The notes beneath the pieces were generated by a model. The model ran no database searches. It was given only the letters and a program-made list of their open reading frames with translations, and had not been told where the DNA came from. From Clostridia bacterium (lineage in GTDB: Bacteria; Bacillota; Clostridia; Oscillospirales; CAG-382), in contig JAFRPL010000015.1 of the NCBI GenBank assembly GCA_017429165.1, forward strand, positions 1 to 64,000: 64,000 nucleotides of DNA, read 5' to 3'. Shown piece by piece: positions 1 to 64,000 of this stretch (positions within the stretch are counted from its first letter, which is position 1; every line of letters begins with the position of its first letter). Both the position numbers and the translations under genes were made by a program.

Positions 1-1
1 T

Positions 2-616
2 TACAACGGTGACTGTGACGAGTATAAGTGCGATTTAGAAAATGGAGCCCTTTATTTCTTCGTTGACCGGGCATACGGTGAGGTCGTTTACTATTCTTTT
101 ATGTATAATGACGCGGAAAAAGGAGAAATGACGTATGAAGCGTGCCGGGATATATCCGACTCTGCGCTCAAAGAGGCGGACGATTCAGGCGAATACACGC
201 ACGACCGTTTCAACGAAAGAAACTATACCGACTCTTTTGGCTGCTATAATTTTGTTTATCACAGAGTAATGAACGGATTTGCAGTGTTTGATATGTTCAA
301 GATATCGGTAAGCAGCAAAAACGGGCAAATAATAAGATTTTCTCGGGCAGACTGCCATATGCTTGATGGAACGGAACGTATTTCTTACGATACGGCAAGT
401 TGCAGAAAAGCTGTTGACGATTATGCCGCTGATTATGCAAATAAACTTGCCGTGAATGGGAAGAAATACAATTATGAAATAGCTGCAGATTATTTTGCCA
501 AGCTTAAAGACGGCAGTTACGGTATTATCTACTATGTGTATTTCAAGCAATCCGACGGAAACGACGCCACAGACAACTACAGTACGGCCATAAAGCTTTT
601 CGTCGAGCTGGAATAA
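2..616 (+). CDS. C-terminal part of a hypothetical, probably secreted protein (5' truncated)
   Basis: The reading frame is open from the second base of the window, so the gene starts upstream and only about 204 residues are visible. The visible part is rich in Tyr, Asp and Lys, has no membrane segment and no motif I recognise. Alternating polar and aromatic residues suggest a beta-rich extracellular domain, possibly of the PepSY/YcdB kind, but this is a guess from composition. It ends in LFVELE. A strong intrinsic terminator lies about 115 bases downstream, which separates it from the rimP operon. Function unknown. Confidence 0.6.
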   Translation, partial: YNGDCDEYKCDLENGALYFFVDRAYGEVVYYSFMYNDAEKGEMTYEACRDISDSALKEADDSGEYTHDRFNERNYTDSFGCYNFVYHRVMNGFAVFDMFKISVSSKNGQIIRFSRADCHMLDGTERISYDTASCRKAVDDYAADYANKLAVNGKKYNYEIAADYFAKLKDGSYGIIYYVYFKQSDGNDATDNYSTAIKLFVELE

Positions 617-732
617 ATGGCGTAAAGCGATCGCAACGCCGAATATACGGTGACGCGTACTTACCTGAATTCAACGGATGATCCGCCCGATCTCTTTAAC
701 GGCGAATAAGTCCCGCAATAACAAAAATCACG

Positions 733-772
733 CCCGCGGGCGGAAAAACATTCCGCCCGCGGGGAATTTTTT
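733..772 (+). terminator. Intrinsic terminator
   Basis: A perfect 13-bp stem (733-745 with 751-763) closes a 5-base AAACA loop and is followed by a T-rich tail (TTTTTT at 767-772). It ends transcription of the truncated upstream gene before the rimP promoter. The bases between the gene and this hairpin hold nothing else I can support. Confidence 0.9.
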
Positions 773-803
773 GCGCAAAACGCCGCCTTTTTTGCAAAAA
801 CTA

Positions 804-832
804 TTGCATTCGGCGTATTTATATGCTATAAT
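804..832 (+). promoter_or_regulatory. Sigma-A promoter of the rimP-nusA-infB operon
   Basis: TTGCAT (804-809), a 17-base spacer and a perfect TATAAT (827-832). The predicted transcript starts near 839, just before the leader hairpin. Confidence 0.85.
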
Positions 833-848
833 GCACACAGAGTAAAGT

Positions 849-872
849 AAGAGTGGGTCCGCGCCCACTCTT
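849..872 (+). other. 5' leader hairpin of the rimP operon
   Basis: A 9-bp perfect stem, AAGAGTGGG (849-857) with CCCACTCTT (864-872), closes the six-base loop TCCGCG. It sits about 10 bases after the predicted transcription start and 25 bases before the rimP start codon. There is no T-run, so it is not a terminator. It could protect the 5' end from RNase J or bind a regulator. I believe similar GTGGG/CCCAC hairpins precede rimP in other Clostridia, but I cannot verify that here. Confidence 0.6.
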
Positions 873-896
873 AAATTTTGATTATACGGAGTATAT

Positions 897-1346
897 ATGA
901 AAAAGAACGTGGCATCCGTTTCCCGAGAAGCGGTCGAACCCGCGCTCGTTTCAGCCGGCTTTACGGTGTGGGACGTGAGATACGAAAAAGAAGCGAACGT
1001 ATGGAACCTGGTCTTCGAGCTCGACCGGGGCGAGAATATGTCTATGTCCGACTGCGAAGAAGCCAACGCCATAATCGAGCCCATCATCGACGAGCTCGAC
1101 CCGATAGAGGGCGCGTATGTGCTGGAGGTGTCTTCGGCGGGGCTCACCCGCGTGCTGAGAACGCGTTACCATTACGAAACAGCCGTGAAAAACGGCTGGG
1201 AATGCGAGCTTAAGCTGTTCCGCGCGCTTTCCGGCGCAAAGGAGTTACGCGGCGTAATAACTTCGCTCGGCGAAGAGACGCTGGTGATAAGCGGAAACGA
1301 AATTGAAATCAAAAACATCGCCAAAGCAACGGCGATACTGGGATAA
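897..1346 (+). CDS. rimP: Ribosome maturation factor RimP
   Basis: RimP (formerly YlxS/YhbC) binds the 30S subunit in the cytoplasm and assists assembly of its head and decoding region. The 149-residue length is typical. The N-terminal alpha/beta domain contains the family signature YVLEVSSAGLTRVL around residues 79-92, where most homologues read EVSSPGxxRPL; the proline is Ala here. A small SH3-like barrel (about residues 95-149) follows, with the GVITSLGEETLVI segment. It opens the classical operon rimP-nusA-rnpM-ylxQ-infB-rbfA and lies 21 bases upstream of nusA. Confidence 0.95.
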   Translation: MKKNVASVSREAVEPALVSAGFTVWDVRYEKEANVWNLVFELDRGENMSMSDCEEANAIIEPIIDELDPIEGAYVLEVSSAGLTRVLRTRYHYETAVKNGWECELKLFRALSGAKELRGVITSLGEETLVISGNEIEIKNIAKATAILG

Positions 1347-1367
1347 AAAAGGAGGAGATCATCAAAG

Positions 1368-2429
1368 ATGAACAAGGAATTTTTCGAAGCGCTCGAGGCG
1401 CTTTCCAAAGAAAAGAGCATCCCGCGCGAAACTCTCGCCGAAAAGATCGAAGCGGCGCTCATTTCCGCCTATAAAAAAGACAGCGGCGGACTTATAAACG
1501 CCAGAGTCAAAATGGATTTCGACAAAAAAGAGCTCAAGCTTTACCGCCAGCTCACCGTAGTCGACGCGGTCGAAGACGACAAGACCGAGATATCGCTCGA
1601 GCAGGCGCGCCAGAAATCCAAAAAGTATTCCGTCGGCGACCTTTACGAAATAGAAGTAAAGACCAAGGAATTCGGCAGGATCTCCGCCCAGGCGGCGAAA
1701 TCGGTCATAGTACAGGCGATCCGCACCGCCGAGCGCGAAAAGCTCGAACGCGAATACGAAGAAAAGAAAGAATCCATAGTTTCGGCGGTAGTCGAGGTGG
1801 TCGATCCCGTCACCGGCAACGCGGTGCTCGAACTCGGCAAAAACCGTATGACCATCTTCCGCAACGACCAGATCCCCGGCGAATCCTACGTCCCGGGCGA
1901 CCGCATCAAGGTCTACGTCACCGAAGTCAGGCGCGGAATGCGCGGCCCCAGCGTTTCGCTCAGCCGCGTGCATCCCGGGCTCGTCAAGCGCCTATTCGAA
2001 CTTGAGGTCCCCGAGGTGGCGCAGGGCGTGGTCGAGATCAAAGCCATCGCCCGCGAACCCGGCTCGCGCACCAAGATCGCCGTGGCTTCCAACGACCCCA
2101 ACGTCGACCCCATCGGTACCTGCATAGGTCCGCGCGGCGCGCGCAAGAACGCCGTCACCAACGAACTCAACGGCGAAAAGATCGATATCATCAAATATTC
2201 CGAAACCAACGAGGAATTCATCGCCGCGGCGCTCGCGCCCGCGACGGTCAAGGAAGTCATCAAGCTCCCCGAGGGCGACCGCACCTACCGCGTGTTAGTC
2301 GACGAAGATCAGCTTTCGCTCGCCATAGGCAGGGAAGGCCAGAACGCGCGCCTCGCCGCCCGCCTCACCGGGCTCAAGATCGACATCAAATCCGGCTCGC
2401 TCCCCGCGCCGGAAGAAGAGCAGGAATAA
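1368..2429 (+). CDS. nusA: Transcription termination/antitermination protein NusA
   Basis: NusA binds RNA polymerase and modulates pausing, intrinsic termination and antitermination. The 353-residue protein has the short Gram-positive layout: an RNAP-binding N-domain (residues 1-130, opening MNKEFFEALEALSKEK), an S1 barrel (about 135-200, GDRIKVYVTEV), and two KH domains (about 205-345) with the GPRGARKNAV and GREGQNARLAARL GxxG motifs. It lacks the C-terminal acidic repeats of proteobacterial NusA. A GGAGGAG site precedes the ATG. Confidence 0.97.
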   Translation: MNKEFFEALEALSKEKSIPRETLAEKIEAALISAYKKDSGGLINARVKMDFDKKELKLYRQLTVVDAVEDDKTEISLEQARQKSKKYSVGDLYEIEVKTKEFGRISAQAAKSVIVQAIRTAEREKLEREYEEKKESIVSAVVEVVDPVTGNAVLELGKNRMTIFRNDQIPGESYVPGDRIKVYVTEVRRGMRGPSVSLSRVHPGLVKRLFELEVPEVAQGVVEIKAIAREPGSRTKIAVASNDPNVDPIGTCIGPRGARKNAVTNELNGEKIDIIKYSETNEEFIAAALAPATVKEVIKLPEGDRTYRVLVDEDQLSLAIGREGQNARLAARLTGLKIDIKSGSLPAPEEEQE

Positions 2430-2465
2430 CGCAAACGCGTTTTCAGATTAAAGGAGTGTAAGCGT

Positions 2466-2741
2466 ATGGCGCAGACACCGAAAAAGATCCCCATGCGCAA
2501 ATGCGTGGGCTGCGGCGAAATGAAACCCAAGCGCGAGCTTATCCGCGTGGTAAGATGCGTCGACGGCGAAATAAGACTCGATAATACCGGCAAGCTCAAC
2601 GGGCGCGGCGCGTATATTTGCGGCGACGCACAGTGCTTTGCCAAGTGCCGCAAACAAAAGCGGCTGGACAAAGCGTTCGGCTGCGCCGTGGCGGACGAAG
2701 TCTACGCCCAGCTCGAACGGACGGCGGCGGAATATGAATAA
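2466..2741 (+). CDS. rnpM: RNase P modulator RnpM (YlxR family)
   Basis: This small basic protein of 91 residues belongs to the YlxR family, whose Bacillus member has been reported to bind RNase P RNA and reduce its activity. The signature MRKCVGCGEMKPKRELIRV near the N-terminus and the GRGAYIC motif around residues 46-52 are both present. It lies between nusA and ylxQ as in most Firmicutes. Its last codons overlap the start of ylxQ, implying translational coupling. Confidence 0.93.
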   Translation: MAQTPKKIPMRKCVGCGEMKPKRELIRVVRCVDGEIRLDNTGKLNGRGAYICGDAQCFAKCRKQKRLDKAFGCAVADEVYAQLERTAAEYE

Positions 2742-3057
2742 CGACAAAGCGCTTATGTCGCTGTGCCTCGCGCGCAAGGCGGGCAGGCTCGTATGCGGGA
2801 CCGGACCGTGTATGGAATCGGTGCGGTACGGCAAGGCAAAGCTCGTGATAATCGCGTGCGACGTTTCGGCGCCCACACTCAAAAAAATGACCGATAAGAC
2901 CGCGTTTCACAACGTACCCGCCGTCTGTACGGAATACAGCCGTTCGCGGCTGGGAGCCGCTTTCGGCTGCGGCATATGCGCCTGCGCAGCGGTCACCGAC
3001 GATAATTTCGTCAGAATGTTCACGCAGGCAAAAAACAAACAAGCGGAGGAAAACTGA
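2734..3057 (+). CDS. ylxQ: L7Ae/L30e-like ribosomal protein YlxQ
   Basis: A 107-residue protein of the L7Ae/L30e/YlxQ kink-turn RNA-binding superfamily. The start MNNDKALMSLCLARKAGRLVCG fits the family (usually xxLGLAxRAGKLVxG), with the AKLVIIACD strand near residue 45. I chose this ATG because it falls inside the end of rnpM (8-base overlap) and the homology begins there, although the frame is open further upstream. infB begins on the base after its stop. It probably binds a K-turn RNA; the target is unknown. Confidence 0.88.
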   Translation: MNNDKALMSLCLARKAGRLVCGTGPCMESVRYGKAKLVIIACDVSAPTLKKMTDKTAFHNVPAVCTEYSRSRLGAAFGCGICACAAVTDDNFVRMFTQAKNKQAEEN

Positions 3058-5370
3058 ATGGCAGAAGAAAAAATACGAATCAATTCGCTCGCCAAGGATT
3101 TTGGCGTAAAGAGCAAGGATATAGTCGATCTGCTGGGTGCCCACGGTTTTTCGGGCAAGAGCGCTATGACCGCGCTCGAGCCGGATGAACTTTCGGTGGT
3201 GTTCGAATACTACACCCAGAACAACCAGGTCGATATCACCGCTTTCTTCAAGCTTTACGACGAAAAGAAAGCCGCAAAGAAAAAGGCCGAGGAAGAAGCC
3301 GAAGCCAAGCGCAAGGAAGAACTGCGCAAAGCCCGCGAGGCGATGAATCCCAAAAAAGCGGAGCAGGGCAAAGGGCAAAAACAGCAGCCCAAGCGTTCCA
3401 AGACCGACGTGCGCGTGGTCGATACCCGCGGCACCCAGGCGATAGACGTTTCGAAATACGACGAAAAGTTCGATTCATTCGTCACCGAGCCCGACAACGT
3501 GCGTTCCGGCGGCAAGACCAAGATCAAGAAAAAGAACCGCAGCGATGTCCAGCAGGAACAGTCCCGCGGCGACAAGCGCCGTTTCGGCGACAGGAACAAG
3601 CCCAAGCAGCAGCCCAAGCCCGTTCAGCTCAAGATCGCCGTTCCCGACGAGATCTCCGTAGGCGAACTCGCCAAGGAAATGAAGATATCCGCGCCGGAAG
3701 TCATCAAAAAGCTTATGACCATGGGCGTTATGGCGAGCGTTTCGGACGTCATAGATTACGACACCGCCTACCTCGTCGCCGACGAATTCAAGATAAAAGT
3801 CGAAAAGAAAGTGGTAGTCTCGCTCGAAGACCGCCTGTTCGGCGAAGAAAAAGCCGATACCGAAGAACAGCTCGTCGCGCGTCCTCCGGTCGTGGTGGTC
3901 ATGGGCCACGTCGACCACGGCAAGACCTCGCTGCTCGACGCAATCCGCAACACCCAGGTCACCAAGGGCGAAGCGGGCGGCATCACCCAGGCGATCGGCG
4001 CTTACAGCGTGCAGATCAACGGCAGCGATATCACGTTCCTTGATACCCCCGGCCACGAGGCGTTCACCGCGATGCGCGCCCGCGGCGCCAATATGACCGA
4101 TATCGCCGTGCTCGTGGTCGCCGCCGACGACGGCATTATGCCGCAGACGATCGAAGCGATCAACCACGCCAAAGCGGCGGGCGTGAACATAATCGTCGCC
4201 ATCAACAAGATCGACAAACCAGGCGCCGATCCCGAACGCGTCAAGGAAGAGCTCACCAAATACGACCTGCTTCCCGAAGAATGGGGCGGCGACACCATAT
4301 GCGTGCCCATATCGGCTGTCAAGCACCAGAACATAGACAAACTGCTCGAAATGATCATTCTTTCGGCCGAGATGATGGAACTCAAAGCCAATCCCGCCCG
4401 CCAGGCAAAGGGCGCCATCGTCGAAGCGCGGCTTGACAAAGGCCGCGGCGCGGTCGCCACCGTGCTCGTCCAGAACGGCACGCTGCGCGTGGGCGATATA
4501 ATCATAGCCGGCACCACCACCGGCAAGGTCAGACAGATGTACGACGACAAGGGCCGTCTTGTAAAAGAAGCCGGACCTTCCACTCCGGTCGAGATCACGG
4601 GCCTTTCCGAAGTTCCCGACGCGGGCGATTTGTTCCAGGTCGTTTCGGACGAACGCCTCGCACGCGAACTTTGCGAACAGCGCAAGGCCGAAGCGAAAGA
4701 AAAGACCTTCGGCGCTTCCAAAGTCAGCCTCGACGATCTGTTCGGCCGCATAGAAAACGGTCAGAAGACGCTCAACATCATCGTCAAAGCCGACGTCCAC
4801 GGCTCCGCCGAGGCGGTCAAGTCGAGTCTCGAAAAGCTCAATAACGAAGAAGTCAGCGTCAAAGTCATCCATGCGGGCGTCGGCGGCATCACCGAAAGCG
4901 ACGTCATGCTGGCTTCGGCTTCGGACGCGTTCATAGTGGGCTTCAACGTGCGCCCCGACAGGCAGGCTCTCGACCTCGCCGCGCGCGACAAGGTCGACAT
5001 AAAGACTTACAGCATTATTTACGAATGTATAGAAGAGATCCAGGCCGCCATGAAAGGCATGCTCGCGCCCAAGTTCCGCGAAAACGTGCTGGGCAGAGCC
5101 GAAGTGCGCAAGACCATCCGCGTGCCCAACGTCGGCACCATCGCCGGTTCGTATATCACCGACGGCAAGGTCACGCGTTCTTCGTCCATTCGCGTCATAC
5201 GCGACGGCGTGGTCATCTTCGAAGACAAGATATCGTCGCTCAAACGCTTCAAGGACGACGCGCGCGAAGTGGCGCAGTCGTTTGAATGCGGCATAGGGCT
5301 CGAACGCTTCAACGACCTCAAAGAGGGCGATATACTCGAAGCGTACGTTATGGAGGAGATCCCCAGATAA
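3058..5370 (+). CDS. infB: Translation initiation factor IF-2
   Basis: IF-2 is the GTPase that brings initiator fMet-tRNA to the 30S subunit and promotes subunit joining. The 770 residues hold an IF2N domain (residues 1-55), a Lys/Glu-rich linker (about 70-190), a second IF2N module (about 200-255), and the G domain from residue 283 with GHVDHGKT (P loop), DTPGHEAF (switch II) and NKID. Domains II-IV follow, with [11 protein letters not shown] near the C-terminus. The gene starts directly on the ylxQ stop codon and its own stop overlaps the rbfA ATG. Confidence 0.98.
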
Positions 5371-5714
5371 TGCCTTCTTACAGGATAAACAAGATCAACG
5401 AACAGGTTCGCGAGGTAATGACGGAAATACTGCGTACCGTCAAGGATCCGCGCGTTTCGCGCGCGTTCGTCACCGTTTCGGCGGCGGACGTTTCCAAGGA
5501 CCTTTCCGTAGCCAGGATCTATTACGGCGTAATCACCGGCGACGCCGGAGACGTGGCGAAAGGGCTTGGATCGGCAGGCGGATATATCCGCTCCGAGCTG
5601 GCGTCGCGGCTCAATCTTCGCGTCACTCCGCGGCTCGTGTTCATAAAAGACGAATCGGGCGAGCGCGCGCTGCGCATCGCCGAGTTGCTCAAAGAAAACG
5701 GAGAGACACAATGA
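5370..5714 (+). CDS. rbfA: 30S ribosome-binding factor RbfA
   Basis: RbfA acts late in 30S assembly on the 5' helix of 16S rRNA. The 114-residue protein starts [17 protein letters not shown] and has the KH-like fold signature TVKDPRVSRAFVTVSAADVSKDLSVARIYY split over residues 25-55. The ATG shares one base with the infB stop codon, and a GGAGGAG site lies inside the end of infB, so the two are translationally coupled. The frame is open further upstream but homology starts at this ATG. Confidence 0.94.
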   Translation: MPSYRINKINEQVREVMTEILRTVKDPRVSRAFVTVSAADVSKDLSVARIYYGVITGDAGDVAKGLGSAGGYIRSELASRLNLRVTPRLVFIKDESGERALRIAELLKENGETQ

Positions 5715-6679
5715 AGACTTCGGTCAGGCATTTCGCCCGCTTTTTGCTCGAGCACGACAATTATCTCATCTACACCCACGGTCAGGCGGACGCCGATACT
5801 CTCGGCTCCGCGCTGGCTTTGAGGCGCGCGCTCATATCTCTGGGCAAAAGCGCGGTAATATGCAACCCCGCGCCCATCCCTCAAAAACTGCGTTTTATGT
5901 TCGACGCCGAGAATAACGTCATAAACGGGCTGCCTGCGGGCAGCTTTACGCATATCAGCGTGGATATCGCGTCGCTCGCGATGCTTGCGGGGTTCGATAA
6001 GGAATATCTCGAAAAACTCGTATTCGATTATTCGGTCGACCACCACGCGGTGAACACGCTGCGCGCAAAGAATCTGCTCGTGCTGCCGCAGTACCCCGCC
6101 GCTTCCGAGATAATCGCGGAAACGCTGAAAGCGCTCGGCACAGAGCTCGACGAAAAATACGCCCTTTGGCTTTACGCCGGCATTTCGTCGGATTCGGGGT
6201 GTTTTCGGTATTCGTACACCCGTCCTTCCACGCTGCGTCTCGCGGCGCGGCTTATGAGCACGGGCATAGATTTTGCAAAGATAAACCGCCTGCTTTTCGA
6301 TAACAAGACTCCGGGCGCGGTGATACTTGAAAAAGACGCGTACAAGAATCTGGAACTGTTTTACGGCGGAAAAGTCGCACTTACCTGTATATCCGAAGAG
6401 GCGCTGCAAAACGAGCTCGTCGAAGACAGCGACGCCGACGGATTGAACGATATCCCGCGCCGCATAGCGGGGGTCGAGGTCTCGGCGGTCATACGCCGCA
6501 GAGGGGACGAGATAAAGGTCACGCTCAGGAGCAACGATTACTACGACGTCGCGGCGCTTGCGAAAAAGTTCGGCGGCGGCGGACATATCCACGCCGCTGG
6601 CTGCCGTTTCTACACGGACGAGGCTGACGCCAGGCGGCAGATATTAAAGGCGCTGGAGGGTGATTTCGATGTCGGTTGA
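5711..6679 (+). CDS. nrnA: DHH family phosphoesterase, NrnA-like oligoribonuclease/pAp phosphatase
   Basis: NrnA-type enzymes degrade nano-RNA to mononucleotides and dephosphorylate 3'-phosphoadenosine 5'-phosphate using manganese. The 322-residue protein has the DHH domain with the metal site THGQADADTLGS (residues 22-33, Asp27 and Asp29), the family triad VDHHAV near residue 115, and the DHHA1 substrate-binding domain ending in GGGGHIHAAG near 290. The usual DTG of motif III reads SDSGCF. The ATGA overlap with rbfA and the rbfA-nrnA-truB order match other Firmicutes. Confidence 0.92.
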   Translation: MKTSVRHFARFLLEHDNYLIYTHGQADADTLGSALALRRALISLGKSAVICNPAPIPQKLRFMFDAENNVINGLPAGSFTHISVDIASLAMLAGFDKEYLEKLVFDYSVDHHAVNTLRAKNLLVLPQYPAASEIIAETLKALGTELDEKYALWLYAGISSDSGCFRYSYTRPSTLRLAARLMSTGIDFAKINRLLFDNKTPGAVILEKDAYKNLELFYGGKVALTCISEEALQNELVEDSDADGLNDIPRRIAGVEVSAVIRRRGDEIKVTLRSNDYYDVAALAKKFGGGGHIHAAGCRFYTDEADARRQILKALEGDFDVG

Positions 6680-7565
6680 CGGAGTCGTCAATTTTTTCAA
6701 ACCGCGCGGAATGACTTCGCAGCGCGCGGTGAATACCGTCAAAAAGCTGTTTTCGGCTGCCAAAGCGGGGCATTGCGGCACGCTCGACCCCGACGCGTGC
6801 GGAGTGCTCCCCGTGATGCTGGGCGCGGCGGTAAAGCTTTCGGAATACTTGGTCGAGCACGACAAAAGCTACAGCGCGGTTATGGTTCTGGGCTTTTGCA
6901 CCGACACCGGCGATATTTCGGGCAAAGTCACGGCGCGCACCGGATATATTCCCGACCTTGAAAAAATCAAACTCGCCGCAAAGAGCTTTGAAGGCGGCTA
7001 TATGCAGACGCCGCCGATGTATTCGGCGCTCAAAGTGGGCGGCAAAAAGTTGGTGGATTCCGCGAGGCGCGGGATCGAGATAGAGCGCTCGCCGCGGCGC
7101 GTGGAGATACGGAAAATAGAGGCGGCGGCGTACGAAGACGGCGCGGTGTCGCTTTGCGTAGATTGTTCGCGCGGGACGTATATCCGCACGCTGTGCGAAG
7201 ACGTAGCCGCAAAAGCCGGATCTCTGGGCTGTATGGCGTCGCTCGTGCGCACGCGCGTGGGGAGCTTTTACGCCCGCGATTCGGTCGCGCTCGAAACGCT
7301 GCAGGGTATTTCCGCCGAAGAGCGTTTGAAATACATCATCCCGCCCGAAGACGTGCTTTCGGGGCTCGACAAAGTGTTTCTGCCGCCGTTTTACGAAAAA
7401 CTCGTCCGCAACGGCTGCGCCGTGGAAACGCGAAAATTCGCGCCGGATCTCAATTCGGAGCCGCGAGTTTGCCGACTTTACGGCGAAAACGGTTTCTTCG
7501 GCGTGGGCGAAACGTTCGTATTCGACACAAAACTGCTGATCAGGCATAAAAAAATATTGCGCTGA
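6669..7565 (+). CDS. truB: tRNA pseudouridine(55) synthase TruB
   Basis: TruB makes pseudouridine 55 in the T-loop of tRNAs. The active-site segment AGHCGTLDPDACGVLPV contains the catalytic Asp40. Two Thr of the usual GHTGTLDPDATG are replaced by Cys. KCSKGTYIR-type sequence appears as DCSRGTYIRTL near residue 165, and a PUA-like tail follows. I chose the ATG at 6669 because GGAGG lies 8 bases upstream; an in-frame GTG at 6660 would sit inside that site. It overlaps nrnA by 11 bases. ribF and rpsO, which often follow, are absent. Confidence 0.94.
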   Translation: MSVDGVVNFFKPRGMTSQRAVNTVKKLFSAAKAGHCGTLDPDACGVLPVMLGAAVKLSEYLVEHDKSYSAVMVLGFCTDTGDISGKVTARTGYIPDLEKIKLAAKSFEGGYMQTPPMYSALKVGGKKLVDSARRGIEIERSPRRVEIRKIEAAAYEDGAVSLCVDCSRGTYIRTLCEDVAAKAGSLGCMASLVRTRVGSFYARDSVALETLQGISAEERLKYIIPPEDVLSGLDKVFLPPFYEKLVRNGCAVETRKFAPDLNSEPRVCRLYGENGFFGVGETFVFDTKLLIRHKKILR

Positions 7566-7573
7566 TACGCGCT

Positions 7574-7604
7574 TTGACATAATATTACAACAAAAGATGA
7601 TAAA
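7574..7604 (+). promoter_or_regulatory. Promoter of the parB/noc-like gene
   Basis: A perfect TTGACA (7574-7579) is followed after 19 bases by GATAAA (7599-7604). The predicted start near 7611 rules out any start codon further upstream for the next gene. Confidence 0.6.
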
Positions 7605-7674
7605 CTCACACGTATACAGAGGCGTGCGGGTTTATTTTCTTTTTTTGCGCGCCGGAATGGAGAAACGACGGGAT

Positions 7675-8541
7675 ATGAAGAAAAAGAGCAAAATGGTTTT
7701 CCTCCCCGTGGGCGAGCTGCTGCCCAATCCGCGAAATCCGCGAAGCACTTTCGACGACGGATCTCTTTGCGAGCTTGCAAACAGCATAAAAAGATTCGGG
7801 ATGATCCAGCCCATCGCCGTGAAACGCCGCGAAAAGGTGCCGAAGGTAGAGATCAACAGTCAGGTCGTCAGCGGTCCGCAATACGAAATAATCGCCGGCG
7901 AGCGCCGCTGGCGCGCCGCGCGGATGATAGGAATGAGCTCGGTGCCGTGCGTGATTTCGGAATGCACGCCTCAAAACAGCGCGTATATAGCGTTCTGCGA
8001 AAACGTGTTCCGCGAAGACCTTTCGTTTTTCGATATCGCGTCGGCGCTGCAGGATATGCTCGCGACTTCCGGCAAGACCCAGACCGAGCTCGCGCAGACG
8101 CTGGGGATGAGCCAGTCGGCGGTGGCGAACAAGCTGCGGCTGCTTCGGCTCACGCCCGCGGAACGCGAATTCGTGCTGAAAAACAAGCTCACGGAAAAAC
8201 ACGCGCGTTCGCTCGTGCGAATAGACGACATAGCCAAACGCGGCGAGATGATGCGCCGCGCCGCGCTCTCCGGCTGGTCTTCGCAGGAGACCGACAAGCG
8301 CGTCAGCGCGCTGTTCGTGCGCCCGGGACCTGCCGCCGCGGGCGAAAAACGCGGATTCCGCGGCAAACGGATAATGGCGGTGTCGGATATCGGGACGTTT
8401 ATCAATTCCATCAACAACGCGGTGCGCATAGCGCACGACGTAGGGTTCGAAATCGAACGGCGCGACGTCGACACCGGCGACGCGCTGGAAATAACCATCA
8501 AAGTCCCCAAAGCGCGCCTGAAACAAAAGGCGCCTGTATAA
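7675..8541 (+). CDS. ParB/Noc family chromosome partition or nucleoid occlusion protein
   Basis: A 288-residue ParB-superfamily DNA-binding protein and probable CTPase clamp. The N-terminal domain shows the LLPNPRNPRSTF strand, box I (SIKRFGMIQPIAVKRR) and box II GERRWRAARMIG with the arginine-rich CTP-binding patch. A helix-turn-helix follows (TELAQTLGMSQSAVANKLRLL), then the AREFVLKNKLTEKHARSLVRI-like helix and a C-terminal dimerisation segment. The ATG at 7675 is chosen because the predicted promoter overlaps the first available start; an ATG at 7657 is the alternative. Noc and Spo0J cannot be told apart here, and I saw no parS or Noc-binding palindrome. Confidence 0.85.
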   Translation: MKKKSKMVFLPVGELLPNPRNPRSTFDDGSLCELANSIKRFGMIQPIAVKRREKVPKVEINSQVVSGPQYEIIAGERRWRAARMIGMSSVPCVISECTPQNSAYIAFCENVFREDLSFFDIASALQDMLATSGKTQTELAQTLGMSQSAVANKLRLLRLTPAEREFVLKNKLTEKHARSLVRIDDIAKRGEMMRRAALSGWSSQETDKRVSALFVRPGPAAAGEKRGFRGKRIMAVSDIGTFINSINNAVRIAHDVGFEIERRDVDTGDALEITIKVPKARLKQKAPV

Positions 8542-8543
8542 AA

Positions 8544-8580
8544 CGGCGGGAACAGTTACGTTCCCGCCGGATTTTTGTTT
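8544..8580. terminator. Bidirectional intrinsic terminator
   Basis: A 10-bp stem, CGGCGGGAAC (8544-8553) with GTTCCCGCCG (8560-8569), closes a 6-base loop and is followed by ATTTTTGTTTTTT. The reverse strand has a shorter T-run, so it can also serve the convergent gene on the right. Confidence 0.9.
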
Positions 8581-8581
8581 T

Positions 8582-9208
8582 TTACCGCTCTTTTATAAAA
8601 ATCATTTCGTGGGGCGGCGCGTCGCAGATTATCATGCTCGATCTCAGCGTGTCGCCGTCGTATGTGATGCGCGTCATCCCGTAAAGTTCGTACTTGGAAG
8701 GATCCGCGTCGACGATGAGAAATTCGCGCTCGGGAGCGCGTTCGTAATTTGAATGCAGGACGTGGATCTTTATTGTCCTGCCGAACAGATACAGCGTGTC
8801 TTTTTCGAACACGAGTTCAAAACTTCCGTAAACTTCTTTCCATTTGCCCTGCAGCTCTTTGAGCACATTGTCGCATACGGTGTAATCGCCGTACCGCGAA
8901 TTTTCCGTGGAGGTCAAAACGGTCGTGCTCGGGCCGGTGATGGGGAACAGCTCTTCGAACGTGAGTCTGCCTTCGGCGTACGACAAACGCGTCACGCTTG
9001 CGTAATCGGAGTCCGAACCTTCATAGCGCAGGCCGCGTTCTTCAAGCGCCAGCTCATAGCCGTTTTCCGTTTTGACGGCTTTGTATTTTGTGCGCAGCAC
9101 CGGCGAATTGCGCCAGAGCACCGTTAGTTTTCTGCGATTAATCTCTATGCGGATCCCGATTATCCCGCGCTCTTCCCACGCGCCTGTGAGTTCGCTGTAA
9201 ATACCCAT
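8582..9208 (-). CDS. Hypothetical cytoplasmic beta-rich protein
   Basis: A 208-residue protein without signal peptide, membrane segment or Cys cluster. Two stretches resemble each other: GAWEERGIIGIRIEINRRKL near the start and LQGKWKEVYGSFELVFEKDTL near residue 120. Each is followed by a hydrophobic strand, which suggests an internal duplication of a lipocalin-like or small beta-barrel fold. It is monocistronic, with its own consensus promoter and an AAAGGAG site 8 bases before the ATG. I do not recognise the family. Confidence 0.7.
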   Translation of the reverse strand: MGIYSELTGAWEERGIIGIRIEINRRKLTVLWRNSPVLRTKYKAVKTENGYELALEERGLRYEGSDSDYASVTRLSYAEGRLTFEELFPITGPSTTVLTSTENSRYGDYTVCDNVLKELQGKWKEVYGSFELVFEKDTLYLFGRTIKIHVLHSNYERAPEREFLIVDADPSKYELYGMTRITYDGDTLRSSMIICDAPPHEMIFIKER

Positions 9209-9247
9209 TGTGCGTTCTCCTTTGCGTACGTATTATCGTTTTTAATT

Positions 9248-9276
9248 ATTATACCATATGCGTTTTGCAGGGTCAA
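9248..9276 (-). promoter_or_regulatory. Promoter of the beta-rich hypothetical gene
   Basis: Read on the reverse strand: TTGACC (9276-9271), a 17-base spacer and a perfect TATAAT (9253-9248). Confidence 0.85.
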
Positions 9277-9341
9277 TAGCAAGAAGCGCGCGATTTTGCC
9301 CGATTTTCGGTCGCGCGATACGTGTTTTTACCGTAAAACTA

Positions 9342-9370
9342 TTGATTTTTGCGTTTTTATATGATAGTAT
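9342..9370 (+). promoter_or_regulatory. Promoter of the secreted-protein gene group
   Basis: TTGATT (9342-9347), a 17-base spacer and TAGTAT (9365-9370), about 80 bases before the first lipoprotein gene. A GGGGAGG site precedes its ATG. Confidence 0.55.
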
Positions 9371-9448
9371 GTAAAAAGAATACTATACATTCGCGCCGAA
9401 AACGGCATAATTATTCATTTCAAATCAAAGGGGAGGTCTGTCGGTTAT

Positions 9449-10321
9449 ATGAGCTTTTTCAAGAGAGCCGCGGCGATCGTGCTGTGTTTGTGCATGGTGG
9501 CGTTCTGCTGCGCGTGCGATGAAGGCGACGGCGTTTCTTCCGTTTCGGAAGAAACGGTTGCGGCGATGACCAGAGAAGACCTTGTAAAGGCCGTGAAGGA
9601 TTGCCTTGAAAAAGGGAAGAAGTGCGAAGAACTGCTTATGGACGAGACCGCGGCGTATTTTTACGGCTTTGCGCTCTGCAGCGCGGGGTCGATGCGTTTC
9701 GCCGCCGAAAAGATACTCTGGCTAAAAGGCGAAGGCAGCGATTTTTCCCAAGTCACTTCGGGCAGCCGCTACACCGATTGGGACACGCTCGCCGAGATCT
9801 GTTACGCCTGCCCGTTCCCGTATTATTTCGAAGGTCTGCTCTGCGATATCCAGGGCGAGAGCGATCGCGCGGTCGAGCTTTACACCTACGCTTCGGTAAT
9901 GGATAATTTCCCCGAAAAAGGACTGGATTTCTACTATATGCGCAATCTTACCGTCGAAGAGCTTTACGCCTTGCGCGACGAGCTGCGCGGGCTGGAAGAA
10001 GAGGTGTGCAAAGAATATATCCCGGAATTCACCGGGTTCGAGCGCACGCCTTACAATTTTTCCGCCGAATATATGTGCGCCAGTGCAATGGAACTGCTTG
10101 ACGCCGAAAAGTACGCCGAATCGCTCTTTCCGGCGCGCTGCGCCGTGCAGTTCGGGCCGTTCGACGCCGGCAACTGGGTTTGCGCGGTGACCGCGGCGCT
10201 CGCCGCCGACGAAGGATATCTCGCGGCAAAATGGCTCGACGAAGGCCTGCGGTATTTCCCGGAAGACGAGAAACTCCTGGCTTTTAGATCGGCGATCCTG
10301 GAAATCGCGGGGGAGGAGTGA
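9449..10321 (+). CDS. Lipoprotein with TPR-like helical repeats, family A
   Basis: The 290-residue protein starts with a charged N-region and hydrophobic core ending in MVAFCCACDEGD, a probable though non-canonical lipobox, so it should be anchored outside the membrane. The mature part is alpha-helical with paired helices and alternating Ala/Tyr/Leu (for example SDRAVELYTYASVM and AAKWLDEGLRYFPEDEKL), which resembles tetratricopeptide repeats. The segment after the signal, with LLMDETA near residue 66, closely matches the truncated lipoprotein at the right edge of the window, so the two are paralogues. It is first in a forward group with the next genes. Function unknown. Confidence 0.75.
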   Translation: MSFFKRAAAIVLCLCMVAFCCACDEGDGVSSVSEETVAAMTREDLVKAVKDCLEKGKKCEELLMDETAAYFYGFALCSAGSMRFAAEKILWLKGEGSDFSQVTSGSRYTDWDTLAEICYACPFPYYFEGLLCDIQGESDRAVELYTYASVMDNFPEKGLDFYYMRNLTVEELYALRDELRGLEEEVCKEYIPEFTGFERTPYNFSAEYMCASAMELLDAEKYAESLFPARCAVQFGPFDAGNWVCAVTAALAADEGYLAAKWLDEGLRYFPEDEKLLAFRSAILEIAGEE

Positions 10322-10325
10322 GGAT

Positions 10326-11876
10326 ATGAAAAAGTATTTGTTCAGATCCGCCGCTCTGCTCGTACTCGCCGCTCTGCTCGCGGCGTTTGCTCCGTTTTCG
10401 TTCGGCTCTTTCGCCGCGGCGACACCGGATTACGAACTGGACGGTATAGATTACGGACGTTTCACTCAAAAAGTCGATAAATCGCTCGGAAGCTATCAGG
10501 TCAAGCTCAAGCTGTTCGATATGGAATTCGAAGGCGCTCTTAAAGGTGCAAAGGGACTTACGGTCCAGGAGATGAACTATATCATTCTCCAGGTGCTCGA
10601 AGAGCAGAACATAACGCTCGAAGACATCGAACTGTTTTCCCGCGTGGGGAAAGATCTCGACGACAACGTAAAAAAAGAGATACTCAAAAAGTGCATCGTG
10701 GCGTTTTCAAATTATATACCGTCGCATCCAAAGATGCCGGTCAGCCCGTCGCTGATCGTAAAAACGCTGGTTTACGACGAGGATGTAACATTTGACGACT
10801 GCGGGATCGACCAGGTAAAAGGCAAGGTCGTCGATAAGATACGCGAAGGTATGAAAAACGATCTCGCCGAACGCGCCGTAAAGGACGCAAAATGGCTCGC
10901 CAAATCGCCCGCGTCGGCAAACATCGTTGGCTGGTTCGCGCTTTCGAGCATTGACGTGGCGAAAGAATTCGCCGACATTTCACAGTTCGAAAAATTCTGC
11001 GAAGAGATGGAACGCCGCTATGCGGCGGTGGGCGCCTTTTACGCCATTTGCAGCCAGCGTATGAACACCGAGGTCCTGCGCAAGAACAGCGATCCGGTCA
11101 TAGAATTCAAAAACGCGACCGCCGACAACACCTGCGTGTTTTTGGGGCTGGATAACGTCACCGTAAAATACACGCTCAACGGCGAGCTTGTGATGCAGAC
11201 TTCGCCCGACGACGTACTTTCGCCGGACGACAATTCCGGTGTGTACGAAGGTCAGCTGACGCTCGTCATAGAAGGCAAGGATTTCGCCAAATGCTTCGAC
11301 GCCAGGTTTTTCGACCAGTCGGAGCTGTGGGCGTACGGTCAGCGCGTGAACGACTGGTGCCAGATACTGTATAAATTCGAAGGCCTTGCCAACGCGCGCG
11401 AAAACCTGCTTAGAAAATATATGCCCAAGGTCAACCAGCCGACTCAGCTCAAACGCACGCTCGTGGGCAACTTTAAGGCGAACGTATCATCCTGGATCGC
11501 CGGCACGCTCAAGCCCAAGCTTTCGGGCGCGTTCAACAACGTTTCCGACACCACCGAATTCATATTCGAAATAAACGTCGGTCAGGAATACATAGCTCCC
11601 ATGAAAGACAAAGCGACAGGCGCGGATCTCGGGTTCCCGCTTATGCAGTGGCACGTCAAATCGTCCGGCAACGGGCTGGACGTGTTCCACGTCACATGGG
11701 TCGGCAACGCGGCGGCGCGCGCTCTTGACGACGGCAATTCCGTCGGCGCCGTGATGTATTCCGGCGACGGCCAGGATATGGTCATAACGTCAAGGGATCT
11801 GGGCACCGTCTGGTATCCGCTCGAATACCCGCCCACTATCGAAATAACCGTACCTAAATCAAATAAAGACAAATGA
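10326..11876 (+). CDS. Secreted hypothetical protein with signal peptide
   Basis: A 516-residue protein with a classical signal peptide (residues 1-32, cleavage likely after SFAAA) and no lipobox. The N-terminal half is alpha-helical (YIILQVLEEQNITLEDIELF, VKDAKWLAKSP). The C-terminal half is beta-rich with several Trp and ends in a strand-rich tail. There is no transmembrane anchor or sortase motif. It starts 4 bases after the upstream lipoprotein and is followed closely by another lipoprotein, so the three may act together at the cell surface. I do not recognise the family. Confidence 0.7.
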   Translation: MKKYLFRSAALLVLAALLAAFAPFSFGSFAAATPDYELDGIDYGRFTQKVDKSLGSYQVKLKLFDMEFEGALKGAKGLTVQEMNYIILQVLEEQNITLEDIELFSRVGKDLDDNVKKEILKKCIVAFSNYIPSHPKMPVSPSLIVKTLVYDEDVTFDDCGIDQVKGKVVDKIREGMKNDLAERAVKDAKWLAKSPASANIVGWFALSSIDVAKEFADISQFEKFCEEMERRYAAVGAFYAICSQRMNTEVLRKNSDPVIEFKNATADNTCVFLGLDNVTVKYTLNGELVMQTSPDDVLSPDDNSGVYEGQLTLVIEGKDFAKCFDARFFDQSELWAYGQRVNDWCQILYKFEGLANARENLLRKYMPKVNQPTQLKRTLVGNFKANVSSWIAGTLKPKLSGAFNNVSDTTEFIFEINVGQEYIAPMKDKATGADLGFPLMQWHVKSSGNGLDVFHVTWVGNAAARALDDGNSVGAVMYSGDGQDMVITSRDLGTVWYPLEYPPTIEITVPKSNKDK

Positions 11877-11900
11877 AAAACTTCTTTAAGGAGGAACAAT

Positions 11901-13055
11901 ATGAAACGCATCCTGGCATTCCTGCTTGTTTCCGCGCTCGTTTTCACGCTTGCAGCGTGCGGCAAGAGCGGGACCGATAACAGCGGCGACGATTCGCCGC
12001 TCACCCGCAGCGACAGCCCCAGCCAGTCGCAGACGCCCGGCGGCGACGAAAGCGAAGAAGGCGGCGCTTCGGGCATAATCACCGGACCTGCAGTGTCGCT
12101 CGAATCGGTGTTCGCTTATATCGAGACCGGCGATACTTCGGCGTTCGACCCCACAAAGCTTTCCGAAGCCGATAAGCAGGCGCTCAAACAGTCGGTCGAA
12201 AATGCCGGCGGAAAGATCGTATACGGCGCCGACGGAAGCATCGATATCACCGGCAGCGACAGCACCCGTATAATCATCCATCCTGACGGCACCTACGAAG
12301 GCACTGATTCCGACGGCAACCCGTTCAGCTACCAGGATATGCACAACTGGCCCGACAGTGAGCTCGGCAGAGCCGTTCCCGAACCGGATTGCGGCATTAC
12401 GCTGGTGAACGAAGAAGACGGCGTGCTCGAAGCGCTTGTCAGCGCCGACACCGCCGATCAGGCGAAACAGTACGTTGCAAAACTCAAAGCCGCGGGCTTT
12501 ACCAACGACATCGAAGAGACCGATATGCTGGATTACGGTATGTATTCGTTCAGCGCGGTCAACGCCGACAGAATAAAAGTCGATGTGACGTATGTCGATA
12601 TGGCGGGCACCAAGGGCTGCACGGTATCGGCGTACGCCCCCGGCGCATGGGAATATGACGACGATGATCCGTACGACGACGACTATTCCTACGAAGACTA
12701 TTCTTATGATGATGATTCCTATCCCGATCCGGACGAGCTTTATTCCTCCGAATGGCCCGATTCCGGCGCGTTCGAATATGCGCCCGAACCCGCGTTCGGC
12801 AGCGGATATACCGTAAGCGATATGGGCGATTCCTACGCGATCCTGGTCAACGGCGGCACGCGCGCGGATATCGAGACCTATATCCAGGCGCTCAAGGCAA
12901 AAGGATTTACCGTCGATTCCGAATATGAAGAAGACGACGATAACGTGGTTTACGTGGGCTATAACAGCGCCGGCTACGGCATGCTCGCCGAATTCACATA
13001 TGAAATGGCGATGATCGTCGGCACCAAAGCGCCCATCGATCCCGACGACAGATAA
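11901..13055 (+). CDS. Lipoprotein with two repeated alpha/beta domains and an acidic Tyr/Asp linker
   Basis: A 384-residue lipoprotein (signal MKRILAFLLVSALVFTLAAC, lipobox LAAC). After a Ser/Gly/Asp-rich spacer there are two copies of an approximately 90-residue alpha/beta unit with the helix motif QYVAKLKAAGFT and, later, TYIQALKAKGFT. Each unit contains an acidic strand segment and ends with a hydrophobic strand (YVDMAGTKGCTVSAY and ELTYEMAMIV-like). A low-complexity linker of mostly Asp, Tyr, Ser and Pro (about residues 252-280) separates them and could bind calcium or act as a flexible arm. The unit recalls small clostridial lipoprotein domains of unknown function. Confidence 0.75.
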   Translation: MKRILAFLLVSALVFTLAACGKSGTDNSGDDSPLTRSDSPSQSQTPGGDESEEGGASGIITGPAVSLESVFAYIETGDTSAFDPTKLSEADKQALKQSVENAGGKIVYGADGSIDITGSDSTRIIIHPDGTYEGTDSDGNPFSYQDMHNWPDSELGRAVPEPDCGITLVNEEDGVLEALVSADTADQAKQYVAKLKAAGFTNDIEETDMLDYGMYSFSAVNADRIKVDVTYVDMAGTKGCTVSAYAPGAWEYDDDDPYDDDYSYEDYSYDDDSYPDPDELYSSEWPDSGAFEYAPEPAFGSGYTVSDMGDSYAILVNGGTRADIETYIQALKAKGFTVDSEYEEDDDNVVYVGYNSAGYGMLAEFTYEMAMIVGTKAPIDPDDR

Positions 13056-13074
13056 ATATTGAGGAGGATAAAAA

Positions 13075-13821
13075 ATGAGTTTTTTTGACAAGCTTATCAA
13101 AAGTTTTACCAACAAAGTAGTAGACGACGCGACCGATAAAGCGGCAAAAGCCGCGGCTGCCGAAGCCGAAAAGAAGCTGAAGGAAGAAATGGCCGAAGCG
13201 GCCAAATCCGCCAAGGAAGCCGAAGCGGCGATGGACGAAGCCGGCAAAGCCGCGTCCGATATCCCCGAAGACGACTGGAAAAAGGCGATGGACGCGCTCA
13301 AAAAGCTTTCCGAATTATCCAACGCCGGAGCGAGCACCAAAAAGTGCCCCGCCTGCGGCGACACCGTGAAAGCAAGCTGCAAGTTCTGCCCGTCCTGCGG
13401 CGCTCCCATGCCCGCAGAACCCGAAAGCAAACCCGAAAGACCCGTTGAAAAGCCCGCCGCGGCTCCCGTTTACGACGAAGACGACAGCGTCGATCCGATG
13501 TTCCGCGAAGACGGCAGGGACGTTTCGGAAAAGCTCAGAGAAGTGCTCGCTTCGGAATTCCCGGCTTATACGTTCAGGGAAAACGTGTCCCCCGCCGAGA
13601 TAGGCGGCACCGGCAAGTTTATGAACTATTCGTTCGCGGTCTACAAAGACAATGCTCCCAAGCTCTTTATGATGATAATCGGCAAAACCACCTGCACTCA
13701 CCGCGAATACCGCTGGTCCAAGGAACAGGCACAGAAAGCCGGCGTCACGATGATCAACTTTATACGTCACGAACCCAACAGCGTGATCTATATAAAGGAC
13801 CGCCTGCACAAGTATCTGTAA
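13075..13821 (+). CDS. Zinc-ribbon protein with Ala/Glu-rich helical N-terminus and unknown C-terminal domain
   Basis: A 248-residue cytoplasmic protein with three parts. Residues 1-75 form a long charged helix or coiled coil (AAKAAAAEAEKKLKEEM and similar). Residues 85-105 form a zinc ribbon with CPAC, a middle Cys pair and CPSCG. Residues 140-248 form an alpha/beta domain with KFMNYSFAVYKDNAPKLFMMI, whose strand pattern recalls PD-(D/E)XK nuclease folds but lacks a clear acidic-x-Lys site. It is the gene immediately upstream of the reverse transcriptase leader and in the same direction. A functional link is possible but unproven. Confidence 0.7.
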   Translation: MSFFDKLIKSFTNKVVDDATDKAAKAAAAEAEKKLKEEMAEAAKSAKEAEAAMDEAGKAASDIPEDDWKKAMDALKKLSELSNAGASTKKCPACGDTVKASCKFCPSCGAPMPAEPESKPERPVEKPAAAPVYDEDDSVDPMFREDGRDVSEKLREVLASEFPAYTFRENVSPAEIGGTGKFMNYSFAVYKDNAPKLFMMIIGKTTCTHREYRWSKEQAQKAGVTMINFIRHEPNSVIYIKDRLHKYL

Positions 13822-13869
13822 CAGGCGAATAGGATCTGCAGACAAAGAAGAAAGAGAAACGCATATTAT

Positions 13870-13961
13870 GTGCGCCTGCGAAAGGTCAAGCATTGCCCGC
13901 AAAACACGGCTTTGCAGGCAGCCGGACAGTGTACGGCCCCGTATCATAAGCAACTGCTTAT
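13870..13961 (+). ncRNA. Candidate structured RNA upstream of the reverse transcriptase
   Basis: The 200 bases between the zinc-ribbon gene and the reverse transcriptase contain several self-complementary segments. GCCTGC plus AAAG (13874-13884) pairs with CTTT plus GCAGGC (13910-13919) with one bulged G. CGGCT/AGCCG (13907-13924) is an alternative to it. TACG/CGTA (13932-13943) forms a short hairpin. ATAAGC/GCTTAT (13946-13961) forms a 6-bp stem with a 4-base loop and no terminator T-run. A pyrimidine-rich tract and a GGAGG site then lead to the start codon. Stand-alone RTs often have such a partner RNA. This is inference from pairing by eye. Confidence 0.4.
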
Positions 13962-14022
13962 TTCAAAGCATTTTCTCTTTCTTCTTTTGTCATATCCTTT
14001 TTATCCCGTTTGGAGGCTTGCG

Positions 14023-15252
14023 ATGTCCGTCATCACACTTTTATCCGATCCGCAGACGTGGGCGGAATTCCGCGAATACAAGTCGTTCCACAGCCATATT
14101 TCCAACCGCGAGCTCAAAAAGCTGGATGAATTCATTTCGCAGCAGCGTTATCTCGCCGTGACAAGCCGCATCACTTCCCGAAGCTGCGGCTTTTTTCCGC
14201 CGCGCCGGCGCGTCATCAACAAGAGCGGCACGCGCAAAAAGCGGGTCATATATATGTATTCGCCCGACGAAACTTACGTACTCAAACTGCTTTCCTGGCT
14301 GCTTTACCGCTACGACGGCAGGATACATCCTTCGTGCTATTCGTTCCGCCGCAAGGTCACGGCAAAGGACGCCGTGGCGGATATCATAAACGCCGTAAAA
14401 GGCCGCCGCCTCTACGCGCTCAAAGCCGATATCCACGATTATTTCAATTCCATGCCCGCGCATCTTTTAGTGCGCGAGCTTGAGAGTATCATAGACGACG
14501 ATCCCGAGCTGCTCGCGTTCCTTTCAGACCTGTTGCTCGCCGACGTTGCGCTCGACGAAAACGGGAACGAAATAAAAGGCAACCGCGGCGCAATGGCAGG
14601 CGTGCCGGTCTCGGCGTTTTTCGCCAACGTGTACCTGCGCTCGCTCGACGAACTGTTCGGACGTTCGGACGCCGCGTATTACCGCTATTCCGACGATATA
14701 CTCATATTCGCCGAAACGCCCGGAGACATCGAGCGCTATAAAGGGATACTCGAAGAGCACATAGCGCTGAAAGGGCTGGAGATGAACCCCGAAAAGTACG
14801 CGCTTTCTTCCCCCGGCGAGCCGTGGGAATTTTTGGGGTTCCGCTTTGAAAACGGCAGGATAGACCTTTCGCGCGCGGCGGTGAACAAAATGAAAGGCAA
14901 AATGAGCCGCAAATGTCGTGCCCTTTACCGCTGGAAAATAAAAAAAGGCGTGGATTTCGACCGCGCCGCCAAAGTGGTGATCCGAATATTCAATCAAAAG
15001 TTCTACGATACCGACGAGCTTGATGATTTCACCTGGAGCCGCTGGTTCTTCCCGGTGCTCACCACCGACAAAGGGCTCCGCGAGCTGGATTCGTATCTGC
15101 TCGAAAACCTGCGCTATATCCGCAGCGGAAGGCATTACAAGGGCAATTACGCAGTCACGTATGAAAAACTTAAGCAGCTCGGGTTCCGCAGCCTGGTGCA
15201 CGAATACTACAAATTCAAAAAAAGCAAAGAAAAAGATACGGCGTCCGGTTGA
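14023..15252 (+). CDS. Stand-alone reverse transcriptase (RNA-directed DNA polymerase)
   Basis: A 409-residue polymerase with the full set of RT motifs: KKRVIYMYSPDE and SCYSFRRKVTAKDAV (RT1-2), YALKADIHDYFNSM (RT3, first catalytic Asp), GAMAGVPVSAFFANVYL (RT4), YYRYSDDILIFA (RT5, catalytic Asp pair) and FLGFRF (RT7). A helical thumb-like region of about 120 residues follows. There is no HNH endonuclease domain, no retron VTG motif, no DGR-type GxxxSQ motif and no protease. The ATG is chosen for GGAGG six bases upstream, although the frame is open further left. It is one of the unclassified bacterial RT groups, some of which are anti-phage, or a group-II-like relic. Confidence 0.9.
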   Translation: MSVITLLSDPQTWAEFREYKSFHSHISNRELKKLDEFISQQRYLAVTSRITSRSCGFFPPRRRVINKSGTRKKRVIYMYSPDETYVLKLLSWLLYRYDGRIHPSCYSFRRKVTAKDAVADIINAVKGRRLYALKADIHDYFNSMPAHLLVRELESIIDDDPELLAFLSDLLLADVALDENGNEIKGNRGAMAGVPVSAFFANVYLRSLDELFGRSDAAYYRYSDDILIFAETPGDIERYKGILEEHIALKGLEMNPEKYALSSPGEPWEFLGFRFENGRIDLSRAAVNKMKGKMSRKCRALYRWKIKKGVDFDRAAKVVIRIFNQKFYDTDELDDFTWSRWFFPVLTTDKGLRELDSYLLENLRYIRSGRHYKGNYAVTYEKLKQLGFRSLVHEYYKFKKSKEKDTASG

Positions 15253-15266
15253 ACGGACGCCTTTTT
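15240..15266 (+). terminator. Intrinsic terminator overlapping the RT stop codon
   Basis: GGCGTCCG (15240-15247) pairs with CGGACGCC (15254-15261) around a 6-base loop that holds most of the stop codon, followed by TTTTT. Confidence 0.9.
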
Positions 15267-15267
15267 G

Positions 15268-15963
15268 CTATATATCTATTATTTCACTGGCGTTTTCGTA
15301 TTCGCACATCGCGGGCAGCGAAATGTATTCTATCCCGTTCCACACCGTCCTGTGGCCGGGGTGGTGGTGTCCCTGATACACGGCTTTGACTTTTCCGCTC
15401 TTTTCAAGGATATCCCTCACTTCGGCGTCGTTGAAAAGACGCAGCACCTCCGGCACCTGAGGATCGATATTCTGGTGCATAAAGATATACACTCTGCCTG
15501 TGCATTCGGCAAGGCGTTTTTCCAGCCCTTTGATATCGGGCAGAAAAGTGTCGCACCAGTCGGTGTCGCCGCGTTCGTAGCGTTTGCCGCTTTTGAAATA
15601 GCATGCGTCCAGAAACAGCAGATCCAGCCCCGGCGTGTGGATATCGCGCGGTTCGCAGCCGCCGAGCACGCGGTAGAATTCCTCGGCGCCGTATGCGAAC
15701 GAATCGTGGTTGCCGGTAATGCAGAAAGTCGGCACGGGGTACGAATGGATCGTTTCCGCAAGCAGTTTCAGATTGTTCAGCTCTTTTTCGTGCGGCTTGT
15801 CGCTGTCGGCGAGGTCGCCCAAGCAGATCGCAAGCTCGCAGCCCGCGCTTACGAATTCGGCGTACGCGTCTTTTATCTTCTGCAGCGAAGCGCGGTTGCG
15901 CCGTCTGTCGCCGGTGAATTCGCGGTCGGCGTAATGCGGATCCGCGTATAATCCTATCTTCAT
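15268..15963 (-). CDS. Calcineurin-like metallophosphoesterase
   Basis: A 231-residue enzyme of the metallophosphoesterase superfamily with all five metal-site motifs in order: ADPHY (usual DxH), CLGDLAD (GDxxD), ITGNHD (GNHD), FMHQN and QGHHHPGH (GHxH). Length and the motif HQNIDPQ resemble the CpdA/ADP-ribose pyrophosphatase-like group. No signal peptide is present, so it acts in the cytoplasm on a phosphodiester or phosphomonoester I cannot name. It is convergent with the reverse transcriptase and shares the short intergenic space with that gene's terminator. Confidence 0.85.
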   Translation of the reverse strand: MKIGLYADPHYADREFTGDRRRNRASLQKIKDAYAEFVSAGCELAICLGDLADSDKPHEKELNNLKLLAETIHSYPVPTFCITGNHDSFAYGAEEFYRVLGGCEPRDIHTPGLDLLFLDACYFKSGKRYERGDTDWCDTFLPDIKGLEKRLAECTGRVYIFMHQNIDPQVPEVLRLFNDAEVRDILEKSGKVKAVYQGHHHPGHRTVWNGIEYISLPAMCEYENASEIIDI

Positions 15964-15974
15964 TTTTTCTCCTT

Positions 15975-16012
15975 AAAAACCGCCCCGTAAAACCTCACGG
16001 CTTTACGGGGCG
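15975..16012 (-). terminator. Intrinsic terminator of the oligopeptide-type binding lipoprotein gene
   Basis: Read on the reverse strand, CGCCCCGTAAA (16012-16002) pairs with TTTACGGGGCG (15991-15981) and is followed by GTTTTT. Confidence 0.85.
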
Positions 16013-16039
16013 CGGTCATTCTATCGGCGGACAGACGAT

Positions 16040-17911
16040 TCAGTCTTCCTGCGAAACGTCGGCCGCAACACTTTCTTCGGCTTCGCGAGCGTTGATCTCT
16101 ATGTAATTCTTAAGGCGCAGGTTGTGCATGTCGTAGTAGCCGTAGTAGCTGTCGGTTATGAGCTTGCTCAGCTGGTCGGACATAACGTAGCTGCGGGTGT
16201 ACTGGAACACTGCGGTCGCGGGGCAGAGTTCGGCGAGCAGTTTTTCGGCGTTTACCAGATTTTCAAGTCTCTGGCCTCTGTCGGAAACGTAAATGGTGTC
16301 TTCTATGAGCTTGTCGTAGTCGGCGTTTTCAAGTCCGGTGTAATGCGGGGTGTAGGGCTGCGCGTCGAGCGATACCGAAACGGTGTTGCCGCTCGTGGTG
16401 GTGCAGAACGGAGCGAGATAAGCAAAGGCGTCGCACGAATTGATCGCGAGGTCTATGCCTATGACGTCCCAGTTGCCCGAAGCGAGCACGTTTTGATAGT
16501 TATCGGCGTATACGCCCTGAAGTTCGACTTTGAAGCCGAGCTTTTCCCACGCCTGCTTGGCCTGTTCGGCTATTATCTCGTAAGGATTATACATCTTTAC
16601 GGATTTTTCCTTGCCGGGATGAAGTTTGTCGAGATAAAGCTCGGAGCTGCGCGGTATGAGATAGCATACCTTGAGCGTTCCGGAAGTTACGCCGCCTTCC
16701 GAAAGCAGCGATTTCGCTTTTGACTCGTCGGCGGTCGCGGAATAGATGCTGCCGACTGCGTCGCGGAAGTTGGTGCCGCGTCCGTTGGCGAAAACGCCGT
16801 CGGGAACGTAGCCGACCGAAGGTTTGTAGCCCACGCCGAGCGCGTTGACTATTGCGGTCCTGTCGAGCGCGGTCGAAAGCGCCTGACGGGTCTTGGCGTT
16901 CTTGAGCACGTTGGATCTGGTGTTGAAGAAATAAGAGTAGGTCGAAAGCAGATCGTGCGTCTGCACTTCGTTTGCGTAATTCTGATAGGTCTCTTTATTG
17001 AACACGCCGAGGAAATAGCTCTTGCCGTCCTTGTAACGGTTGTAGAAGAACTGATAGTTGTCGATGGCGTCGGGCGCGTTCTTGGCGACGGTGGTCTCCT
17101 GATAGATGCAGGTGAGGCGGTACGGGACGACGCTCTTGTCGAGACGGTCTTCCTCGGGATCGCGGTAATAGTAGTTGTTTCTTTCGAGCACGAGCTTGGT
17201 GCCTTCTTCAAGGCCCTGGACTCTGAACGGGCCGTTGCAGAGCATTATGGCGGCGTTTTTGTCCCAGTCCTGAAGGCGGTCGTAGTTCTTGCTGCCGGGC
17301 ATGTTCTGCGAAGTGGCGTAATCCATTACCTGCTGGCGTATGGGCGAAAGCGCTATGCACGAAACGGCTTCGGCGAACAGGTCGAGATCGTATTCCTGCT
17401 CGAGCTCCACGCAGAGCAGATCGTCGCTTTCGGCGTAAACGCCGAGATCGGATTCTGTCATAAGACCGGCCTTATACGCCATGGCGTTCCGTATAGGGAA
17501 CAGCAGCGAAGCATATGGCGACTGCATCTCGGGCGAAAGGATACGCGCCCACGCGTCGGCGACGTGCTGCGCCTGTACCAGGATGCCGTCGCTCCAGTAA
17601 GTTTCGTTGAGTTCGAAATATATCTTGTATATCTCGTCGCGGTCGTCGTAATAGGAATACCAGTTCTTGGCGAGCGCGCCGACAACCTTGCCGTCTTCGT
17701 CGATCGCGGTAAGCGGCTGATAAATGAGCCCGAAGATCAAGGCGGTGTCGGCAGTGTACTGCACCGCCGCGGGGTCGAGCGACTGCGGGAACGTGGAGAT
17801 ATAAACGCAGATGTTCGCGCCCTTGTCATCGTCGCCGTGAAGCGTGGTGCAGCCGGCGAGTACGCCCGCGCATACGCATACGACAAGAATAAAAGTGACG
17901 ATTCTTTTCAT
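16040..17911 (-). CDS. ABC transporter substrate-binding lipoprotein, family 5 (oligopeptide/nickel type)
   Basis: A 623-residue extracellular binding protein. The signal MKRIVTFILVVCVCAGVLAGC ends in a perfect LAGC lipobox. The mature protein has the SBP_bac_5 pattern: PQSLDPAAVQYTADTALIFGLIYQPL near residues 40-65, then GALAKNW, FELNETYWSDG and late KLGFKVELQGV. I start at 17911 because the signal peptide begins there; the frame is open for 35 further codons without a ribosome site. No permease or ATPase gene is adjacent, so its transporter must be elsewhere or it has another role. It has its own promoter and terminator. Confidence 0.88.
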   Translation of the reverse strand: MKRIVTFILVVCVCAGVLAGCTTLHGDDDKGANICVYISTFPQSLDPAAVQYTADTALIFGLIYQPLTAIDEDGKVVGALAKNWYSYYDDRDEIYKIYFELNETYWSDGILVQAQHVADAWARILSPEMQSPYASLLFPIRNAMAYKAGLMTESDLGVYAESDDLLCVELEQEYDLDLFAEAVSCIALSPIRQQVMDYATSQNMPGSKNYDRLQDWDKNAAIMLCNGPFRVQGLEEGTKLVLERNNYYYRDPEEDRLDKSVVPYRLTCIYQETTVAKNAPDAIDNYQFFYNRYKDGKSYFLGVFNKETYQNYANEVQTHDLLSTYSYFFNTRSNVLKNAKTRQALSTALDRTAIVNALGVGYKPSVGYVPDGVFANGRGTNFRDAVGSIYSATADESKAKSLLSEGGVTSGTLKVCYLIPRSSELYLDKLHPGKEKSVKMYNPYEIIAEQAKQAWEKLGFKVELQGVYADNYQNVLASGNWDVIGIDLAINSCDAFAYLAPFCTTTSGNTVSVSLDAQPYTPHYTGLENADYDKLIEDTIYVSDRGQRLENLVNAEKLLAELCPATAVFQYTRSYVMSDQLSKLITDSYYGYYDMHNLRLKNYIEINAREAEESVAADVSQED

Positions 17912-18021
17912 GTTGGGGTACCAATGCCTTTCTGTTCTTATAGAGGTAAACGCTTTACGCCCGCACGGCCGCCGCGGAGGGGTGAAACAAGCGGGCAAAA
18001 GACTATAATCATACAAAATGT

Positions 18022-18050
18022 ATTATAGCACCATAAAAGCAAAATATCAA
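18022..18050 (-). promoter_or_regulatory. Promoter of the family-5 binding lipoprotein
   Basis: Reverse strand: TTGATA (18050-18045), a 17-base spacer and TATAAT (18027-18022). The 5' leader is about 105 bases with no obvious structure. Confidence 0.8.
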
Positions 18051-18068
18051 TATATAAATAAAATCAAA

Positions 18069-18100
18069 CGCCTATATTTGTGCAGTTGCCAAAATAGGCG
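18069..18100 (-). terminator. Terminator after apgM
   Basis: Reverse strand: CGCCTAT (18100-18094) pairs with ATAGGCG (18075-18069), followed by TTTGATTTTATTT. Just upstream, an 11-bp perfect inverted repeat (18104-18132) overlaps the apgM stop codon but has no T-run. Confidence 0.65.
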
Positions 18101-18120
18101 GCGCGTTTGTTGTGCATTTT

Positions 18121-19350
18121 TCACAACAAACGTCCGGCCGTTATGTCGCCGGAAATGAAACGCGCCATAAAGTCGCTGCCTACGGGTATGTAAAGCGAAG
18201 AATGCGCCGCCTCTTTTTCGGAATATCTTTCGAACCCCGATCTTTTTCTGCCGCCGCTCGTGAACACGGCGAACGGCACCGGCTCGGGCGCGTGGGTGCG
18301 CAGACAAATCGGCGTGGGGTGGTCGGGAAGTACCGCTATGCGGTATTTTTCGCCTTTTTTCCTGAACCAGTCCATAAGGGTCCCCACTATTTTTTCGTCT
18401 ATGTTTTCAATGGCGGCGATCTTTGCGTTCACGTCGCCCTTGTGGCCGCATTCGTCGGGGGCTTCTATGTGGATATAGACCAGATCGTTGCCGCGTTCGA
18501 ACGCTTCGACGGCGGCGCGCGCCTTGGCGGAATAATCCGTGACGCATCCGCCTGTGGCGCCGGGGACGAACGGCGTTTCCATACCCGCGCATTTGCCTAT
18601 GCCTTTTATAAGATCCACCGCGCATATCACGGCGGCGCGCAGCCCGGTCTTTTCTTTGAACTGCGGCAGAGCCGGTTTTTTGCCCGGAGACCAGAACCAC
18701 AGCGAATTGGCTTTTCTCTGCCCCCTCGATTCGCGGGCTTTGTTGACCGGATGCCCGTTAAGTATCTCAAAGGAGCGTTCCATAAGATCGCGGTAGAAAT
18801 CACATTCCGGCAGGTATTCTTCTATACATTTGCCCAGGATGTCGTGCGGGCGGGAAAAGGCGTTGAAATCGGGCGCGTCGTCGACTACGAAACAGTGGCG
18901 GTAGCTCACGCCGGTGTGTATCGAAGTCCCCGCAGGGCACAGCTTTGACGCGCATTCTTCTATAAGTACGCGCGCTTCTTGTGTGGATATCTCGCCCGAG
19001 GAATGATCTATCATCGTCTTTTGCGCATACGGCTCGCCGAGATCCGAAAGGCATACCAGATTCGCGCGCACCGCGGTCTGTTCGGGGCGCAGGTCTATGC
19101 CCATGCTCATCGCCTCGAGCGGCGAGCGCCCGTGCGAATATATAAGCGGATCGTAGCCCATCACCGCGAGATTGGCGGTGTCACTTTCGGGCACCATCCC
19201 GTCCGGCACGGTCTTGAGCATACCCAGCGTCCCGCGGGAAGCTATGTAATCCATATTGGGCGTGTCGGCGGCTTCCAGGGGGGTTTTCCCCATAAGCTCC
19301 GCTATCGGGCGGTCGGCCATGCCGTCCGCCAGCACTACAAGATATTTCAT
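18121..19350 (-). CDS. apgM: Cofactor-independent phosphoglycerate mutase-like protein (ApgM; proposed homoserine kinase)
   Basis: A 409-residue member of the alkaline-phosphatase superfamily. MKYLVVLADGMADRP holds the first metal Asp (Asp9). Further motifs are ESDTANLAVMGYDP with the nucleophile region, then GHPVNKAR and IHIEAPDECGHKGD, and PDHPTP near the C-terminus with metal ligands. This subfamily catalyses 3-/2-phosphoglycerate interconversion in archaea. In bacteria lacking ThrB it has been proposed to be a homoserine kinase, and a threonine synthase gene lies 14 kb to the right. The ATG is chosen for GAGGAC upstream; it lies 4 bases after the rpiB stop. Confidence 0.85.
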   Translation of the reverse strand: MKYLVVLADGMADRPIAELMGKTPLEAADTPNMDYIASRGTLGMLKTVPDGMVPESDTANLAVMGYDPLIYSHGRSPLEAMSMGIDLRPEQTAVRANLVCLSDLGEPYAQKTMIDHSSGEISTQEARVLIEECASKLCPAGTSIHTGVSYRHCFVVDDAPDFNAFSRPHDILGKCIEEYLPECDFYRDLMERSFEILNGHPVNKARESRGQRKANSLWFWSPGKKPALPQFKEKTGLRAAVICAVDLIKGIGKCAGMETPFVPGATGGCVTDYSAKARAAVEAFERGNDLVYIHIEAPDECGHKGDVNAKIAAIENIDEKIVGTLMDWFRKKGEKYRIAVLPDHPTPICLRTHAPEPVPFAVFTSGGRKRSGFERYSEKEAAHSSLYIPVGSDFMARFISGDITAGRLL

Positions 19351-19354
19351 AGGT

Positions 19355-19783
19355 TCAGTCCTCAAATTCGTTCACTCTTCTCGCGTGCCTGCCGCCTTCA
19401 AAACCTGTCGCCAGAAAAACGCGCGCGCATTCCAGCGCGGTGTTTTCGTCCACCGCGGTCTGCCCGAAGCAGATGACGTTAGCGTCGTTGTGGCGGCGGC
19501 AGAATTCGGCGCCGTGCAGCTCGTGTATCAGCGCGGCGCGGCAGCCGCGGATCTTGTTGGCGGCTATGCTCATCCCTATGCCGCTGGTGCACACCAGCAC
19601 GCCGCGTTCGCATACGCCTTCCGCCACCGCGCGCGCCACCTTGCGCGCAAAGATGGGATAATCGCACGAATCTTTTGTGAACGTGCCCATATCGCAGATC
19701 TCGTGGCCTTCTTCGCCCAGCTTCTGCATAAGGAACGTCTTCAGTTCAAGACCGCCGTGGTCGCATCCAAACGCTATTTTCAT
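19355..19783 (-). CDS. rpiB: Ribose-5-phosphate isomerase B
   Basis: RpiB interconverts ribose 5-phosphate and ribulose 5-phosphate in the pentose phosphate pathway. The 142-residue protein starts MKIAFGCDHGGLELK (the CDHAG substrate loop reads CDHGG) and has the anion-hole motif CTSGIGMSIAANKIRGCRAAL, where the catalytic Cys is Cys65 (usual CGTGIGMSIAANK). RRHNDANVICFG follows. It overlaps tsaB by four bases (ATGA) and lies beside phosphopentomutase, which feeds ribose 5-phosphate into the same pool. Confidence 0.96.
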   Translation of the reverse strand: MKIAFGCDHGGLELKTFLMQKLGEEGHEICDMGTFTKDSCDYPIFARKVARAVAEGVCERGVLVCTSGIGMSIAANKIRGCRAALIHELHGAEFCRRHNDANVICFGQTAVDENTALECARVFLATGFEGGRHARRVNEFED

Positions 19784-20469
19784 AATTTTTCATTCCTTTC
19801 ACGTTCCGCCTGCGAAGCGCGCAGGTACACCGGCCGCAGCTCGGCGTGGGTCACGCATTCGCCCGCAAGGTATTTTTTAAGCCCCGTTTTGCATACCGAA
19901 AGCGCGTTCTGGTCTTCGGCGCACAGCGGGGGAAGTTTTATGTTGCGCCTTTCGCCGCATTTCGAATAAAACAGCCGCGCGCCGTCGCCGCAGAGGATGA
20001 CGTCGCGTTCGTTTTCGATTTCGGCGAGTATTTCTTCAAACGAAACGCATCTGTCGGCGCAGATCCGCTTTCCGTCTTTGAACAGCGCGTTGTAGAACTG
20101 GCTGCGCCTGGCGTCCATGACGGGGCAGACGACGCCGCCGAAACCCGCGCAGTTCTGAGCGAGCGATTCAAGGGTCGAGACCCCCGCGCAGGGGATATCG
20201 CGCGCAAAGGCGAACCCTTTTGCCGTCGCCACGCCGATTCGCACTCCGGTGAACGAGCCGGGCCCGACCGAAACCGCGACGAGCCCTACGTCGGCCGGCG
20301 CAGCGCCAAGAGCTTTGAGCGCGCCGTCGATGAGCGGCAGCAGCGATTCGGAATGCGTGAGCCCGTTTTTGAGCGAAAAGGAAGCGTGTTCGCTTATCGT
20401 TCCGTTTTCGGCGCGGCAGACCGCGACGGCGGCGGTGACCGCCGTGGTATCAAGTCCCAGAATTAACAT
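19780..20469 (-). CDS. tsaB: tRNA t6A37 biosynthesis protein TsaB
   Basis: TsaB is an inactive ASKHA paralogue that pairs with TsaD and TsaE to add threonylcarbamoyl to A37 of ANN-decoding tRNAs. The 229-residue protein begins MLILGLDTTAVTAAVAV (phosphate-1 loop, usually DTS/DTA). It has the GLVAVSVGPGSFTGVRIGVATAKGFAF signature (the GPGSFTGLRIG motif) around residue 70 and PVMDARRSQFYNALF near 120. The TsaE gene is five bases upstream, the standard pairing. tsaD is not in the window. Confidence 0.96.
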   Translation of the reverse strand: MLILGLDTTAVTAAVAVCRAENGTISEHASFSLKNGLTHSESLLPLIDGALKALGAAPADVGLVAVSVGPGSFTGVRIGVATAKGFAFARDIPCAGVSTLESLAQNCAGFGGVVCPVMDARRSQFYNALFKDGKRICADRCVSFEEILAEIENERDVILCGDGARLFYSKCGERRNIKLPPLCAEDQNALSVCKTGLKKYLAGECVTHAELRPVYLRASQAERERNEKL

Positions 20470-20474
20470 ACAGA

Positions 20475-20906
20475 TCAGTCCTTATATTCAACAGTTACGG
20501 TGCGTTCGTTTTCGCCCGTCGTTTCGATCTTTACGAATACCGATTCGGGCGGAAAACATTCCGCAAACAGATCGCTCCATTCGGCTACGATGACTCCGCG
20601 CCGCTCTTCGTAATCGTAAAAGCCCGTGGAATACAGGTCGTCGGCGGAGCGGATTCGGTACAAATCGAAATGGAACACGTTTTGATTTTTGCCCAGGTAT
20701 TCGTTGACAATGGCGAACGTGGGCGAATGCACGAGCTCAAGGCATTCGGGACATAGCGCCTGCACCAGCCCCGAGGTGAACACCGTCTTGCCCGCGCCGA
20801 GTCCGCCCGTAAGGCAGACGTACCGCCGCTTTTCGGCGATCGGAGCCAGATCGTACGCCACGGCCATCGTCTCTTCGGGCGAATGTGTTACGGTAACGCT
20901 TTTCAT
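20475..20906 (-). CDS. tsaE: tRNA t6A37 biosynthesis ATPase TsaE
   Basis: A small 143-residue P-loop ATPase that drives turnover of the TsaBDE complex. Walker A is GGLGAGKTVFTSGL (residues 34-47). The downstream SPTFAIVNEY and FHFDLYRI motifs and VAEWSDLF (EW motif) near residue 112 are diagnostic. It overlaps the end of deoB by four bases and is followed closely by tsaB. Confidence 0.96.
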   Translation of the reverse strand: MKSVTVTHSPEETMAVAYDLAPIAEKRRYVCLTGGLGAGKTVFTSGLVQALCPECLELVHSPTFAIVNEYLGKNQNVFHFDLYRIRSADDLYSTGFYDYEERRGVIVAEWSDLFAECFPPESVFVKIETTGENERTVTVEYKD

Positions 20907-22090
20907 TTTTTCACTTCCGGCTTTATTATCTTGTTAAGAAACGGCCTTCCGTTCGCGGGGCGCGGAACTCCGAGATAGTCGCACACCGTGCAGCCGATAT
21001 CCGAAAAAGTGGATCTTCTGCCGAAGAAACCGGGCTTTACGCGTTTGCCGAAACATATTATGGGTATGTATTCGCGCGAATGGTCGGTGGAAGGCGTGGC
21101 GGGGTCGCAGCCGTGGTCGGCGGTCACTATATACAGGTCGCCTTCGCGCATATCCGCAAAGACGTCGTCAAGCGCTTTGTCGAACTCGGTCATCGCCTTG
21201 GCGTAGCCGTCGATATCGTTGCGGTGGCCGTAAAGCTGGTCAAAATCCACTAAGTTCACAAAGCAAAGACCGCAAAAATCTTTCTTCTGCAGTTGTTTTA
21301 TGCATTCGATGCCTTCGGCGTTGCCGGAGGTGTGGTGCGATTCGGTTATGCCTCTGCCGCTGAAGACGTTTTCTATTTTACCAACGCTTATCACGTCCAT
21401 ACCGGCGGCGGAGACGAGGTCCAGTATGGTGTCCGTCTTGGGCGTGAGCGAATAGTCGCGCCGGTCGGTCGTGCGGTAGAATCCTCCCGGCTCGCCCGCA
21501 AAGGGACGCGCTATCACGCGCGCCACGCCGTGTTTGCCCTTGAGCAGGGCGCGCGCTTTTTCGCACATTTCGTAAAGCTCGGGGACCGGATATACACCGG
21601 TGTGGCAGGCGATCTGGAACACGCTGTCGGCGGAGGTGTAGACTATGGGATACCGCGTGCGAATGTGTTCCTCGCCGTAATCCTTTATGACTTCGGTGCC
21701 GGAATATGGCCTGTTGCACAGCACCTTTGTCCCCACGGCTTTTTCAAAGGCGCGTATGACTTCGTCGGGGAACCCTTCGGGATATACCGGGAACGCGCGC
21801 TTCGTGCGCACGCCGGCGATCTCCCAGTGGCCCACGATCGTGTCTTTGCCCGCGGAACGCTCGGCGGAATAGCCGTACGCGCCGCACGGTTTTGCCGCGG
21901 CCCTGCCGCATTCCAGCGTGGGCAGATTGAACAGACCGAGCCTTGTAAGGTTGGGAATATCGAGGTAAGCGCTTTTGGTGAGCGAAAGGAACGTGTTCGA
22001 ACCGGCGTCGCCGTAAAGGTCGGCGTCGGGCAGTTCGCCCGCTCCGGCGCTGTCAAGAACTATGAGAAATACGCGTTTTTTGCTTTCCAT
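20903..22090 (-). CDS. deoB: Phosphopentomutase DeoB
   Basis: DeoB interconverts (deoxy)ribose 1- and 5-phosphates in nucleoside salvage, with two manganese ions. The 395-residue length is standard. The N-terminus MESKKRVFLIVLDSAGAGELPDA holds the first metal Asp. Further motifs are GKDTIVGHWEIAG with the phosphorylated Thr (TIxGHWE), LVDFDQLYGHRND near residue 285 and TADHGCDPATPSTDHSRE. It opens the deoB-tsaE-tsaB-rpiB-apgM operon. A TATAAT is readable on the reverse strand at 22125-22120, but its -35 is poor (TTTGGC). Confidence 0.96.
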   Translation of the reverse strand: MESKKRVFLIVLDSAGAGELPDADLYGDAGSNTFLSLTKSAYLDIPNLTRLGLFNLPTLECGRAAAKPCGAYGYSAERSAGKDTIVGHWEIAGVRTKRAFPVYPEGFPDEVIRAFEKAVGTKVLCNRPYSGTEVIKDYGEEHIRTRYPIVYTSADSVFQIACHTGVYPVPELYEMCEKARALLKGKHGVARVIARPFAGEPGGFYRTTDRRDYSLTPKTDTILDLVSAAGMDVISVGKIENVFSGRGITESHHTSGNAEGIECIKQLQKKDFCGLCFVNLVDFDQLYGHRNDIDGYAKAMTEFDKALDDVFADMREGDLYIVTADHGCDPATPSTDHSREYIPIICFGKRVKPGFFGRRSTFSDIGCTVCDYLGVPRPANGRPFLNKIIKPEVKK

Positions 22091-22209
22091 ATCCCGCTCC
22101 GTTTATCATTTATTTCAGTATTATAAGTATAGCACCGCGCGCGCCAAATAACAAGTCTTTTTTTGTTAATTCGCTCATAAAATAGCAAACGAAAACGGAG
22201 AGTGTGCAT

Positions 22210-23697
22210 ATGAAAAAGAAGAAGATGCTCTGCGGCGCCGCGCTCGTCGCCGCGTTCTCTTTCGGCTGCAAAGGGCTGGGGATGCTGTTTCGGCTCTACC
22301 TCGCTTCGCGCATGGGCGCGGAAGGGATAGGGCTTTATCAGCTCGTGATGTCGGTCTACGCGCTGTTCACGTCGCTCGGCTCGGCGGGTTTCACGGTGTG
22401 CGTCTCGCGCCTCGCCGCCGAAGACGCCGAGCTCTGCGGCGTGTGCAAAGCCGCCGGGACCGCGCGTTCTTCCATGCGCGCGGCGCTGCTTTTCGGTTCG
22501 TTTTCGGCGCTTTTACTGCTTGCGCTTTCGTATCCCGTGTCGCAAATGATATCCGGCGGCGGAAAAACGCTCGCGTCGTTTCGGATACTCGCCTTTTCCA
22601 TGCCGTTCATAGCGCTTTCTTCGTGCCTGAAGGGATTCTTCCTGGCGATGCGCAAAGCGGCGGTGCCGGCTTCTTCGCAGCTGTTTGAAGAGTTGTGCAA
22701 AATAAGCGTGACCGTCGCCGTGCTCACGTTCGTTCTCGGGCGCGTGACCGATAACGGCGCGCTCTGCGCGGGGATCGCTTTCGGGCTCACCGCGGGCGAA
22801 ATCCTTTCGTTTTGTTACCTGCGTCTGTTTTTCTTCGCCGGAACGAAACGCGCCGGAAAACCTTCCGGCGGGCGCGCCGCTTCCGAAATACTGCCCGTGC
22901 TGCTTCCGCTGGCGTGCGGGAACTGGCTGACCTCGGCGCTGCACGCCGCCGAAAACGTGCTCGTTCCTTTTTGCTTTTCGCTTTATTCGGGCGACGGCGC
23001 CGCGCTCGCCGAATTCGGCGTGATACGCGGAATGGCCATACCGGTGCTGTTTTTTCCGTTCGCGTTCGTCTCGTCGTTCATCAGCATGCTCACGCCCGAG
23101 ATATCGCGGCTCAACGTCGCGGATATCCCCGCGCGCAACGCCGCCGTGGGCAGGGTGCTGCGGCTGACTTCGGTGATAAGCGTGGCGGCAGGGGCTTTGA
23201 TGTTCTTCTTCGCGAGCGAGATCAGCGTGTGCTTTTACCGCACGGAACAGGCCGTGCATTCAATAAAGACGCTTTCGCTCGTCACGCCGTTCATGTATCT
23301 CGAGACCGTGTCCGACGGCGTGCTCAAAAGCATAGGCGAGCAGACTTTCTGCATGCGCGTCACTGTCGCCAACTGCGCGCTGCGTGTGGCGGCGGTGTTC
23401 GCGTTCATCCCCCGTACGGGCGCGGAAGGATATTTGCTGCTGCTCGTGGTTTCAAACACTTTTTCGTGCTTTATGTGCGTTTTCAAGCTTATGCGCATCT
23501 GCCGTGTGCGCGGATTCTTTACGCATTTCGTATATCCCGCGTGCTGCGCCGCCGCGTCGGGAGCGGCGGCGCAATATCTGCTGCCGTCTCTGCCCGCAAT
23601 GACGCGGCTCGGCGCCGGGACCGCTTTCGCGCTCGCGCTGTTCGCGTTTGCGTCCGCGCCTCTGCTTTATAAAAATGGGAATAGAAAACCTGTATAA
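22210..23697 (+). CDS. SpoVB/MurJ-like lipid-linked oligosaccharide flippase
   Basis: A 495-residue integral membrane protein of the MOP superfamily with about 14 hydrophobic helices. The N-terminus shows the SpoVB pattern FSFGCKGLGMLFRLYLASRMGAEGIGLYQL and the GFTVCVSRLAA segment. In Clostridia such proteins (SpoVB and relatives) flip lipid II-like precursors for the spore cortex. I start at the ATG with GGAG nine bases upstream; a GTG two codons earlier is the alternative. Its last 23 bases overlap spoIIIAA, so it appears to head the spoIIIA operon, which supports a sporulation role. Confidence 0.88.
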   Translation: MKKKKMLCGAALVAAFSFGCKGLGMLFRLYLASRMGAEGIGLYQLVMSVYALFTSLGSAGFTVCVSRLAAEDAELCGVCKAAGTARSSMRAALLFGSFSALLLLALSYPVSQMISGGGKTLASFRILAFSMPFIALSSCLKGFFLAMRKAAVPASSQLFEELCKISVTVAVLTFVLGRVTDNGALCAGIAFGLTAGEILSFCYLRLFFFAGTKRAGKPSGGRAASEILPVLLPLACGNWLTSALHAAENVLVPFCFSLYSGDGAALAEFGVIRGMAIPVLFFPFAFVSSFISMLTPEISRLNVADIPARNAAVGRVLRLTSVISVAAGALMFFFASEISVCFYRTEQAVHSIKTLSLVTPFMYLETVSDGVLKSIGEQTFCMRVTVANCALRVAAVFAFIPRTGAEGYLLLLVVSNTFSCFMCVFKLMRICRVRGFFTHFVYPACCAAASGAAAQYLLPSLPAMTRLGAGTAFALALFAFASAPLLYKNGNRKPV

Positions 23698-24556
23698 ATA
23701 TCTGCCGGAACGAATATATCTGCTAATGATAAAGCTTTCGCCCGTCCTCGCGTCGCAGATCGACGAGATCCGCCTGCGCGCCGGGCGCCCCATGTCGCTC
23801 ACCACTCAAAAGGGGAACCTGTTCATAGATCCGCAAAGCCGCCTGTGCGGGCCGGCGGACGCCGTTTCGGCGACCGAAAGCGAGTTAAGAGAATGCGTGG
23901 CGCGTCTCACGCGGTCTTCGGTCTACGCCTACGAAGAATGCATCAGACGCGGATTCATCCCGCTGCCGGACGGCTCGCGGGCGGGCGTGTGCGGTGAAAC
24001 GGTCTGCGTCGGCGGCGCGATAAAGAGCGTTAAAGTCATAGACTCGGTATCGCTGCGCGTAAGCAGGTTCATACCCGACGCCGCGCGCGGCGTCTGCGCT
24101 GCGCTCAGGCGCGAACTGCTCGGGACTCTGGTATATTCGCCGCCCGGCGGCGGAAAGACCACGTTCCTGCGTTCGGCGGCGTACCTGCTTTCCACCGGCA
24201 GGGAAGCGCTGCGGGTGGGCGTGGCGGACGAGCGGGATGAGCTCATAACGCCTGAAATGAGCGCGTGTACCATCGACCGGATATCCGGATGTCCCAAGGC
24301 GCTCGCGGTGGAAATACTCACGCGCACGATGTCGCCGCAGGTGATAATCTGCGACGAGATAGGCGTATCCGGTGCGGAAGAGCTGCTCGCGGCGGCGAAT
24401 TCCGGCGTGTGCATAATCGCTTCGTGCCACGGAGCCGATATAAACGAGATAATGAGCCGTCCGCAGATAGCGGCGCTTATAAAAAGCGGCGTGTTCCGGC
24501 GTGCCGTGCGACTGCGCCGCGGCGAAAGAGCGGGGAGTGAATTGCATACTTTATGA
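23675..24556 (+). CDS. spoIIIAA: Stage III sporulation protein AA (secretion-type ATPase)
   Basis: SpoIIIAA is the ATPase of the SpoIIIA-SpoIIQ channel between mother cell and forespore. The 293-residue protein begins MGIENLYKYLPERIYLLM. It has Walker A YSPPGGGKTTFLRS near residue 155, SRFIPDAARGVC before it, and a Walker-B-like VIICDEIG near 225, resembling type II/IV secretion ATPases. I start at this ATG, where the family homology begins, inside the end of the flippase gene. The next gene overlaps by four bases. Confidence 0.95.
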   Translation: MGIENLYKYLPERIYLLMIKLSPVLASQIDEIRLRAGRPMSLTTQKGNLFIDPQSRLCGPADAVSATESELRECVARLTRSSVYAYEECIRRGFIPLPDGSRAGVCGETVCVGGAIKSVKVIDSVSLRVSRFIPDAARGVCAALRRELLGTLVYSPPGGGKTTFLRSAAYLLSTGREALRVGVADERDELITPEMSACTIDRISGCPKALAVEILTRTMSPQVIICDEIGVSGAEELLAAANSGVCIIASCHGADINEIMSRPQIAALIKSGVFRRAVRLRRGERAGSELHTL

Positions 24557-25038
24557 AACTGTTTGCGTGCGCGGTCATAGTGGCGGCGGGCTGGCTCCTG
24601 GGCGGCATGGCCGCCGAAAGCAAAAGAGCCGCGTATTATCAGGCGCGCGGGATATTGCGTCTGCTCGCGGCGCTTCGCGCGGGAATAGATTATGCCAGGA
24701 CCGACCTTTTTTCGGCGTTCGCGCGGTTTTCCGATAAGCATCTTGAAGAATGCGGCTTTATAAGCGCGCTGAACTCGGGCGCCGTATCCGCCGAAAAAGC
24801 GTGGAACGCCGCCTGTGATACGCTTTCGCCCAACGTCCCCATGCTCGCCGAGATACGGTCGATCGGCCCGATGCTCGGTATGAGCGACGCACAGACTCAG
24901 ACCGAACTCATTTCAAAGCTCGCGCTCCGGCTCGAACCGCGCGTGGAAGAATCCGGGCGCGAACTGCGCGCCAAGGCTTCGAACTACCGCATACTCGGCG
25001 CGCTGATGGGATGTATGGCGGCTATCATCATTTACTGA
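24553..25038 (+). CDS. spoIIIAB: Stage III sporulation protein AB
   Basis: A 161-residue mother-cell membrane protein with one N-terminal hydrophobic segment (residues 3-19) and a mostly helical soluble part. SpoIIIAB resembles GspF of type II secretion and belongs to the base of the SpoIIIA channel. MPLF-type helices, GPMLGMSDAQTQTELI and a final hydrophobic helix (ILGALMGCMAAIIIY) fit the family. Order and ATGA overlap with spoIIIAA confirm it. Confidence 0.93.
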   Translation: MKLFACAVIVAAGWLLGGMAAESKRAAYYQARGILRLLAALRAGIDYARTDLFSAFARFSDKHLEECGFISALNSGAVSAEKAWNAACDTLSPNVPMLAEIRSIGPMLGMSDAQTQTELISKLALRLEPRVEESGRELRAKASNYRILGALMGCMAAIIIY

Positions 25039-25051
25039 AGAAAGGCGAAGC

Positions 25052-25246
25052 ATGAACATATCACTTATCCTGAAGATAGCAGGCGTGGGGCTGACCGTGG
25101 CGGTAGCGTGCCAGATACTTCAACGTTCGGGCCGCGAGGAGCAGGCGACCTTCGTTACAGTCGCCGGCGTGATAATAGTGATGCTTATGCTGGTCGGCGA
25201 AATAAGCAAGCTGTTTTCCACGCTGCGCAGCGTTTTCGGGCTTTGA
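25052..25246 (+). CDS. spoIIIAC: Stage III sporulation protein AC
   Basis: A 64-residue protein with two membrane helices separated by the polar turn QRSGREEQATFV, which is the SpoIIIAC pattern. It is a membrane component of the feeding-tube channel. The length matches the family (about 66). Its TGA is overlapped by the TTG start of the next gene. Confidence 0.94.
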   Translation: MNISLILKIAGVGLTVAVACQILQRSGREEQATFVTVAGVIIVMLMLVGEISKLFSTLRSVFGL

Positions 25247-25623
25247 ACGTGTTCGTTTTATGCGGTTTCGGCGTGTGCGCTGCGTGCGCCGTGCTTATCC
25301 TGCGGCACGCCGAAAACCGTTTCGCACTGCTCGCCGCCGCCGCGGCGGGGATTCTTATGCTGCTTTCAGTCGTGCCGCAGCTTTCGCCTGCGCTGGAGCT
25401 CGCGCGCGACTTGACCGCGGCAAGCGGTATGACGCAGTATTTTTCGCTTATGGTAAAATCGCTGGGGATCGCGCTCGTCTGCCGCGTCTCGTGCGAGATA
25501 TGCGGCGATATGGGCGAACATTCGATAGCGTCAAAGATAGAATTCGCGGGCAAGGCGGCGATCATAGCGCTTTCGCTTCCCGTGATGAAAAGAATATACG
25601 AGTTCATAAAGGAGCTAATTTGA
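25243..25623 (+). CDS. spoIIIAD: Stage III sporulation protein AD
   Basis: A 126-residue protein with three to four membrane helices and the family segment MTQYFSLMVKSLGIALVCRVSCEICGDMGEHSIASKIEFAGKAAI (shown here only to place it; its key part is CRVSCEICGDMGE near residue 80). The frame runs on upstream, but homologous length points to a TTG at 25243 overlapping the spoIIIAC stop as TTGA, or a GTG two codons later. There is no clear ribosome site, so translation is probably coupled. Confidence 0.92.
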   Translation: MNVFVLCGFGVCAACAVLILRHAENRFALLAAAAAGILMLLSVVPQLSPALELARDLTAASGMTQYFSLMVKSLGIALVCRVSCEICGDMGEHSIASKIEFAGKAAIIALSLPVMKRIYEFIKELI

Positions 25624-26684
25624 AAAGGATCGTATGCGCCTTCCTCGCGCTCGTCTGCGCCTGCGCTTTCGCGTTCGAAGCGCAATGCATGGAAAGCTCA
25701 TGCGCCGACGAAGTGGCGGAAGGCACGGGGGCGGACGAACTCACATCCGGCGAATACGCCGATACCGGCAGAGGCGTTTTTGAAATACTCGCCGATTCGG
25801 TAAAAACGGCGTATAAGAACGTGCTGCGCTTTTTCTGCGCGCTGCTCGCGGCGGTGCTGCTTTCCGCGCTGCTTTCGGCGTTCGGTTCCGCGGGGAAAAC
25901 GCTGGGCGCGGTGTATTCGCTCGTTTCGGTCATAGCGATCTCGGGCACGGCGTTCGCATTTCTGCAGACTTTGTTCAGCTTTGCGTCCGAATCGCTGGGG
26001 CGGCTGTGCGACTATATGTCTGCGCTCATACCGGTCACGGCGGCGCTCGCCGCGGCGGGTGGAAGGACTTTTTCGGGCGTGGCGTCTTCGTCGGCGCTTC
26101 TGGTGTTCCTCACATTTTCAGAACGGTTCGCCGGAAATATCGTATTCCCGCTCCTCAAAACGGGATTCGCGATTTCGGTGGCGGGTTCTTTCCCCGGCAG
26201 CGTCGATCTTCGACCCGCGGCGGGATTCATAAAGAGCGCGTTTACTTTTTTGCTTACGCTCGTCTTCACGCTTTTCGGCGCGGTGATGTATTTTCAAACG
26301 GTCATCGGCGCCGCCGCCGACAGCTGTGCGTTCCGCGCCGTGCGGTTCGCGGCGGGGACGTTCATCCCGGTGATCGGATCCATGATAGGCGACGCCGCGC
26401 GCACGGTGACTTCCGCCGTAGGCACGGTCAGAGCGGCGGTGGGCGGCGCGGGGGTCACGGCGGTGCTTTCGCTCACTCTGCCCGCGGTCGTTATGACCGC
26501 GGCGTACAAGCTCTGCGTGCTCGCCGCGGCGGCGATAGCGCGCATGCTGGGGCTGGAAAAAGAATCCGGTATGCTTTACGATATAAACTCGTTTCTGGGG
26601 CTTCTTCTCGCCATACTCGCGGGGACGGGGACGGTATTCATCACGGCGGTTGCGCTTTTTATAAGAATAGGTACGGGCGAATGA
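25620..26684 (+). CDS. spoIIIAE: Stage III sporulation protein AE
   Basis: A 354-residue polytopic membrane protein with a signal-like first helix (LKRIVCAFLALVCACAFAF) and about eight further helices. Conserved parts are LLSALLSAFG, GYRFMSALIP-like DYMSALIPVTAALAAAGG and FLGLLLAILAGTG. SpoIIIAE is the largest membrane component of the SpoIIIA complex. The start is a TTG overlapping the spoIIIAD stop, with AAAGGAG five bases upstream; earlier codons in the open frame read in no family homology. Confidence 0.93.
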   Translation: MKRIVCAFLALVCACAFAFEAQCMESSCADEVAEGTGADELTSGEYADTGRGVFEILADSVKTAYKNVLRFFCALLAAVLLSALLSAFGSAGKTLGAVYSLVSVIAISGTAFAFLQTLFSFASESLGRLCDYMSALIPVTAALAAAGGRTFSGVASSSALLVFLTFSERFAGNIVFPLLKTGFAISVAGSFPGSVDLRPAAGFIKSAFTFLLTLVFTLFGAVMYFQTVIGAAADSCAFRAVRFAAGTFIPVIGSMIGDAARTVTSAVGTVRAAVGGAGVTAVLSLTLPAVVMTAAYKLCVLAAAAIARMLGLEKESGMLYDINSFLGLLLAILAGTGTVFITAVALFIRIGTGE

Positions 26685-27151
26685 GAGAATACTTTTTGTG
26701 CATAGCTTCCGCGGCGCTGATTTCGGCGGTCTGCAGCGCGCTCGCCTCGGGCACGGGGCTCGAAAAGCACGTCAGATTCGTCTGCTCGCTGGTCTGCGCG
26801 GCGGCGGTCGCGCTGCCTCTCGTTTCGGCGATAACTTCGCACGGGATCGAGATCCCGGAAACCGCGTACGCCGAATTATCCGAACCCGGATACGGCGGAT
26901 ATTTTGAAGAAACGGCATACGAAAACGTAAAAGAATATATATTATCGCTCACTTTTGCAAAAACAGGAATAACCGCGCTCGATATCGGCATAGAAATAAA
27001 CAGAAACGGCGCCGAGATCCTGGTGGGCGGACTGACGGTGTATATAAGCGCCGCGGATTCCGGGCGCGCAGACGAACTCAAGGAGGCGCTGGAACGCGAA
27101 CTGGGCGGGAACGTCGAGGTGGAGGTGCGGGAAGACGGTGCAGCCGGATAA
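26681..27151 (+). CDS. spoIIIAF: Stage III sporulation protein AF
   Basis: A 156-residue protein with two N-terminal membrane helices (about residues 5-22 and 32-50) and a soluble C-terminal domain of the ring-building type (ALDIGIEINRNGAEILVGGLTVYI). SpoIIIAF is a channel component. The ATG overlaps the spoIIIAE stop as ATGA; the open frame further upstream is not homologous. Confidence 0.9.
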   Translation: MREYFLCIASAALISAVCSALASGTGLEKHVRFVCSLVCAAAVALPLVSAITSHGIEIPETAYAELSEPGYGGYFEETAYENVKEYILSLTFAKTGITALDIGIEINRNGAEILVGGLTVYISAADSGRADELKEALERELGGNVEVEVREDGAAG

Positions 27152-27614
27152 ACTAAAAAAAAGCCGCGTCGCCGTCATAACGGCCGCGGTGCTCGCCGCG
27201 GCTTTGCTTCTGCTTGCGCGCGCGCCGTCTTCGGGTGCGGCGCAGACCGAAAACGGCGGCGTGTATTCTTCCGGCGAAGAATACCGCGCAAAACTGCAAA
27301 ACGAGGTGGCGGAACTCGTGGAAGGGGTCACCCGCAAGAGCTGTTCGGTCGTTATAACCCTTGAGCGCGGGTACGAATACATCTACGCCGTGAACCAGCA
27401 GAGCGTTCAGGATACGGGCGGCGGCAGCGATCTGCGGCGCGAATACGTGCTTGCGGGCGGGAACACGCCCGTGATCGTGGAAGAGCGTATGCCCAGGGTG
27501 TGCGGCGTGGCGATAGTCTGCCGCGGCATAACGGCGGCGGAGGAATACAAGATAATAAAGCTGGTGTCGGCGCTGTTCGATCTGCCGACGAACCGCATAG
27601 GCGTAACGGATTGA
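27138..27614 (+). CDS. spoIIIAG: Stage III sporulation protein AG
   Basis: SpoIIIAG forms a large ring in the intermembrane space. The 158-residue protein has one N-terminal membrane helix (residues 11-27) and an extracytoplasmic domain with YRAKLQNEVAELVEGV and SVVITLERGYEYIYAVN, then GVAIVCRGI near the end, which matches the secretin-like ring-building motif. It begins with GTG inside the end of spoIIIAF. It is slightly short for the family. Confidence 0.92.
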   Translation: MQPDKLKKSRVAVITAAVLAAALLLLARAPSSGAAQTENGGVYSSGEEYRAKLQNEVAELVEGVTRKSCSVVITLERGYEYIYAVNQQSVQDTGGGSDLRREYVLAGGNTPVIVEERMPRVCGVAIVCRGITAAEEYKIIKLVSALFDLPTNRIGVTD

Positions 27615-27642
27615 ATAGATATATATTTTGGAGGCAACGAAT

Positions 27643-28227
27643 ATGAACTTTTCGTCTATCAAGCAAAAAGTCAGGGAAATCGATTGGAAAGGCGTGTTTT
27701 TGAGCCGCAATTTCATCATAGTGTGCTGTATGATGCTCGTTGCGGCGGGGATACTCGTGTTCAGCACCGCCGGCGGAAAGACCGATACGGTATCGCAAAG
27801 CGGCACCAAAGTGCTGGGCAACGCCGTGCTGGTGGGCAGCGAAGTCGCGGACGGGGCCGACGCGGAAGACGCCGGCGAGGACAGTTTTTTCGCGGTGGCG
27901 GTGATCAACCGCCAGCGCACGCGTGATTCCGCGATGCAGACGCTGAAAGAAATAGCCGATTCGCCCGATACCATGCCCGACGCCAGGGAAGAGGCGCTGC
28001 GTTCCATAGCGACGCTCGTCGACGAGATGAACGCGGAAGCCAACATAGAGATGCTTGTGAAATCCAAGGGTTTCGAAGATTGCGTGGCGATCGTTTCGGA
28101 CGGCAAGTGTTCGGTCATCGTCCGTTCGGAAGGTCTTATGGAAGACGAGGTCGCGCAGATACTCACCATCGCCGTCGAGCAAAGCGGCGTTTCCGCCCCC
28201 GGCATTACCATAATAGAAAAGAAATAA
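27643..28227 (+). CDS. spoIIIAH: Stage III sporulation protein AH
   Basis: SpoIIIAH is the mother-cell partner of SpoIIQ and has a YscJ-like ring fold. The 194-residue protein has one membrane helix (about residues 21-40) and the conserved intermembrane domain FFAVAVINRQRTRDSAMQTL, then ALRSIATLVDEMNAEANIEMLVKSKGFEDCVAIVSDG split over residues 105-150. The ATG is chosen for GGAGG eight bases upstream. It ends the operon before a strong hairpin. Confidence 0.94.
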   Translation: MNFSSIKQKVREIDWKGVFLSRNFIIVCCMMLVAAGILVFSTAGGKTDTVSQSGTKVLGNAVLVGSEVADGADAEDAGEDSFFAVAVINRQRTRDSAMQTLKEIADSPDTMPDAREEALRSIATLVDEMNAEANIEMLVKSKGFEDCVAIVSDGKCSVIVRSEGLMEDEVAQILTIAVEQSGVSAPGITIIEKK

Positions 28228-28246
28228 ATATCCACGTACGGAAAAG

Positions 28247-28276
28247 GCGGCTTTTCGCGTTTTTGCGAAAAGCCGC
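28247..28276. terminator. Hairpin terminator between convergent spoIIIAH and the SDR gene
   Basis: A 12-bp perfect stem, GCGGCTTTTCGC (28247-28258) with GCGAAAAGCCGC (28265-28276), closes a 6-base loop. The T-rich tails are weak (TTTGATTGTT forward, CCTTTTCC reverse). Confidence 0.7.
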
Positions 28277-28309
28277 TTTGATTGTTCATGACTGACTTTC
28301 TCTTCAGTT

Positions 28310-29008
28310 TCAACCCTGCCATCCGCCGTCGACGGGAATGACGGCTCCGGTGACATACGACGCGCGGTCGGATACGAGGAATTCCACCGTATCGGCGACC
28401 TGTTCGGGCGTGCCCAGAGATTCCATGGGGATGCATTCGACAATCTCGCGCACTTCCTCGACCGAAAGATACGCGTTCATATCGGTGTCTATTATCCCGG
28501 GAGAGACGCAGTTCACGCGTATGCCCGAAGGTCCCAGCTCTTTTGCCAGCGACTTGGTAAGCCCTATCAGCGCCGCCTTGGAAGCCGAATAGTCTGATTC
28601 CGCCGAACCGCCGCTTGCGCCGAATACCGAAGAAACGAATATTATAACGCCGTATTTGCCGTTTATCATCCCGGGCAGGAACGCGCGCGTGCAGTTGAGG
28701 GCGCCGAAAAGGTTCACGCCGTAAAGGCGGCGTTCCTCTTCGGGCGTAACGTCCTGGAACAGCGCTTTCAGCGATACGCCCGCGTTGTTGACAAGCGCGT
28801 CGATATCTCCGGCCTGCGCAGCCAGCTCTTTGACCGCCTGCGCGTCCGAAATATCGCATTTTATCATTTTTATCCCGGCCTTTTCAAGCTCGCGCGCTTC
28901 GTATTCGCTGTTTTCGTACACGCCCGTCACCTCGTGACCGGCTTCAAACAGTTTCAGCGCCGTCGCGCGTCCTATGCCGCGGGTCGCCCCGGTTACCAGA
29001 ACTTTCAT
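28310..29008 (-). CDS. SDR family NAD(P)-dependent oxidoreductase, FabG-like
   Basis: A 232-residue short-chain dehydrogenase/reductase. The Rossmann glycine motif TGATRGIG is at residues 6-13, NNAG at 74-77, the catalytic Ser is at 126 or 127, and YSASK supplies Tyr140 and Lys144. The C-terminus VTGAVIPVDGGWQG is typical of 3-oxoacyl-ACP reductase-like SDRs. The substrate cannot be assigned: no other fatty acid synthesis genes are nearby. It overlaps the RNase J gene by four bases and is co-transcribed with it. Confidence 0.9.
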   Translation of the reverse strand: MKVLVTGATRGIGRATALKLFEAGHEVTGVYENSEYEARELEKAGIKMIKCDISDAQAVKELAAQAGDIDALVNNAGVSLKALFQDVTPEEERRLYGVNLFGALNCTRAFLPGMINGKYGVIIFVSSVFGASGGSAESDYSASKAALIGLTKSLAKELGPSGIRVNCVSPGIIDTDMNAYLSVEEVREIVECIPMESLGTPEQVADTVEFLVSDRASYVTGAVIPVDGGWQG

Positions 29009-30828
29009 TGTTCCGCCTCCGTTATTATGGGTATTATCACCGGCTTGCGGCGGGTCTTCTGCGAAATCACCGAAGCCATCTCCTCGCGCAGACGCGCTTT
29101 AATGTTTTCGGGGTCGTCACTCCCTTTGGCCATGGCGCGTTCCACGCTGCGCACCGCGACCGCCTTGAGCTCGTCGAAATTCCCGTCTTCGGAATAAATG
29201 AACCCCTTGGCGTATATCTGCACGTCGCCGTACACGCTTCCGCGTGCGATATCGGCGCACACGCTCACGACCAGCACACCGTCTTCGGCGAGCCGTCTTC
29301 TGTCGCGCAGCACGCCCGAACCCACATCGCCCACGCCGTTGCCGTCTACCAGCACCTGACCGCAGGTGACGTCGCCGCTTATTTCGAACGTGTGCCTGCC
29401 CAGCTCTATGACCTTGCCGGTCTCGGGGATTATTATATTATCGGCCGGCATCCCCATCTCGAGCGCGAGCTCCGCGTGGCGTTTGAGGTGACGGTATTCG
29501 CCGTGCACCGGCATAAAGCATTCGGGCCGCGTAAGCGCGTGCATCATTTTAAGTTCCTCGGCGCTTGCGTGGCCGGAAACGTGCACCGCGGTCACCGAAT
29601 CGTTCACCACCTCGGCGCCGCGTTTGAGCAGGCCGTTGATGATATTTATAACCATTTTTTCGTTGCCGGGGATCGGCGAAGACGAAAGTATTATCAGGTC
29701 GTTTTTGCCCACCGAGATCTGCCCGTGTTCGCCCGCCGCCATGCGGTAGAGCGCCGACATCGGCTCGCCCTGGCTGCCTGTGGTGATGAGCGTGGTGCGG
29801 CACGGATCGCAGTATTTCAGGTCGCCCTGTTCCACGAGTATGCCGTCGGGGATCTGCATATATCCCAGCCGTATCGCGGCGTTGACTATGTTCACCATCG
29901 ATCTGCCGGCGAGGAAGACTTTTCTGCCGTATTTAGCGGACATGTTTATCATTTGCTGCACGCGGTGGATGTTGGAAGCGAACGTCGCGGCGATTATGCG
30001 GCGGTCTTTGAGCGCGAAGTAGGGCTCCAGCGAGCTGTAGAGCCGCGCTTCGGAAGGCGTGTAGCCGGGGCGTTCCGCGTTGGTGGAATCGCACATCAGA
30101 AGCCGCACTCCCTTGGAGCCGAGCAGCGCCAGCCGCTGCAGATCTATGGTCTCGCCCATGACGGGCGTGTGGTCTATCTTAAAGTCGCCGGTGTGGATTA
30201 TCCTGCCCGCCGGCGTCTCTATGCACAGCGCCACAGCTTCGGGTATGGAATGGGTCACCGAAATGAATTCCACCGAAAAAGCGCCTAATTTTAGCGTTTC
30301 GCCGGTCTTGACTTCTATAAGGTCCGCGTAATCGAGCAGATCGTGTTCTTCCAGCTTGCCTTCCAGGATCCCCAACGTCATCCGCGTGCCGTAGACCGGT
30401 ACCGCGAGCCGTTTTAAGAAATACGGCACCGCGCCTATGTGATCCTCGTGCCCGTGGGTAAGAATGAGAGCGCGTATCTTTTCGCTGTTTTCTTCCAGAT
30501 ATGTCATGTCCGGTATGACCAGATCCACGCCGAACATGCCGCCTTCGGGGAACGAAAGACCGCAGTCGACCACGATGATATCGTTTTCGAATTCGAAAAC
30601 GGTCATATTCCTGCCTATGCCGTCGGTGCCGCCGAGCGGGATAATGCGCACGGTCAGCTTGTCCTTTTTCTGCTTTTGCGCCTTTTTCGCCCGCTTTTCG
30701 GGTTCTGCGGGCGCGTTCGCTTTTTCCGCCTTGCGGGGCGGCTTTTCTTTATTTCTGGATTTAGTCTGTAAAAACAGATCGGTCTCGTCTTTTATCTGTT
30801 CTAAGGTTTTGTTTTTGATCCTTGCCAT
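29005..30828 (-). CDS. rnj: Ribonuclease J
   Basis: RNase J is the 5'-3' exo- and endoribonuclease of Gram-positive mRNA decay and rRNA maturation. The 607-residue protein has a metallo-beta-lactamase domain with ILTHGHEDHIGAVPYF (HxHxDH at 125-130), the beta-CASP insert, CDSTNAERPGYTPSE near 250 and VHVSGHAS near 420. An unusual Lys-rich, Pro/Ala-containing extension of about 55 residues precedes the catalytic domain and may bind RNA. It has a strong promoter and is followed by the SDR gene. Confidence 0.96.
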   Translation of the reverse strand: MARIKNKTLEQIKDETDLFLQTKSRNKEKPPRKAEKANAPAEPEKRAKKAQKQKKDKLTVRIIPLGGTDGIGRNMTVFEFENDIIVVDCGLSFPEGGMFGVDLVIPDMTYLEENSEKIRALILTHGHEDHIGAVPYFLKRLAVPVYGTRMTLGILEGKLEEHDLLDYADLIEVKTGETLKLGAFSVEFISVTHSIPEAVALCIETPAGRIIHTGDFKIDHTPVMGETIDLQRLALLGSKGVRLLMCDSTNAERPGYTPSEARLYSSLEPYFALKDRRIIAATFASNIHRVQQMINMSAKYGRKVFLAGRSMVNIVNAAIRLGYMQIPDGILVEQGDLKYCDPCRTTLITTGSQGEPMSALYRMAAGEHGQISVGKNDLIILSSSPIPGNEKMVINIINGLLKRGAEVVNDSVTAVHVSGHASAEELKMMHALTRPECFMPVHGEYRHLKRHAELALEMGMPADNIIIPETGKVIELGRHTFEISGDVTCGQVLVDGNGVGDVGSGVLRDRRRLAEDGVLVVSVCADIARGSVYGDVQIYAKGFIYSEDGNFDELKAVAVRSVERAMAKGSDDPENIKARLREEMASVISQKTRRKPVIIPIITEAEQ

Positions 30829-30861
30829 TTATGTTACCTCTTAATGTGTTTCTTTGCTTTG

Positions 30862-30890
30862 ATTATGCGCCTTTTCACGCCTTGTGTCAA
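30862..30890 (-). promoter_or_regulatory. Promoter of the RNase J-SDR operon
   Basis: Reverse strand: TTGACA (30890-30885), a 17-base spacer and CATAAT (30867-30862). Confidence 0.85.
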
Positions 30891-31006
30891 TAGACGCAAA
30901 ATGTCATATATTGTACTGTGGGAGCCGAAATGCATGAAAAACCGCCGTCTGCACGGAAATTTGGAAAAAAGTGCGTTTGCGTGACCGTTCTTTTGACAAT
31001 TTATTA

Positions 31007-31035
31007 TTGACTATTCGTGTCGAATATGATATTCT
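31007..31035 (+). promoter_or_regulatory. Promoter of murA
   Basis: TTGACT (31007-31012), a 17-base spacer and TATTCT (31030-31035). A second TTGACA at 30993 has no matching -10. Confidence 0.6.
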
Positions 31036-31064
31036 ATATAAGACCTATAGAAAGGATACGATCC

Positions 31065-32351
31065 ATGGAACGCATTGTAATAAACGGCGGCAGAAAATTA
31101 GGCGGAAAGATCCGCGTCAGCGGCGCCAAAAACGCCGCGCTCCCCATATTGTTTGCAACTATCCTCGCCGAGGATGTTTGTATAATAGAAAATTTACCCG
31201 AGATCAGCGACGTCACCGATTCGCTTGAGATCCTGCGCGCGATGGGCGCTTCGGTCACCATGCTCGACCTCACCACCGCAAAGATCGACACCACGCATAT
31301 AGTGTGCGGAACCGCTCCGTACGAGCTTTCTTCGGCTATGCGCGGTTCTTATTACGTCCTGGGCGCCGAGCTTTCGCGCTTCGGCAAAGCCAGATCCGCC
31401 ATCCCCGGCGGGTGCGATTTCGGCGTGCGCCCCATTGACCAGCATATCAAGGGTTTCACCGCGCTGGGCGCCGACGTCGCTACCGATAACGGCTACGTCG
31501 TTTGCGACTGTCACGGCAGACCCAAGGGCGCCGGTATATACCTGGATATGGAATCGGTCGGCGCGACCATAAACATAATGCTCGCCGCCTGCAAGGCCGA
31601 AGGCCAGACAGTCATCGACAACGCCGCGCGCGAGCCGCATATTGTCGACCTTGCCAACTTCCTGAACGCCTGCGGAGCCGATATTTCCGGCGCCGGCACC
31701 AGCGTCATAAAGATCAAAGGCACAAAACGTCTTCACGGCGTGACATACGCCATCATTCCCGATATGATCGAGGCGGGAACATATATGATCGCCGCCGCGG
31801 CAACGAAGAGCCACGTCGAGATCACCAACGTCATTCCCAAGCACCTTGAGTCGGTGACAGCAAAGCTTTTGGAAATGGGCGTGGACGTCGTTGAAAACGA
31901 CGAATCGGTCGTCGTCGACGGCGATAACGAGCTGACTCCGGTCAGAGTCAAAACGCTGCCGTATCCCGGCTTCCCCACGGATATGAACCCCCAGATGTGC
32001 GCGCTTATGTGTCTGGCGCAGGGCACCAGCTATATGAACGAAGGCGTGTTCGAAAACCGTTTCCGCTACACCGGCGAGCTTGCAAAGATGGGCGCTTCCA
32101 TCAAAGTCGACGGCAAAATGGCTGTAATAGAAGGCCTCGGCAAGCTGCAGGGCGCGTGCGTGCGCGCGGTCGACCTGCGCGCCGGAGCCGCTATGGTCAT
32201 AGCCGGTCTCGCCGCCGAAGGCGTCACTTATATAGAAGATATCCGTCATATAGAGCGCGGCTACGAGGACCTTGTCGGCAAACTTGCCAACGCCGGAGCC
32301 GATATCCGCCGCGAGACGGTCCCTGAGGAAGCGGTGCAGAAAGCCAACTAA
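31065..32351 (+). CDS. murA: UDP-N-acetylglucosamine 1-carboxyvinyltransferase MurA
   Basis: MurA transfers enolpyruvate from PEP to UDP-GlcNAc, the first committed step of peptidoglycan synthesis and the target of fosfomycin. The 428-residue protein starts MERIVINGGRKLGGKIRVSGAK, with the conserved Lys22 and Asn23. The active-site loop PGGCDFGVRPID contains Cys117, the residue modified by fosfomycin, so the enzyme should be sensitive. EAGTYMIAAA follows. I start at this ATG because AAAGGA lies eight bases upstream. Its stop overlaps the convergent metallophosphoesterase. Confidence 0.97.
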   Translation: MERIVINGGRKLGGKIRVSGAKNAALPILFATILAEDVCIIENLPEISDVTDSLEILRAMGASVTMLDLTTAKIDTTHIVCGTAPYELSSAMRGSYYVLGAELSRFGKARSAIPGGCDFGVRPIDQHIKGFTALGADVATDNGYVVCDCHGRPKGAGIYLDMESVGATINIMLAACKAEGQTVIDNAAREPHIVDLANFLNACGADISGAGTSVIKIKGTKRLHGVTYAIIPDMIEAGTYMIAAAATKSHVEITNVIPKHLESVTAKLLEMGVDVVENDESVVVDGDNELTPVRVKTLPYPGFPTDMNPQMCALMCLAQGTSYMNEGVFENRFRYTGELAKMGASIKVDGKMAVIEGLGKLQGACVRAVDLRAGAAMVIAGLAAEGVTYIEDIRHIERGYEDLVGKLANAGADIRRETVPEEAVQKAN

Positions 32352-33061
32352 TCGGCTTTGTCTATACGCATCGGTTTAAAGTTAATAACGTCTGCGGACA
32401 CGCAATAGAGTCTTGCTCCCCCTGCGCGGGCGGCGAGACTTTCTGCTTTTACATTGTGCAGATGTCCGTAATAGCAGCGCTTTACGCCGAATTCCTCCAG
32501 CACGGCGGCGATGGGAGCGCACACGAGCTCGCCGTAAGCGGGCGGATAATGCAAAAACACCAGCGTTTCGGCTTCCGGATGTTCTTCTTTGAGCTTTTCG
32601 CCGCATTCCAGCGAAAGCCGCAGACGACCCGCCTCGCGCGTGATTATCTGCTTGTCGGAAGTCGAAGGAGTCTCTGAAAGCGCCCAGCCGCGCGTGCCGC
32701 AGATTATGAATCCCTGTTCGTAATAGGCGTTGTTGTGCAGAAAGCTGACGGTGTCGAGCCCGTTCTTTTCGGTGAACGCCGTGAGCTTGCGCATCGTCTG
32801 CCACCAGAAATCGTGATTGCCTTTGGCAATTATTTTTTTGCCGTTCAGCGCGTGCACAAAGCGCAGATCCTCGGCGGAGCTGCAAAAGTTCATGCCCCAC
32901 GAAACGTCTCCGGGTATGACGACGGTATCTTCGGGCAGGACCGTGCTTTGCCAGTTATTCAGTATTTTTTCAGTGTGATTTTCCCATTTTGCGCCGAAAA
33001 CGTCCATCGGTTTGTCGGCTGTCTGGGAAAGATGCAGGTCGGCAAGTACGTAAAGTGCCAA
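32348..33061 (-). CDS. Metallophosphoesterase (YkuE/serine-threonine phosphatase-like)
   Basis: A 237-residue calcineurin-like phosphoesterase: ADLHLS (DxH), IPGDVSWG (GDxx), AKGNHDFWW (GNHD), FLHYPP and YGHLHN (GHxH) are all present. The sequence GTRGWALSE near residue 123 is typical of a widespread clostridial family of unknown substrate. It is only loosely similar to the phosphoesterase at 15.3 kb. Cytoplasmic, no signal peptide. The last four bases overlap the murA stop on the other strand. Confidence 0.87.
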   Translation of the reverse strand: MALYVLADLHLSQTADKPMDVFGAKWENHTEKILNNWQSTVLPEDTVVIPGDVSWGMNFCSSAEDLRFVHALNGKKIIAKGNHDFWWQTMRKLTAFTEKNGLDTVSFLHNNAYYEQGFIICGTRGWALSETPSTSDKQIITREAGRLRLSLECGEKLKEEHPEAETLVFLHYPPAYGELVCAPIAAVLEEFGVKRCYYGHLHNVKAESLAARAGGARLYCVSADVINFKPMRIDKAD

Positions 33062-33132
33062 AAAACCACTCTCTTTGATGAATTTATCCGCATGAAACGG
33101 CGCATACTACCGTTTTGGGAGGGAAATATTAT

Positions 33133-33306
33133 ATGAAAAACGAAGAAGAACGCAAACGCAATAAAGGCGTTTCGTGCAGTGTCGCCGAATGCGCCTACCA
33201 CTGCGGCGAAAACGCCTGCGCTGCCCGCACCGTGAGCGTGGGCCCGATCAATGCCAGATGCTGCGCCGAAACGGTCTGCGCGACGTTCAGGCCTAAAAGC
33301 GAATGA
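33133..33306 (+). CDS. DUF1540 cysteine-rich small protein
   Basis: A 57-residue protein with the DUF1540 pattern: VSCSVAECAYHCGENACAA, then CCAETVCATF at the C-terminus. It has nine Cys and a His, so it probably binds zinc or another metal. The ATG is chosen for GGGAGGG nine bases upstream. The upstream region overlaps the 5' end of the divergent phosphoesterase gene and contains CATACTA at 33103-33109, which resembles the -10 of sporulation sigma factors E and G. This is suggestive only, as no matching -35 is clear. Confidence 0.85.
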   Translation: MKNEEERKRNKGVSCSVAECAYHCGENACAARTVSVGPINARCCAETVCATFRPKSE

Positions 33307-34755
33307 TCAGACGAACGATCTAACCGCGGCGGCGATATCCGCGGGCGCCACGGTCTGCGTGAAGCGGTCGGGAACGCCGCGTATCCCCGCGATGGGCTGC
33401 GGGATCTCAAGTCCGGTGAATTCGGCGAGCGCGTCGGCGGCAGCAAAGCCTTCTTTGGCTTTTATGCCCAGCGCCGAGCATACCGCGGGCGCGAATTTGA
33501 ACGGCGAAGCGGTGGAGACCACCAGCATGGGACGGGTATCGCCCGTCTCTTTTTTATATACGTTCGCGGCGTGCAGTCCCGCCGCCGTGTGTGTGTCTAT
33601 AAGATATGAATTCCTGCGCCAGCTTTCGGCTATGGCGAAAGACACCTGCTTTTCGTCGGCGTAATATGCGGCGAAATCGCGGCGCATTATCGCCATGGTG
33701 CGGTCGTCTACTCGGAACGCGCCTTCCTCTTTGAGCTCGCTCATATACCGCGCGGTCTTTTCGGGGCCGCAGACCAGCCAGAGCAGACGTTCGAGGTTGG
33801 AGGAAATGAGTATGTCCATGCTCGGCGACGAAGTCAGGTAAAACTTGCGGCGCCTGTCGTAAACGCCTGTCTTGAAGAAATCGGTGAGCACGTTGTTGCG
33901 GTTGGAAGCGCATATGAGTCTGCCTATCGGCGCGCCGGCTTTCTTTGCCATATACGCAGCGAGAATGTTGCCGAAATTGCCGGTGGGGACCGTTACGCAG
34001 CATTCCTCGCCGATGTCGAGCGACGCCGAAACGTAGTACGCCACCTGCGGCACAAGACGTCCGAAATTGATGGAGTTGGCAGAAGAGAAGAAACAGCCGC
34101 GCTCTTTGAGATATTCCTGCGTGGCGGTATCGCATAACACGGCCTTGACCGCGCTCTGGCAGTCGTCGAAATTGCCGTCCACGCCGAAAACCGCGACATT
34201 GCCGCCGCGCTGGGTGCACATCTGCTTTTTCTGTATTTCCGAAACGCCGTTTGCCGGGTAGAAGACCGCGATGCGCGTGCCGGGAACGTCCGCAAAACCT
34301 TCGAGCGCCGCCTTGCCGGTGTCGCCGGAAGTCGCCACGAGTATCACCGCGTCGCCTTTTGCGCCCGAACGCTTTACCGAAAGCGCGAGCAGGCGGGGCA
34401 TCAGCTGCAGCGCCATGTCCTTGAATGCGCAGGTCGGCCCGTGGTAAAGCTCCAGAAAATACGTGCCGCCCGCGTTCACCACAGGCGCGGCTCCGCCCGG
34501 GAACGAGCTTTCGCCGTACGCTTCGCGGCAGCTTCTTTCTATATCCGCCTTGTCGAGATCGGTGAGATAGGCGCTTATCACGCGCGACGCGCGGTCGGCG
34601 TACGAAAAAGGCATCATACCTATAAGTTCGTACTTGCTGAACTTGGGTATGGCGGTGGGGAAGAAGAGCCCGCCGTCGGGCGCGATGCCCGCTTTTATCA
34701 CTTCGCAGGGCTCGTATTGTTTAAACGCGGCGTCGCGCGTGGAAACGAATTTCAT
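33307..34755 (-). CDS. thrC: Threonine synthase
   Basis: Threonine synthase converts O-phosphohomoserine to threonine with PLP. The 482-residue length is that of the long (E. coli-like) class. YHGPTCAFKDMALQLMPRLL contains the PLP-binding Lys112, and the phosphate-binding stretch VATSGDTGKAALEGF and VPTGNFGNILAAY are clear. It is last in the reverse operon rlmB to thrC. No thrB is present in the window; the apgM product has been suggested for that step in related bacteria. Confidence 0.95.
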   Translation of the reverse strand: MKFVSTRDAAFKQYEPCEVIKAGIAPDGGLFFPTAIPKFSKYELIGMMPFSYADRASRVISAYLTDLDKADIERSCREAYGESSFPGGAAPVVNAGGTYFLELYHGPTCAFKDMALQLMPRLLALSVKRSGAKGDAVILVATSGDTGKAALEGFADVPGTRIAVFYPANGVSEIQKKQMCTQRGGNVAVFGVDGNFDDCQSAVKAVLCDTATQEYLKERGCFFSSANSINFGRLVPQVAYYVSASLDIGEECCVTVPTGNFGNILAAYMAKKAGAPIGRLICASNRNNVLTDFFKTGVYDRRRKFYLTSSPSMDILISSNLERLLWLVCGPEKTARYMSELKEEGAFRVDDRTMAIMRRDFAAYYADEKQVSFAIAESWRRNSYLIDTHTAAGLHAANVYKKETGDTRPMLVVSTASPFKFAPAVCSALGIKAKEGFAAADALAEFTGLEIPQPIAGIRGVPDRFTQTVAPADIAAAVRSFV

Positions 34756-34778
34756 GATCTTTAACCAATGCTCGCTTT

Positions 34779-35195
34779 CTAAAACTCATTCTCGTGCATG
34801 ACTATATCAAGCACTTCAAGGTCGCGCGTCATAAACACTTCCGCCACGTCGAAGCGGCGTTTTTTTACGCGCCTGTTTATCTGCCGCTTCAAAAGCGGCG
34901 AATATACCGGCAGTAAGCCGTTTTGTATCTGTTCGTACGCAAATCCCGCGGCGGCGTTTTTGATACGCGCGCGTTTTGCGGCGTCCACCGCCTCGGCCGG
35001 TGTGCCGAACGATTCGCCGGAACGCGTCTTCACCTCGACGAACGCCAGCACGCCGCGGCGGAACGCCGCTATGTCGAGTTCGCCGCCGTTTGTGGCGTAA
35101 TTGCGCGCCACCACGCGCCATCCGCGCTTCTGAAGACGGCGCTCTACGGCGTCCTCACCAGCTTTGCCAAATGTCGAACTGTTCAATGGCGTCAC
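34779..35195 (-). CDS. YraN family (UPF0102) endonuclease-like protein
   Basis: A 138-residue protein of the UPF0102/YraN family with a PD-(D/E)XK-like core: GKAGEDAVERRLQKRGWRVVARNY, GGELDIAAF (catalytic Asp) and AFVEVKTRSGESFG (ExK). The start is uncertain. The first possible codon, a GTG, overlaps rnhB by 41 bases, and a TTG three codons later would give the more typical N-terminus. It sits between rnhB and thrC, and an rnhB-yraN pair is common in Firmicutes. The biological role of the family is not established. Confidence 0.9.
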   Translation of the reverse strand: MTPLNSSTFGKAGEDAVERRLQKRGWRVVARNYATNGGELDIAAFRRGVLAFVEVKTRSGESFGTPAEAVDAAKRARIKNAAAGFAYEQIQNGLLPVYSPLLKRQINRRVKKRRFDVAEVFMTRDLEVLDIVMHENEF

Positions 35196-35790
35196 CCAGC
35201 GTCTTGCGCAAAAACGACCTTCTGTGTACGGGAGCGGGCCCGTTCTTCAATATGGCCGCTTTGTGCTGTTTTGTAGCGTAACCTTTGTTTTTGGTGAAAT
35301 TGTAGCCGGGGTAGAATTTGTCCATCTCTTCGCAGAAACGGTCGCGTTCGACCTTTGCGAGTATCGACGCCGCCGCTATGGAAGGCGATCTCGCGTCGCC
35401 CTTGACGACCGGCACGGCGCGGATATTGAAATCGCGCACTATGTTGCCGTCTATCAGCGCAAGGTCGGGCGTTTTCCTTAACCCCGCTATGGCGCGGCGC
35501 ATGGCGAGCATCGAGGCGTTGAGTATGTTTATCGCCTCTATCTCGTAGACTTCGGCGTGAGCCACGGCGAAGTCGAGCGCGTTTTCGCGTATGACTTTGT
35601 AAAGTTCTTCGCGTTTTTCGGGCTTTATGCGTTTGGAATCGTCGAGCCCTTCGATCACCAGCCCCACGGGCAGAATGACCGCCGCGGCGAACACCGGCCC
35701 GGCTAGCGGACCTCTGCCCGCCTCGTCGCAGCCGCAGATAAGTCCGGCGCCTTCGGAATAGTATTTCTTTTCTATTTCCCAATCGAGCAT
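35155..35790 (-). CDS. rnhB: Ribonuclease HII
   Basis: RNase HII cleaves RNA in RNA/DNA hybrids and starts ribonucleotide excision repair. The 211-residue protein has CGCDEAGRGPLAGPVFAAAVIL with the DEAGRG motif (Asp22, Glu23), DDSKRIKPEKREEL, IDGN near residue 125 and AAASILAKVERDRF. Its last 41 bases overlap the beginning of yraN. Confidence 0.96.
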   Translation of the reverse strand: MLDWEIEKKYYSEGAGLICGCDEAGRGPLAGPVFAAAVILPVGLVIEGLDDSKRIKPEKREELYKVIRENALDFAVAHAEVYEIEAINILNASMLAMRRAIAGLRKTPDLALIDGNIVRDFNIRAVPVVKGDARSPSIAAASILAKVERDRFCEEMDKFYPGYNFTKNKGYATKQHKAAILKNGPAPVHRRSFLRKTLGDAIEQFDIWQSW

Positions 35791-35828
35791 ATCCGTCGCT
35801 CCTTTTCTATATTTTCAGTACAACCTTT

Positions 35829-38345
35829 TTACAGCAAGAACGATACCACTCCCACCGGGATTATCCACATCAGCTGGAACACGGCGGGGTACCACGAAGG
35901 CAGACCTATAAGCTGCCCCGTCAGCGCCAGGAACAGCGAAACGAAGAACGCCACCGCGAGCGAAAGCATATTGATGATCCCGTTCGCCTTGGTAACGTGG
36001 CGGACCTTGTCGCACACTATGAACATCTTCAAAAAGGTGTGCAGCGAAGCGTTGGCGACTATGCCGGAATCCACGCGCTCGCATTCCGCCTCCACGTCGC
36101 TCACGTCGCCGGCCTTGAGTATGGAAATGGGAGTCTTTTTGAACTTGACCGATTTTTCTATGAGATCGCCGGTTATGTTGGGGTCGGTCGTCTTGATGCC
36201 CACGCACATGCCGGCCTTATACAGGTCGCGCAGCAGGGAATTGAACTGCGGATTGATGTGGTATTTTATGTAGACCTTGGCGATGAGCTGGCCACCCTTG
36301 ACCACGAACATCACCGAGCCGTTCTTGCGCTCGAACGCGGCGTCGGAATTGTCGTACGGCGCGTCGTAACGGTAGCGGCGCATATAGTCGCGCTTGCCCA
36401 GAAACATCTCGTTGCCGTTTATGACTACGCAAATGCCGTCGCTCGCGGATTCGATGAGGCGCGCGGATTCGGGCGCGGGCACGCCGCCGGTGATCATATT
36501 GCCGGTGACGGTCCTCAGCGGGCCGCCGGCGAAAGCGAACACTTCGGCTATATCGTAAAGTATGCGGTCTATGCGGTTATCGCCGTATATCTTGACCGAG
36601 GTGATCTTGACCAGGTTGGAGGGATAGACTTCGTTATCGGAAAAAGATATGACGCTCGCGTCGGCGTATTCCTCGCCCACGGCGTTGCCTATGAACGCCG
36701 AGCCGTTGCGCTTGCCTATCAGATTGGCTTTGATGACGGGCAGCGATATGATGAACAGCGAAGACACCGGCAGCGCAAAGCACAGCGTCTGTATGGCCTG
36801 AGTCACGCTTTCGTACGCCGGTTCGCCCGTCGCCGCTTTGTATATACCGAGCCCCAGCGCCGCAATGAACGAAAGCAGTATTGCGAAACCGGAAAGCGAT
36901 TCGCTTTCGGGTCTGGTGTGCAGGCGGCGGAAGAAGCCTTCCACGAACGCGGTCTTGCGGGTGGTGTAGATCTCGGAATCGTCGAACAGATATTTGTAGA
37001 ATTCTATGGCTTCTTTGGTGTCGCCTTTAAGCTGCTGGGCGACGTATTTGGCGCGCGTGGAAGCCACGACTTTGAAACAGTGATAGTCCTTGCGGCATTC
37101 GAGATATTTTACGAACGCCAGGCATACGCCGCAGACCGCACAGGGCAGGCAGAACACGCCGAGATCGGCGCGCGGATGCATAAAGGCGGTGACCGCGGTG
37201 TGCGCCGCCGCAGCCGCGAACAGCGCGAAGAACACCGATTCGCCGCACGGCTTGCCGGTGAACAGACCTATACAGCCCTTTTTGATGCTGTCGAGCAGGG
37301 TGATCGCCATGAAGCAAAGCACCTGAAAATCCACCAGCAGGTAAAGTATGCCGAACCTGCCGGGCCGCGTATATACCGAATATGCCCCGGAATCGGGAGA
37401 AGCGAGTTCCAGATAGAACACGACTATGCACAGCAGGAACGCTATTATGAGCTTGCCCAGCGCGCTGCGCGTCGCCTTGGTGAGCAGTTCCTGTATTTCG
37501 CTGTTTTGCGATTTGTCGACGTATTCGTATGCGGGGCGCGCGGATTTGTGCTTTTCTTTTTTGCCGAATTTTCTGCCGGAGCTCTTCTTGGGTCCTTCGG
37601 GCTCCTCGGCGCCTTTCTGACCTATGTTGAGTACTCTCAGCAGGTCCTTGTCCTTGTCGTCCATATCGGGGACCGCGGGCTCGGCGGGTTTGACCGCGGG
37701 CTTGTCGTTGATGAGCGGGATCTGGCGGGTGTCGCTGTTATCGGTAAAATCGAGCTCGCCGCTTTCTATCTTTTCGGAAAGTGAATCGTAATCCTCGTCA
37801 AAATCCGCCACGGGCTTGTTCACGCCCTCGGTATCTATAAGCACGGTGTCGTCAAAGCCGGAAAAGTGCTGCTGATGCTCGCGCTCGGCGCGCTCGTTTT
37901 CGGCGGACGAAGAGAAATGCGAATCGGGGTTCTCGGTCTCGAGCTCGCTGCGTTCTTTAAGATCGTTTTCGGTAGCAAAATTTATAAGATTGTAAAGCTC
38001 TTCTACCTTGCGGCTCTTTTTGCGCGCAGAAAGCGAACGGTAGACGTTCAGAAGTTCCTTGTCGTTCGCCATGGAATTTTCGAGCGATTCGCGTATGGAA
38101 TCGGTCGAAGTCTTTTTGTCGGCGACAGCTATCTTCTGCGAATACCTGCCTATGAGCTCGTCGGTCTCGCAGCCGATCCCTTCGGGGGCGCTGCCGTCGG
38201 CGGGCTTTTCGGCAACTGACGCCGGCTTTTCTTCCTTGGGAGCTTCCTCTTTGGAAGGTTCTTTATATTCCATGAGCAGCTGCTTGTCGTTTTCGGCGGC
38301 GGCTGCCTCGAGTATGTCGTTTATGTTGAATTTTTGCTTTTCCAT
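35829..38345 (-). CDS. Degenerate P-type-ATPase-like membrane protein
   Basis: An 838-residue protein. Residues 1-280 are soluble, acidic and low-complexity. From about residue 290 on there are roughly eight hydrophobic helices in the P-type ATPase arrangement. The order of conserved blocks also resembles a P-type pump: a segment where the phosphorylation motif DKTGT is expected reads SFSDNEVYPSNLVKITSV (near residue 568); MCVGIKTTDPNITGDLIEK resembles the TGDN hinge; and GIVANASLHTFLKMFIVCDK resembles the GDGxND-to-membrane segment. The phosphorylatable Asp-Lys-Thr is missing, so it is probably not a pump. Alternative: an unrelated clostridial membrane family. It lies between rlmB and rnhB in one operon. 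Confidence 0.6.
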   Translation of the reverse strand: MEKQKFNINDILEAAAAENDKQLLMEYKEPSKEEAPKEEKPASVAEKPADGSAPEGIGCETDELIGRYSQKIAVADKKTSTDSIRESLENSMANDKELLNVYRSLSARKKSRKVEELYNLINFATENDLKERSELETENPDSHFSSSAENERAEREHQQHFSGFDDTVLIDTEGVNKPVADFDEDYDSLSEKIESGELDFTDNSDTRQIPLINDKPAVKPAEPAVPDMDDKDKDLLRVLNIGQKGAEEPEGPKKSSGRKFGKKEKHKSARPAYEYVDKSQNSEIQELLTKATRSALGKLIIAFLLCIVVFYLELASPDSGAYSVYTRPGRFGILYLLVDFQVLCFMAITLLDSIKKGCIGLFTGKPCGESVFFALFAAAAAHTAVTAFMHPRADLGVFCLPCAVCGVCLAFVKYLECRKDYHCFKVVASTRAKYVAQQLKGDTKEAIEFYKYLFDDSEIYTTRKTAFVEGFFRRLHTRPESESLSGFAILLSFIAALGLGIYKAATGEPAYESVTQAIQTLCFALPVSSLFIISLPVIKANLIGKRNGSAFIGNAVGEEYADASVISFSDNEVYPSNLVKITSVKIYGDNRIDRILYDIAEVFAFAGGPLRTVTGNMITGGVPAPESARLIESASDGICVVINGNEMFLGKRDYMRRYRYDAPYDNSDAAFERKNGSVMFVVKGGQLIAKVYIKYHINPQFNSLLRDLYKAGMCVGIKTTDPNITGDLIEKSVKFKKTPISILKAGDVSDVEAECERVDSGIVANASLHTFLKMFIVCDKVRHVTKANGIINMLSLAVAFFVSLFLALTGQLIGLPSWYPAVFQLMWIIPVGVVSFLL

Positions 38346-38363
38346 AAGAGCAAAATCTCCTTT

Positions 38364-39110
38364 TCAAGAGTGTCTGCGCCTTGCGGCTTCAAAAAGGATC
38401 ACGGCGGCGGCAGCCGAAACGTTGAGCGAATTGAGCTTGCCGTACATGGGAACGGATATTACAAAATCGCTTTTTTCACGCACCAGGCGGCTCACGCCCT
38501 CGCCCTCGCTGCCCATGACGAACGCCGCGCCGCCCGAAAGGTCGCATTCGTAAAGAGACGTTCCCCCGGCTTCGGCGGCGAAGATCCATACGCCGCGCTC
38601 TTTCAGCTCGTCCAGAGTCTGCGCTATGTTCGCCACACGGCACACGGGCAGATGCGCGTCGGCCCCGGCCGCGGCTTTGGAAGCGATACTGCCCAGCGCG
38701 GCGGCGTTGCGCTTGGGGATTATCACCCCGTGCGCTCCGGCGCATTCGGCGCTGCGTATCACCGCGCCCAGATTGTGCGGATCGTTTACGTGATCGAGCA
38801 CCACTATGAACGGCGGTTCGCCCCGGTCGTGCGCCAGCGCGAAAATGTCGTCGAGCTCCGCGTATTCGCGCTCCGGAACGAGCGCCACGACTCCCTGATG
38901 ATGGTCGGAATATGAATCGAGCCTTTTTCGCGGAGCTTCCACCACGGGTATGCCCGCCTTGACCGCGCGCGCCACGATGACCGAAAGGGTCTGATCTTTT
39001 TCGCCGCTCTTTACGAGCAGCTTGTCGACCGCGCGCCCGCTTGCCAAAAGCTCGTTTACCGCGTTTCTGCCGCAAACGGCGCCCGAATTGTTTTCAGAAA
39101 AATCCGCCAT
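38364..39110 (-). CDS. rlmB: 23S rRNA (guanosine-2'-O)-methyltransferase RlmB-like (SpoU/TrmH family)
   Basis: A 248-residue SPOUT methyltransferase. The N-terminal L30e-like substrate domain (residues 8-80) contains VCGRNAVNELLASGRAVDKLLV and HHQGVVALV. The knotted SAM domain shows LDHVNDPHNLGAVIRSAECAGAHGVI (motif 1, shown in part: NDPHNLGAVIRSAE), FVMGSEGEGVSRLV (motif 2) and MYGKLNSLNVSAAAAVILFE (motif 3). RlmB methylates G2251 of 23S rRNA, but the close tRNA and other 23S paralogues cannot be excluded. It opens the operon that runs to thrC. Confidence 0.9.
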   Translation of the reverse strand: MADFSENNSGAVCGRNAVNELLASGRAVDKLLVKSGEKDQTLSVIVARAVKAGIPVVEAPRKRLDSYSDHHQGVVALVPEREYAELDDIFALAHDRGEPPFIVVLDHVNDPHNLGAVIRSAECAGAHGVIIPKRNAAALGSIASKAAAGADAHLPVCRVANIAQTLDELKERGVWIFAAEAGGTSLYECDLSGGAAFVMGSEGEGVSRLVREKSDFVISVPMYGKLNSLNVSAAAAVILFEAARRRHS

Positions 39111-39146
39111 ACGGGCAATTCCTTCTTTACAAATATATTCTGTTTA

Positions 39147-39175
39147 ATTATATCACATATTTCCGCGTTTGTCCA
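39147..39175 (-). promoter_or_regulatory. Promoter of the rlmB-thrC operon
   Basis: Reverse strand: TGGACA (39175-39170), a 17-base spacer and TATAAT (39152-39147). The spacer begins AACGC, as in the two binding-protein promoters further right. Confidence 0.8.
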
Positions 39176-39216
39176 CATTTTTTATCATAAAAAAACAATA
39201 AGAATATAAATTATAT

Positions 39217-39259
39217 AAACAAAACCGCATCCCCCGTTTTTCAAAACGAAGGATGCGGT
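39217..39259 (-). terminator. Terminator of solute-binding gene 1
   Basis: Reverse strand: ACCGCATCC (39259-39251) pairs with GGATGCGGT (39232-39224), with a further inner CGTTTT/AAAACG pairing, followed by TTTGTTTATA. Confidence 0.8.
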
Positions 39260-39277
39260 GAGCGCGATAAGAGAGGT

Positions 39278-40846
39278 TCAGTTTTTATCGGTGGTGAAAT
39301 ACTCTTTCAGATTTTCGACGTCGCTTTGGAAGGCGCCCTCGTAGGAAGCGTAGAGCGATACGAATTCCTTGTTGCCTTTTGCTTCGATGAGTTCGACGAG
39401 CATGTTGTTGACGGTGTGTCCGCCGGACTTGCCGATCTGGAATATGGCGCCGAGTTCGCAGCCGCGCGCTTCGAATATAAGGTCGAGCATCGCTTCGGAT
39501 TCTTCACGGCTGAGCTTCTGGTTCTTGAGCATTTTTTCGTAATAGTTGAAAGCGAGCGAATCGGGGTATTTGGACCAGGAATAGAAGCCCATCACGTCCA
39601 GTACCGCGCCGGCAAATTCCGCGCCCGCTTTATCGAGATTGGCGGCGATGCAGTAGGCGTTGGTGGTCCAGGTGTTGATAAGCGAATAGTATTGTTCCTG
39701 GCTTTCGTTGTATTTGGGCACGGGAAGTATGCCGAAAACGTCGTCCATGTTGAACTCGATGGCGTTGTCTATGCCGCCGGAATAGAACAGGCAGCGGCCT
39801 TCTTCGAACGCCTGACGCAGCAGGACCATGGGCCACTGAGCTTTATGGAACAGATCGTTGCCGCTGACGTAAGAGCTGTCGCCCATGAGCGCGAGCACTT
39901 TGCCCACGGTGTTGATGGCGGTCTCGTTGTTGATGGAAAGCTGGGGGAAACCGTCGGGATCGGGCGAAAGGATGCGCGTGCCGGAGCCGTAGAGCATGGC
40001 GTACATGTCGTCGTTCTGACCCGACCAGCCGAAAGTCTTGAGATAAGCTACATCGGGCGGATCTTCGTCGTGCGGAACGGATCTTGAATATTCGAGCGCT
40101 TTGTCTATGGTCCAGCTGCCGTTCTTGGCAAGCTGTATGGGATCGTCAAGGCCAAGGTCTACTATAAGGCGGGTGTTGTAGAAAACGCAGGGTGTCGAGC
40201 CCTTGTTGTTTATTCCCACGTCGCCTATGGTGAAATAGAGCTGATTTGCTATTGTGACGGTCTCGTTGAAATACTGTTCCCACCAGGGATTTTCGGGGTT
40301 GAAATTCTGCAGCGAATACAGATCCCACAGATAGTTGCCGGTCGCGAGCGTGCCGCAGTCGTAAAGGCATATCGAAAGCAGATGATAATCGGGGTTGGCG
40401 TCGTTGATGATCTCGTTGACTTTTCTTATGGAAGTGCCGCCGAAACGGTCAGCCGCTTTGTAGTATTCTTCGGTCACGGTCACGCCCAAAAGATCCATCA
40501 CCTTGTCGTTGCGCGCTTTTATGGCGAGGTTGACGGTCTCGGGCATGGCTTCCTCGGTGGTGTCTTCGTTGTAAACGAATTCCGAAAGCGGCGAGTCGCC
40601 TACGCCGAAAGTAAGGATCTTGAAAGTCCTGCCTTCGTATTCGGAGCCCTTGTAGATATCGGGGTTGTCGAGTATCTTCTGAACGGGGTCCTCTTCCGAA
40701 ACGGGTTCCGCGCTTTCTTCCGCCGATACCGCGCTCTGGCCGCCGCTCGCGGGTTCTTCTTTGCTTTCGCTGTCATTGTTTCCGCAGGCGGCGAAGCAGG
40801 CCGCCGTGAGGAGCAGGCACAAAACGATAGCCAAAAGTTTTTTCAT
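39278..40846 (-). CDS. Extracellular solute-binding lipoprotein, family 1-like, paralogue 1
   Basis: A 522-residue lipoprotein (signal ending CFAACGN). After a Glu/Ser-rich spacer the mature part reads YEGRTFKILTF and ends with KLSREESEAMLDLIFEARGCELGAIFQIGK. FYNTRLIVDLGLDDPIQLAKNGSWTIDKALE near residue 245 (key part SWTIDKALE) is the hallmark of carbohydrate-type family 1 binding proteins. It is highly similar along its whole length to the next two genes. No permease or ATPase gene is nearby. Sugar or glycan binding is likely; the ligand is unknown. Confidence 0.85.
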   Translation of the reverse strand: MKKLLAIVLCLLLTAACFAACGNNDSESKEEPASGGQSAVSAEESAEPVSEEDPVQKILDNPDIYKGSEYEGRTFKILTFGVGDSPLSEFVYNEDTTEEAMPETVNLAIKARNDKVMDLLGVTVTEEYYKAADRFGGTSIRKVNEIINDANPDYHLLSICLYDCGTLATGNYLWDLYSLQNFNPENPWWEQYFNETVTIANQLYFTIGDVGINNKGSTPCVFYNTRLIVDLGLDDPIQLAKNGSWTIDKALEYSRSVPHDEDPPDVAYLKTFGWSGQNDDMYAMLYGSGTRILSPDPDGFPQLSINNETAINTVGKVLALMGDSSYVSGNDLFHKAQWPMVLLRQAFEEGRCLFYSGGIDNAIEFNMDDVFGILPVPKYNESQEQYYSLINTWTTNAYCIAANLDKAGAEFAGAVLDVMGFYSWSKYPDSLAFNYYEKMLKNQKLSREESEAMLDLIFEARGCELGAIFQIGKSGGHTVNNMLVELIEAKGNKEFVSLYASYEGAFQSDVENLKEYFTTDKN

Positions 40847-40889
40847 ACTGTATCCTCCTTATGGGGTTTGAGTTTTTAGGTCTGCATGA

Positions 40890-40918
40890 ATTATACCACA
40901 ACGTTTTGCGTTTGTCAT
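40890..40918 (-). promoter_or_regulatory. Promoter of solute-binding gene 1
   Basis: Reverse strand: ATGACA (40918-40913), a 17-base spacer starting AACGC, and TATAAT (40895-40890). A GGAGGA site precedes the gene. Confidence 0.8.
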
Positions 40919-40930
40919 CATTTTTTTGTA

Positions 40931-40974
40931 AAAAAAACAAAAAAAGCCGGGGGGATCCGATCCCCGCGGCTTTT
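40931..40974 (-). terminator. Terminator of solute-binding gene 2
   Basis: Reverse strand: AAAGCCG, one unpaired C and GGGGATC pair with GATCCCC, two C and CGGCTTT (between 40974 and 40944), followed by a long T-run. Confidence 0.85.
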
Positions 40975-40984
40975 CTTTGCGTGT

Positions 40985-42562
40985 TTATTCCTGGTTTGCC
41001 TTGAAGAATTCGTTCACGTCTTCGGTATCGGTCTCAAAGGCGTTCCTGTACTGGTCGTAAAGAGAAGTGAATTTCTGCGCGCCCTTGCTGTCGAGCAGTC
41101 TGGTGAACATCTCGCTCACCATCATATTGGCGCTCTTCTTGCCTATCTTGAAGATCGCGCCCGGTTCGCATCCGCGCGCTTCAAAGATGAGGTCGAGCAT
41201 GGCCTCGGAATCTTCCCGCACCAGTTTCTGGTTCTTTATCATCTTTTCGTAGTAGTTGTAAGCCACCGAATCGGGGTATTTTATCCACGAATAGTATCCC
41301 AACGCGTCCATCACGGCGGCGGCGAATTCCGCGTCTTCCTTGCCGAGATTCGCGCCGATGATATACGCGTTGGAGCTCCAGGTCTTGACCATCGAATAAT
41401 AGTGCTCCTGCTCGGCGGAATATTTGGGCATGGGAAGTATGCCGAACGTATCTTCCATATTCAGCTCGACAGCGGTGCCTATACCGCCGGAATAGAACAT
41501 ACAGCGCCCTTCTTCAAACGCCTGCTTCAAAAGCGTCATCGGCGTGCTCGAAATACCGAAAAGGTCGTTGCCTATGATATAAGAGCTGTCGGTCATAAAG
41601 GCGATTATGTCGTCGATCGCATCCACGGCGGTCTCGGTGTTGAGCGTGAGCGTGAGATATCCGTCCGCGTCGCGCGAGAGTATGCGGACTCCGGAGCCGT
41701 ATACTATATATTCCATATCGCTGTTCTGGCCCGACCAGCCGAAAGTCTTTAAGTACTGCTCGGTCGCGGGCAAGTCTTCGTGAGGCATCGCCTTGCAGTA
41801 TTCCAGCGCTTTGTCAATGGTCCATTCGCCGCGGTTGGCGACATTGATGGGATCTTCAAGCCCCAGGTCTTCTATCAGCCGCGCGTTGTAATAGATCACG
41901 GGAGTGTAGCCTTTCATAAATATGCCCATATCGCCGGTCGTGAAGAACAGCTGATTCGCAATGGTTACGCTTTCGTTGAAAGACTGATCCCACCAGGGGT
42001 TTTCGGTGTTGATGTTTTCCAGCTCTTTCAGGTTCCATATCTCGCCTTCGAGCGCGAGCGTGGCGCAGTCGTAAAGACAGATCGAAAACATACTGTACGA
42101 ATCGTCGGCATCGCTGAGGATCCGCCTTATTCTCGTCAGCGCCTGTCCGTTGTAACGGTCCCCCGCCTGAAAATATTCGTCTTCTATCGTCACGCCCAGC
42201 AGGTCGTAGACGTTGTCGTTGCGCCTTCTTATCGCCTGATTGACAGTGTCGGGCATGGCCTCTTCGGCGACGTCGGCGTTGAATACGAATTCCGAAGGCA
42301 TGGTCGACGCGGAATGCGAGGTGAGTACCTTAAAGACCTTCCCCGCATAATCGGTGCCTTTGTAAATATCGGGATTATCGAGTATTTCTTTGTAGGGATC
42401 CTCTTCCGAAACGGGTTCGGAACTCTCTTCTTCCGAAACGGGAACGCTTTGTTCGGCGCTCGTCGGTTCGCCCTTGCTCTGTTCGGTTTCGGTCTTACCG
42501 CACGCGGCGAAGCATACGCAGATCACGGCGAGACAAATAAGCAAAGCTGAAAGCTTTTTCAT
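40985..42562 (-). CDS. Extracellular solute-binding lipoprotein, family 1-like, paralogue 2
   Basis: A 525-residue lipoprotein (signal VICVCFAACGKTE). It shares the mature fold and many long identical stretches with its two neighbours, for example YKTFGWSGQN-like LKTFGWSGQNSD, GRCMFYSGGIG and SEAMLDLIFEARGCEPGAIF. The C-terminal segment around residues 470-500 (KKSANMMVSEMFTRLLDSKG) differs most from paralogue 1. Own promoter and terminator indicate separate transcription, so dosage or ligand range may differ between copies. Confidence 0.85.
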   Translation of the reverse strand: MKKLSALLICLAVICVCFAACGKTETEQSKGEPTSAEQSVPVSEEESSEPVSEEDPYKEILDNPDIYKGTDYAGKVFKVLTSHSASTMPSEFVFNADVAEEAMPDTVNQAIRRRNDNVYDLLGVTIEDEYFQAGDRYNGQALTRIRRILSDADDSYSMFSICLYDCATLALEGEIWNLKELENINTENPWWDQSFNESVTIANQLFFTTGDMGIFMKGYTPVIYYNARLIEDLGLEDPINVANRGEWTIDKALEYCKAMPHEDLPATEQYLKTFGWSGQNSDMEYIVYGSGVRILSRDADGYLTLTLNTETAVDAIDDIIAFMTDSSYIIGNDLFGISSTPMTLLKQAFEEGRCMFYSGGIGTAVELNMEDTFGILPMPKYSAEQEHYYSMVKTWSSNAYIIGANLGKEDAEFAAAVMDALGYYSWIKYPDSVAYNYYEKMIKNQKLVREDSEAMLDLIFEARGCEPGAIFKIGKKSANMMVSEMFTRLLDSKGAQKFTSLYDQYRNAFETDTEDVNEFFKANQE

Positions 42563-42604
42563 AAAGTGTCCTCCTCTGTCGGGTGGATGATAACCGTTTA
42601 TTTG

Positions 42605-42633
42605 ATTATATCATTTTTTTTCGCGTTTGTCAT
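42605..42633 (-). promoter_or_regulatory. Promoter of solute-binding gene 2
   Basis: Reverse strand: ATGACA (42633-42628), a 17-base spacer starting AACGCGAAAA, and TATAAT (42610-42605). It is nearly the same as the promoter of gene 1. Confidence 0.8.
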
Positions 42634-42649
42634 CTGTTTTTTGCAAAAA

Positions 42650-42692
42650 AACGAATAAAAAGCCGGGGAACGCGGCCGTCCCCCGGATTTTT
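42650..42692 (-). terminator. Terminator of solute-binding gene 3
   Basis: Reverse strand: CCGGGG pairs with CCCCGG, flanked by AAAA and TTTTT arms (between 42692 and 42656). The loop is about 13 bases. Confidence 0.75.
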
Positions 42693-42703
42693 AAAGGAAA
42701 TCG

Positions 42704-44284
42704 TTATTCCAGATTGACTTTGAAGAATTCGTTCAGGTCTTCGGTGTCGGTCTCGAACGAGTTCTTGTATTTGTCGTAAAGGGAAGTGAACTGCTGGGCG
42801 CCCTTGCTGTTGAGCAGCTGTATGAACATCTCGTTCGCGGTGACGCCGGCGGTGCGTTTGCCCACCTGGAAGATCGAGCCCAGCTCGCATCCGCGTGCTT
42901 CGAAGATGAGGTCGAGCATCGCTTCGGAATCTTCTCTGGCGAGCTTCTGGTTCTTTATCATCTTTTCGTAGTAGTTATACGCCAGCGAATCGGGGTATTT
43001 TATCCACGAATAATAGCCCATGACGTCCATAACGGCGGCGGTGAATTCGGCGTCCGCCTTGCTCAGGTTGGCCGCTATGCAGTACGCGTTGGAAGTCCAG
43101 GTGTTGACCAGCGAATAGTAGTGTTCCTGATCCGCCGAGACTTTGGGTACGGGCAGTATGCCGAACACGGCGTCCATATCCAGACGCGCGGCGATATAGA
43201 TGCTGCCGGAATAGAACAGGCAGCGGTTCTCTTCGAACGCGTCGACGAGCAGTTCCATCGGGGTGTTCGAAATGCCGAACAGGTCGTTGCCGCTGACGTA
43301 GGAGCTGTCGGTCATAAGGGTGATGATCTTGTTGATGGTGTTGACGGCGGTCTCGGTGTTGATGGTGAGCGTCAGGTACCCTTCTCCGTCGCGCGAAAGG
43401 ATGCGGGTGCCGGAGCCGTACATCATAGCGTAAACGTCGTCGTACTGGCCGGACCAGCCGAAAGTCTCTTTGTATTTTACGGTGGCTGCGTGGTCTTCGT
43501 GAGGCATTGCGCGGGAATATTCCAGCGCCTTGTCAATGGTCCATTCGCCGCTGTTGGCGAGGTTGATGGGGTCTTCAAGGCCAAGGTCCTGAATGAGCTT
43601 GGTGTTATAGAACACTACGGGAGTGGAACCTTTCATGTTGGTGCCCATATCGCCGGTCGTGAAGAACAACTGGTCGGCTATGGTCACGCTTTCGTTGAAA
43701 TACTGTTCCCACCATGGATTTTCGGTGTTTATGTTGTCCAGCGCGTTGAGATCCCACAGGACGCCGTTGAGCGCGAGCGTGCCGCAGTCGTAAAGGCATA
43801 TGGAAAGCATATTGTACGAATCGTCGGCGTCGCTTATGATCTGGTTGACTTTTCTTATCGAAATGCCGCCGTAACGGTCGGACGCCTGGTAGTATTCGTC
43901 TTCGATCGTAACGCCTATGGCGTCGTAGACTTTGTCGTTGCGCGTCTTGATGGCGAGATTGACGGTCTCGGGCATGGCTTCTTCGGTGGTGTCTTCGTTA
44001 TAGACGAATTCCGAAAGAGCGCTGGCGCTTGTGTTGAAAGTCAATATCCTGAACGTTCTGCCGGCATACTCGGAGCCCTTGTAGATGTCGGGGTTGTCGA
44101 GTATCTGCTGTACTTCGTCTATCGAAACTTCTTCGGAAGCCGGTTCGGATTGCGAACCGTCCCCTTCGCCGCTCTGCGCGGGCGAAGAAGCTTCGGCGCT
44201 TTCGTCGGCGCCGTTATTCCCGCACGATGCGAAAGCGAGCGCGGCGAGCGCCAGGCAGAGGATGAGCGCGATGAGTTTTTTCAT
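42704..44284 (-). CDS. Extracellular solute-binding lipoprotein, family 1-like, paralogue 3
   Basis: A 526-residue lipoprotein (signal ALAFASCGNN, lipobox FASC). It is closest to paralogue 2 in the C-terminal half (TANEMFIQLLNSKGAQQFTSLYDKYKNSFETD) and to paralogue 1 in the N-terminal third (SALSEFVYNEDTTEEAMPETVNLAIKTRNDKV in part). No promoter like those of the other two copies is visible upstream. It begins 46 bases after the iron-sulfur protein gene and may be co-transcribed with it. Ligand unknown. Confidence 0.85.
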   Translation of the reverse strand: MKKLIALILCLALAALAFASCGNNGADESAEASSPAQSGEGDGSQSEPASEEVSIDEVQQILDNPDIYKGSEYAGRTFRILTFNTSASALSEFVYNEDTTEEAMPETVNLAIKTRNDKVYDAIGVTIEDEYYQASDRYGGISIRKVNQIISDADDSYNMLSICLYDCGTLALNGVLWDLNALDNINTENPWWEQYFNESVTIADQLFFTTGDMGTNMKGSTPVVFYNTKLIQDLGLEDPINLANSGEWTIDKALEYSRAMPHEDHAATVKYKETFGWSGQYDDVYAMMYGSGTRILSRDGEGYLTLTINTETAVNTINKIITLMTDSSYVSGNDLFGISNTPMELLVDAFEENRCLFYSGSIYIAARLDMDAVFGILPVPKVSADQEHYYSLVNTWTSNAYCIAANLSKADAEFTAAVMDVMGYYSWIKYPDSLAYNYYEKMIKNQKLAREDSEAMLDLIFEARGCELGSIFQVGKRTAGVTANEMFIQLLNSKGAQQFTSLYDKYKNSFETDTEDLNEFFKVNLE

Positions 44285-44330
44285 ATGTCTGTACTTGCCT
44301 TTCTTAAGAATATCATGCCCTTGCGGGCGT

Positions 44331-44990
44331 TCATTGCCGGGGGTCGGTATATCTTTGCGTCAGCGGGCATGCTTTCATACAAAGGCCGCACACGGCTCCG
44401 CGGCCTTCGTCGCGGAAATTTTTCATGTATTCGGAACATTTGCGCGCGTCGTAACCGTTTTCGCTATCCAGAGCGCCCGCCGGGCATGCCCTTATGCAGA
44501 TATCGCAGTCCGCGCAAACGTGAACGCCTGTGAGCGGCGCCGGATCTTCGAGCGGGAGGTCGGTCAGCACGGTGGCGAGCCGGATGCAGGGTCCGTACCG
44601 CGGGTGCAGCAGCAGATTGTTCCTGCCCACCTGCCCCATGCCCGAAAGGACCGCGGCCGTCTTGTGCGAAAACACGCCGGAATATTTGTCGCCCGGCACG
44701 CTTTGCGAAGCCGCCACGGGCAGCGCGAACGCTCCTTTGGATTCTATGAACGAAACGGCGTCGAGCGCAAGCTGATCCAGCCGCGCGTTGACGGCGCGGT
44801 AATGTTGAAAATAGATCATTCCCGGGCGGTCGGTTATGGTGGAGACCACCGCGCGCGAAAGCGCCTTGACTATCGACACCGCGCAGCCGTATTGCGGGAA
44901 CCGCGGCGACGCGTGTTCGCCCAACGCGCAGAAACCGCAGTCGTCGGCGCCGCGCTCAAGCAAAAGCTTTTTCAGCTCGGCTTCGTACAT
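44331..44990 (-). CDS. QueG-like 4Fe-4S double-cluster protein
   Basis: A 219-residue protein with two ferredoxin-type 4Fe-4S motifs near the C-terminus: CADCDICIRACPAGAL and CGLCMKACPLTQ, with an extra Cys between (ARKCSEYM). The region before them (VPGDKYSGVFSHKTAAVLSGMGQVGRNNLLLHPRYGP) resembles the cobalamin-binding part of epoxyqueuosine reductase QueG, but the protein is about 150 residues shorter than QueG. It may be an uncharacterised reductase with its own partner. It follows the next gene by ten bases and precedes binding-protein gene 3. Confidence 0.75.
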   Translation of the reverse strand: MYEAELKKLLLERGADDCGFCALGEHASPRFPQYGCAVSIVKALSRAVVSTITDRPGMIYFQHYRAVNARLDQLALDAVSFIESKGAFALPVAASQSVPGDKYSGVFSHKTAAVLSGMGQVGRNNLLLHPRYGPCIRLATVLTDLPLEDPAPLTGVHVCADCDICIRACPAGALDSENGYDARKCSEYMKNFRDEGRGAVCGLCMKACPLTQRYTDPRQ

Positions 44991-44999
44991 CTGCCGTAA

Positions 45000-45488
45000 T
45001 TATGCCCAGGGGTCTTCCGCGGCGGGTTTGCGGATATCGGGGAGCAGGAACTGTTCCCACAGGAACCACTGCTCGCCTTTGCGGCGGAGTCTGACCTGTC
45101 TGGGGCTGTCGGCGCCGCCGGATCTGATCCACAGAGTGGCGTAGCCTTCGTCCTGGTAGGAATAGGGGTTGTCAAAGACCTCGACGGTATAAGGGACGTC
45201 GGGTTCGTAGTTGTTTGCGGGGACCGCGCCGTTGAAATATGAACGGGGAACGTAGTCCTTATCCATAAATCTGTCGCGCAGGAACTGCTTTTCGTAATTG
45301 GAAAGCGGCTGCGGGCCTTTCAGGAAGTTGAGCATCTCTATGGCGTCGTCTTTGCCCGCGGGGTAGCGGCACAGCGCGGCGACGGTGAGCGCGGCGGCCT
45401 TGAAAGGAGTGTCGAGCGCGGCTTCGGGCAGCGCCTTGAGTTCTTCGAGATTGGCGGGGAGAGATTCGAATTTAAGCGTTTCTGTCAT
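45000..45488 (-). CDS. Hypothetical protein, tentatively DUF6935 family
   Basis: A 162-residue cytoplasmic protein without signal peptide. The N-terminal half is helical (ANLEELKALPEAAL, FKAAALTVAALCRYP) and the C-terminal half is beta-rich with conserved-looking Trp/Tyr (YATLWIRSGGADSPRQVRLRRKGEQWFLWEQF). I recall a clostridial family with this layout (DUF6935), but I am not certain. A perfect promoter lies upstream and a GGAG site seven bases before the ATG. Probably in one transcript with the QueG-like gene. Confidence 0.7.
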   Translation of the reverse strand: MTETLKFESLPANLEELKALPEAALDTPFKAAALTVAALCRYPAGKDDAIEMLNFLKGPQPLSNYEKQFLRDRFMDKDYVPRSYFNGAVPANNYEPDVPYTVEVFDNPYSYQDEGYATLWIRSGGADSPRQVRLRRKGEQWFLWEQFLLPDIRKPAAEDPWA

Positions 45489-45529
45489 TGTGATTCTCCT
45501 TTTTGTTTTATTTGAATTTTCTGTATAAT

Positions 45530-45558
45530 ATTATAGCAAAGACACGGCGTTTTGTCAA
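45530..45558 (-). promoter_or_regulatory. Consensus sigma-A promoter
   Basis: Reverse strand: TTGACA (45558-45553), a 17-base spacer and TATAAT (45535-45530). It overlaps the end of the tetR gene. Confidence 0.9.
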
Positions 45559-45560
45559 TA

Positions 45561-46154
45561 TCATTCGGTTTCGGCGGGCGTTTTTTCGTTGTTTTCCACA
45601 AAAGCGCTCATGCCGCCCGAAAGGAACGCGCTCAGCTCGCGCGTCGTTTCTTCAAGCGGACGGCGGGTCTCCGAAAGGAACCATCCGCGGTAAGCCGCCA
45701 TAAGCCCCGCGGTGATGAAATCGGTCAGCAGTTCGATCGTTTCCGGCTTTATGCCGGAGCTTTCGTGAGCGATACCGCGCATCCTGCGGGCGAACGACAC
45801 GAGCAGCCGCGACGAGTGTTCGGCGTTCCGCCTGGAAGTGAAGATGTTGCCGCAGAATTCAAGGTTTTCGGTGATTATCGCGTTCAGGCACTCCAACGCC
45901 GTTTCGGGCGAAGCGAATATATCCTTCCCCGAAAGCGAACGGTCGAGTGCGGTTTCAAGCTCGGATTCTATTTCTTCCGCTATGCTGTGCACGCCGGAAT
46001 AATAATTGTAAAACGTCTTGCGGTTGATGCCGGCGCGCCGCGCCAGATCGGTCACGGTGATGTCTTCAAAAGGCATTTCGGAATAAAGCGAAGCGAACGC
46101 GTTACGTATGGCGTTCTTGGTGCGTACGACCCGTTTGTCGGCGCTGTTTTTCAT
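45561..46154 (-). CDS. TetR/AcrR family transcriptional regulator
   Basis: A 197-residue regulator. The N-terminal HTH (residues 8-55) reads RTKNAIRNAFASLYSEMPFEDITVTDLARRAGINRKTFYNYYSG in family style (key part ITVTDLARRAGINRKTFYNYY). The C-terminal ligand domain is all-helical. I start at the ATG with AAAGGAAG upstream; the frame is open for 36 further codons, but those lie in the promoter region. It is divergent from degV and may control it. Close relatives are DhaS-like. Confidence 0.85.
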   Translation of the reverse strand: MKNSADKRVVRTKNAIRNAFASLYSEMPFEDITVTDLARRAGINRKTFYNYYSGVHSIAEEIESELETALDRSLSGKDIFASPETALECLNAIITENLEFCGNIFTSRRNAEHSSRLLVSFARRMRGIAHESSGIKPETIELLTDFITAGLMAAYRGWFLSETRRPLEETTRELSAFLSGGMSAFVENNEKTPAETE

Positions 46155-46168
46155 ATCGATCTTCCTTT

Positions 46169-46200
46169 CGCACTTTTTATACAAAAAACGACAAAGTGCG
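46169..46200. promoter_or_regulatory. Inverted repeat in the tetR 5' region, candidate operator
   Basis: CGCACTTT (46169-46176) and AAAGTGCG (46193-46200) form an 8-bp perfect inverted repeat with a 16-base centre, just upstream of tetR and overlapping its ribosome site region. TetR operators are usually shorter, so this may instead be an RNA hairpin. Confidence 0.35.
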
Positions 46201-46230
46201 GCATAATATACATTTTTTGCGTTTGTGTGG

Positions 46231-46258
46231 TTGAAACTGCCGCGACGGTCATTATAAT
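46231..46258 (+). promoter_or_regulatory. Promoter of degV
   Basis: TTGAAA (46231-46236), a 16-base spacer and TATAAT (46253-46258). Confidence 0.75.
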
Positions 46259-46303
46259 ACACATAAGCGCAAAAGTCAACAGCGCTTTCCGGAGGATATG
46301 GAT

Positions 46304-47173
46304 ATGCTCGTTTTATTTACGGATACCGATACCGATCTCACCCTGCGCGAGGCGAAAAAATACGGTTATCATCTCATAAGCATGCCTTATTGCGTAGGCG
46401 ATAAGACGGTTTACCCTTACGAAGACTACGAAGAATTCGATCCGCACGCGTTTTACGAAACGCTCCGCGGCGGCGTAATGCCTTCCACCACGCTGCTTTC
46501 CGCCGACCGGTACATAAACTATTTCGAGCCGGTGTTCGCCAACGGCGACGATATCCTTTACGTCCATTTTTCCGCCGCCATGACGAGCACTTTCGATATC
46601 ATGGAGCAGGCGCTCGCGTATTTGCGCGAAAAATACCCCGAAAGAAAGTTTTATTCCATAGATACCAAGGGTATAACCATAGAAAGTCTGAATATAGTCA
46701 AAGAAATAGGCGACCTTTACCTCGCCGGCAGGACCGCCGACGAGATAGTGCTCTGGGCGGATACCGAGGTAGATAAGTTCGCCACCTATTTCTTCGCCGA
46801 GGATCTCAAATTCTTCGCGCGCAGCGGAAGAGTGAGCGGCATCGCCGCGTTTATGGGCGGGATTTTGGGGATACGGCCCGTTATCTGTATGAATTCCGAA
46901 GGCAAAATGGTCAGCGTGGGCAAGGAAAAGGGAAGAGCCAACGCGCTCGAGCGCCTGGTGAAATACGTGGAGGAGCTGGGCGACGATCTCGAAAACCACC
47001 GCGTTATTATAGGCCATACCGACGCCCCCGAGCTTGCGCAGAAGTTGGGCTATATGCTTTACGAAAAATTCGGCTCCGCGCTCAATATCGAATACGCCGT
47101 CGTCAATCCCACCGCCGGCAGCCACTGCGGCCCCGACGGAGTGGGCGTCTGCTTCCACGCAAAACACAGGTGA
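46304..47173 (+). CDS. DegV family fatty-acid-binding protein
   Basis: A 289-residue DegV protein, which binds a fatty acid and presents it to fatty-acid kinase in Gram-positive bacteria. The N-terminus VLFTDTDTDLT (usual DSxxDL), MPSTTLLSADRY (the T-S-Q/T-T fatty acid loop), FSAAMTSTFDI, and the late GRVSGIAAFMGGILGIRPVI are diagnostic. The ATG at 46304 has GGAGG eight bases upstream; an in-frame ATG at 46298 would be only two bases from it. Confidence 0.93.
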   Translation: MLVLFTDTDTDLTLREAKKYGYHLISMPYCVGDKTVYPYEDYEEFDPHAFYETLRGGVMPSTTLLSADRYINYFEPVFANGDDILYVHFSAAMTSTFDIMEQALAYLREKYPERKFYSIDTKGITIESLNIVKEIGDLYLAGRTADEIVLWADTEVDKFATYFFAEDLKFFARSGRVSGIAAFMGGILGIRPVICMNSEGKMVSVGKEKGRANALERLVKYVEELGDDLENHRVIIGHTDAPELAQKLGYMLYEKFGSALNIEYAVVNPTAGSHCGPDGVGVCFHAKHR

Positions 47174-47197
47174 CTTTTTTTCGGTTTGCAGCATTTG

Positions 47198-47232
47198 CCC
47201 CGCGCTTTTTTGCGCGGGGTTTCTGTTTTTTG
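47198..47232 (+). terminator. Terminator of degV
   Basis: CCCCGCGC (47198-47205) pairs with GCGCGGGG (47212-47219) around six T, followed by TTTCTGTTTTTT. Confidence 0.9.
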
Positions 47233-47370
47233 CGGTTTTTGCAAAAATGTCTGTCCGGTTTTACGCTTTTTCGCGGTATTATATAATGAAAGCGTCCGGT
47301 CGGGGAGTCCTTTGGATGGCTGTTAAAACAAATCGCACAATTACGCGCCGTTATTTTGGTGATATGACAG

Positions 47371-47400
47371 TTGACAATCAAAAAAGTAATAGTGTATAAT
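47371..47400 (+). promoter_or_regulatory. Promoter of the repeat lipoprotein gene
   Basis: TTGACA (47371-47376), an 18-base spacer and TATAAT (47395-47400). A second TATAAT near 47282 has only a weak -35 (TTTTAC). The 363 bases between degV and the next start codon hold the terminator, these promoters and no other feature I can see. Confidence 0.8.
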
Positions 47401-47537
47401 ATTAATAGCCGATAGCACTCATGTTATTTGCAACATTGTCGGGAAATAAAAAGCGAAGATAAATACGTTCAGCCATATGTCGTATGGATAGAAGATTGAT
47501 TCGAAAGTATATGTGTTACAGAAAGGAGAACCATACC

Positions 47538-49019
47538 GTGAAAAGTTCAAATAAAGCAAAACTGTTTGCCGCGGCTGCGCTGTTTCTTATAGCGTCCGTA
47601 TCGTTATGCCTGCTCGTCTCGTGCGGCGAAAACGAAGCGAAACCGGACGGAAACAAGGAGTCAGAACCGGCGTCCGAATCCGCGTCCGAACCGGCGTACG
47701 AGCCCGTGTCGGAAGAAACCGCGCCCGGCGCCGAACACGCGATAAATTACGATCTTGGCGACAACGGCGGATATTTCATCGAAACGCCCGGTTTTGCAAA
47801 GGCGGGCGAACCTGTGGAGCTCCGTCTCAAGCCGACCGAGAGAACGGCTTTTCATATCTATATCAGTAACGCCGGCAGAAGCTATGATTCTGTGAAAAGA
47901 GTGCCAAAATCATATGACGGCGACGATTATACCGGCTATACGTTCATTATGCCCGATAACGACGTCGTAGTAAACGTAGATGTAAATACCGTATATCCCG
48001 CAGACGGTATGGAGTGGGTACTGGAAACATATTACAGTCATCTCGAAAACGCCGGCCTCCTCGCTCCCGGCGTCGGCTCGGCGGCTGATCTGTATATCCA
48101 ACATTACGTCGGCACGTTCGGCGACGGCTGCGTGGTCGCTTATATGGGCGGCGACGACCTGTGCTATACCGAGCTGTTACGTCCGGAAACGTACGGCAGT
48201 CACACGATAACTTTCCCCAACGGGCAGAAATGCTACGCGTTTTATAACAACGAAGCGCTGACCATAGGTCAGGCGTACGAACGCGGCATACTCAGCGACA
48301 ACGACATACTCGTTATCGACGCCGAAGTCGGGACGTACGGCCAGACTCCCGGCCGTTTTGACTGGGTGCTTGAAACGTATCGTGAATATCTCAAAAGCGA
48401 ATACCATATCGAATCTGCGCCTTATCTGCGTATTGATCGGTACGTCGGCACGTTCGGCGACGGCTGCATAGTGGCGTATATGGGGGGCGACGGGATCGAT
48501 TTTACCGATGCGGAGCGCACCGAAACGTACGGCAATCATACGATTACTTTTCCCAACGGGCAGATATGCTATGCGTTTTATAACAACGAAGCGCTGACCA
48601 TAGGTCAGGCGTACGAACGCGGCATACTCGGCGACGACGACATACTCGCGATCGACGCCGAAGTCGGGACGTACGGCCAGACTCCCGGCCGTTTTGACTG
48701 GGTGCTTGAAACGTATCGCGAATATCTCAAAAGCAAGTATTATATCGAATCCGCGCCTTATCTGCGTTTCCGACGTTACGTCGGCACGTTCGGCGACGGC
48801 TGCGTGGTCGCTTATATGTGCGGCGACGATATTACTTATGCCGACGAGTCCCGCACCGAAACGTACGGCAGTCACACGATAACTTTCCCCAGCGGGGAGA
48901 TATGCTACGCATTTTATAACAACGAAGTGCTGACCATCGGTCAGGCGTACGAACGCGGCATACTGAGCGACGACGACATACTTATTATCAACGCCGCCGT
49001 AGGGATGTTCGTACAGTAG
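47538..49019 (+). CDS. Lipoprotein with three tandem 112-residue repeats
   Basis: A 493-residue lipoprotein (hydrophobic signal ending LLVSC). A Glu/Ser/Pro spacer and an approximately 90-residue beta domain (TAFHIYISNAGRSYDS, YTFIMPDNDVVVNV) are followed by three tandem repeats. Each repeat starts WVLETY, contains YVGTFGDGCVVAYM and HTITFPNG, and ends near QAYERGILSDNDIL. The third lacks only the final linker. I start at GTG because GGAG lies nine bases upstream; an ATG 54 bases earlier would add a hydrophilic leader. The function is unknown; the repeats suggest an adhesin-like or ligand-binding stalk. Confidence 0.85.
   Translation: MKSSNKAKLFAAAALFLIASVSLCLLVSCGENEAKPDGNKESEPASESASEPAYEPVSEETAPGAEHAINYDLGDNGGYFIETPGFAKAGEPVELRLKPTERTAFHIYISNAGRSYDSVKRVPKSYDGDDYTGYTFIMPDNDVVVNVDVNTVYPADGMEWVLETYYSHLENAGLLAPGVGSAADLYIQHYVGTFGDGCVVAYMGGDDLCYTELLRPETYGSHTITFPNGQKCYAFYNNEALTIGQAYERGILSDNDILVIDAEVGTYGQTPGRFDWVLETYREYLKSEYHIESAPYLRIDRYVGTFGDGCIVAYMGGDGIDFTDAERTETYGNHTITFPNGQICYAFYNNEALTIGQAYERGILGDDDILAIDAEVGTYGQTPGRFDWVLETYREYLKSKYYIESAPYLRFRRYVGTFGDGCVVAYMCGDDITYADESRTETYGSHTITFPSGEICYAFYNNEVLTIGQAYERGILSDDDILIINAAVGMFVQ
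48012..49016 (+). repeat. Three tandem in-frame repeats of about 336-348 bp
   Basis: Units span 48012-48359, 48360-48695 and 48696-49016. The motif GGCACGTTCGGCGACGGCTG recurs at 48111, 48447 and 48783, exactly 336 bases apart. Units 2 and 3 are nearly identical at the DNA level over long stretches, pointing to recent duplication or gene conversion. Unit 1 carries four extra codons. Confidence 0.93.
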
Positions 49020-49060
49020 CAATGCCGGCGCGGAAACTGCTTATTTAACTCAATAAAGCC

Positions 49061-49098
49061 AAAACGCCTCCAAATCATACCTTTCGGGGGCGTTTTTC
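49061..49098 (+). terminator. Terminator of the repeat lipoprotein gene
   Basis: AAAACGCCTCC (49061-49071) pairs with GGGGGCGTTTT (49086-49096, one G-T pair) followed by a T. Confidence 0.75.
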
Positions 49099-49119
49099 AC
49101 ACCTTTCGCCTCAAAACTC

Positions 49120-49148
49120 TTTACAAACTCCGCGCGATTTGTTATTAT
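49120..49148 (+). promoter_or_regulatory. Promoter of the LytTR-LiaF pair
   Basis: TTTACA (49120-49125), a 17-base spacer and TATTAT (49143-49148), about 20 bases before the ATG. Confidence 0.7.
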
Positions 49149-49168
49149 CGTTTACGGACGGTGAGCCA

Positions 49169-49615
49169 ATGAAGATACGTATCGAACGATCGGAACTCCC
49201 ACAAAATGAAATAGTCATAAAATGCGGCCCCGACGCCGACGCCGGGGCTATACTCAAAGCGGTCGAAGAAGCGCTGGCGCATTCTGCCGCCATGCCATTG
49301 AAGCTGGGCGGGACCGACTGTTTCGTAAAACCATGCGACATACTGTTTTTCGAAACTTCGGGCGACCGCACCGTCGCGCACACCGCGAGCGCGATGTACA
49401 ACACTTCCAGAAAGCTTTACGAACTGGAAGAAATGCTTCCTCGCACGTTCGTAAGGGTCTCAAGATCGTGCATAGTCAATTCCGCGCACGTCGATTCGGT
49501 CGACCGCAGCTTTACCGGACCCAGCAGGATCGGATTCAGATCCACCTACAAAAAAGCGTACGCTTCGCGCAAGTACTGCAAATCGCTTATGGATATTCTT
49601 AAAGAAACGAGGTAA
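49169..49615 (+). CDS. LytTR-domain transcriptional regulator
   Basis: A 148-residue DNA-binding protein: a short N-terminal strand-helix part, then a LytTR domain (about residues 45-145) with DILFFETSGDRTVAHT, LEEMLPRTFVRVSRSCIVNSAHVDSVD (key part FVRVSRSCIVN). There is no receiver domain. Such LytTR-only proteins are usually encoded beside a membrane protein that they regulate, as here. The next gene begins seven bases after its stop. It probably autoregulates the pair. Confidence 0.88.
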   Translation: MKIRIERSELPQNEIVIKCGPDADAGAILKAVEEALAHSAAMPLKLGGTDCFVKPCDILFFETSGDRTVAHTASAMYNTSRKLYELEEMLPRTFVRVSRSCIVNSAHVDSVDRSFTGPSRIGFRSTYKKAYASRKYCKSLMDILKETR

Positions 49616-49621
49616 CTTAAA

Positions 49622-50317
49622 ATGAAAAAAAGGATTTCGGGTTCCGCCCTCTACTGGGGCGTCGCGTTCATCGCTGTCGCGCTGCTCCTCATATTCAACG
49701 CCGTCGGCGTCAAAGCCGGGTTCCTCGATATCGGCGGCCTGCCCGTGCTGCGCATAGTGCTGGGCGTTCTGCTCCTTTCGTGCGTCGTCTGGTCGCTCTG
49801 CAAAGGCAAAGTTGCGCAGATCTTCTTCCCCCTCGCGTTCATAGCGCTGCTTTTCGAAAAAGAAATAGCGCGCCTCTTCGGCGCGCAGGATGAAAACCTG
49901 TATTCCGTGTGGCTGGTGCTGGGCGTCGCCGCGCTGCTCACCGCGGGCGTGGCGCTTCTGTTCCCCTCGCGCACCGAGACCGGGCCCAGGGAAGAAAAAG
50001 ACAAGCTCGGCAAGACCAATTTCGCTTCCGCTGTCAAATATATCGACTGCACCGATTTCGGCGTCAAGAGCGTGGGCAACAATCTCGGGAATATGGAGAT
50101 CTACTTTGAAAACACCGAAAAATACGCCGGCGAAGGCGAGCTCTGCATCGGCAACAATCTCGGATTATGCGTGGTGCATCTCCCCGAATCCTGGAACGCC
50201 GAACTCACTGTCGAACACAATCTCGGCGGTAGCAGCGTCCCCAAGGACCGCGACAACGCTCCCTGCACCGTAAAGATCATAGTAAAGAGCAATCTGGGCA
50301 ATATCAAAATAGTGTAA
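49622..50317 (+). CDS. LiaF-like membrane protein
   Basis: A 231-residue protein with four membrane helices in the first 115 residues (LiaF transmembrane domain) and a C-terminal right-handed beta-helix-like domain with NLGNMEIYFEN, NNLGLCVVHLPE, HNLGG and NLGNIKIV, the cell-wall-stress LiaF pattern. LiaF restrains the LiaRS antibiotic response in Bacillus. Here the partner is a LytTR regulator instead of a two-component system. The end overlaps convergent rsmJ by 14 bases. Confidence 0.85.
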   Translation: MKKRISGSALYWGVAFIAVALLLIFNAVGVKAGFLDIGGLPVLRIVLGVLLLSCVVWSLCKGKVAQIFFPLAFIALLFEKEIARLFGAQDENLYSVWLVLGVAALLTAGVALLFPSRTETGPREEKDKLGKTNFASAVKYIDCTDFGVKSVGNNLGNMEIYFENTEKYAGEGELCIGNNLGLCVVHLPESWNAELTVEHNLGGSSVPKDRDNAPCTVKIIVKSNLGNIKIV

Positions 50318-51053
50318 ACACGTCGAACCGCACGGCCTTGCCCGTAAGCGAATGATCCGGCTTTCTGCCGGCGAGGTAAGGCCCTTTGGGCGGCCGTTTG
50401 ACGATTATCCTGCGGGGGCGCGCCGCAAAAGCGGCGCAAAGAAGCTCCTCTTCGTCCGCGCAGGGCGGCTCCAGCTGTTGTATCAGTTGGAGCTTTTTCT
50501 TTACCAAAGCGCTCTTTTCGCGTTCCGGGAACATCGGGTCCAGCAGAATCAGGTCGTAAGCGCCGGCGGCGTTTTTCATGGCGGGTATGCTGTCGCCGTA
50601 TATTGCAGTCATCCGTACGGCGGCGACCGATACCGAAGGGCCTTCTTTCGCGCGCCGCAGCGAATCTTCCAGCAGCAGAAATACCGCGCCGCTCCGCTCG
50701 TAAAGCGTCACTTCGCAGCCGCAGGCGGCAAGCAGGAACGAATCCTCGCCCAGCCCCGCCGTGGCGTCGAGCACCCGCGGGCGCGGGGTTTCTTTGGCTT
50801 TTGCCGCGCGCACTATAAGCTCTTCGCGCAAATTTGCGCCTCTCGCGCGGCGCGCCAGGTTCGCAAGGTCGCCTTTCAGCTCCATTCCGCCGCAGCCGAA
50901 CGTCACTCCGTTCGCCGCAAAACGCAGCACGCGTTCCCCGTCCGCCGCCGCGGATATCCCTATAAGCGGAACGCCAAGCATTTCCGCCGCCGCGCGCGCA
51001 CGCGCCTCGCTTTGGATATCGGCGGCGCAGACCGCAAGTACGCTGCGGTTCAT
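50304..51053 (-). CDS. rsmJ: 16S rRNA (guanine1516-N2)-methyltransferase RsmJ-like
   Basis: A 249-residue class I SAM methyltransferase. The SAM loop [16 protein letters not shown] near residue 92 matches the RsmJ signature (DATAGLGRDxFxLA), and [16 protein letters not shown] supplies the catalytic LDPMFP. An N-terminal segment of about 80 residues with [15 protein letters not shown] resembles RsmJ too. It follows the flavodiiron gene with a 4-base overlap (ATGA). Confidence 0.85.
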
Positions 51054-52840
51054 ACTATGGGTTCAAAATCGGCTTTCCCGTGCTTGCACAGCGGGCAGAC
51101 GAAATCATCTGGCAGCTCGTCGCCTTCGTAAACGTAGCCGCATATCTTGCATACATAGCCCTTTTTGCCTTCGGTCCTGGGCTTGGGTTTGACGTTGGCG
51201 TGGTAATAGGCGTAGGTCATGCTTTCGCGGTCGTTCATAACACGCGCCTCGGTGACCGAGCATATGAACATCGTGTGCGAGCCCAGATCCACGCTCTGTT
51301 CCACCTTGAGCGAAAGCATCGCATTGATGTGCGCGGGGAGTATGACGAGCCCGTTATCGGATCTCGTCACGGCGACTCCTTCAAACTTGTCGCAGCTCCT
51401 GCCGCTGCGGAACCCAAGCGATTCGAACAGCGAAAACGGCGCGTCGGTCGAAAGGCAGTTTACGTTGAGCACGCCCGTGCGGCTTATTATATGGTTGGAA
51501 TAGTTGGCTTTGTTTATCGTCACCGCTATGCGGTTGGGATTTTCGGCGACCTGGCTCACGGTGTTGACTATAAGTCCGTTGTCCTTTTCGCCGTCACGGC
51601 AGGTCACGGCGTAAAGTCCGTAGCCTATCTTGTAAAGCGCGGTCATATCGTTTTTGACCGCGGTATCGTTCGAACGCGCTGTATAATCGCGGCACAGCTC
51701 TTTGGCGAGCGAATCCAGCGATTGTTTGTTTTCGTCGGTCATCGCGGATCTTATGCTCACCGTGATATCGGCGAATTCAATGTCCTTGCACGGCGCGAGC
51801 AGCTCTTTCATCACCTTTGCCGCCTGCGGCGCCCACGAGCCGTTTTCTATGAGCGCGACTTTGCGCGAACGGAACCCGCGGTCGGCGAGATGCTCTATGA
51901 ATTCGCGCATGAACGGGAACACCCCGGCGTTGTACGTCGTGGTCGCAAGCGCGATCGTGCCGTAGCGGAACGCGTCGGCGACGGCGAGCGACATATCGGT
52001 GCGGGCGAGATCGTGCACCGCTACTTTGGGACAGCCGTAAGCGCGCAGCTTTTCGGCAAGCTGCTCCGCCGCTTTGGCGGTGTGGCCGTAGACCGAGGTG
52101 TACGCCACGACTATGCCTTCGGATTCCGGGAGATACGAAGACCATTTGCCGTAAAGATCCAGTACGTGCGGTATCGTATCGGTGAGTACCGGTCCGTGGA
52201 GCGGGCAGATGGCGTTGATTTCCAGTTCCGCCGCTTTTTTAAGGACCGCCTGGACCTGCGCGCCGTATTTGCCCACAATGCCTATGTAATAGCGCCGCGC
52301 TTCGTCGTCCCAGGGCTCGCTTGCGTCGTTCGCGCCGAATTTGCCGAACGCGTCGGCGGAAAACAGCACCTTTTCGGTCGGCTCGTAGCTCATCATCACT
52401 TCGGGCCAGTGGACCATTGGCGCAAAGACGAAGTTCAGCGTGTGTTTTCCCAGCGGGAGCGCGCCGCCGTTTTCGACGACTATGCGATTCTTCACCTTGC
52501 CCGCTCCGAAGAAGTTGTCCATCATTGCGAACGCTTTGGCGTTGGCGACGACGTACGCTCCCGGGTACGTTTCTGTGAACTTTACTATGTTTGCGGAATG
52601 GTCGGGTTCCATATGCTGGACCACAAGATAATCCGGCTTCGCGCCGCCCAGCGCAGAAGCAACGTTATCAAGCCATTCGTGGGTGAACGCTGCGTCGACC
52701 GTGTCGATGACGGCGATCTTTTCGTCTGTTATGAGGTAGGAATTGTACGCCATTCCGGCGGGGACTCTGTACTGACCTTCGAACAGGTCTATGCGCCGGT
52801 CGTTAACGCCGACGTGGAGTATGTTTTCGGAAATCTTCAT
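51050..52840 (-). CDS. Flavodiiron protein fused to flavin reductase and rubredoxin
   Basis: A 596-residue oxygen or nitric oxide reductase with all its electron carriers in one chain. Residues 1-250: metallo-beta-lactamase diiron domain, ligands HMEPDH (His76, Glu78, Asp80, His81), later VHW, SADAFG and CPLHGP. Residues 255-390: flavodoxin, [17 protein letters not shown]. Residues 405-550: FMN-binding flavin-reductase domain. Residues 558-596: rubredoxin with [10 protein letters not shown] and CPLCKHG. The ATG is chosen for AAAGGG nine bases upstream. It is divergent from a Crp/Fnr gene and probably under its control. Confidence 0.93.
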
Positions 52841-52878
52841 TTTTTTAAGCCCTTTCCGCACAAAAAGTGCTTTTCGCC

Positions 52879-52907
52879 TTGATTTTGTAATTTGATTATA
52901 GTATAAT
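52879..52907 (+). promoter_or_regulatory. Promoter of the Crp/Fnr-type gene
   Basis: TTGATT (52879-52884), a 17-base spacer and a perfect TATAAT (52902-52907). The predicted start is near 52914, just upstream of the palindrome. Confidence 0.8.
52895..52900 (-). promoter_or_regulatory. -10 box of the flavodiiron promoter
   Basis: Reverse strand TATAAT. At a 17-base spacing the -35 reads CATACC, a poor match, and the palindrome lies there instead. The predicted start is near 52888, giving a 48-base leader. Confidence 0.6.
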
Positions 52908-52921
52908 CACTCAAAAAGGTA

Positions 52922-52937
52922 TGTTGTATTTACAACA
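52922..52937. promoter_or_regulatory. Perfect palindrome, candidate Crp/Fnr operator
   Basis: TGTTGTA, two T, TACAACA: a 16-base perfect inverted repeat between the divergent regulator and flavodiiron genes. Its centre is about 41.5 bases upstream of the predicted flavodiiron start, the standard position for class II activation by Crp/Fnr proteins. It is about 15 bases downstream of the regulator's own start, a position for repression. Confidence 0.7.
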
Positions 52938-52952
52938 CGGGAGGAATTTATT

Positions 52953-53606
52953 ATGAACGCTGACGCCGCGGCCCTGAAAAAGACGCGCCTTTTCGGCGGA
53001 ATAAACGAACGCGAATTTTCGGAACTGCTCGCGTACCTCGCGCCGCGCTGCGCCGAATACGACAGGGGCGAATATCTGCCAAAGCCCGAAACGACGCGCG
53101 CCTTCGGGCTGGTGCTATCCGGCGCGGTGCTGTTATTGCGCGACGACAGGCGCGGCGACCGCAATCTCATCCTGCGCGCTTCGGCGGGCGACACGTTCTG
53201 GGAATCGCAGGCGATATGCCAGCGGTGCGCCGATCTCGACGCCGTGGCGGAGGAAAAAGCGCGGGTGTTCTGGATATCCGCCGAAAAAGCGGCCGGCCCG
53301 CATATCGCCGAATGCGCGGGGTATTGCAGGTTCACGAGGAACCTTTTGTCCGCCGTTGCCGAAAAAGAGCTTGTGCTTTGCGAAAAAATCACCCACATGG
53401 GCAGGCGCACCACGCGGCAGAAACTCATGTCGTTCCTCGAATCGCAATCGCGTTCGAGCGGCTCGCGCGTGTTCGATATACCGTTTTCGCGCCAGCAGCT
53501 GGCGGATTACCTTTCGGTCGACCGCAGCGCCATGTCGGCGGAGCTTTCGGCGCTCGCGCGCGGCGGGATGATAAAATACGAACGGTCGCATTTCGAACTG
53601 CTGTGA
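52953..53606 (+). CDS. Crp/Fnr family transcriptional regulator, cysteine-rich
   Basis: A 217-residue regulator. The cyclic-nucleotide-binding-like beta roll spans residues 10-120 and a winged HTH spans about 160-217 (FSRQQLADYLSVDRSAMSAELSALARGGMIKY). It lacks the cAMP phosphate-binding motif. Six Cys lie in the sensor part (33, 89, 92, 121, 125, 143), including C-x2-C and C-x3-C pairs, so a redox, iron-sulfur or heme/NO signal is plausible. GGGAGGA precedes the ATG. Divergent flavodiiron gene and shared palindrome suggest control of oxygen/NO detoxification. Confidence 0.88.
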   Translation: MNADAAALKKTRLFGGINEREFSELLAYLAPRCAEYDRGEYLPKPETTRAFGLVLSGAVLLLRDDRRGDRNLILRASAGDTFWESQAICQRCADLDAVAEEKARVFWISAEKAAGPHIAECAGYCRFTRNLLSAVAEKELVLCEKITHMGRRTTRQKLMSFLESQSRSSGSRVFDIPFSRQQLADYLSVDRSAMSAELSALARGGMIKYERSHFELL

Positions 53607-53624
53607 TCACGTGCGTGCGGCGCG

Positions 53625-53885
53625 TCACCTTCCGCGCGCACACCAGCTTTTGCATCCGCAGCCGGGGCAGTAAAGGAATCGGTCTCCGCGGTGCTGAGGC
53701 GATGCGATAATGCGGTACCACCGGGTGCGGAACGCGCAGCCGCATATGCGGCAGACGTATTCCTTGCGCGCGAGTATCATCCCCGCCGTTACGCAGACCG
53801 CAGCGAAGACCGCCGCGCCCGCAAGCGCGAACGCCCACGCGGGCATGGGCAGCGCCACGCGATTGCCGAACCAGTTGACTGTCAT
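53625..53885 (-). CDS. Small membrane protein with zinc-ribbon tail
   Basis: An 86-residue protein: one membrane helix (residues 16-38, AWAFALAGAAVFAAVCVTAGMIL) then a cytoplasmic rubredoxin-like zinc ribbon, CRICGCAFRTRW and CPGCGCKSWC. Five bases longer genes of this kind occur near Fnr-type regulators in some Clostridia, but I cannot confirm this. The ribosome site is weak. Function unknown. It is convergent with the Crp/Fnr gene. Confidence 0.7.
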   Translation of the reverse strand: MTVNWFGNRVALPMPAWAFALAGAAVFAAVCVTAGMILARKEYVCRICGCAFRTRWYRIIASPQHRGDRFLYCPGCGCKSWCARGR

Positions 53886-54002
53886 TTTTAACGCCGCCTT
53901 TTTTGTGTTGTTCTGTCACTCTCATTTTATTCCGTCGGCCCGCCGGGCGTTAACGCCGGCTTCCGTCCGCACTATACTTTTTGCGAAAAATTAAAAAAAG
54001 GC

Positions 54003-54031
54003 TTGACACGGCGGCGAAGTGATGTTATAAT
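54003..54031 (+). promoter_or_regulatory. Perfect sigma-A promoter of the tRNA gene
   Basis: TTGACA (54003-54008), a 17-base spacer and TATAAT (54026-54031). A GCTCC/GGAGC hairpin (54039-54053) forms the 5' end of the precursor. Confidence 0.95.
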
Positions 54032-54063
54032 ACCCCTTGCTCCAAAAAGGAGCGCGAATATTT

Positions 54064-54140
54064 CTGGGTGTGGCGCAGTTTGGTAGCGCGCTACCTTGGG
54101 GTGGTAGAGGCCGCTGGTTCAAGTCCAGTCACTCAGACCA
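54064..54140 (+). tRNA. tRNA-Pro (anticodon GGG)
   Basis: A 77-base gene with encoded CCA. The acceptor stem CTGGGTG pairs with CACTCAG (one G-U). The D-arm contains AGTTTGGTAGC. The anticodon arm is CTACC-TTGGGGT-GGTAG with anticodon GGG at 54098-54100, and the T-arm is CTGGTTCAAGTCCAG. All arms are complete. Confidence 0.96.
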
Positions 54141-54142
54141 TG

Positions 54143-54188
54143 CTGAGTGTTCATAACGCAAGTGAGTTATGGACACTCAGTTTTTTCT
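54143..54188 (+). terminator. Terminator of the tRNA gene
   Basis: A 15-bp stem (54143-54157 with 54166-54180, one G-U pair) around an 8-base loop, followed by TTTTTTCT. A second, weaker hairpin with a T-run follows at 54223-54252. Confidence 0.95.
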
Positions 54189-54253
54189 ATATATTCAACT
54201 TATCTGATTTTCGTATGTAAGGGAGCAGGCTCGGTGAGTCTGCTCGTTTTTTG

Positions 54254-55960
54254 TCAGGCGGTAGCGGTGTTGGGAAGATATTCGACCGCGACGCCTCGAC
54301 GGGTATCGAGTTTAAGACGTTCGTTTTTCGGTCCCGCCGGGATCTCCAGCGCACCGATGAATTTGTAGTGAATGGTGATCTGCTGGGTACGGTTTTTACC
54401 GGTCCCCTCGATCCTGTGGACTTCGATCTTGTCGATCAGCTCCCGCAGAAGCACGGGCGTCAGCGTCTGCATACGCATGAAGGTACGGATCGCGGAGAGG
54501 AAATGCTCTTTTTCGTGGCGGATGTCCTCTAAACCGAGGAGCTCCACCCGGTATTTCCTGATCTTGTCCTGCAATTCGCCGCGCTCGATCTCATACTTCT
54601 GCGACATGTGCATATACCACTGATCCGTGACCTTGCCGTTCACCATATTCTCATACAGCCCCTCGTAGAGCCTGTCCACGTCTTTACTGCGGACGATGGC
54701 TTTCTGAAGCGCCTCCTGAGTGGCTTTCTGCTGGGCGGCGATGCTGCTGTTCGTCTTGGCTTCGAGAACGCCGGCGAATTCCTCCTCGTCGTCCCTCAGA
54801 TAGTTCGTCAGCTTTTTCAGTTCCATCAGCACCACCGTTTCAAGCGAATCGGCGCGGATATAGTGGGTGCCTTCGCAGGTGCCTCTGTTGCTTTTGTAAT
54901 TGGAGCATTTGAAGTGGGTGATGCTCGTGTTCGGATGACACACGTTGAACCACATCTTATGCCCGCAATCGGCGCAGTAGAGGAGGTCGCAGAACATATT
55001 CTTCTCAGCCAGTTTCTTGTTCGGCGCACGGCGCTTTGTTTTGGCGATATGCGCCTGCACCTGTTCGAATACGTCGCGGCTGATGATCGGCTCGTGGACG
55101 TCCTTGAAGATCTTCCACTGAGACGGATCGTTCGGGATGCGTGTCTTGTTCTTGAACGACTTCGAGTAGGATTTGAAGTTGATCACGTCGCCGCAGTATT
55201 CCTGCTGCGCAAGAATCTTGGCAACCGTCGATTTGCACCACTTGTACGGGTTCTCCTGCGTTTTCTTGCCTCCGCGCGGTAAACCTTTGCTCTGCCAGTA
55301 CGCCATCGGAACGAGTACCTGCCGTTCCTGCAAAAGCCGGGCGATGGTCTCGTTACCCTTGCCCTCGATGCACATACGGAAGATATCCCGCACAATGCCT
55401 GCCGCTTCCGGATCGATCACCCACTTTTTCTTATTCAGCGGGTCCTTCATATACCCGTAGGGCGGCGGTGAGAGCGGTTCGCCCATATTGCCTCTCAGCC
55501 GGTGAGACGTCTTGATCTTCTGCGAAATATCCCTCGCATACATCTCGTTCATGACGTTCTTGAACGGCGCGATCTCGTTTTCTCCCTCCGCACTGTCCAC
55601 CATATCGTTTACGGCGATAAAGCGGACGCCGTGTTCTGGAAAATAGTTGTCGAGGAACGAGCCGACCGCAACGTAGTCACGACCGAGTCGGGACAGGTCT
55701 TTGACCATCACGACGCTGACGAAGCCCATATCGATATCGTCGAGCATCGACTGGAATCCCGGGCGGTTGGTGTTCGTACCTGTGTAGCCGTCGTCAAGAT
55801 AATACTTCGTGTTGGTAAAGCCGTACTCTTTTGCCTTCTGAGCGAGATACTTCTTCTGATTGGCGATGGAATTGCTTTCGCATTCGGTGCCGTCGTCACG
55901 GGACAGGCGGCAGTACAGAGCGGTGATCCCCGCGTTTTGTTTTTTCTTGTTCGACTGCAT
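54254..55960 (-). CDS. Large serine recombinase (TnpX/TndX-like, DUF4368 type)
   Basis: A 568-residue site-specific recombinase for excision and integration. The resolvase domain has the nucleophile in ALYCRLSRDDG (Ser near residue 24), DDGYTGTNTNRPGFQSML, MVKDLSRLGRDYV (arginine motif) and ARDISQKIK. The recombinase domain follows (GYMKDPLNKKKWVIDPEAAGIV), then a zinc ribbon, CADCGHKMWF with later Cys, and a coiled coil. The C-terminal IEVHRIEGTGKNRTQQITIHY is typical of the DUF4368 tail. The ATG is chosen for AAAGGAGG just upstream. Confidence 0.95.
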   Translation of the reverse strand: MQSNKKKQNAGITALYCRLSRDDGTECESNSIANQKKYLAQKAKEYGFTNTKYYLDDGYTGTNTNRPGFQSMLDDIDMGFVSVVMVKDLSRLGRDYVAVGSFLDNYFPEHGVRFIAVNDMVDSAEGENEIAPFKNVMNEMYARDISQKIKTSHRLRGNMGEPLSPPPYGYMKDPLNKKKWVIDPEAAGIVRDIFRMCIEGKGNETIARLLQERQVLVPMAYWQSKGLPRGGKKTQENPYKWCKSTVAKILAQQEYCGDVINFKSYSKSFKNKTRIPNDPSQWKIFKDVHEPIISRDVFEQVQAHIAKTKRRAPNKKLAEKNMFCDLLYCADCGHKMWFNVCHPNTSITHFKCSNYKSNRGTCEGTHYIRADSLETVVLMELKKLTNYLRDDEEEFAGVLEAKTNSSIAAQQKATQEALQKAIVRSKDVDRLYEGLYENMVNGKVTDQWYMHMSQKYEIERGELQDKIRKYRVELLGLEDIRHEKEHFLSAIRTFMRMQTLTPVLLRELIDKIEVHRIEGTGKNRTQQITIHYKFIGALEIPAGPKNERLKLDTRRGVAVEYLPNTATA

Positions 55961-56196
55961 TAGTCCTCCTTTCCGGCAGTCGATACACATTCCGTGCTCA
56001 TTATACCACCGTTTTCGTCATTTGTCCATTCTGCGAGATCATTTTTGAGATACTTTTCGACCGCTTCCGCAAGGGTGTCCTTGAAGTTTTTGAAATCGAA
56101 CGGTCTGAATACCGGATTCACGATATATTTCACCCCGTTGACGGTGTATTCGTGATCCCCCTGTCCGATCCCTATGATGAATCTGTCTTCGTTCAT
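55960..56196 (-). CDS. Small hypothetical protein of the mobile element
   Basis: A 78-residue acidic protein, starting MNEDRFIIGIGQGDHEYTVNG, with an AEAVEKYLKNDLAEW helix. It resembles short companion proteins between relaxase and recombinase genes in clostridial elements, which often carry a CPxCG-less phage-like fold. Its stop shares TAATG with the recombinase start and its start overlaps mob by four bases, so it is translated as part of the same unit. Function unknown. Confidence 0.75.
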   Translation of the reverse strand: MNEDRFIIGIGQGDHEYTVNGVKYIVNPVFRPFDFKNFKDTLAEAVEKYLKNDLAEWTNDENGGIMSTECVSTAGKED

Positions 56197-57419
56197 CGGC
56201 TGATTTCCTCCTTTTTCTTTCTTTTCGGTTTGATTTGGATTTCGGGCTCCTGCTCCTTCACCTTTTCCTTCGGCTTCAGCAGGTTCGTAAAGAATTCTTT
56301 GACCTTCTCCGGGAATCGTTTCATCGCTTCCAGATACGGACGGCAGAAATCTTCAAGCTGCTGGATATAGTCCTGTAAACGTTCTATCTGACTTTCGAGA
56401 CTCCATATGCGGTTGCGAAGACGATTGTTTTCGTCCTTCAGATCGCGGATCCTGCCCCGGCTTGAAATGCCCTCTTTGGCAAGGTTGGTCAGCGTTTCGT
56501 AGTCCTCCTTCGCCACGGTGTATTTGCCGGTGATACCTTTCTTGCCCATATCGTCGATTTCCAAAAAGGTCTTATGCTCGGGGCTCACGACCGAATAGCG
56601 GACGGTTTCCTCCTGCACCTTCTTCTGGATCTCGTTCAGCCGTTCGGTATCCTTTTTGATCTGATAGTCGAGGGACGACAGATGCTCCGTCGTACTGCCG
56701 CGCTCACCCCGCACGAAATCCTCAAATCCGGCGCCGCTCATATGCTCAAAGAAACGGTCCTGCAAAAGACTGTACGACGTGACGAGAACGGGAGTACCAT
56801 CGGGATTCTTGACGGGCTCGCCGCGCTCATCGAGCTTTGGTGCAGACTTCCATTTCTTTGAATGGCTGATCTGCCGGATCGTTTCTTTCACCGTCCCGAC
56901 GAGCTTCGGATCTTTACACCGTTTTGTCCAGAGCACCTTTTTCTCAACTACGGGGATCGCTACGATGTGCATATGATAGTGATACACCGGATAACCGTAT
57001 TTGGCGGTCATCGCCTTATTCAGCTCGTCGGCGTGCATAACTGCCGAAATGATATTCTCCTCGCCGTATTCGCTTACGGCAAAGCGATACGCCTCCTCAT
57101 AGAAGCGGACGGCGTAATCGTACCCACCGTGTTCTTCAAAATACTGTGTGTTGATATCCACCACCATTTCGTCAAATACCTTTGCGTTTTCCTTCTGACC
57201 GCGCCGGGATACCGTGCCTTCTTCGAGCATCTTTTTCAGCGTTTCGTTGTAGGTCGTCCCGCCGGGATCTTTGAAGTGGACGTTCATCTGCGACCGTTCC
57301 GGTACGACGTTCATGTTTCCGTAGTTCTTGTTCTTGCGTTCGTTATGGCGTTCGATCTTTCCTACGCCGTCCGTCGTGTACGCCTTTACGCGGGCGACGC
57401 TGTAGTTCTTCTTTGCGAT
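56193..57419 (-). CDS. MobV/Pre family relaxase with non-canonical ATC start
   Basis: A relaxase of about 408 residues that nicks oriT for mobilization. Motif I reads KIERHNERKNKNYGN with His25, equivalent to the catalytic His22 of MobM. Motif III is YHYHMHIVAIPV. The C-terminal half is a coiled coil with a Lys/Glu-rich tail. The codon at the expected start is ATC, nine bases after AAAGGAG, directly preceded by an in-frame stop two codons upstream. The first canonical in-frame start is Met36 (57314), which would delete motif I. Either ATC is used, or the gene is a start-codon mutant. Confidence 0.85.
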   Translation of the reverse strand: MAKKNYSVARVKAYTTDGVGKIERHNERKNKNYGNMNVVPERSQMNVHFKDPGGTTYNETLKKMLEEGTVSRRGQKENAKVFDEMVVDINTQYFEEHGGYDYAVRFYEEAYRFAVSEYGEENIISAVMHADELNKAMTAKYGYPVYHYHMHIVAIPVVEKKVLWTKRCKDPKLVGTVKETIRQISHSKKWKSAPKLDERGEPVKNPDGTPVLVTSYSLLQDRFFEHMSGAGFEDFVRGERGSTTEHLSSLDYQIKKDTERLNEIQKKVQEETVRYSVVSPEHKTFLEIDDMGKKGITGKYTVAKEDYETLTNLAKEGISSRGRIRDLKDENNRLRNRIWSLESQIERLQDYIQQLEDFCRPYLEAMKRFPEKVKEFFTNLLKPKEKVKEQEPEIQIKPKRKKKEEISR

Positions 57420-57465
57420 AGTTCATCGCTCCTTTCATAATTTTACTTACAATGTTTCGCTTCGC

Positions 57466-57500
57466 GGTTACGCAGCTTTTTCAAAGCGCGTAACCCACTA
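57466..57500 (-). other. Candidate oriT (MobV/pMV158 type)
   Basis: Read on the reverse strand, TAGTGGGTTA (57500-57491) matches the pMV158 nick region TAGTGTG/TTA at 9 of 10 bases. It is followed by a hairpin, GGTTACGC-GCTTT-gaa-AAAGC-t-GCGTAACC (57495-57466). The site lies about 50 bases upstream of the relaxase start, where MobV oriTs are found. Confidence 0.6.
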
Positions 57501-57563
57501 TGACACTTTCAGCAAAGCTGCAAAGATGTCATTTCCGTGGGCTCTCCGAGGGGGAATACCGCT

Positions 57564-57673
57564 GCGGAAAATCCGCGCCCACCGGGCGCACATTTTCTCT
57601 TGCGGTCAGGGCTCCGCCCTGCGTTCTGCGGAACGCACCCGGCAGTGCAGGTTTTTGAAAAACCTCCCTGCAC
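57564..57673. other. Cluster of five short hairpins
   Basis: Adjacent inverted repeats: GCGGA/TCCGC (57564-57576), GCGCCC/GGGCGC (57575-57589), AGGGC/GCCCT (57608-57620), GCGTTC/GAACGC (57621-57636) and GTGCAG/CTGCAC enclosing AGGTTTTT/AAAAACCT (57645-57673). It could be a single-strand initiation site, a processing region of the leftward mRNA, or part of an origin. The rest of the gene-free stretch 57420-57740 holds oriT and the repeat array. Confidence 0.55.
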
Positions 57674-57695
57674 CCCGTTAAAACTTTCCACATTG

Positions 57696-57769
57696 GTGAC
57701 GGTTGTGACGCTTGTGACGGTTGTTTGGTTATATAGCCATTTATCCGTCACTCCCGTCACATCCGTCAC
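57696..57769. repeat. Two opposed arrays of 9-bp iteron-like repeats
   Basis: Three direct copies of GTGACGGTT or GTGACGCTT (57696-57722), a 20-base AT-rich spacer, then three copies of the inverse, ATCCGTCAC or TCCCGTCAC (57743-57769). The second array overlaps the last codons of the RepA-like gene and encodes its Asp-Gly tail. Confidence 0.85.
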
Positions 57770-58766
57770 GCTTTTTGAAATTCAGTACCCGCGCTTTGCT
57801 TGTCCTCGTCGCCTTGAAATCGATCCCCGCAGGATACAGAATTTCGTAGTAGTAATGCACGATGGATTTTGCCGCCGAAACGGGCGAGGTCTCCTCGTCT
57901 CCGAGTGCGGCGAGAAGCTCGGTCGTCGTACCCGACCATTCCGGCTTGTCCTTCAAGAAGTCCACCAGCTGAAAAAGGAATTGCGGTATACGCTCCTTTC
58001 TCAACTCCTCGCCGTCCTTGCGCTCGACCATCACCCAATGAAGATTTTCAAAGTTGATACGAAATTGCTGGTAGTCGATATCGCGCCCGGTGGCGATCAG
58101 CAAAGCCGTGTTGCTTCCGCGCGCGTCGCGCATCATCACATACGCCGAATCCGCCGAGCCGATGATCCCGGTGGAGCCGGAGATCTGATTGAAGACATCG
58201 CTGTCCTTCTGCTTTCTCAGATGGTGTACGAGCATGATCGTTACGCCGCGCTCTGCTGAGATCTTCTTGAGCGCCGACATATCCTCGTAGTCGCTCGCGT
58301 AAACGCCGCCGACGTTGCCGACCTTCGGCGCGCGGATCTTCTGCAGGGTGTCTATGATGATCAGTTTCGTCAGCGGATAGGAATGAAGGAAATCCGAAAT
58401 ATCCTGCTCCAGTCCGTTCGACAGCGTTTTTGCCGCCACCGAGAATCGCAGGTTCTGCGGCGCTTCGTCGGTCAGCTTCATCAGTCGTTCCTGGATTCGC
58501 TGATAGGTGTCCTCGAGGCAGAGATACAGCACGTCGCACTGTGTTGTCTCCAGCCCCCACAAAGGCTCGCCCGTTGCGATCTTCAGAGCCATATCCAGCA
58601 TCAGCCAGCTCTTGCCGGTCTTGCTCGCGCCTGCGAGGATGTTCACTCCCTGAGGCACAAGGCTTTCCACAAGAAAGCGGTTCTTCGGCAGGGGCTTAGT
58701 CATCAGCGTATCGGCGTCGATGATATCGAAGCCCTGCACACGGTTGTTTACATTCAGTCCGTTCAT
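57741..58766 (-). CDS. RepA/KaiC-like AAA ATPase
   Basis: A 341-residue RecA-fold ATPase of the RepA helicase/AAA_25 family. Walker A is ILAGASKTGKSWLMLD (near residue 48), Walker B LIIIDTLQKIRA (near 135), and TIMLVHHLRKQKD with the sensor His pair near 180. QISGSTGIIGSADSAYVM follows and the tail is DGCDGSDG. Related proteins drive replication of RSF1010-type plasmids or act in conjugative elements. Flanking 9-bp repeats fit an initiator or helicase loading role. A 22-codon ORF overlaps its start. Confidence 0.85.
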   Translation of the reverse strand: MNGLNVNNRVQGFDIIDADTLMTKPLPKNRFLVESLVPQGVNILAGASKTGKSWLMLDMALKIATGEPLWGLETTQCDVLYLCLEDTYQRIQERLMKLTDEAPQNLRFSVAAKTLSNGLEQDISDFLHSYPLTKLIIIDTLQKIRAPKVGNVGGVYASDYEDMSALKKISAERGVTIMLVHHLRKQKDSDVFNQISGSTGIIGSADSAYVMMRDARGSNTALLIATGRDIDYQQFRINFENLHWVMVERKDGEELRKERIPQFLFQLVDFLKDKPEWSGTTTELLAALGDEETSPVSAAKSIVHYYYEILYPAGIDFKATRTSKARVLNFKKRDGCDGSDG

Positions 58767-58831
58767 ATCGTTGTCACCTCCTCTCTTTCGCTCTCATAGA
58801 GAACGGTATTTCGTGTTTTGCGTTTTGACAT
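58763..58831 (-). CDS. 22-residue leader peptide before the RepA-like gene
   Basis: The peptide MSKRKTRNTVLYESEREEVT plus TI, basic at the start and acidic later, has AAAGGA nine bases upstream. Its TGA overlaps the RepA-like ATG as ATGA. The tight overlap and the ribosome site suggest real translation, perhaps only to couple translation of the ATPase. Confidence 0.5.
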   Translation of the reverse strand: MSKRKTRNTVLYESEREEVTTI

Positions 58832-58881
58832 TCTTTCACGTCCTTTCTTAATTTTGATGTACGGACGGTATATGGCGAATG

Positions 58882-58908
58882 ATCCGTCACATCCGTCATA
58901 TCCGTCAT
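58882..58908. repeat. Third array of 9-bp repeats
   Basis: ATCCGTCAC, ATCCGTCAT, ATCCGTCAT in direct tandem, upstream of the RepA-like gene in the 5' leader and in the orientation of the array at 57743-57769. Confidence 0.8.
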
Positions 58909-59143
58909 AGGGGGCTAAAAGTAACCGTCAGTACCGAGCATCCTTTCGTTGATCGGGTGCTATATTTGACAGTCACTTTCCGCAAGGTGGGCGCAATATT
59001 CGTAAAAGTGCGTGCAGTTACCAAATAAATGCTTTTGCCGTTTTACCTGAACCGCGTTCCTGCCCGAGTGTTTCTCCGGCGTTGCCGTGCTCATATCGTC
59101 GCGCAGTCATATCCCGTTCAGACGGTCATTCAGTTGTCAATGA

Positions 59144-59226
59144 ACAAAAAAGGAGCCGTTGCATAGAAACACCAAAAGGCGAGACAACTACCTCGCTTTA
59201 AAAAGTGTGTCTATGTAACGGCTCCT
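59144..59226 (-). terminator. Large terminator-like attenuator in the leader of the mobile operon
   Basis: Reverse strand: AGGAGCCGTTACATAGA (59226-59210) pairs with TCTATGCAACGGCTCCT (59167-59151), 17 bp with one G-U pair. Inside, four more pairs and a GCGAG/CTCGC hairpin stack. A run of T follows (59150-59145). It lies about 180 bases after the LexA-box promoter and 320 before the small peptide gene, so read-through must be regulated or partial. Between 58909 and 59143 I see no further structure. Confidence 0.75.
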
Positions 59227-59238
59227 GTTAAGAGTCCG

Positions 59239-59273
59239 GGATCACTTACGGCTTGCATCCCCGCCCGTGATCC
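59239..59273. other. Inverted repeat in the leader
   Basis: GGATCAC (59239-59245) pairs with GTGATCC (59267-59273). GTCCGGGAT occurs twice, at 59235 and 59279. It may form an alternative structure competing with the attenuator. Confidence 0.4.
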
Positions 59274-59408
59274 ATGGCGTCCGGGATGTGTGCGGCGATT
59301 TCGTTAGCTCACCACAGGCGTTGTCGGACGAATAGCCCGCTCAATATGTTGACACCGATATTCAGTTTTCGTGCTTTTCCCGCATAAAGCGACAAAATCA
59401 CAGATATC

Positions 59409-59437
59409 GTTATACAGAACATTTGTTCGTTTGTCAA
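59409..59437 (-). promoter_or_regulatory. LexA/DinR-box promoter of the mobile operon
   Basis: Reverse strand: TTGACA (59437-59432), a 17-base spacer and TATAAC (59414-59409). The spacer contains GAAC-N4-GTTC (59428-59417), the core of the Gram-positive LexA/DinR box CGAACATATGTTCG. Only this sigma-A promoter was found upstream of the mobile genes. Confidence 0.8.
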
Positions 59438-59572
59438 GAGGCTAAATCAAAAAAACGCGTCAATTCTCTCAGATGTAGGTATTTACCGACAACTTAAAAT
59501 CGACACGAGTCATTTTTCCTTGTTATTTCACAATTGTTTCGATATTTGGAAACTGATAATCGAGCTAAAATC

Positions 59573-59601
59573 TTGATTTTCGAGCGATAGTATGATATAA
59601 T
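59573..59601 (+). promoter_or_regulatory. Promoter of the XRE-sensor-kinase-regulator operon
   Basis: TTGATT (59573-59578), a 17-base spacer and TATAAT (59596-59601). GGAGG precedes the first gene. The preceding 130 bases (59440-59570) are AT-rich with nothing else I can support. Confidence 0.85.
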
Positions 59602-59639
59602 AATCGTGTTTGAACATCAAATGATACGGAGGAATTTCG

Positions 59640-59861
59640 ATGACAGTCAGTTACAAAAGACTTTGGCACTTGCTTTTAGATAAAGGGATGACCAGGCTTG
59701 AGCTTGCCGAAAAAGCGGGGATCTCGCGCTATTCGATAACCAAAATGGGAAAGGACGAAGCGGTCACGATCGAGGTGCTTGGGAAGATATGCGATGCCCT
59801 CGACTGCGAAATGGACAAGATCGTTGAATTTATACCGGAGAAAAACGATATAAAAACATAA
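59640..59861 (+). CDS. XRE-family (Cro/CI-like) small transcriptional regulator
   Basis: A 73-residue protein that is essentially one helix-turn-helix, YKRLWHLLLDKGMTRLELAEKAGISRYSITKMGKDE with the recognition helix around residues 27-38. Such regulators, of the SinR/YgzD-like small type, usually sit at the head of a variable gene group. It is 17 bases before the 7TM sensor gene and shares its promoter, so it probably controls that operon. Confidence 0.9.
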   Translation: MTVSYKRLWHLLLDKGMTRLELAEKAGISRYSITKMGKDEAVTIEVLGKICDALDCEMDKIVEFIPEKNDIKT

Positions 59862-59878
59862 TAGAAAGGATCGAACTT

Positions 59879-61147
59879 ATGGACGGTTACAGGATCGCCA
59901 ACTTTGTAATGCAGGCAGTTTGCGTATCGCTGCATCTTCTGTTTATCCTTGGATTTCTCAGACGGAGGCAGTCCACGCCGATCTGGCGCTGGTTCGTCGT
60001 CGTCACGGTAGGACTTTGGATGCTGATCTCCGGACGCTTTTTCGAGTCCGTCGCGTATCTGTTCCTGCCGAACAACGCTTTTTATACCTTTGCGGTCTAC
60101 TGGCAGTTTGTCGGTACGACCTTTGCGACCTACGCCTATCTCTTTTGGAATCTGCATCTCGCGGGGCTGGAACGGGCGGCGGAAAGCAAGGCGCTGCGCT
60201 TCGGTTTATTCAGCGTTTCCGCCGCGCTTTGCCTTGTGATATGTACGAACCATCATTTTGGACTTTTCTATAAAAAGCTCGTCATGGGAGAGCCGGTCGT
60301 GCACGGACCGGTGCACACGCCGTGGATCGTGTGGGTTTACGGTATGCTGTTTGTCGGGTACGTCATCTCGGTCGTCAACATCATCCGAAAAGGAAAAGAA
60401 AAGATCAAGCGGATCGCCGTGTTTTCGATGTTCCCGCTTTTTCCCGCCATCGCGGCTCTGATCCGTTCCGTCACAGGCGTGGACGAGCTTGACTATACGC
60501 CGCTTGTCGTCGCGATTTCGGTATTCTGTATGTATCTGATCGTGTTCCGCCGCAACTACGTCAACCTGATCCCGCAATCCATGGAAAGCGCGCTGAAGCA
60601 GACGGAAAGCGCTCTGGTCGTGTACGACCCGGCGAGCGGTGCGATCACGTATAAAAACCGGGCGGCGGAAGTGTACGCGGAATACCTGCCGCAGATCCTG
60701 CAATGTGCGGGCGAGCCGGGGGACGTCCGCGAAGAAAAGTTCGGTCCCGCAACCCTTCGTATCCGCGTTTCGGGTTACGGAGACGGCGCCTCCCGCCTTA
60801 TCACCGTGACAGACGTCACCTCCCTGACCGAGCAGCACAGCCGCCTGGAAGAAGAGATCGTACAGCGGGACGAAGCCGTACACGAGCTGGAGGATACGCG
60901 GCGAAACATCGACGCGTATCTTGAAGCGCTGTATCAGATCCCGGATCTGAAGGAAAAACAGGCGCTGTTTGACGGGACAAAGGATGAAGCCGTGCAAGCC
61001 TTTGCCGCCATGCAGAGCAATATGGATCACGCCGCTGACGATATCGCGGACTGCGAACCGCTGCTGAACGAAACCATCGAAAGATCTGAAAAAACACTCG
61101 CATCGGTGCGCAAAGCCGTTGCTAAAATGAAGGAGGGATCGGTATGA
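59879..61147 (+). CDS. 7TM sensor protein (HisKA_7TM type) without kinase domain
   Basis: A 422-residue protein. Residues 1-235 form seven membrane helices of the His-kinase N-terminal 7TM type (for example FVVVTVGLWMLISGRFFESVAYL). Residues 240-335 form a PAS-like domain, and 335-422 a charged coiled coil (YLEALYQIPDLKEKQALFD). There is no H-box and no ATPase domain. The kinase gene starts four bases before its stop (ATGA), so the pair looks like a kinase split into sensor and catalytic subunits. Ligand unknown. Confidence 0.85.
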   Translation: MDGYRIANFVMQAVCVSLHLLFILGFLRRRQSTPIWRWFVVVTVGLWMLISGRFFESVAYLFLPNNAFYTFAVYWQFVGTTFATYAYLFWNLHLAGLERAAESKALRFGLFSVSAALCLVICTNHHFGLFYKKLVMGEPVVHGPVHTPWIVWVYGMLFVGYVISVVNIIRKGKEKIKRIAVFSMFPLFPAIAALIRSVTGVDELDYTPLVVAISVFCMYLIVFRRNYVNLIPQSMESALKQTESALVVYDPASGAITYKNRAAEVYAEYLPQILQCAGEPGDVREEKFGPATLRIRVSGYGDGASRLITVTDVTSLTEQHSRLEEEIVQRDEAVHELEDTRRNIDAYLEALYQIPDLKEKQALFDGTKDEAVQAFAAMQSNMDHAADDIADCEPLLNETIERSEKTLASVRKAVAKMKEGSV

Positions 61148-62091
61148 AAACCACAAGAACGCTGTTCGATTCGATCCCCGACACCGTCGTCATTACCGAC
61201 ACCTACGGATATATCCTCGATTTCAACCGCAAAACGCCGTTCGACAACCTGAAAAAAGGCAAAAAACTCACCTCGTTCCTACCGGACTGCTTTGACGGCG
61301 GCGAGGGTGAATTCCGAATTGCGGACAAGGTTTTCAGGCGGTACACCGCCAAGCTCGATAACGGGAAGAACGACACCGGATATACCGTGCGCCTGTCGGA
61401 TATAACCGAGGAAGCGCGCCTTGACGAGCAGCTCCAACACCGGAGCCGCGAGCTTGCGGAGCTTGAACACAAGCTGTCGGAAAGCAATGCGAAACTGACA
61501 GAATTCGTGATGCGCGTCAAGGAGCTGGCGGATTACTCCGAACAGCTGCGGATCGCAAGGGTGATACACGACGATTACGGGCACGCCCTCACGGAGCTTT
61601 TCGTGATCTGCCAGATGTGCCTGACTCTGAAGGATACAGCCCCGGAAAGGTGCAGACAGCTCCTTCACGAAGGGTCTGAGATCTGCCGGCGCGCCACGGA
61701 GGAAAAAAGGCAGAACGCGTTCGGGTCGCTTTCCGAACTGCTTTACGATTTCGCCGGGAAAAGCGCTTTTCCGACCGAGGTGACCGTCGCGGGAGAAGAG
61801 CCGCCCTTTATCAAAGAAAAGTATGAGCTTATCGGCAGGATCTGCAAGGAAGCGTATCACAATACGCTCGAACATTCTCTGGCGAACAGGTTTTACATAA
61901 ACGCAGAAATGGATGAAGAACAGGTGACGCTGACGCTTACGGACGACGGCAGCTTTCACGGGACGTTTGAAAAAGGGTTCGGTCTTTCCGCTATGGAAAA
62001 CGCCGTAAAAGACTCAAACGGCACGATCGGCTTTATCACGGAAGAAGGAAAGGGCTTCACCGTCCGGATAACATGGAGGAGGGAATCATAA
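61144..62091 (+). CDS. PAS histidine kinase (NarL/HisKA_3-like)
   Basis: A 315-residue soluble kinase. An N-terminal PAS domain (residues 5-100) is followed by a coiled coil. The H-box reads RIARVIHDDYGHALTEL, like the HisKA_3 RELHDxxGH motif. ATPase boxes are EAYHNTLEHSLANRF (N), LTLTDDGSF (G1) and GFGLSAMENAV (G2). It has no membrane segment, in keeping with the upstream 7TM protein acting as its membrane sensor. Its stop overlaps the regulator start (TAATG). Confidence 0.88.
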   Translation: MKTTRTLFDSIPDTVVITDTYGYILDFNRKTPFDNLKKGKKLTSFLPDCFDGGEGEFRIADKVFRRYTAKLDNGKNDTGYTVRLSDITEEARLDEQLQHRSRELAELEHKLSESNAKLTEFVMRVKELADYSEQLRIARVIHDDYGHALTELFVICQMCLTLKDTAPERCRQLLHEGSEICRRATEEKRQNAFGSLSELLYDFAGKSAFPTEVTVAGEEPPFIKEKYELIGRICKEAYHNTLEHSLANRFYINAEMDEEQVTLTLTDDGSFHGTFEKGFGLSAMENAVKDSNGTIGFITEEGKGFTVRITWRRES

Positions 62092-62732
62092 TGGAACAGA
62101 AGATCAAGATCCTAATCGCGGACGATCATCAGCTTCTCACCTCGGGCTTGAAACTTGAGATCGCCCAATGGGACGATTTTGAAGTGGCGGGGATCACGTC
62201 GAACGGTAAAGATACGGTAGCGTTTTGCGAAAAATCGGAGCCGGATATCATCTTGATGGATATGCAGATGCCCGTTATGTCCGGCGCCGAGGCGACGGCG
62301 TTGATCAAAAAGGCGCACCCGAATATCAGAATAATCGCCCTTACGACCTTTGACGACGACGAAACGGTATCAGACGCGCTCAAATCCGGTTGCGACGGGT
62401 TTTTACTCAAGATCATCAGCCCGGAGCAGCTGCGCACCTCGCTTCACGCCGTGATGGACGGAGTCGGCGTGTTCGACGACGAAGCCATGGCAAGGCTGCG
62501 CCGCAGAGAGGAAGCAAAGGCTGCGGGAGAATTCAGCGAAAGAGAACTGTCGATCCTTCGGTACATCTGCGAAGGGTTGTCCAATAAGGAGATCGCCGAA
62601 AAGCTCTCCCTTCAGCCGGGAACGATCAAAAACCTCGTTTCGATCATGCTCAACAAGACCTTCTGCGTGAGCCGCACCGCCCTGGCGCGGTACGCACTTG
62701 ACAACAAACTGGTAAAGCCGGATCAAAAATAA
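62091..62732 (+). CDS. NarL/FixJ-type response regulator
   Basis: A 213-residue two-domain regulator. The receiver domain has IADDHQLL (acidic pocket), the phosphorylated Asp in DIILMDMQMPVMSG (near residue 53) and LKIIS with the conserved Lys. The LuxR-type HTH is at residues 150-210: SERELSILRYICEGLSNKEIAEKLSLQPGTIKNLVSIML. It ends the operon before a strong terminator. Its targets may include the operon itself or the nearby lipoproteins. Confidence 0.93.
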   Translation: MEQKIKILIADDHQLLTSGLKLEIAQWDDFEVAGITSNGKDTVAFCEKSEPDIILMDMQMPVMSGAEATALIKKAHPNIRIIALTTFDDDETVSDALKSGCDGFLLKIISPEQLRTSLHAVMDGVGVFDDEAMARLRRREEAKAAGEFSERELSILRYICEGLSNKEIAEKLSLQPGTIKNLVSIMLNKTFCVSRTALARYALDNKLVKPDQK

Positions 62733-62748
62733 AGAAGAATAATAGCAC

Positions 62749-62799
62749 AACAGTGCCGAAAGTGACAAACAGAATGACTTTCGGCACTGTTATTTTTTT
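62749..62799 (+). terminator. Terminator of the two-component operon
   Basis: A 15-bp perfect stem (AACAGTGCCGAAAGT, 62749-62763, with 62777-62791) around 13 bases, followed by ATTTTTTT. Confidence 0.95.
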
Positions 62800-62807
62800 C
62801 GGCATTT

Positions 62808-62837
62808 TTGTAGAATAAACGCAGAAGATTTCATAAT
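62808..62837 (+). promoter_or_regulatory. Possible promoter of the following lipoprotein
   Basis: TTGTAG (62808-62813), an 18-base spacer and CATAAT (62832-62837). Confidence 0.5.
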
Positions 62838-62870
62838 GCCCTTTTTATATCTGTGATCGGAGGAATCAAA

Positions 62871-63761
62871 ATGAAAAAACTGATTATGATCGCACTTGCA
62901 TTTTTAATGATCGTCAGTCTGGCGGCTTGCGGGAGCGGAGTAAACAATCCGGGCGGGAACACGGAATCAAAGCCCGGCGGACAGCAAGGTACGAACAACA
63001 ACTCGAATCCGTCGGGCACCGTAGTGGGAGTCGAAAGCGATCTCTATGCGCCGAACGCTGGGTCGCAGGCGGATAAGTATTGGCACGTCAAAGAAATCAA
63101 AATGGCGTACGAATTTGACAAAGACGGAAAGTGCACCGTCAGGGATACCGTTTATTACCTGAAGAGCGCTTCCGATTACGAAGACGCAAAATCGCAGCTT
63201 GAAGGCGGCGGCTTTGCAGCGGTCTGGAGCTCAGATAAAACCTATTTCAGCATCGATCAGGGGTTCAAGGATTATACTTCGGTTGAAAATGCGATCGAAG
63301 AGGTGGAAAAAGACTTCCTGGGTTACACGCTGACCTACTCGGGCGGCGGCACGAAATACGTCGATCCCCCGACGGACGAGCGCAAGATCGAGATCATGAA
63401 AGAAGTCTTCGGCTTTACCTGCGACGATATCAAGACGTCGTTCGGGAACTACGAGTACAACATCAGAAAAAAGAACAAAGTGGCTGTCACTTATATTTCG
63501 GGGGCAGGCGCCGCCGATATAAACGCGCTCGCAAAGGCGGCGTTTGACGTTTGTTCCGGCTTGGCTGACGAAGGGAAAATATACGATTACCTCGGAAAAT
63601 ACGGAAGCGAACTGACCGCCGCTCCCGAGACGGACAACATCTTTAATTCCGCCAAGTTCAATTATTTCAGAAACGGGAAAGAGATCACGGTCGAAGCCCA
63701 AATTTTGAACAGCGAAGGATACGACAATACTCTGGCGCTTTTGATCGCGGTCGTCAACTGA
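62871..63761 (+). CDS. Lipoprotein of unknown function
   Basis: A 296-residue lipoprotein: signal MKKLIMIALAFLMIVSLAAC with lipobox LAAC, then an Asn/Gly/Ser-rich spacer (about residues 23-50). The mature part has a repeated alpha/beta pattern, with YEFDKDGKCTVRDTVYYLKSASDYEDAKSQL in the middle (key part YYLKSASDYEDAK) and IYDYLGKYGSELT near the end. It resembles the alpha/beta domain of the lipoprotein at 11.9 kb in style, but I cannot claim homology. The ATG follows GGAGG by seven bases. Confidence 0.75.
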   Translation: MKKLIMIALAFLMIVSLAACGSGVNNPGGNTESKPGGQQGTNNNSNPSGTVVGVESDLYAPNAGSQADKYWHVKEIKMAYEFDKDGKCTVRDTVYYLKSASDYEDAKSQLEGGGFAAVWSSDKTYFSIDQGFKDYTSVENAIEEVEKDFLGYTLTYSGGGTKYVDPPTDERKIEIMKEVFGFTCDDIKTSFGNYEYNIRKKNKVAVTYISGAGAADINALAKAAFDVCSGLADEGKIYDYLGKYGSELTAAPETDNIFNSAKFNYFRNGKEITVEAQILNSEGYDNTLALLIAVVN

Positions 63762-63777
63762 GAATAAAAGTGCTGAA

Positions 63778-64000
63778 ATGGAAAAAGAATGTTCAAAACA
63801 ACGTGGAATAACAAGCCTTTCAAATAGGATCGCCGTGCTTCTTCTCTGTATGATCGTATTTCTGTTATCCGGTTGCGATGCGTTCCAGCAGCCCGGGAGC
63901 GATTCGCAGCAGGCTTCCGAAAAGGATCTTTTGAAAACCGTTGACGTTTGTATTTCACAGGGGCAGCGGTTTCAAAATCTGTTGATGGACGAAACGGCGG
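63778..64000 (+). CDS. Lipoprotein, family A (3' truncated by the window)
   Basis: The first 74 codons are visible. A charged N-region (MEKECSKQRG) is followed by a hydrophobic stretch ending LLSGC, a canonical lipobox. After a Gln/Ser spacer, DLLKTVDVCISQGQRFQNLL matches the lipoprotein at 9.4 kb and the following MDETA is identical in both. It is 17 bases after the preceding lipoprotein stop and has no clear ribosome site. Confidence 0.8.
   Translation, partial: MEKECSKQRGITSLSNRIAVLLLCMIVFLLSGCDAFQQPGSDSQQASEKDLLKTVDVCISQGQRFQNLLMDETA

What the first reader, a model, noticed from the sequence alone, without database searches (positions are those of the whole stretch)
13822..15266. Stand-alone reverse transcriptase with a structured upstream region and its own terminator
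A 409-residue RT with intact catalytic motifs is preceded by about 200 bases containing several hairpins and no coding gene, and ends in an overlapping terminator. The layout (structured region, RT, terminator) resembles RT systems in which a noncoding RNA is the template or primer, for example retrons and DRT2. The sequence does not fit retrons, DGRs or intact group II introns. Known fact: several unclassified RT groups are anti-phage. Inference: this could be a new RNA-templated system.
Basis: partly seen in the sequence, partly recalled or inferred. Interest (0 to 1): 0.75.

Follow-up and report, generated by a model that had tools for sequence, protein, structure and literature searches.

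The report
UG26 reverse transcriptase with RT-5 RNA
This is a bacterial reverse transcriptase of a known but unstudied group (UG26) paired with a known but unexplained structured RNA (RT-5), usually next to a small nuclease-fold gene; the RNA looks like a separate working partner of the enzyme, probably its template or scaffold in an anti-phage system, but nobody has tested it.

Summary
In detail: an intact 409-aa RT (14023-15252), a strongly structured upstream RNA and a terminator overlapping the stop. Neither main part is a new class. The RT is UG26 (PADLOC, E 1e-156); the RNA is Rfam RF03026 'RT-5' (81 bits, cut-off 45.7). 'Stand-alone' is wrong for this locus: the gene just upstream (13075-13821) is a diverged RT-associated COG2852 companion. 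It precedes RT-5 in 23 of 33 inspected loci, and in 391 class genomes it occurs only there (8/8 copies). Across 32 homologues I extend RT-5 beyond the Rfam model with a closing helix, a 5' hairpin and a 7-bp pseudoknot, all covarying. Of ten loci without the companion upstream, nine have a TATAAT box just before the closing helix, and in two genomes the RNA gene is separated from an intact RT by 1.2 and 7.3 kb. So RT-5 is a separable, trans-acting RNA rather than a leader of the RT message. Best reading: a Class-2-like defence-RT ribonucleoprotein with RT-5 as scaffold and probably template. A telomerase-like A-B-A' template 3' of hairpin P3 is possible but not established. Retron and group II readings are not supported. 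New member of a known kind; function untested.

The parts
13075..13821 (+). companion gene: 248 aa; short N-terminal MSFFDKL helix, zinc ribbon (residues ~88-112), C-terminal domain (residues ~147-248) with the alpha-beta-beta-beta-alpha-beta order of PD-(D/E)XK folds; diverged relative of PADLOC RTasCOG2852
   Evidence: the window copy itself is not hit by the PADLOC model; relation rests on hhalign with type-2 copies (E 3e-6, probability 88)
13841..13991 (+). RT-5 ncRNA, extended boundaries (closing helix P1 to P1')
13841..13859 (+). P1 closing helix, 5' arm (GACAAAGAAGAAAGAGAAA)
   Evidence: native 11.3 of 12 pairs vs 7.7 with arms swapped between homologues; absent from the Rfam model
13972..13991 (+). 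P1 closing helix, 3' arm (TTTCTCTTTCTTCTTTTGTC, one bulged T)
13861..13873 (+). hairpin SL1 (GCATA-TTA-TGTGC)
   Evidence: z 9.2, 0/2000 permutations; absent from the Rfam model
13874..13880 (+). pseudoknot strand 1 (GCCTGCG)
   Evidence: 32 homologues, mean 6.97 of 7 paired, 0/5000 permutations; not in the Rfam model's nested structure
13913..13919 (+). pseudoknot strand 2 (TGCAGGC), loop of hairpin P2a
13870..13975 (+). Rfam RF03026 RT-5 match
13931..13942 (+). GT-N8-GT segment (GU, AU in 2; fixed 10-nt spacing in 32/32); its middle pairs with 13884-13887 (helix P2')
   Evidence: spacing; P2' z 4.6, 1/2000 permutations
13946..13961 (+). hairpin P3 (ATAAGC-AACT-GCTTAT)
   Evidence: z 17.8, 0/2000
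13960..13974 (+). candidate template segment 3' of P3 with A-B-A' pattern ATTT-CAAAGC-ATTT (hypothesis)
   Evidence: exceeds letter shuffles, but not convincingly the arm-swap control (p 0.02-0.13)
14023..15252 (+). UG26 reverse transcriptase, 409 aa, YSDD active site
15240..15266 (+). intrinsic terminator overlapping the RT stop codon

Best explanation
The locus encodes a UG26 (Class-2-like defence-associated) reverse transcriptase and its dedicated trans-acting RNA, RT-5. The ~150-nt RNA, closed by P1 and locked by a pseudoknot, binds the RT as scaffold and supplies a short internal template, most likely the unpaired stretch just 3' of hairpin P3; the RT makes repetitive cDNA from it. In most loci, this one included, an RT-associated COG2852-type protein with a (probably catalytically degenerate) nuclease fold is co-encoded as sensor, effector or regulator. 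The probable purpose is phage defence. Shown: RT group, RNA family, RNA structure, linkage and separability of RNA from RT. Inferred: binding, templating, repetitive product, defence, companion role.
For: UG26 profile 519 bits vs 129 for the next group. RT-5 found in all 15 UG26 loci L002-L016. Conversely 16 RT-5 hits in 391 genomes: 14 lie directly before a UG26 RT, 2 are separated from an intact one. In G293 a GH43 gene on the other strand sits between RNA and RT (1.2 kb); in G182 RT and RNA are 7.3 kb apart, the RT now directly behind an unrelated gene and the RNA between a TATAAT box and a hairpin-plus-T-run (read by eye), still 86-87 bits. TATAAT within 1 mismatch, 5-7 nt (12 in one) before P1 in 9/10 loci without the companion upstream vs 4/23 with it (Fisher p 1.6e-4). 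Every helix covaries. Companion domain: 8 copies in 391 genomes, all directly upstream of RT-5. Published precedent: DRT9, DRT10 and DRT3a use ncRNA templates (PMC12632851, PMC13174585, PMC12489045), in DRT10 just 3' of a stem-loop. DRT9 and DRT2 RTs are among the top fold matches.
Against: No template could be shown: the direct-repeat test is weak. No cDNA, binding or phage data. No PADLOC defence hit among ten neighbour genes. The best fold and sequence matches are group II-type RTs. Ten of 33 loci lack the companion upstream, so it cannot be essential everywhere, or it lies elsewhere.
Confidence: 0.6

Rival explanations
1. RT-5 is a cis-acting leader (attenuator or autoregulatory binding site) that controls expression of the RT, not a substrate or partner in its chemistry.
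For: It lies between companion and RT in one direction in most loci; P1 with its U-rich 3' arm could act as a weak terminator.
Against: In G182 and G293 the RNA is separated from an intact RT by 7.3 and 1.2 kb with genes on the opposite strand between, yet is fully conserved, with its own TATAAT box.
Confidence: 0.12
2. Retron-like: the RT uses RT-5 as combined primer and template for a discrete branched or short cDNA, with the long P1 acting like the a1/a2 repeats, and the companion as effector.
For: ncRNA upstream of the RT, closed by a long inverted repeat, plus an associated protein gene.
Against: Retron profile far below cut-off (St85 45 vs 235 bits); by eye no NAxxH or VTG motif in the RT; no Rfam retron match; no msd-like hairpin of free sequence.
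Confidence: 0.12
3. The RNA is only a protein-binding scaffold or allosteric activator and the RT makes untemplated DNA.
For: No convincing template repeat; most conserved residues sit in structure and pseudoknot; Class 1 DRTs make untemplated DNA (PMC13174585).
Against: The Class 2 UG systems studied so far use an ncRNA template (PMC13174585), and by profile UG26 is nearest UG27, UG4, UG17 and DRT9.
Confidence: 0.13
4. Degenerate group II intron with a domesticated maturase.
For: Best solved relatives are group II RTs.
Against: TIGR04416 101 vs 300 cut-off; UG26 forms its own branch apart from the sampled maturases (SH-aLRT 99); no group II RNA in the window.
Confidence: 0.02

Closest known systems
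UG26 reverse transcriptases (PADLOC RT_UG26, 'DRT' set)
   Same: Full-length profile match, E 1e-156; homologues form one branch in the tree.
   Different: Nothing; this is a member. No function published in the papers I could search.
RT-5 RNA, Rfam RF03026
   Same: 81 bits over the whole 104-position model.
   Different: The real RNA is ~150 nt: the Rfam model lacks P1, SL1 and the pseudoknot. Whether the original description draws the pseudoknot could not be checked (paper not held).
PADLOC RTasCOG2852 (RT-associated COG2852 protein)
   Same: Companion in L054 hits it at E 7e-54, L018 and L047 weakly.
   Different: The window's type is not recognised by the model and adds a zinc ribbon; joined to the others by hhalign, E 3e-6.
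DRT10 (UG17) ncRNA-RT-SLATT defence system
   Same: Three-part layout, ncRNA upstream of the RT, unpaired stretch just 3' of a stable hairpin (PMC12632851).
   Different: Different RT group, different companion (nuclease-like fold instead of SLATT protein), A-B-A' template repeat not established.
DRT9
   Same: RT plus ncRNA; solved structures are among the top fold matches.
   Different: No poly-U template seen; RT ~90 aa shorter; UG26 C-terminus is modelled as a helix, not a priming loop.

Membership tests
UG26 RT group | best and full-length match to the UG26 profile | tested here: met
   519.5 bits, residues 1-400 on profile 1-397 of 398; next best UG27 129 bits
UG26 RT group | one branch with other UG26 RTs, outside group II maturases | tested here: met
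   SH-aLRT 99 for 29 UG26 rows; reference set limited to RTs from related genomes plus one Drt3a
RT-5 RNA (RF03026) | covariance-model score above gathering cut-off | tested here: met
   81 vs 45.7 bits
RT-associated COG2852 (RTasCOG2852) | profile match | tested here: not met
   window protein not hit; other companions hit, L054 7e-54; profile-profile link E 3e-6
RT-associated COG2852 (RTasCOG2852) | PD-(D/E)XK fold order | tested here: inconclusive
   AF2 order fits, pLDDT ~90 or more in most of the domain; Foldseek without significant hit, weak TnsA and VRR-Nuc among top ranks; catalytic motif not conserved
Class 2 DRT (ncRNA-templated) | conserved ncRNA encoded next to the RT | tested here: met
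Class 2 DRT (ncRNA-templated) | template in ncRNA giving repetitive cDNA (A-B-A' repeat) | tested here: inconclusive
   mean repeat 3.59 vs 3.42 swapped (p 0.11), vs 2.95 shuffled (0 of 500)
Class 2 DRT (ncRNA-templated) | anti-phage activity | not testable with these tools
   needs phage challenge
Retron | retron RT profile | tested here: not met
   St85 family 45 vs cut-off 235 bits
Group II intron | maturase profile and intron RNA | tested here: not met
   101 vs 300 bits; no Rfam group II match
DGR | template and variable repeats | not tested
   no dedicated repeat search; RT assigned to UG26 and RNA to RT-5 instead

The most novel reading that the evidence does not exclude
UG26/RT-5 is a further telomerase-like repeat writer: the RT copies a ~8-11 nt A-B template just 3' of P3, re-aligns on A' at the start of P1' and makes tandem-repeat single-stranded DNA (here possibly (GCTTTGAAAT)n), sensed or acted on by a nuclease-fold companion found only with this system.
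Probability: 0.25. Interest if true: 0.72.

Novelty: new member of a known kind. Interest (0 to 1): 0.5.

Why it matters
UG26 and RT-5 have sat in databases as two unexplained entries. Tying them together with a third gene, giving the RNA its full boundaries and structure, and showing in natural genomes that the RNA gene is separable from the RT turns both into one testable module, and offers a Clostridia-type comparison for the ncRNA-templated RTs recently linked to telomerase.

Tried and rejected
A-B-A' template at the P3-P1 junction: attractive by eye (L052 GTTTT-AAA-GTTTT, L055 GGATT-TAAT-GGATT), but barely exceeds the arm-swap control and shows no identity diagonal; kept as hypothesis only. 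The GU-N8-GU segment as template: fixed 10-nt spacing in 32/32, but its middle is the covarying strand of helix P2'. UG26 or RT-5 in phages and viral contigs: single-sequence scan found none; profile scan gave only 20-33% relatives, and none of the 10 scanned carried RT-5; one RT-5-like pattern hit (L103) proved chance. Plasmid and phage records hold only distant RTs. Labelled UG17, UG27 and Drt3a references for a tree: none, none and one found in related genomes, so sister-group order is untested. Companion resemblance to LINE-1 ORF1p (E 0.02) taken as chance. Conserved neighbours other than the companion: lipoprotein, 516-aa protein and phosphoesterase are essentially genus-restricted.

Full report
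OBSERVATION. The window holds an intact 409-aa RT at 14023-15252 (RVT_1 E 4e-19; AF2 pLDDT 92), a structured stretch upstream from 13822, and a terminator hairpin 15240-15261 overlapping the stop. The upstream RNA is real: Rfam RF03026 RT-5, 81 bits over the full model, and the extended RNA folds 5.2 SD better than shuffles.

WHAT THE RT IS. PADLOC assigns it to UG26 with 519 bits; the next group scores 129. It is far below the maturase (101 vs 300) and retron (45 vs 235) cut-offs. In a tree with other RTs from related genomes UG26 is one branch apart from group II maturases (SH-aLRT 99). Its nearest solved folds are GsI-IIC RT, G2L4, DRT9 and DRT2. The labelled references were too few to place UG26 among the other UG groups.

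LINKAGE OF RT AND RNA. All 15 UG26 loci L002-L016 carry RT-5 just upstream (L017 is a remnant). Searched the other way, blind to protein, 391 genomes of the class give 16 RT-5 places; 14 sit directly before a UG26 RT. The other two are informative. In G293 a GH43 glycosidase gene on the opposite strand lies between RNA and intact RT, 1.2 kb apart. In G182 the intact RT lies 7.3 kb away, directly behind an unrelated gene, with no RT-5 beside it. The RNA there keeps 86.6 bits, starts behind a TATAAT box and is followed by what reads by eye as a hairpin with a T run. A cis leader of the RT message would not be kept this way, so RT-5 behaves as a separate RNA gene acting in trans.

RNA STRUCTURE. 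From 32 homologues I find, beyond the Rfam model: (i) closing helix P1, 11.3 of 12 pairs natively vs 7.7 with arms swapped between homologues; (ii) hairpin SL1 directly before the pseudoknot strand, z 9.2; (iii) a 7-bp pseudoknot GCCTGCG/TGCAGGC, mean 6.97 of 7 paired, changes on both sides in most pairs, 0/5000 permutations. P2', P2, P2a and P3, which the model already has in whole or part, also covary (P2' is the weakest, 1/2000 permutations). Permutation ignores relatedness of the sequences, so the z values are guides, not probabilities. In 9 of 10 loci without a companion upstream a TATAAT-like box lies 5-7 nt (12 in one) before P1; in loci with the companion 4 of 23 do (Fisher p 1.6e-4; again not corrected for relatedness). 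This fits RNA starting at P1 when alone, and read-through from the companion otherwise.

THE THIRD GENE. The 248-aa gene at 13075-13821 is not an unrelated neighbour. Relatives of its C-terminal domain lie directly upstream of RT-5 in 23 of 33 inspected loci (three of these, L015, L020 and L059, are assigned on short C-terminal similarity or a weak profile hit). In 391 genomes the profile finds 8 copies in 7 genomes, every one beside RT-5; seven of the eight were in the profile, so the informative part is the absence of copies elsewhere plus one new one (G184). Two sequence types are joined by hhalign at E 3e-6, probability 88. One type matches PADLOC RTasCOG2852 at 7e-54, so RT association of this protein was already known; the window's type escapes that model. 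AF2 gives the order of a PD-(D/E)XK fold but Foldseek finds no significant match, and no catalytic motif is conserved across types.

GENE CONTENT. Within the genus the system is patchy: two copies in this genome (14023 and contig position 69348, 43% identical), one in G003, none in G002, and in G001 a remnant in which a deletion joins a neighbour gene to RT codon ~246. Such turnover fits an accessory defence gene but does not prove it. Ten neighbour genes gave no PADLOC hit.

MECHANISM. Published Class 2 UG systems (DRT2, DRT9, DRT10, DRT3a) copy a template in their ncRNA, in DRT10 through a direct repeat A-B-A' just 3' of a stem-loop (PMC12632851, PMC13174585). In RT-5 the unpaired stretch in that position is 13962-13971, with ATTT-CAAAGC-ATTT spanning it. 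The repeat exceeds letter shuffles (0 of 500) but not convincingly the arm-swap control (p 0.11 for the mean, 0.02 for repeats of five or more), and column identities show no diagonal. I therefore offer it as a hypothesis. Binding, templating, priming and defence are all inferred.

LITERATURE. No paper I could search reports an experiment on UG26 or RT-5; one lists UG26 RTs in cold-seep viruses (PMC10504277). The papers that, to my knowledge, first described RT-5 and the UG groups were not available (for the first), so I cannot say whether they already link RT-5 to UG26 or draw the pseudoknot.

VERDICT. Real, correctly noticed, partly misread as stand-alone and new. A new member of catalogued families, with a sharper RNA model, a companion gene, and natural evidence that the RNA is a separable partner.

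Noticed in passing
L002 (G000:C10:69348-70535, outside the window): Second UG26 RT in the same contig, 43% identical, with its own RT-5 (86 bits) and a companion of the other sequence type; a lipoprotein-like gene related to window 11901-13055 also precedes it (38% over 91 aa, L071).
   Followed up: partly
L016:5989-7680: UG26 RT fused to a C-terminal GNAT acetyltransferase domain, in a locus without the usual companion.
   Followed up: partly
L017:4021-4551: Degraded copy in the same genus: deletion joins a neighbour gene to RT codon ~246; companion, RT-5 and RT front half are gone and the remnant has a frameshift.
   Followed up: yes
L104:3404-4402 and L109:7825-8802: GH43 glycosidase gene on the opposite strand directly next to RT-5, separating it from the RT in two related genomes.
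   Followed up: yes
L004, L019, L054 (RT-5 RNA between P2 and P2a): Insertions of roughly 10-40 nt in the otherwise short bulge of the RNA; meaning unknown.
   Followed up: no
companion C-terminal domain (alignment A4, columns 4-66): Weak similarity to LINE-1 ORF1p structures (E 0.017-0.058, four sequences); probably chance.
   Followed up: no
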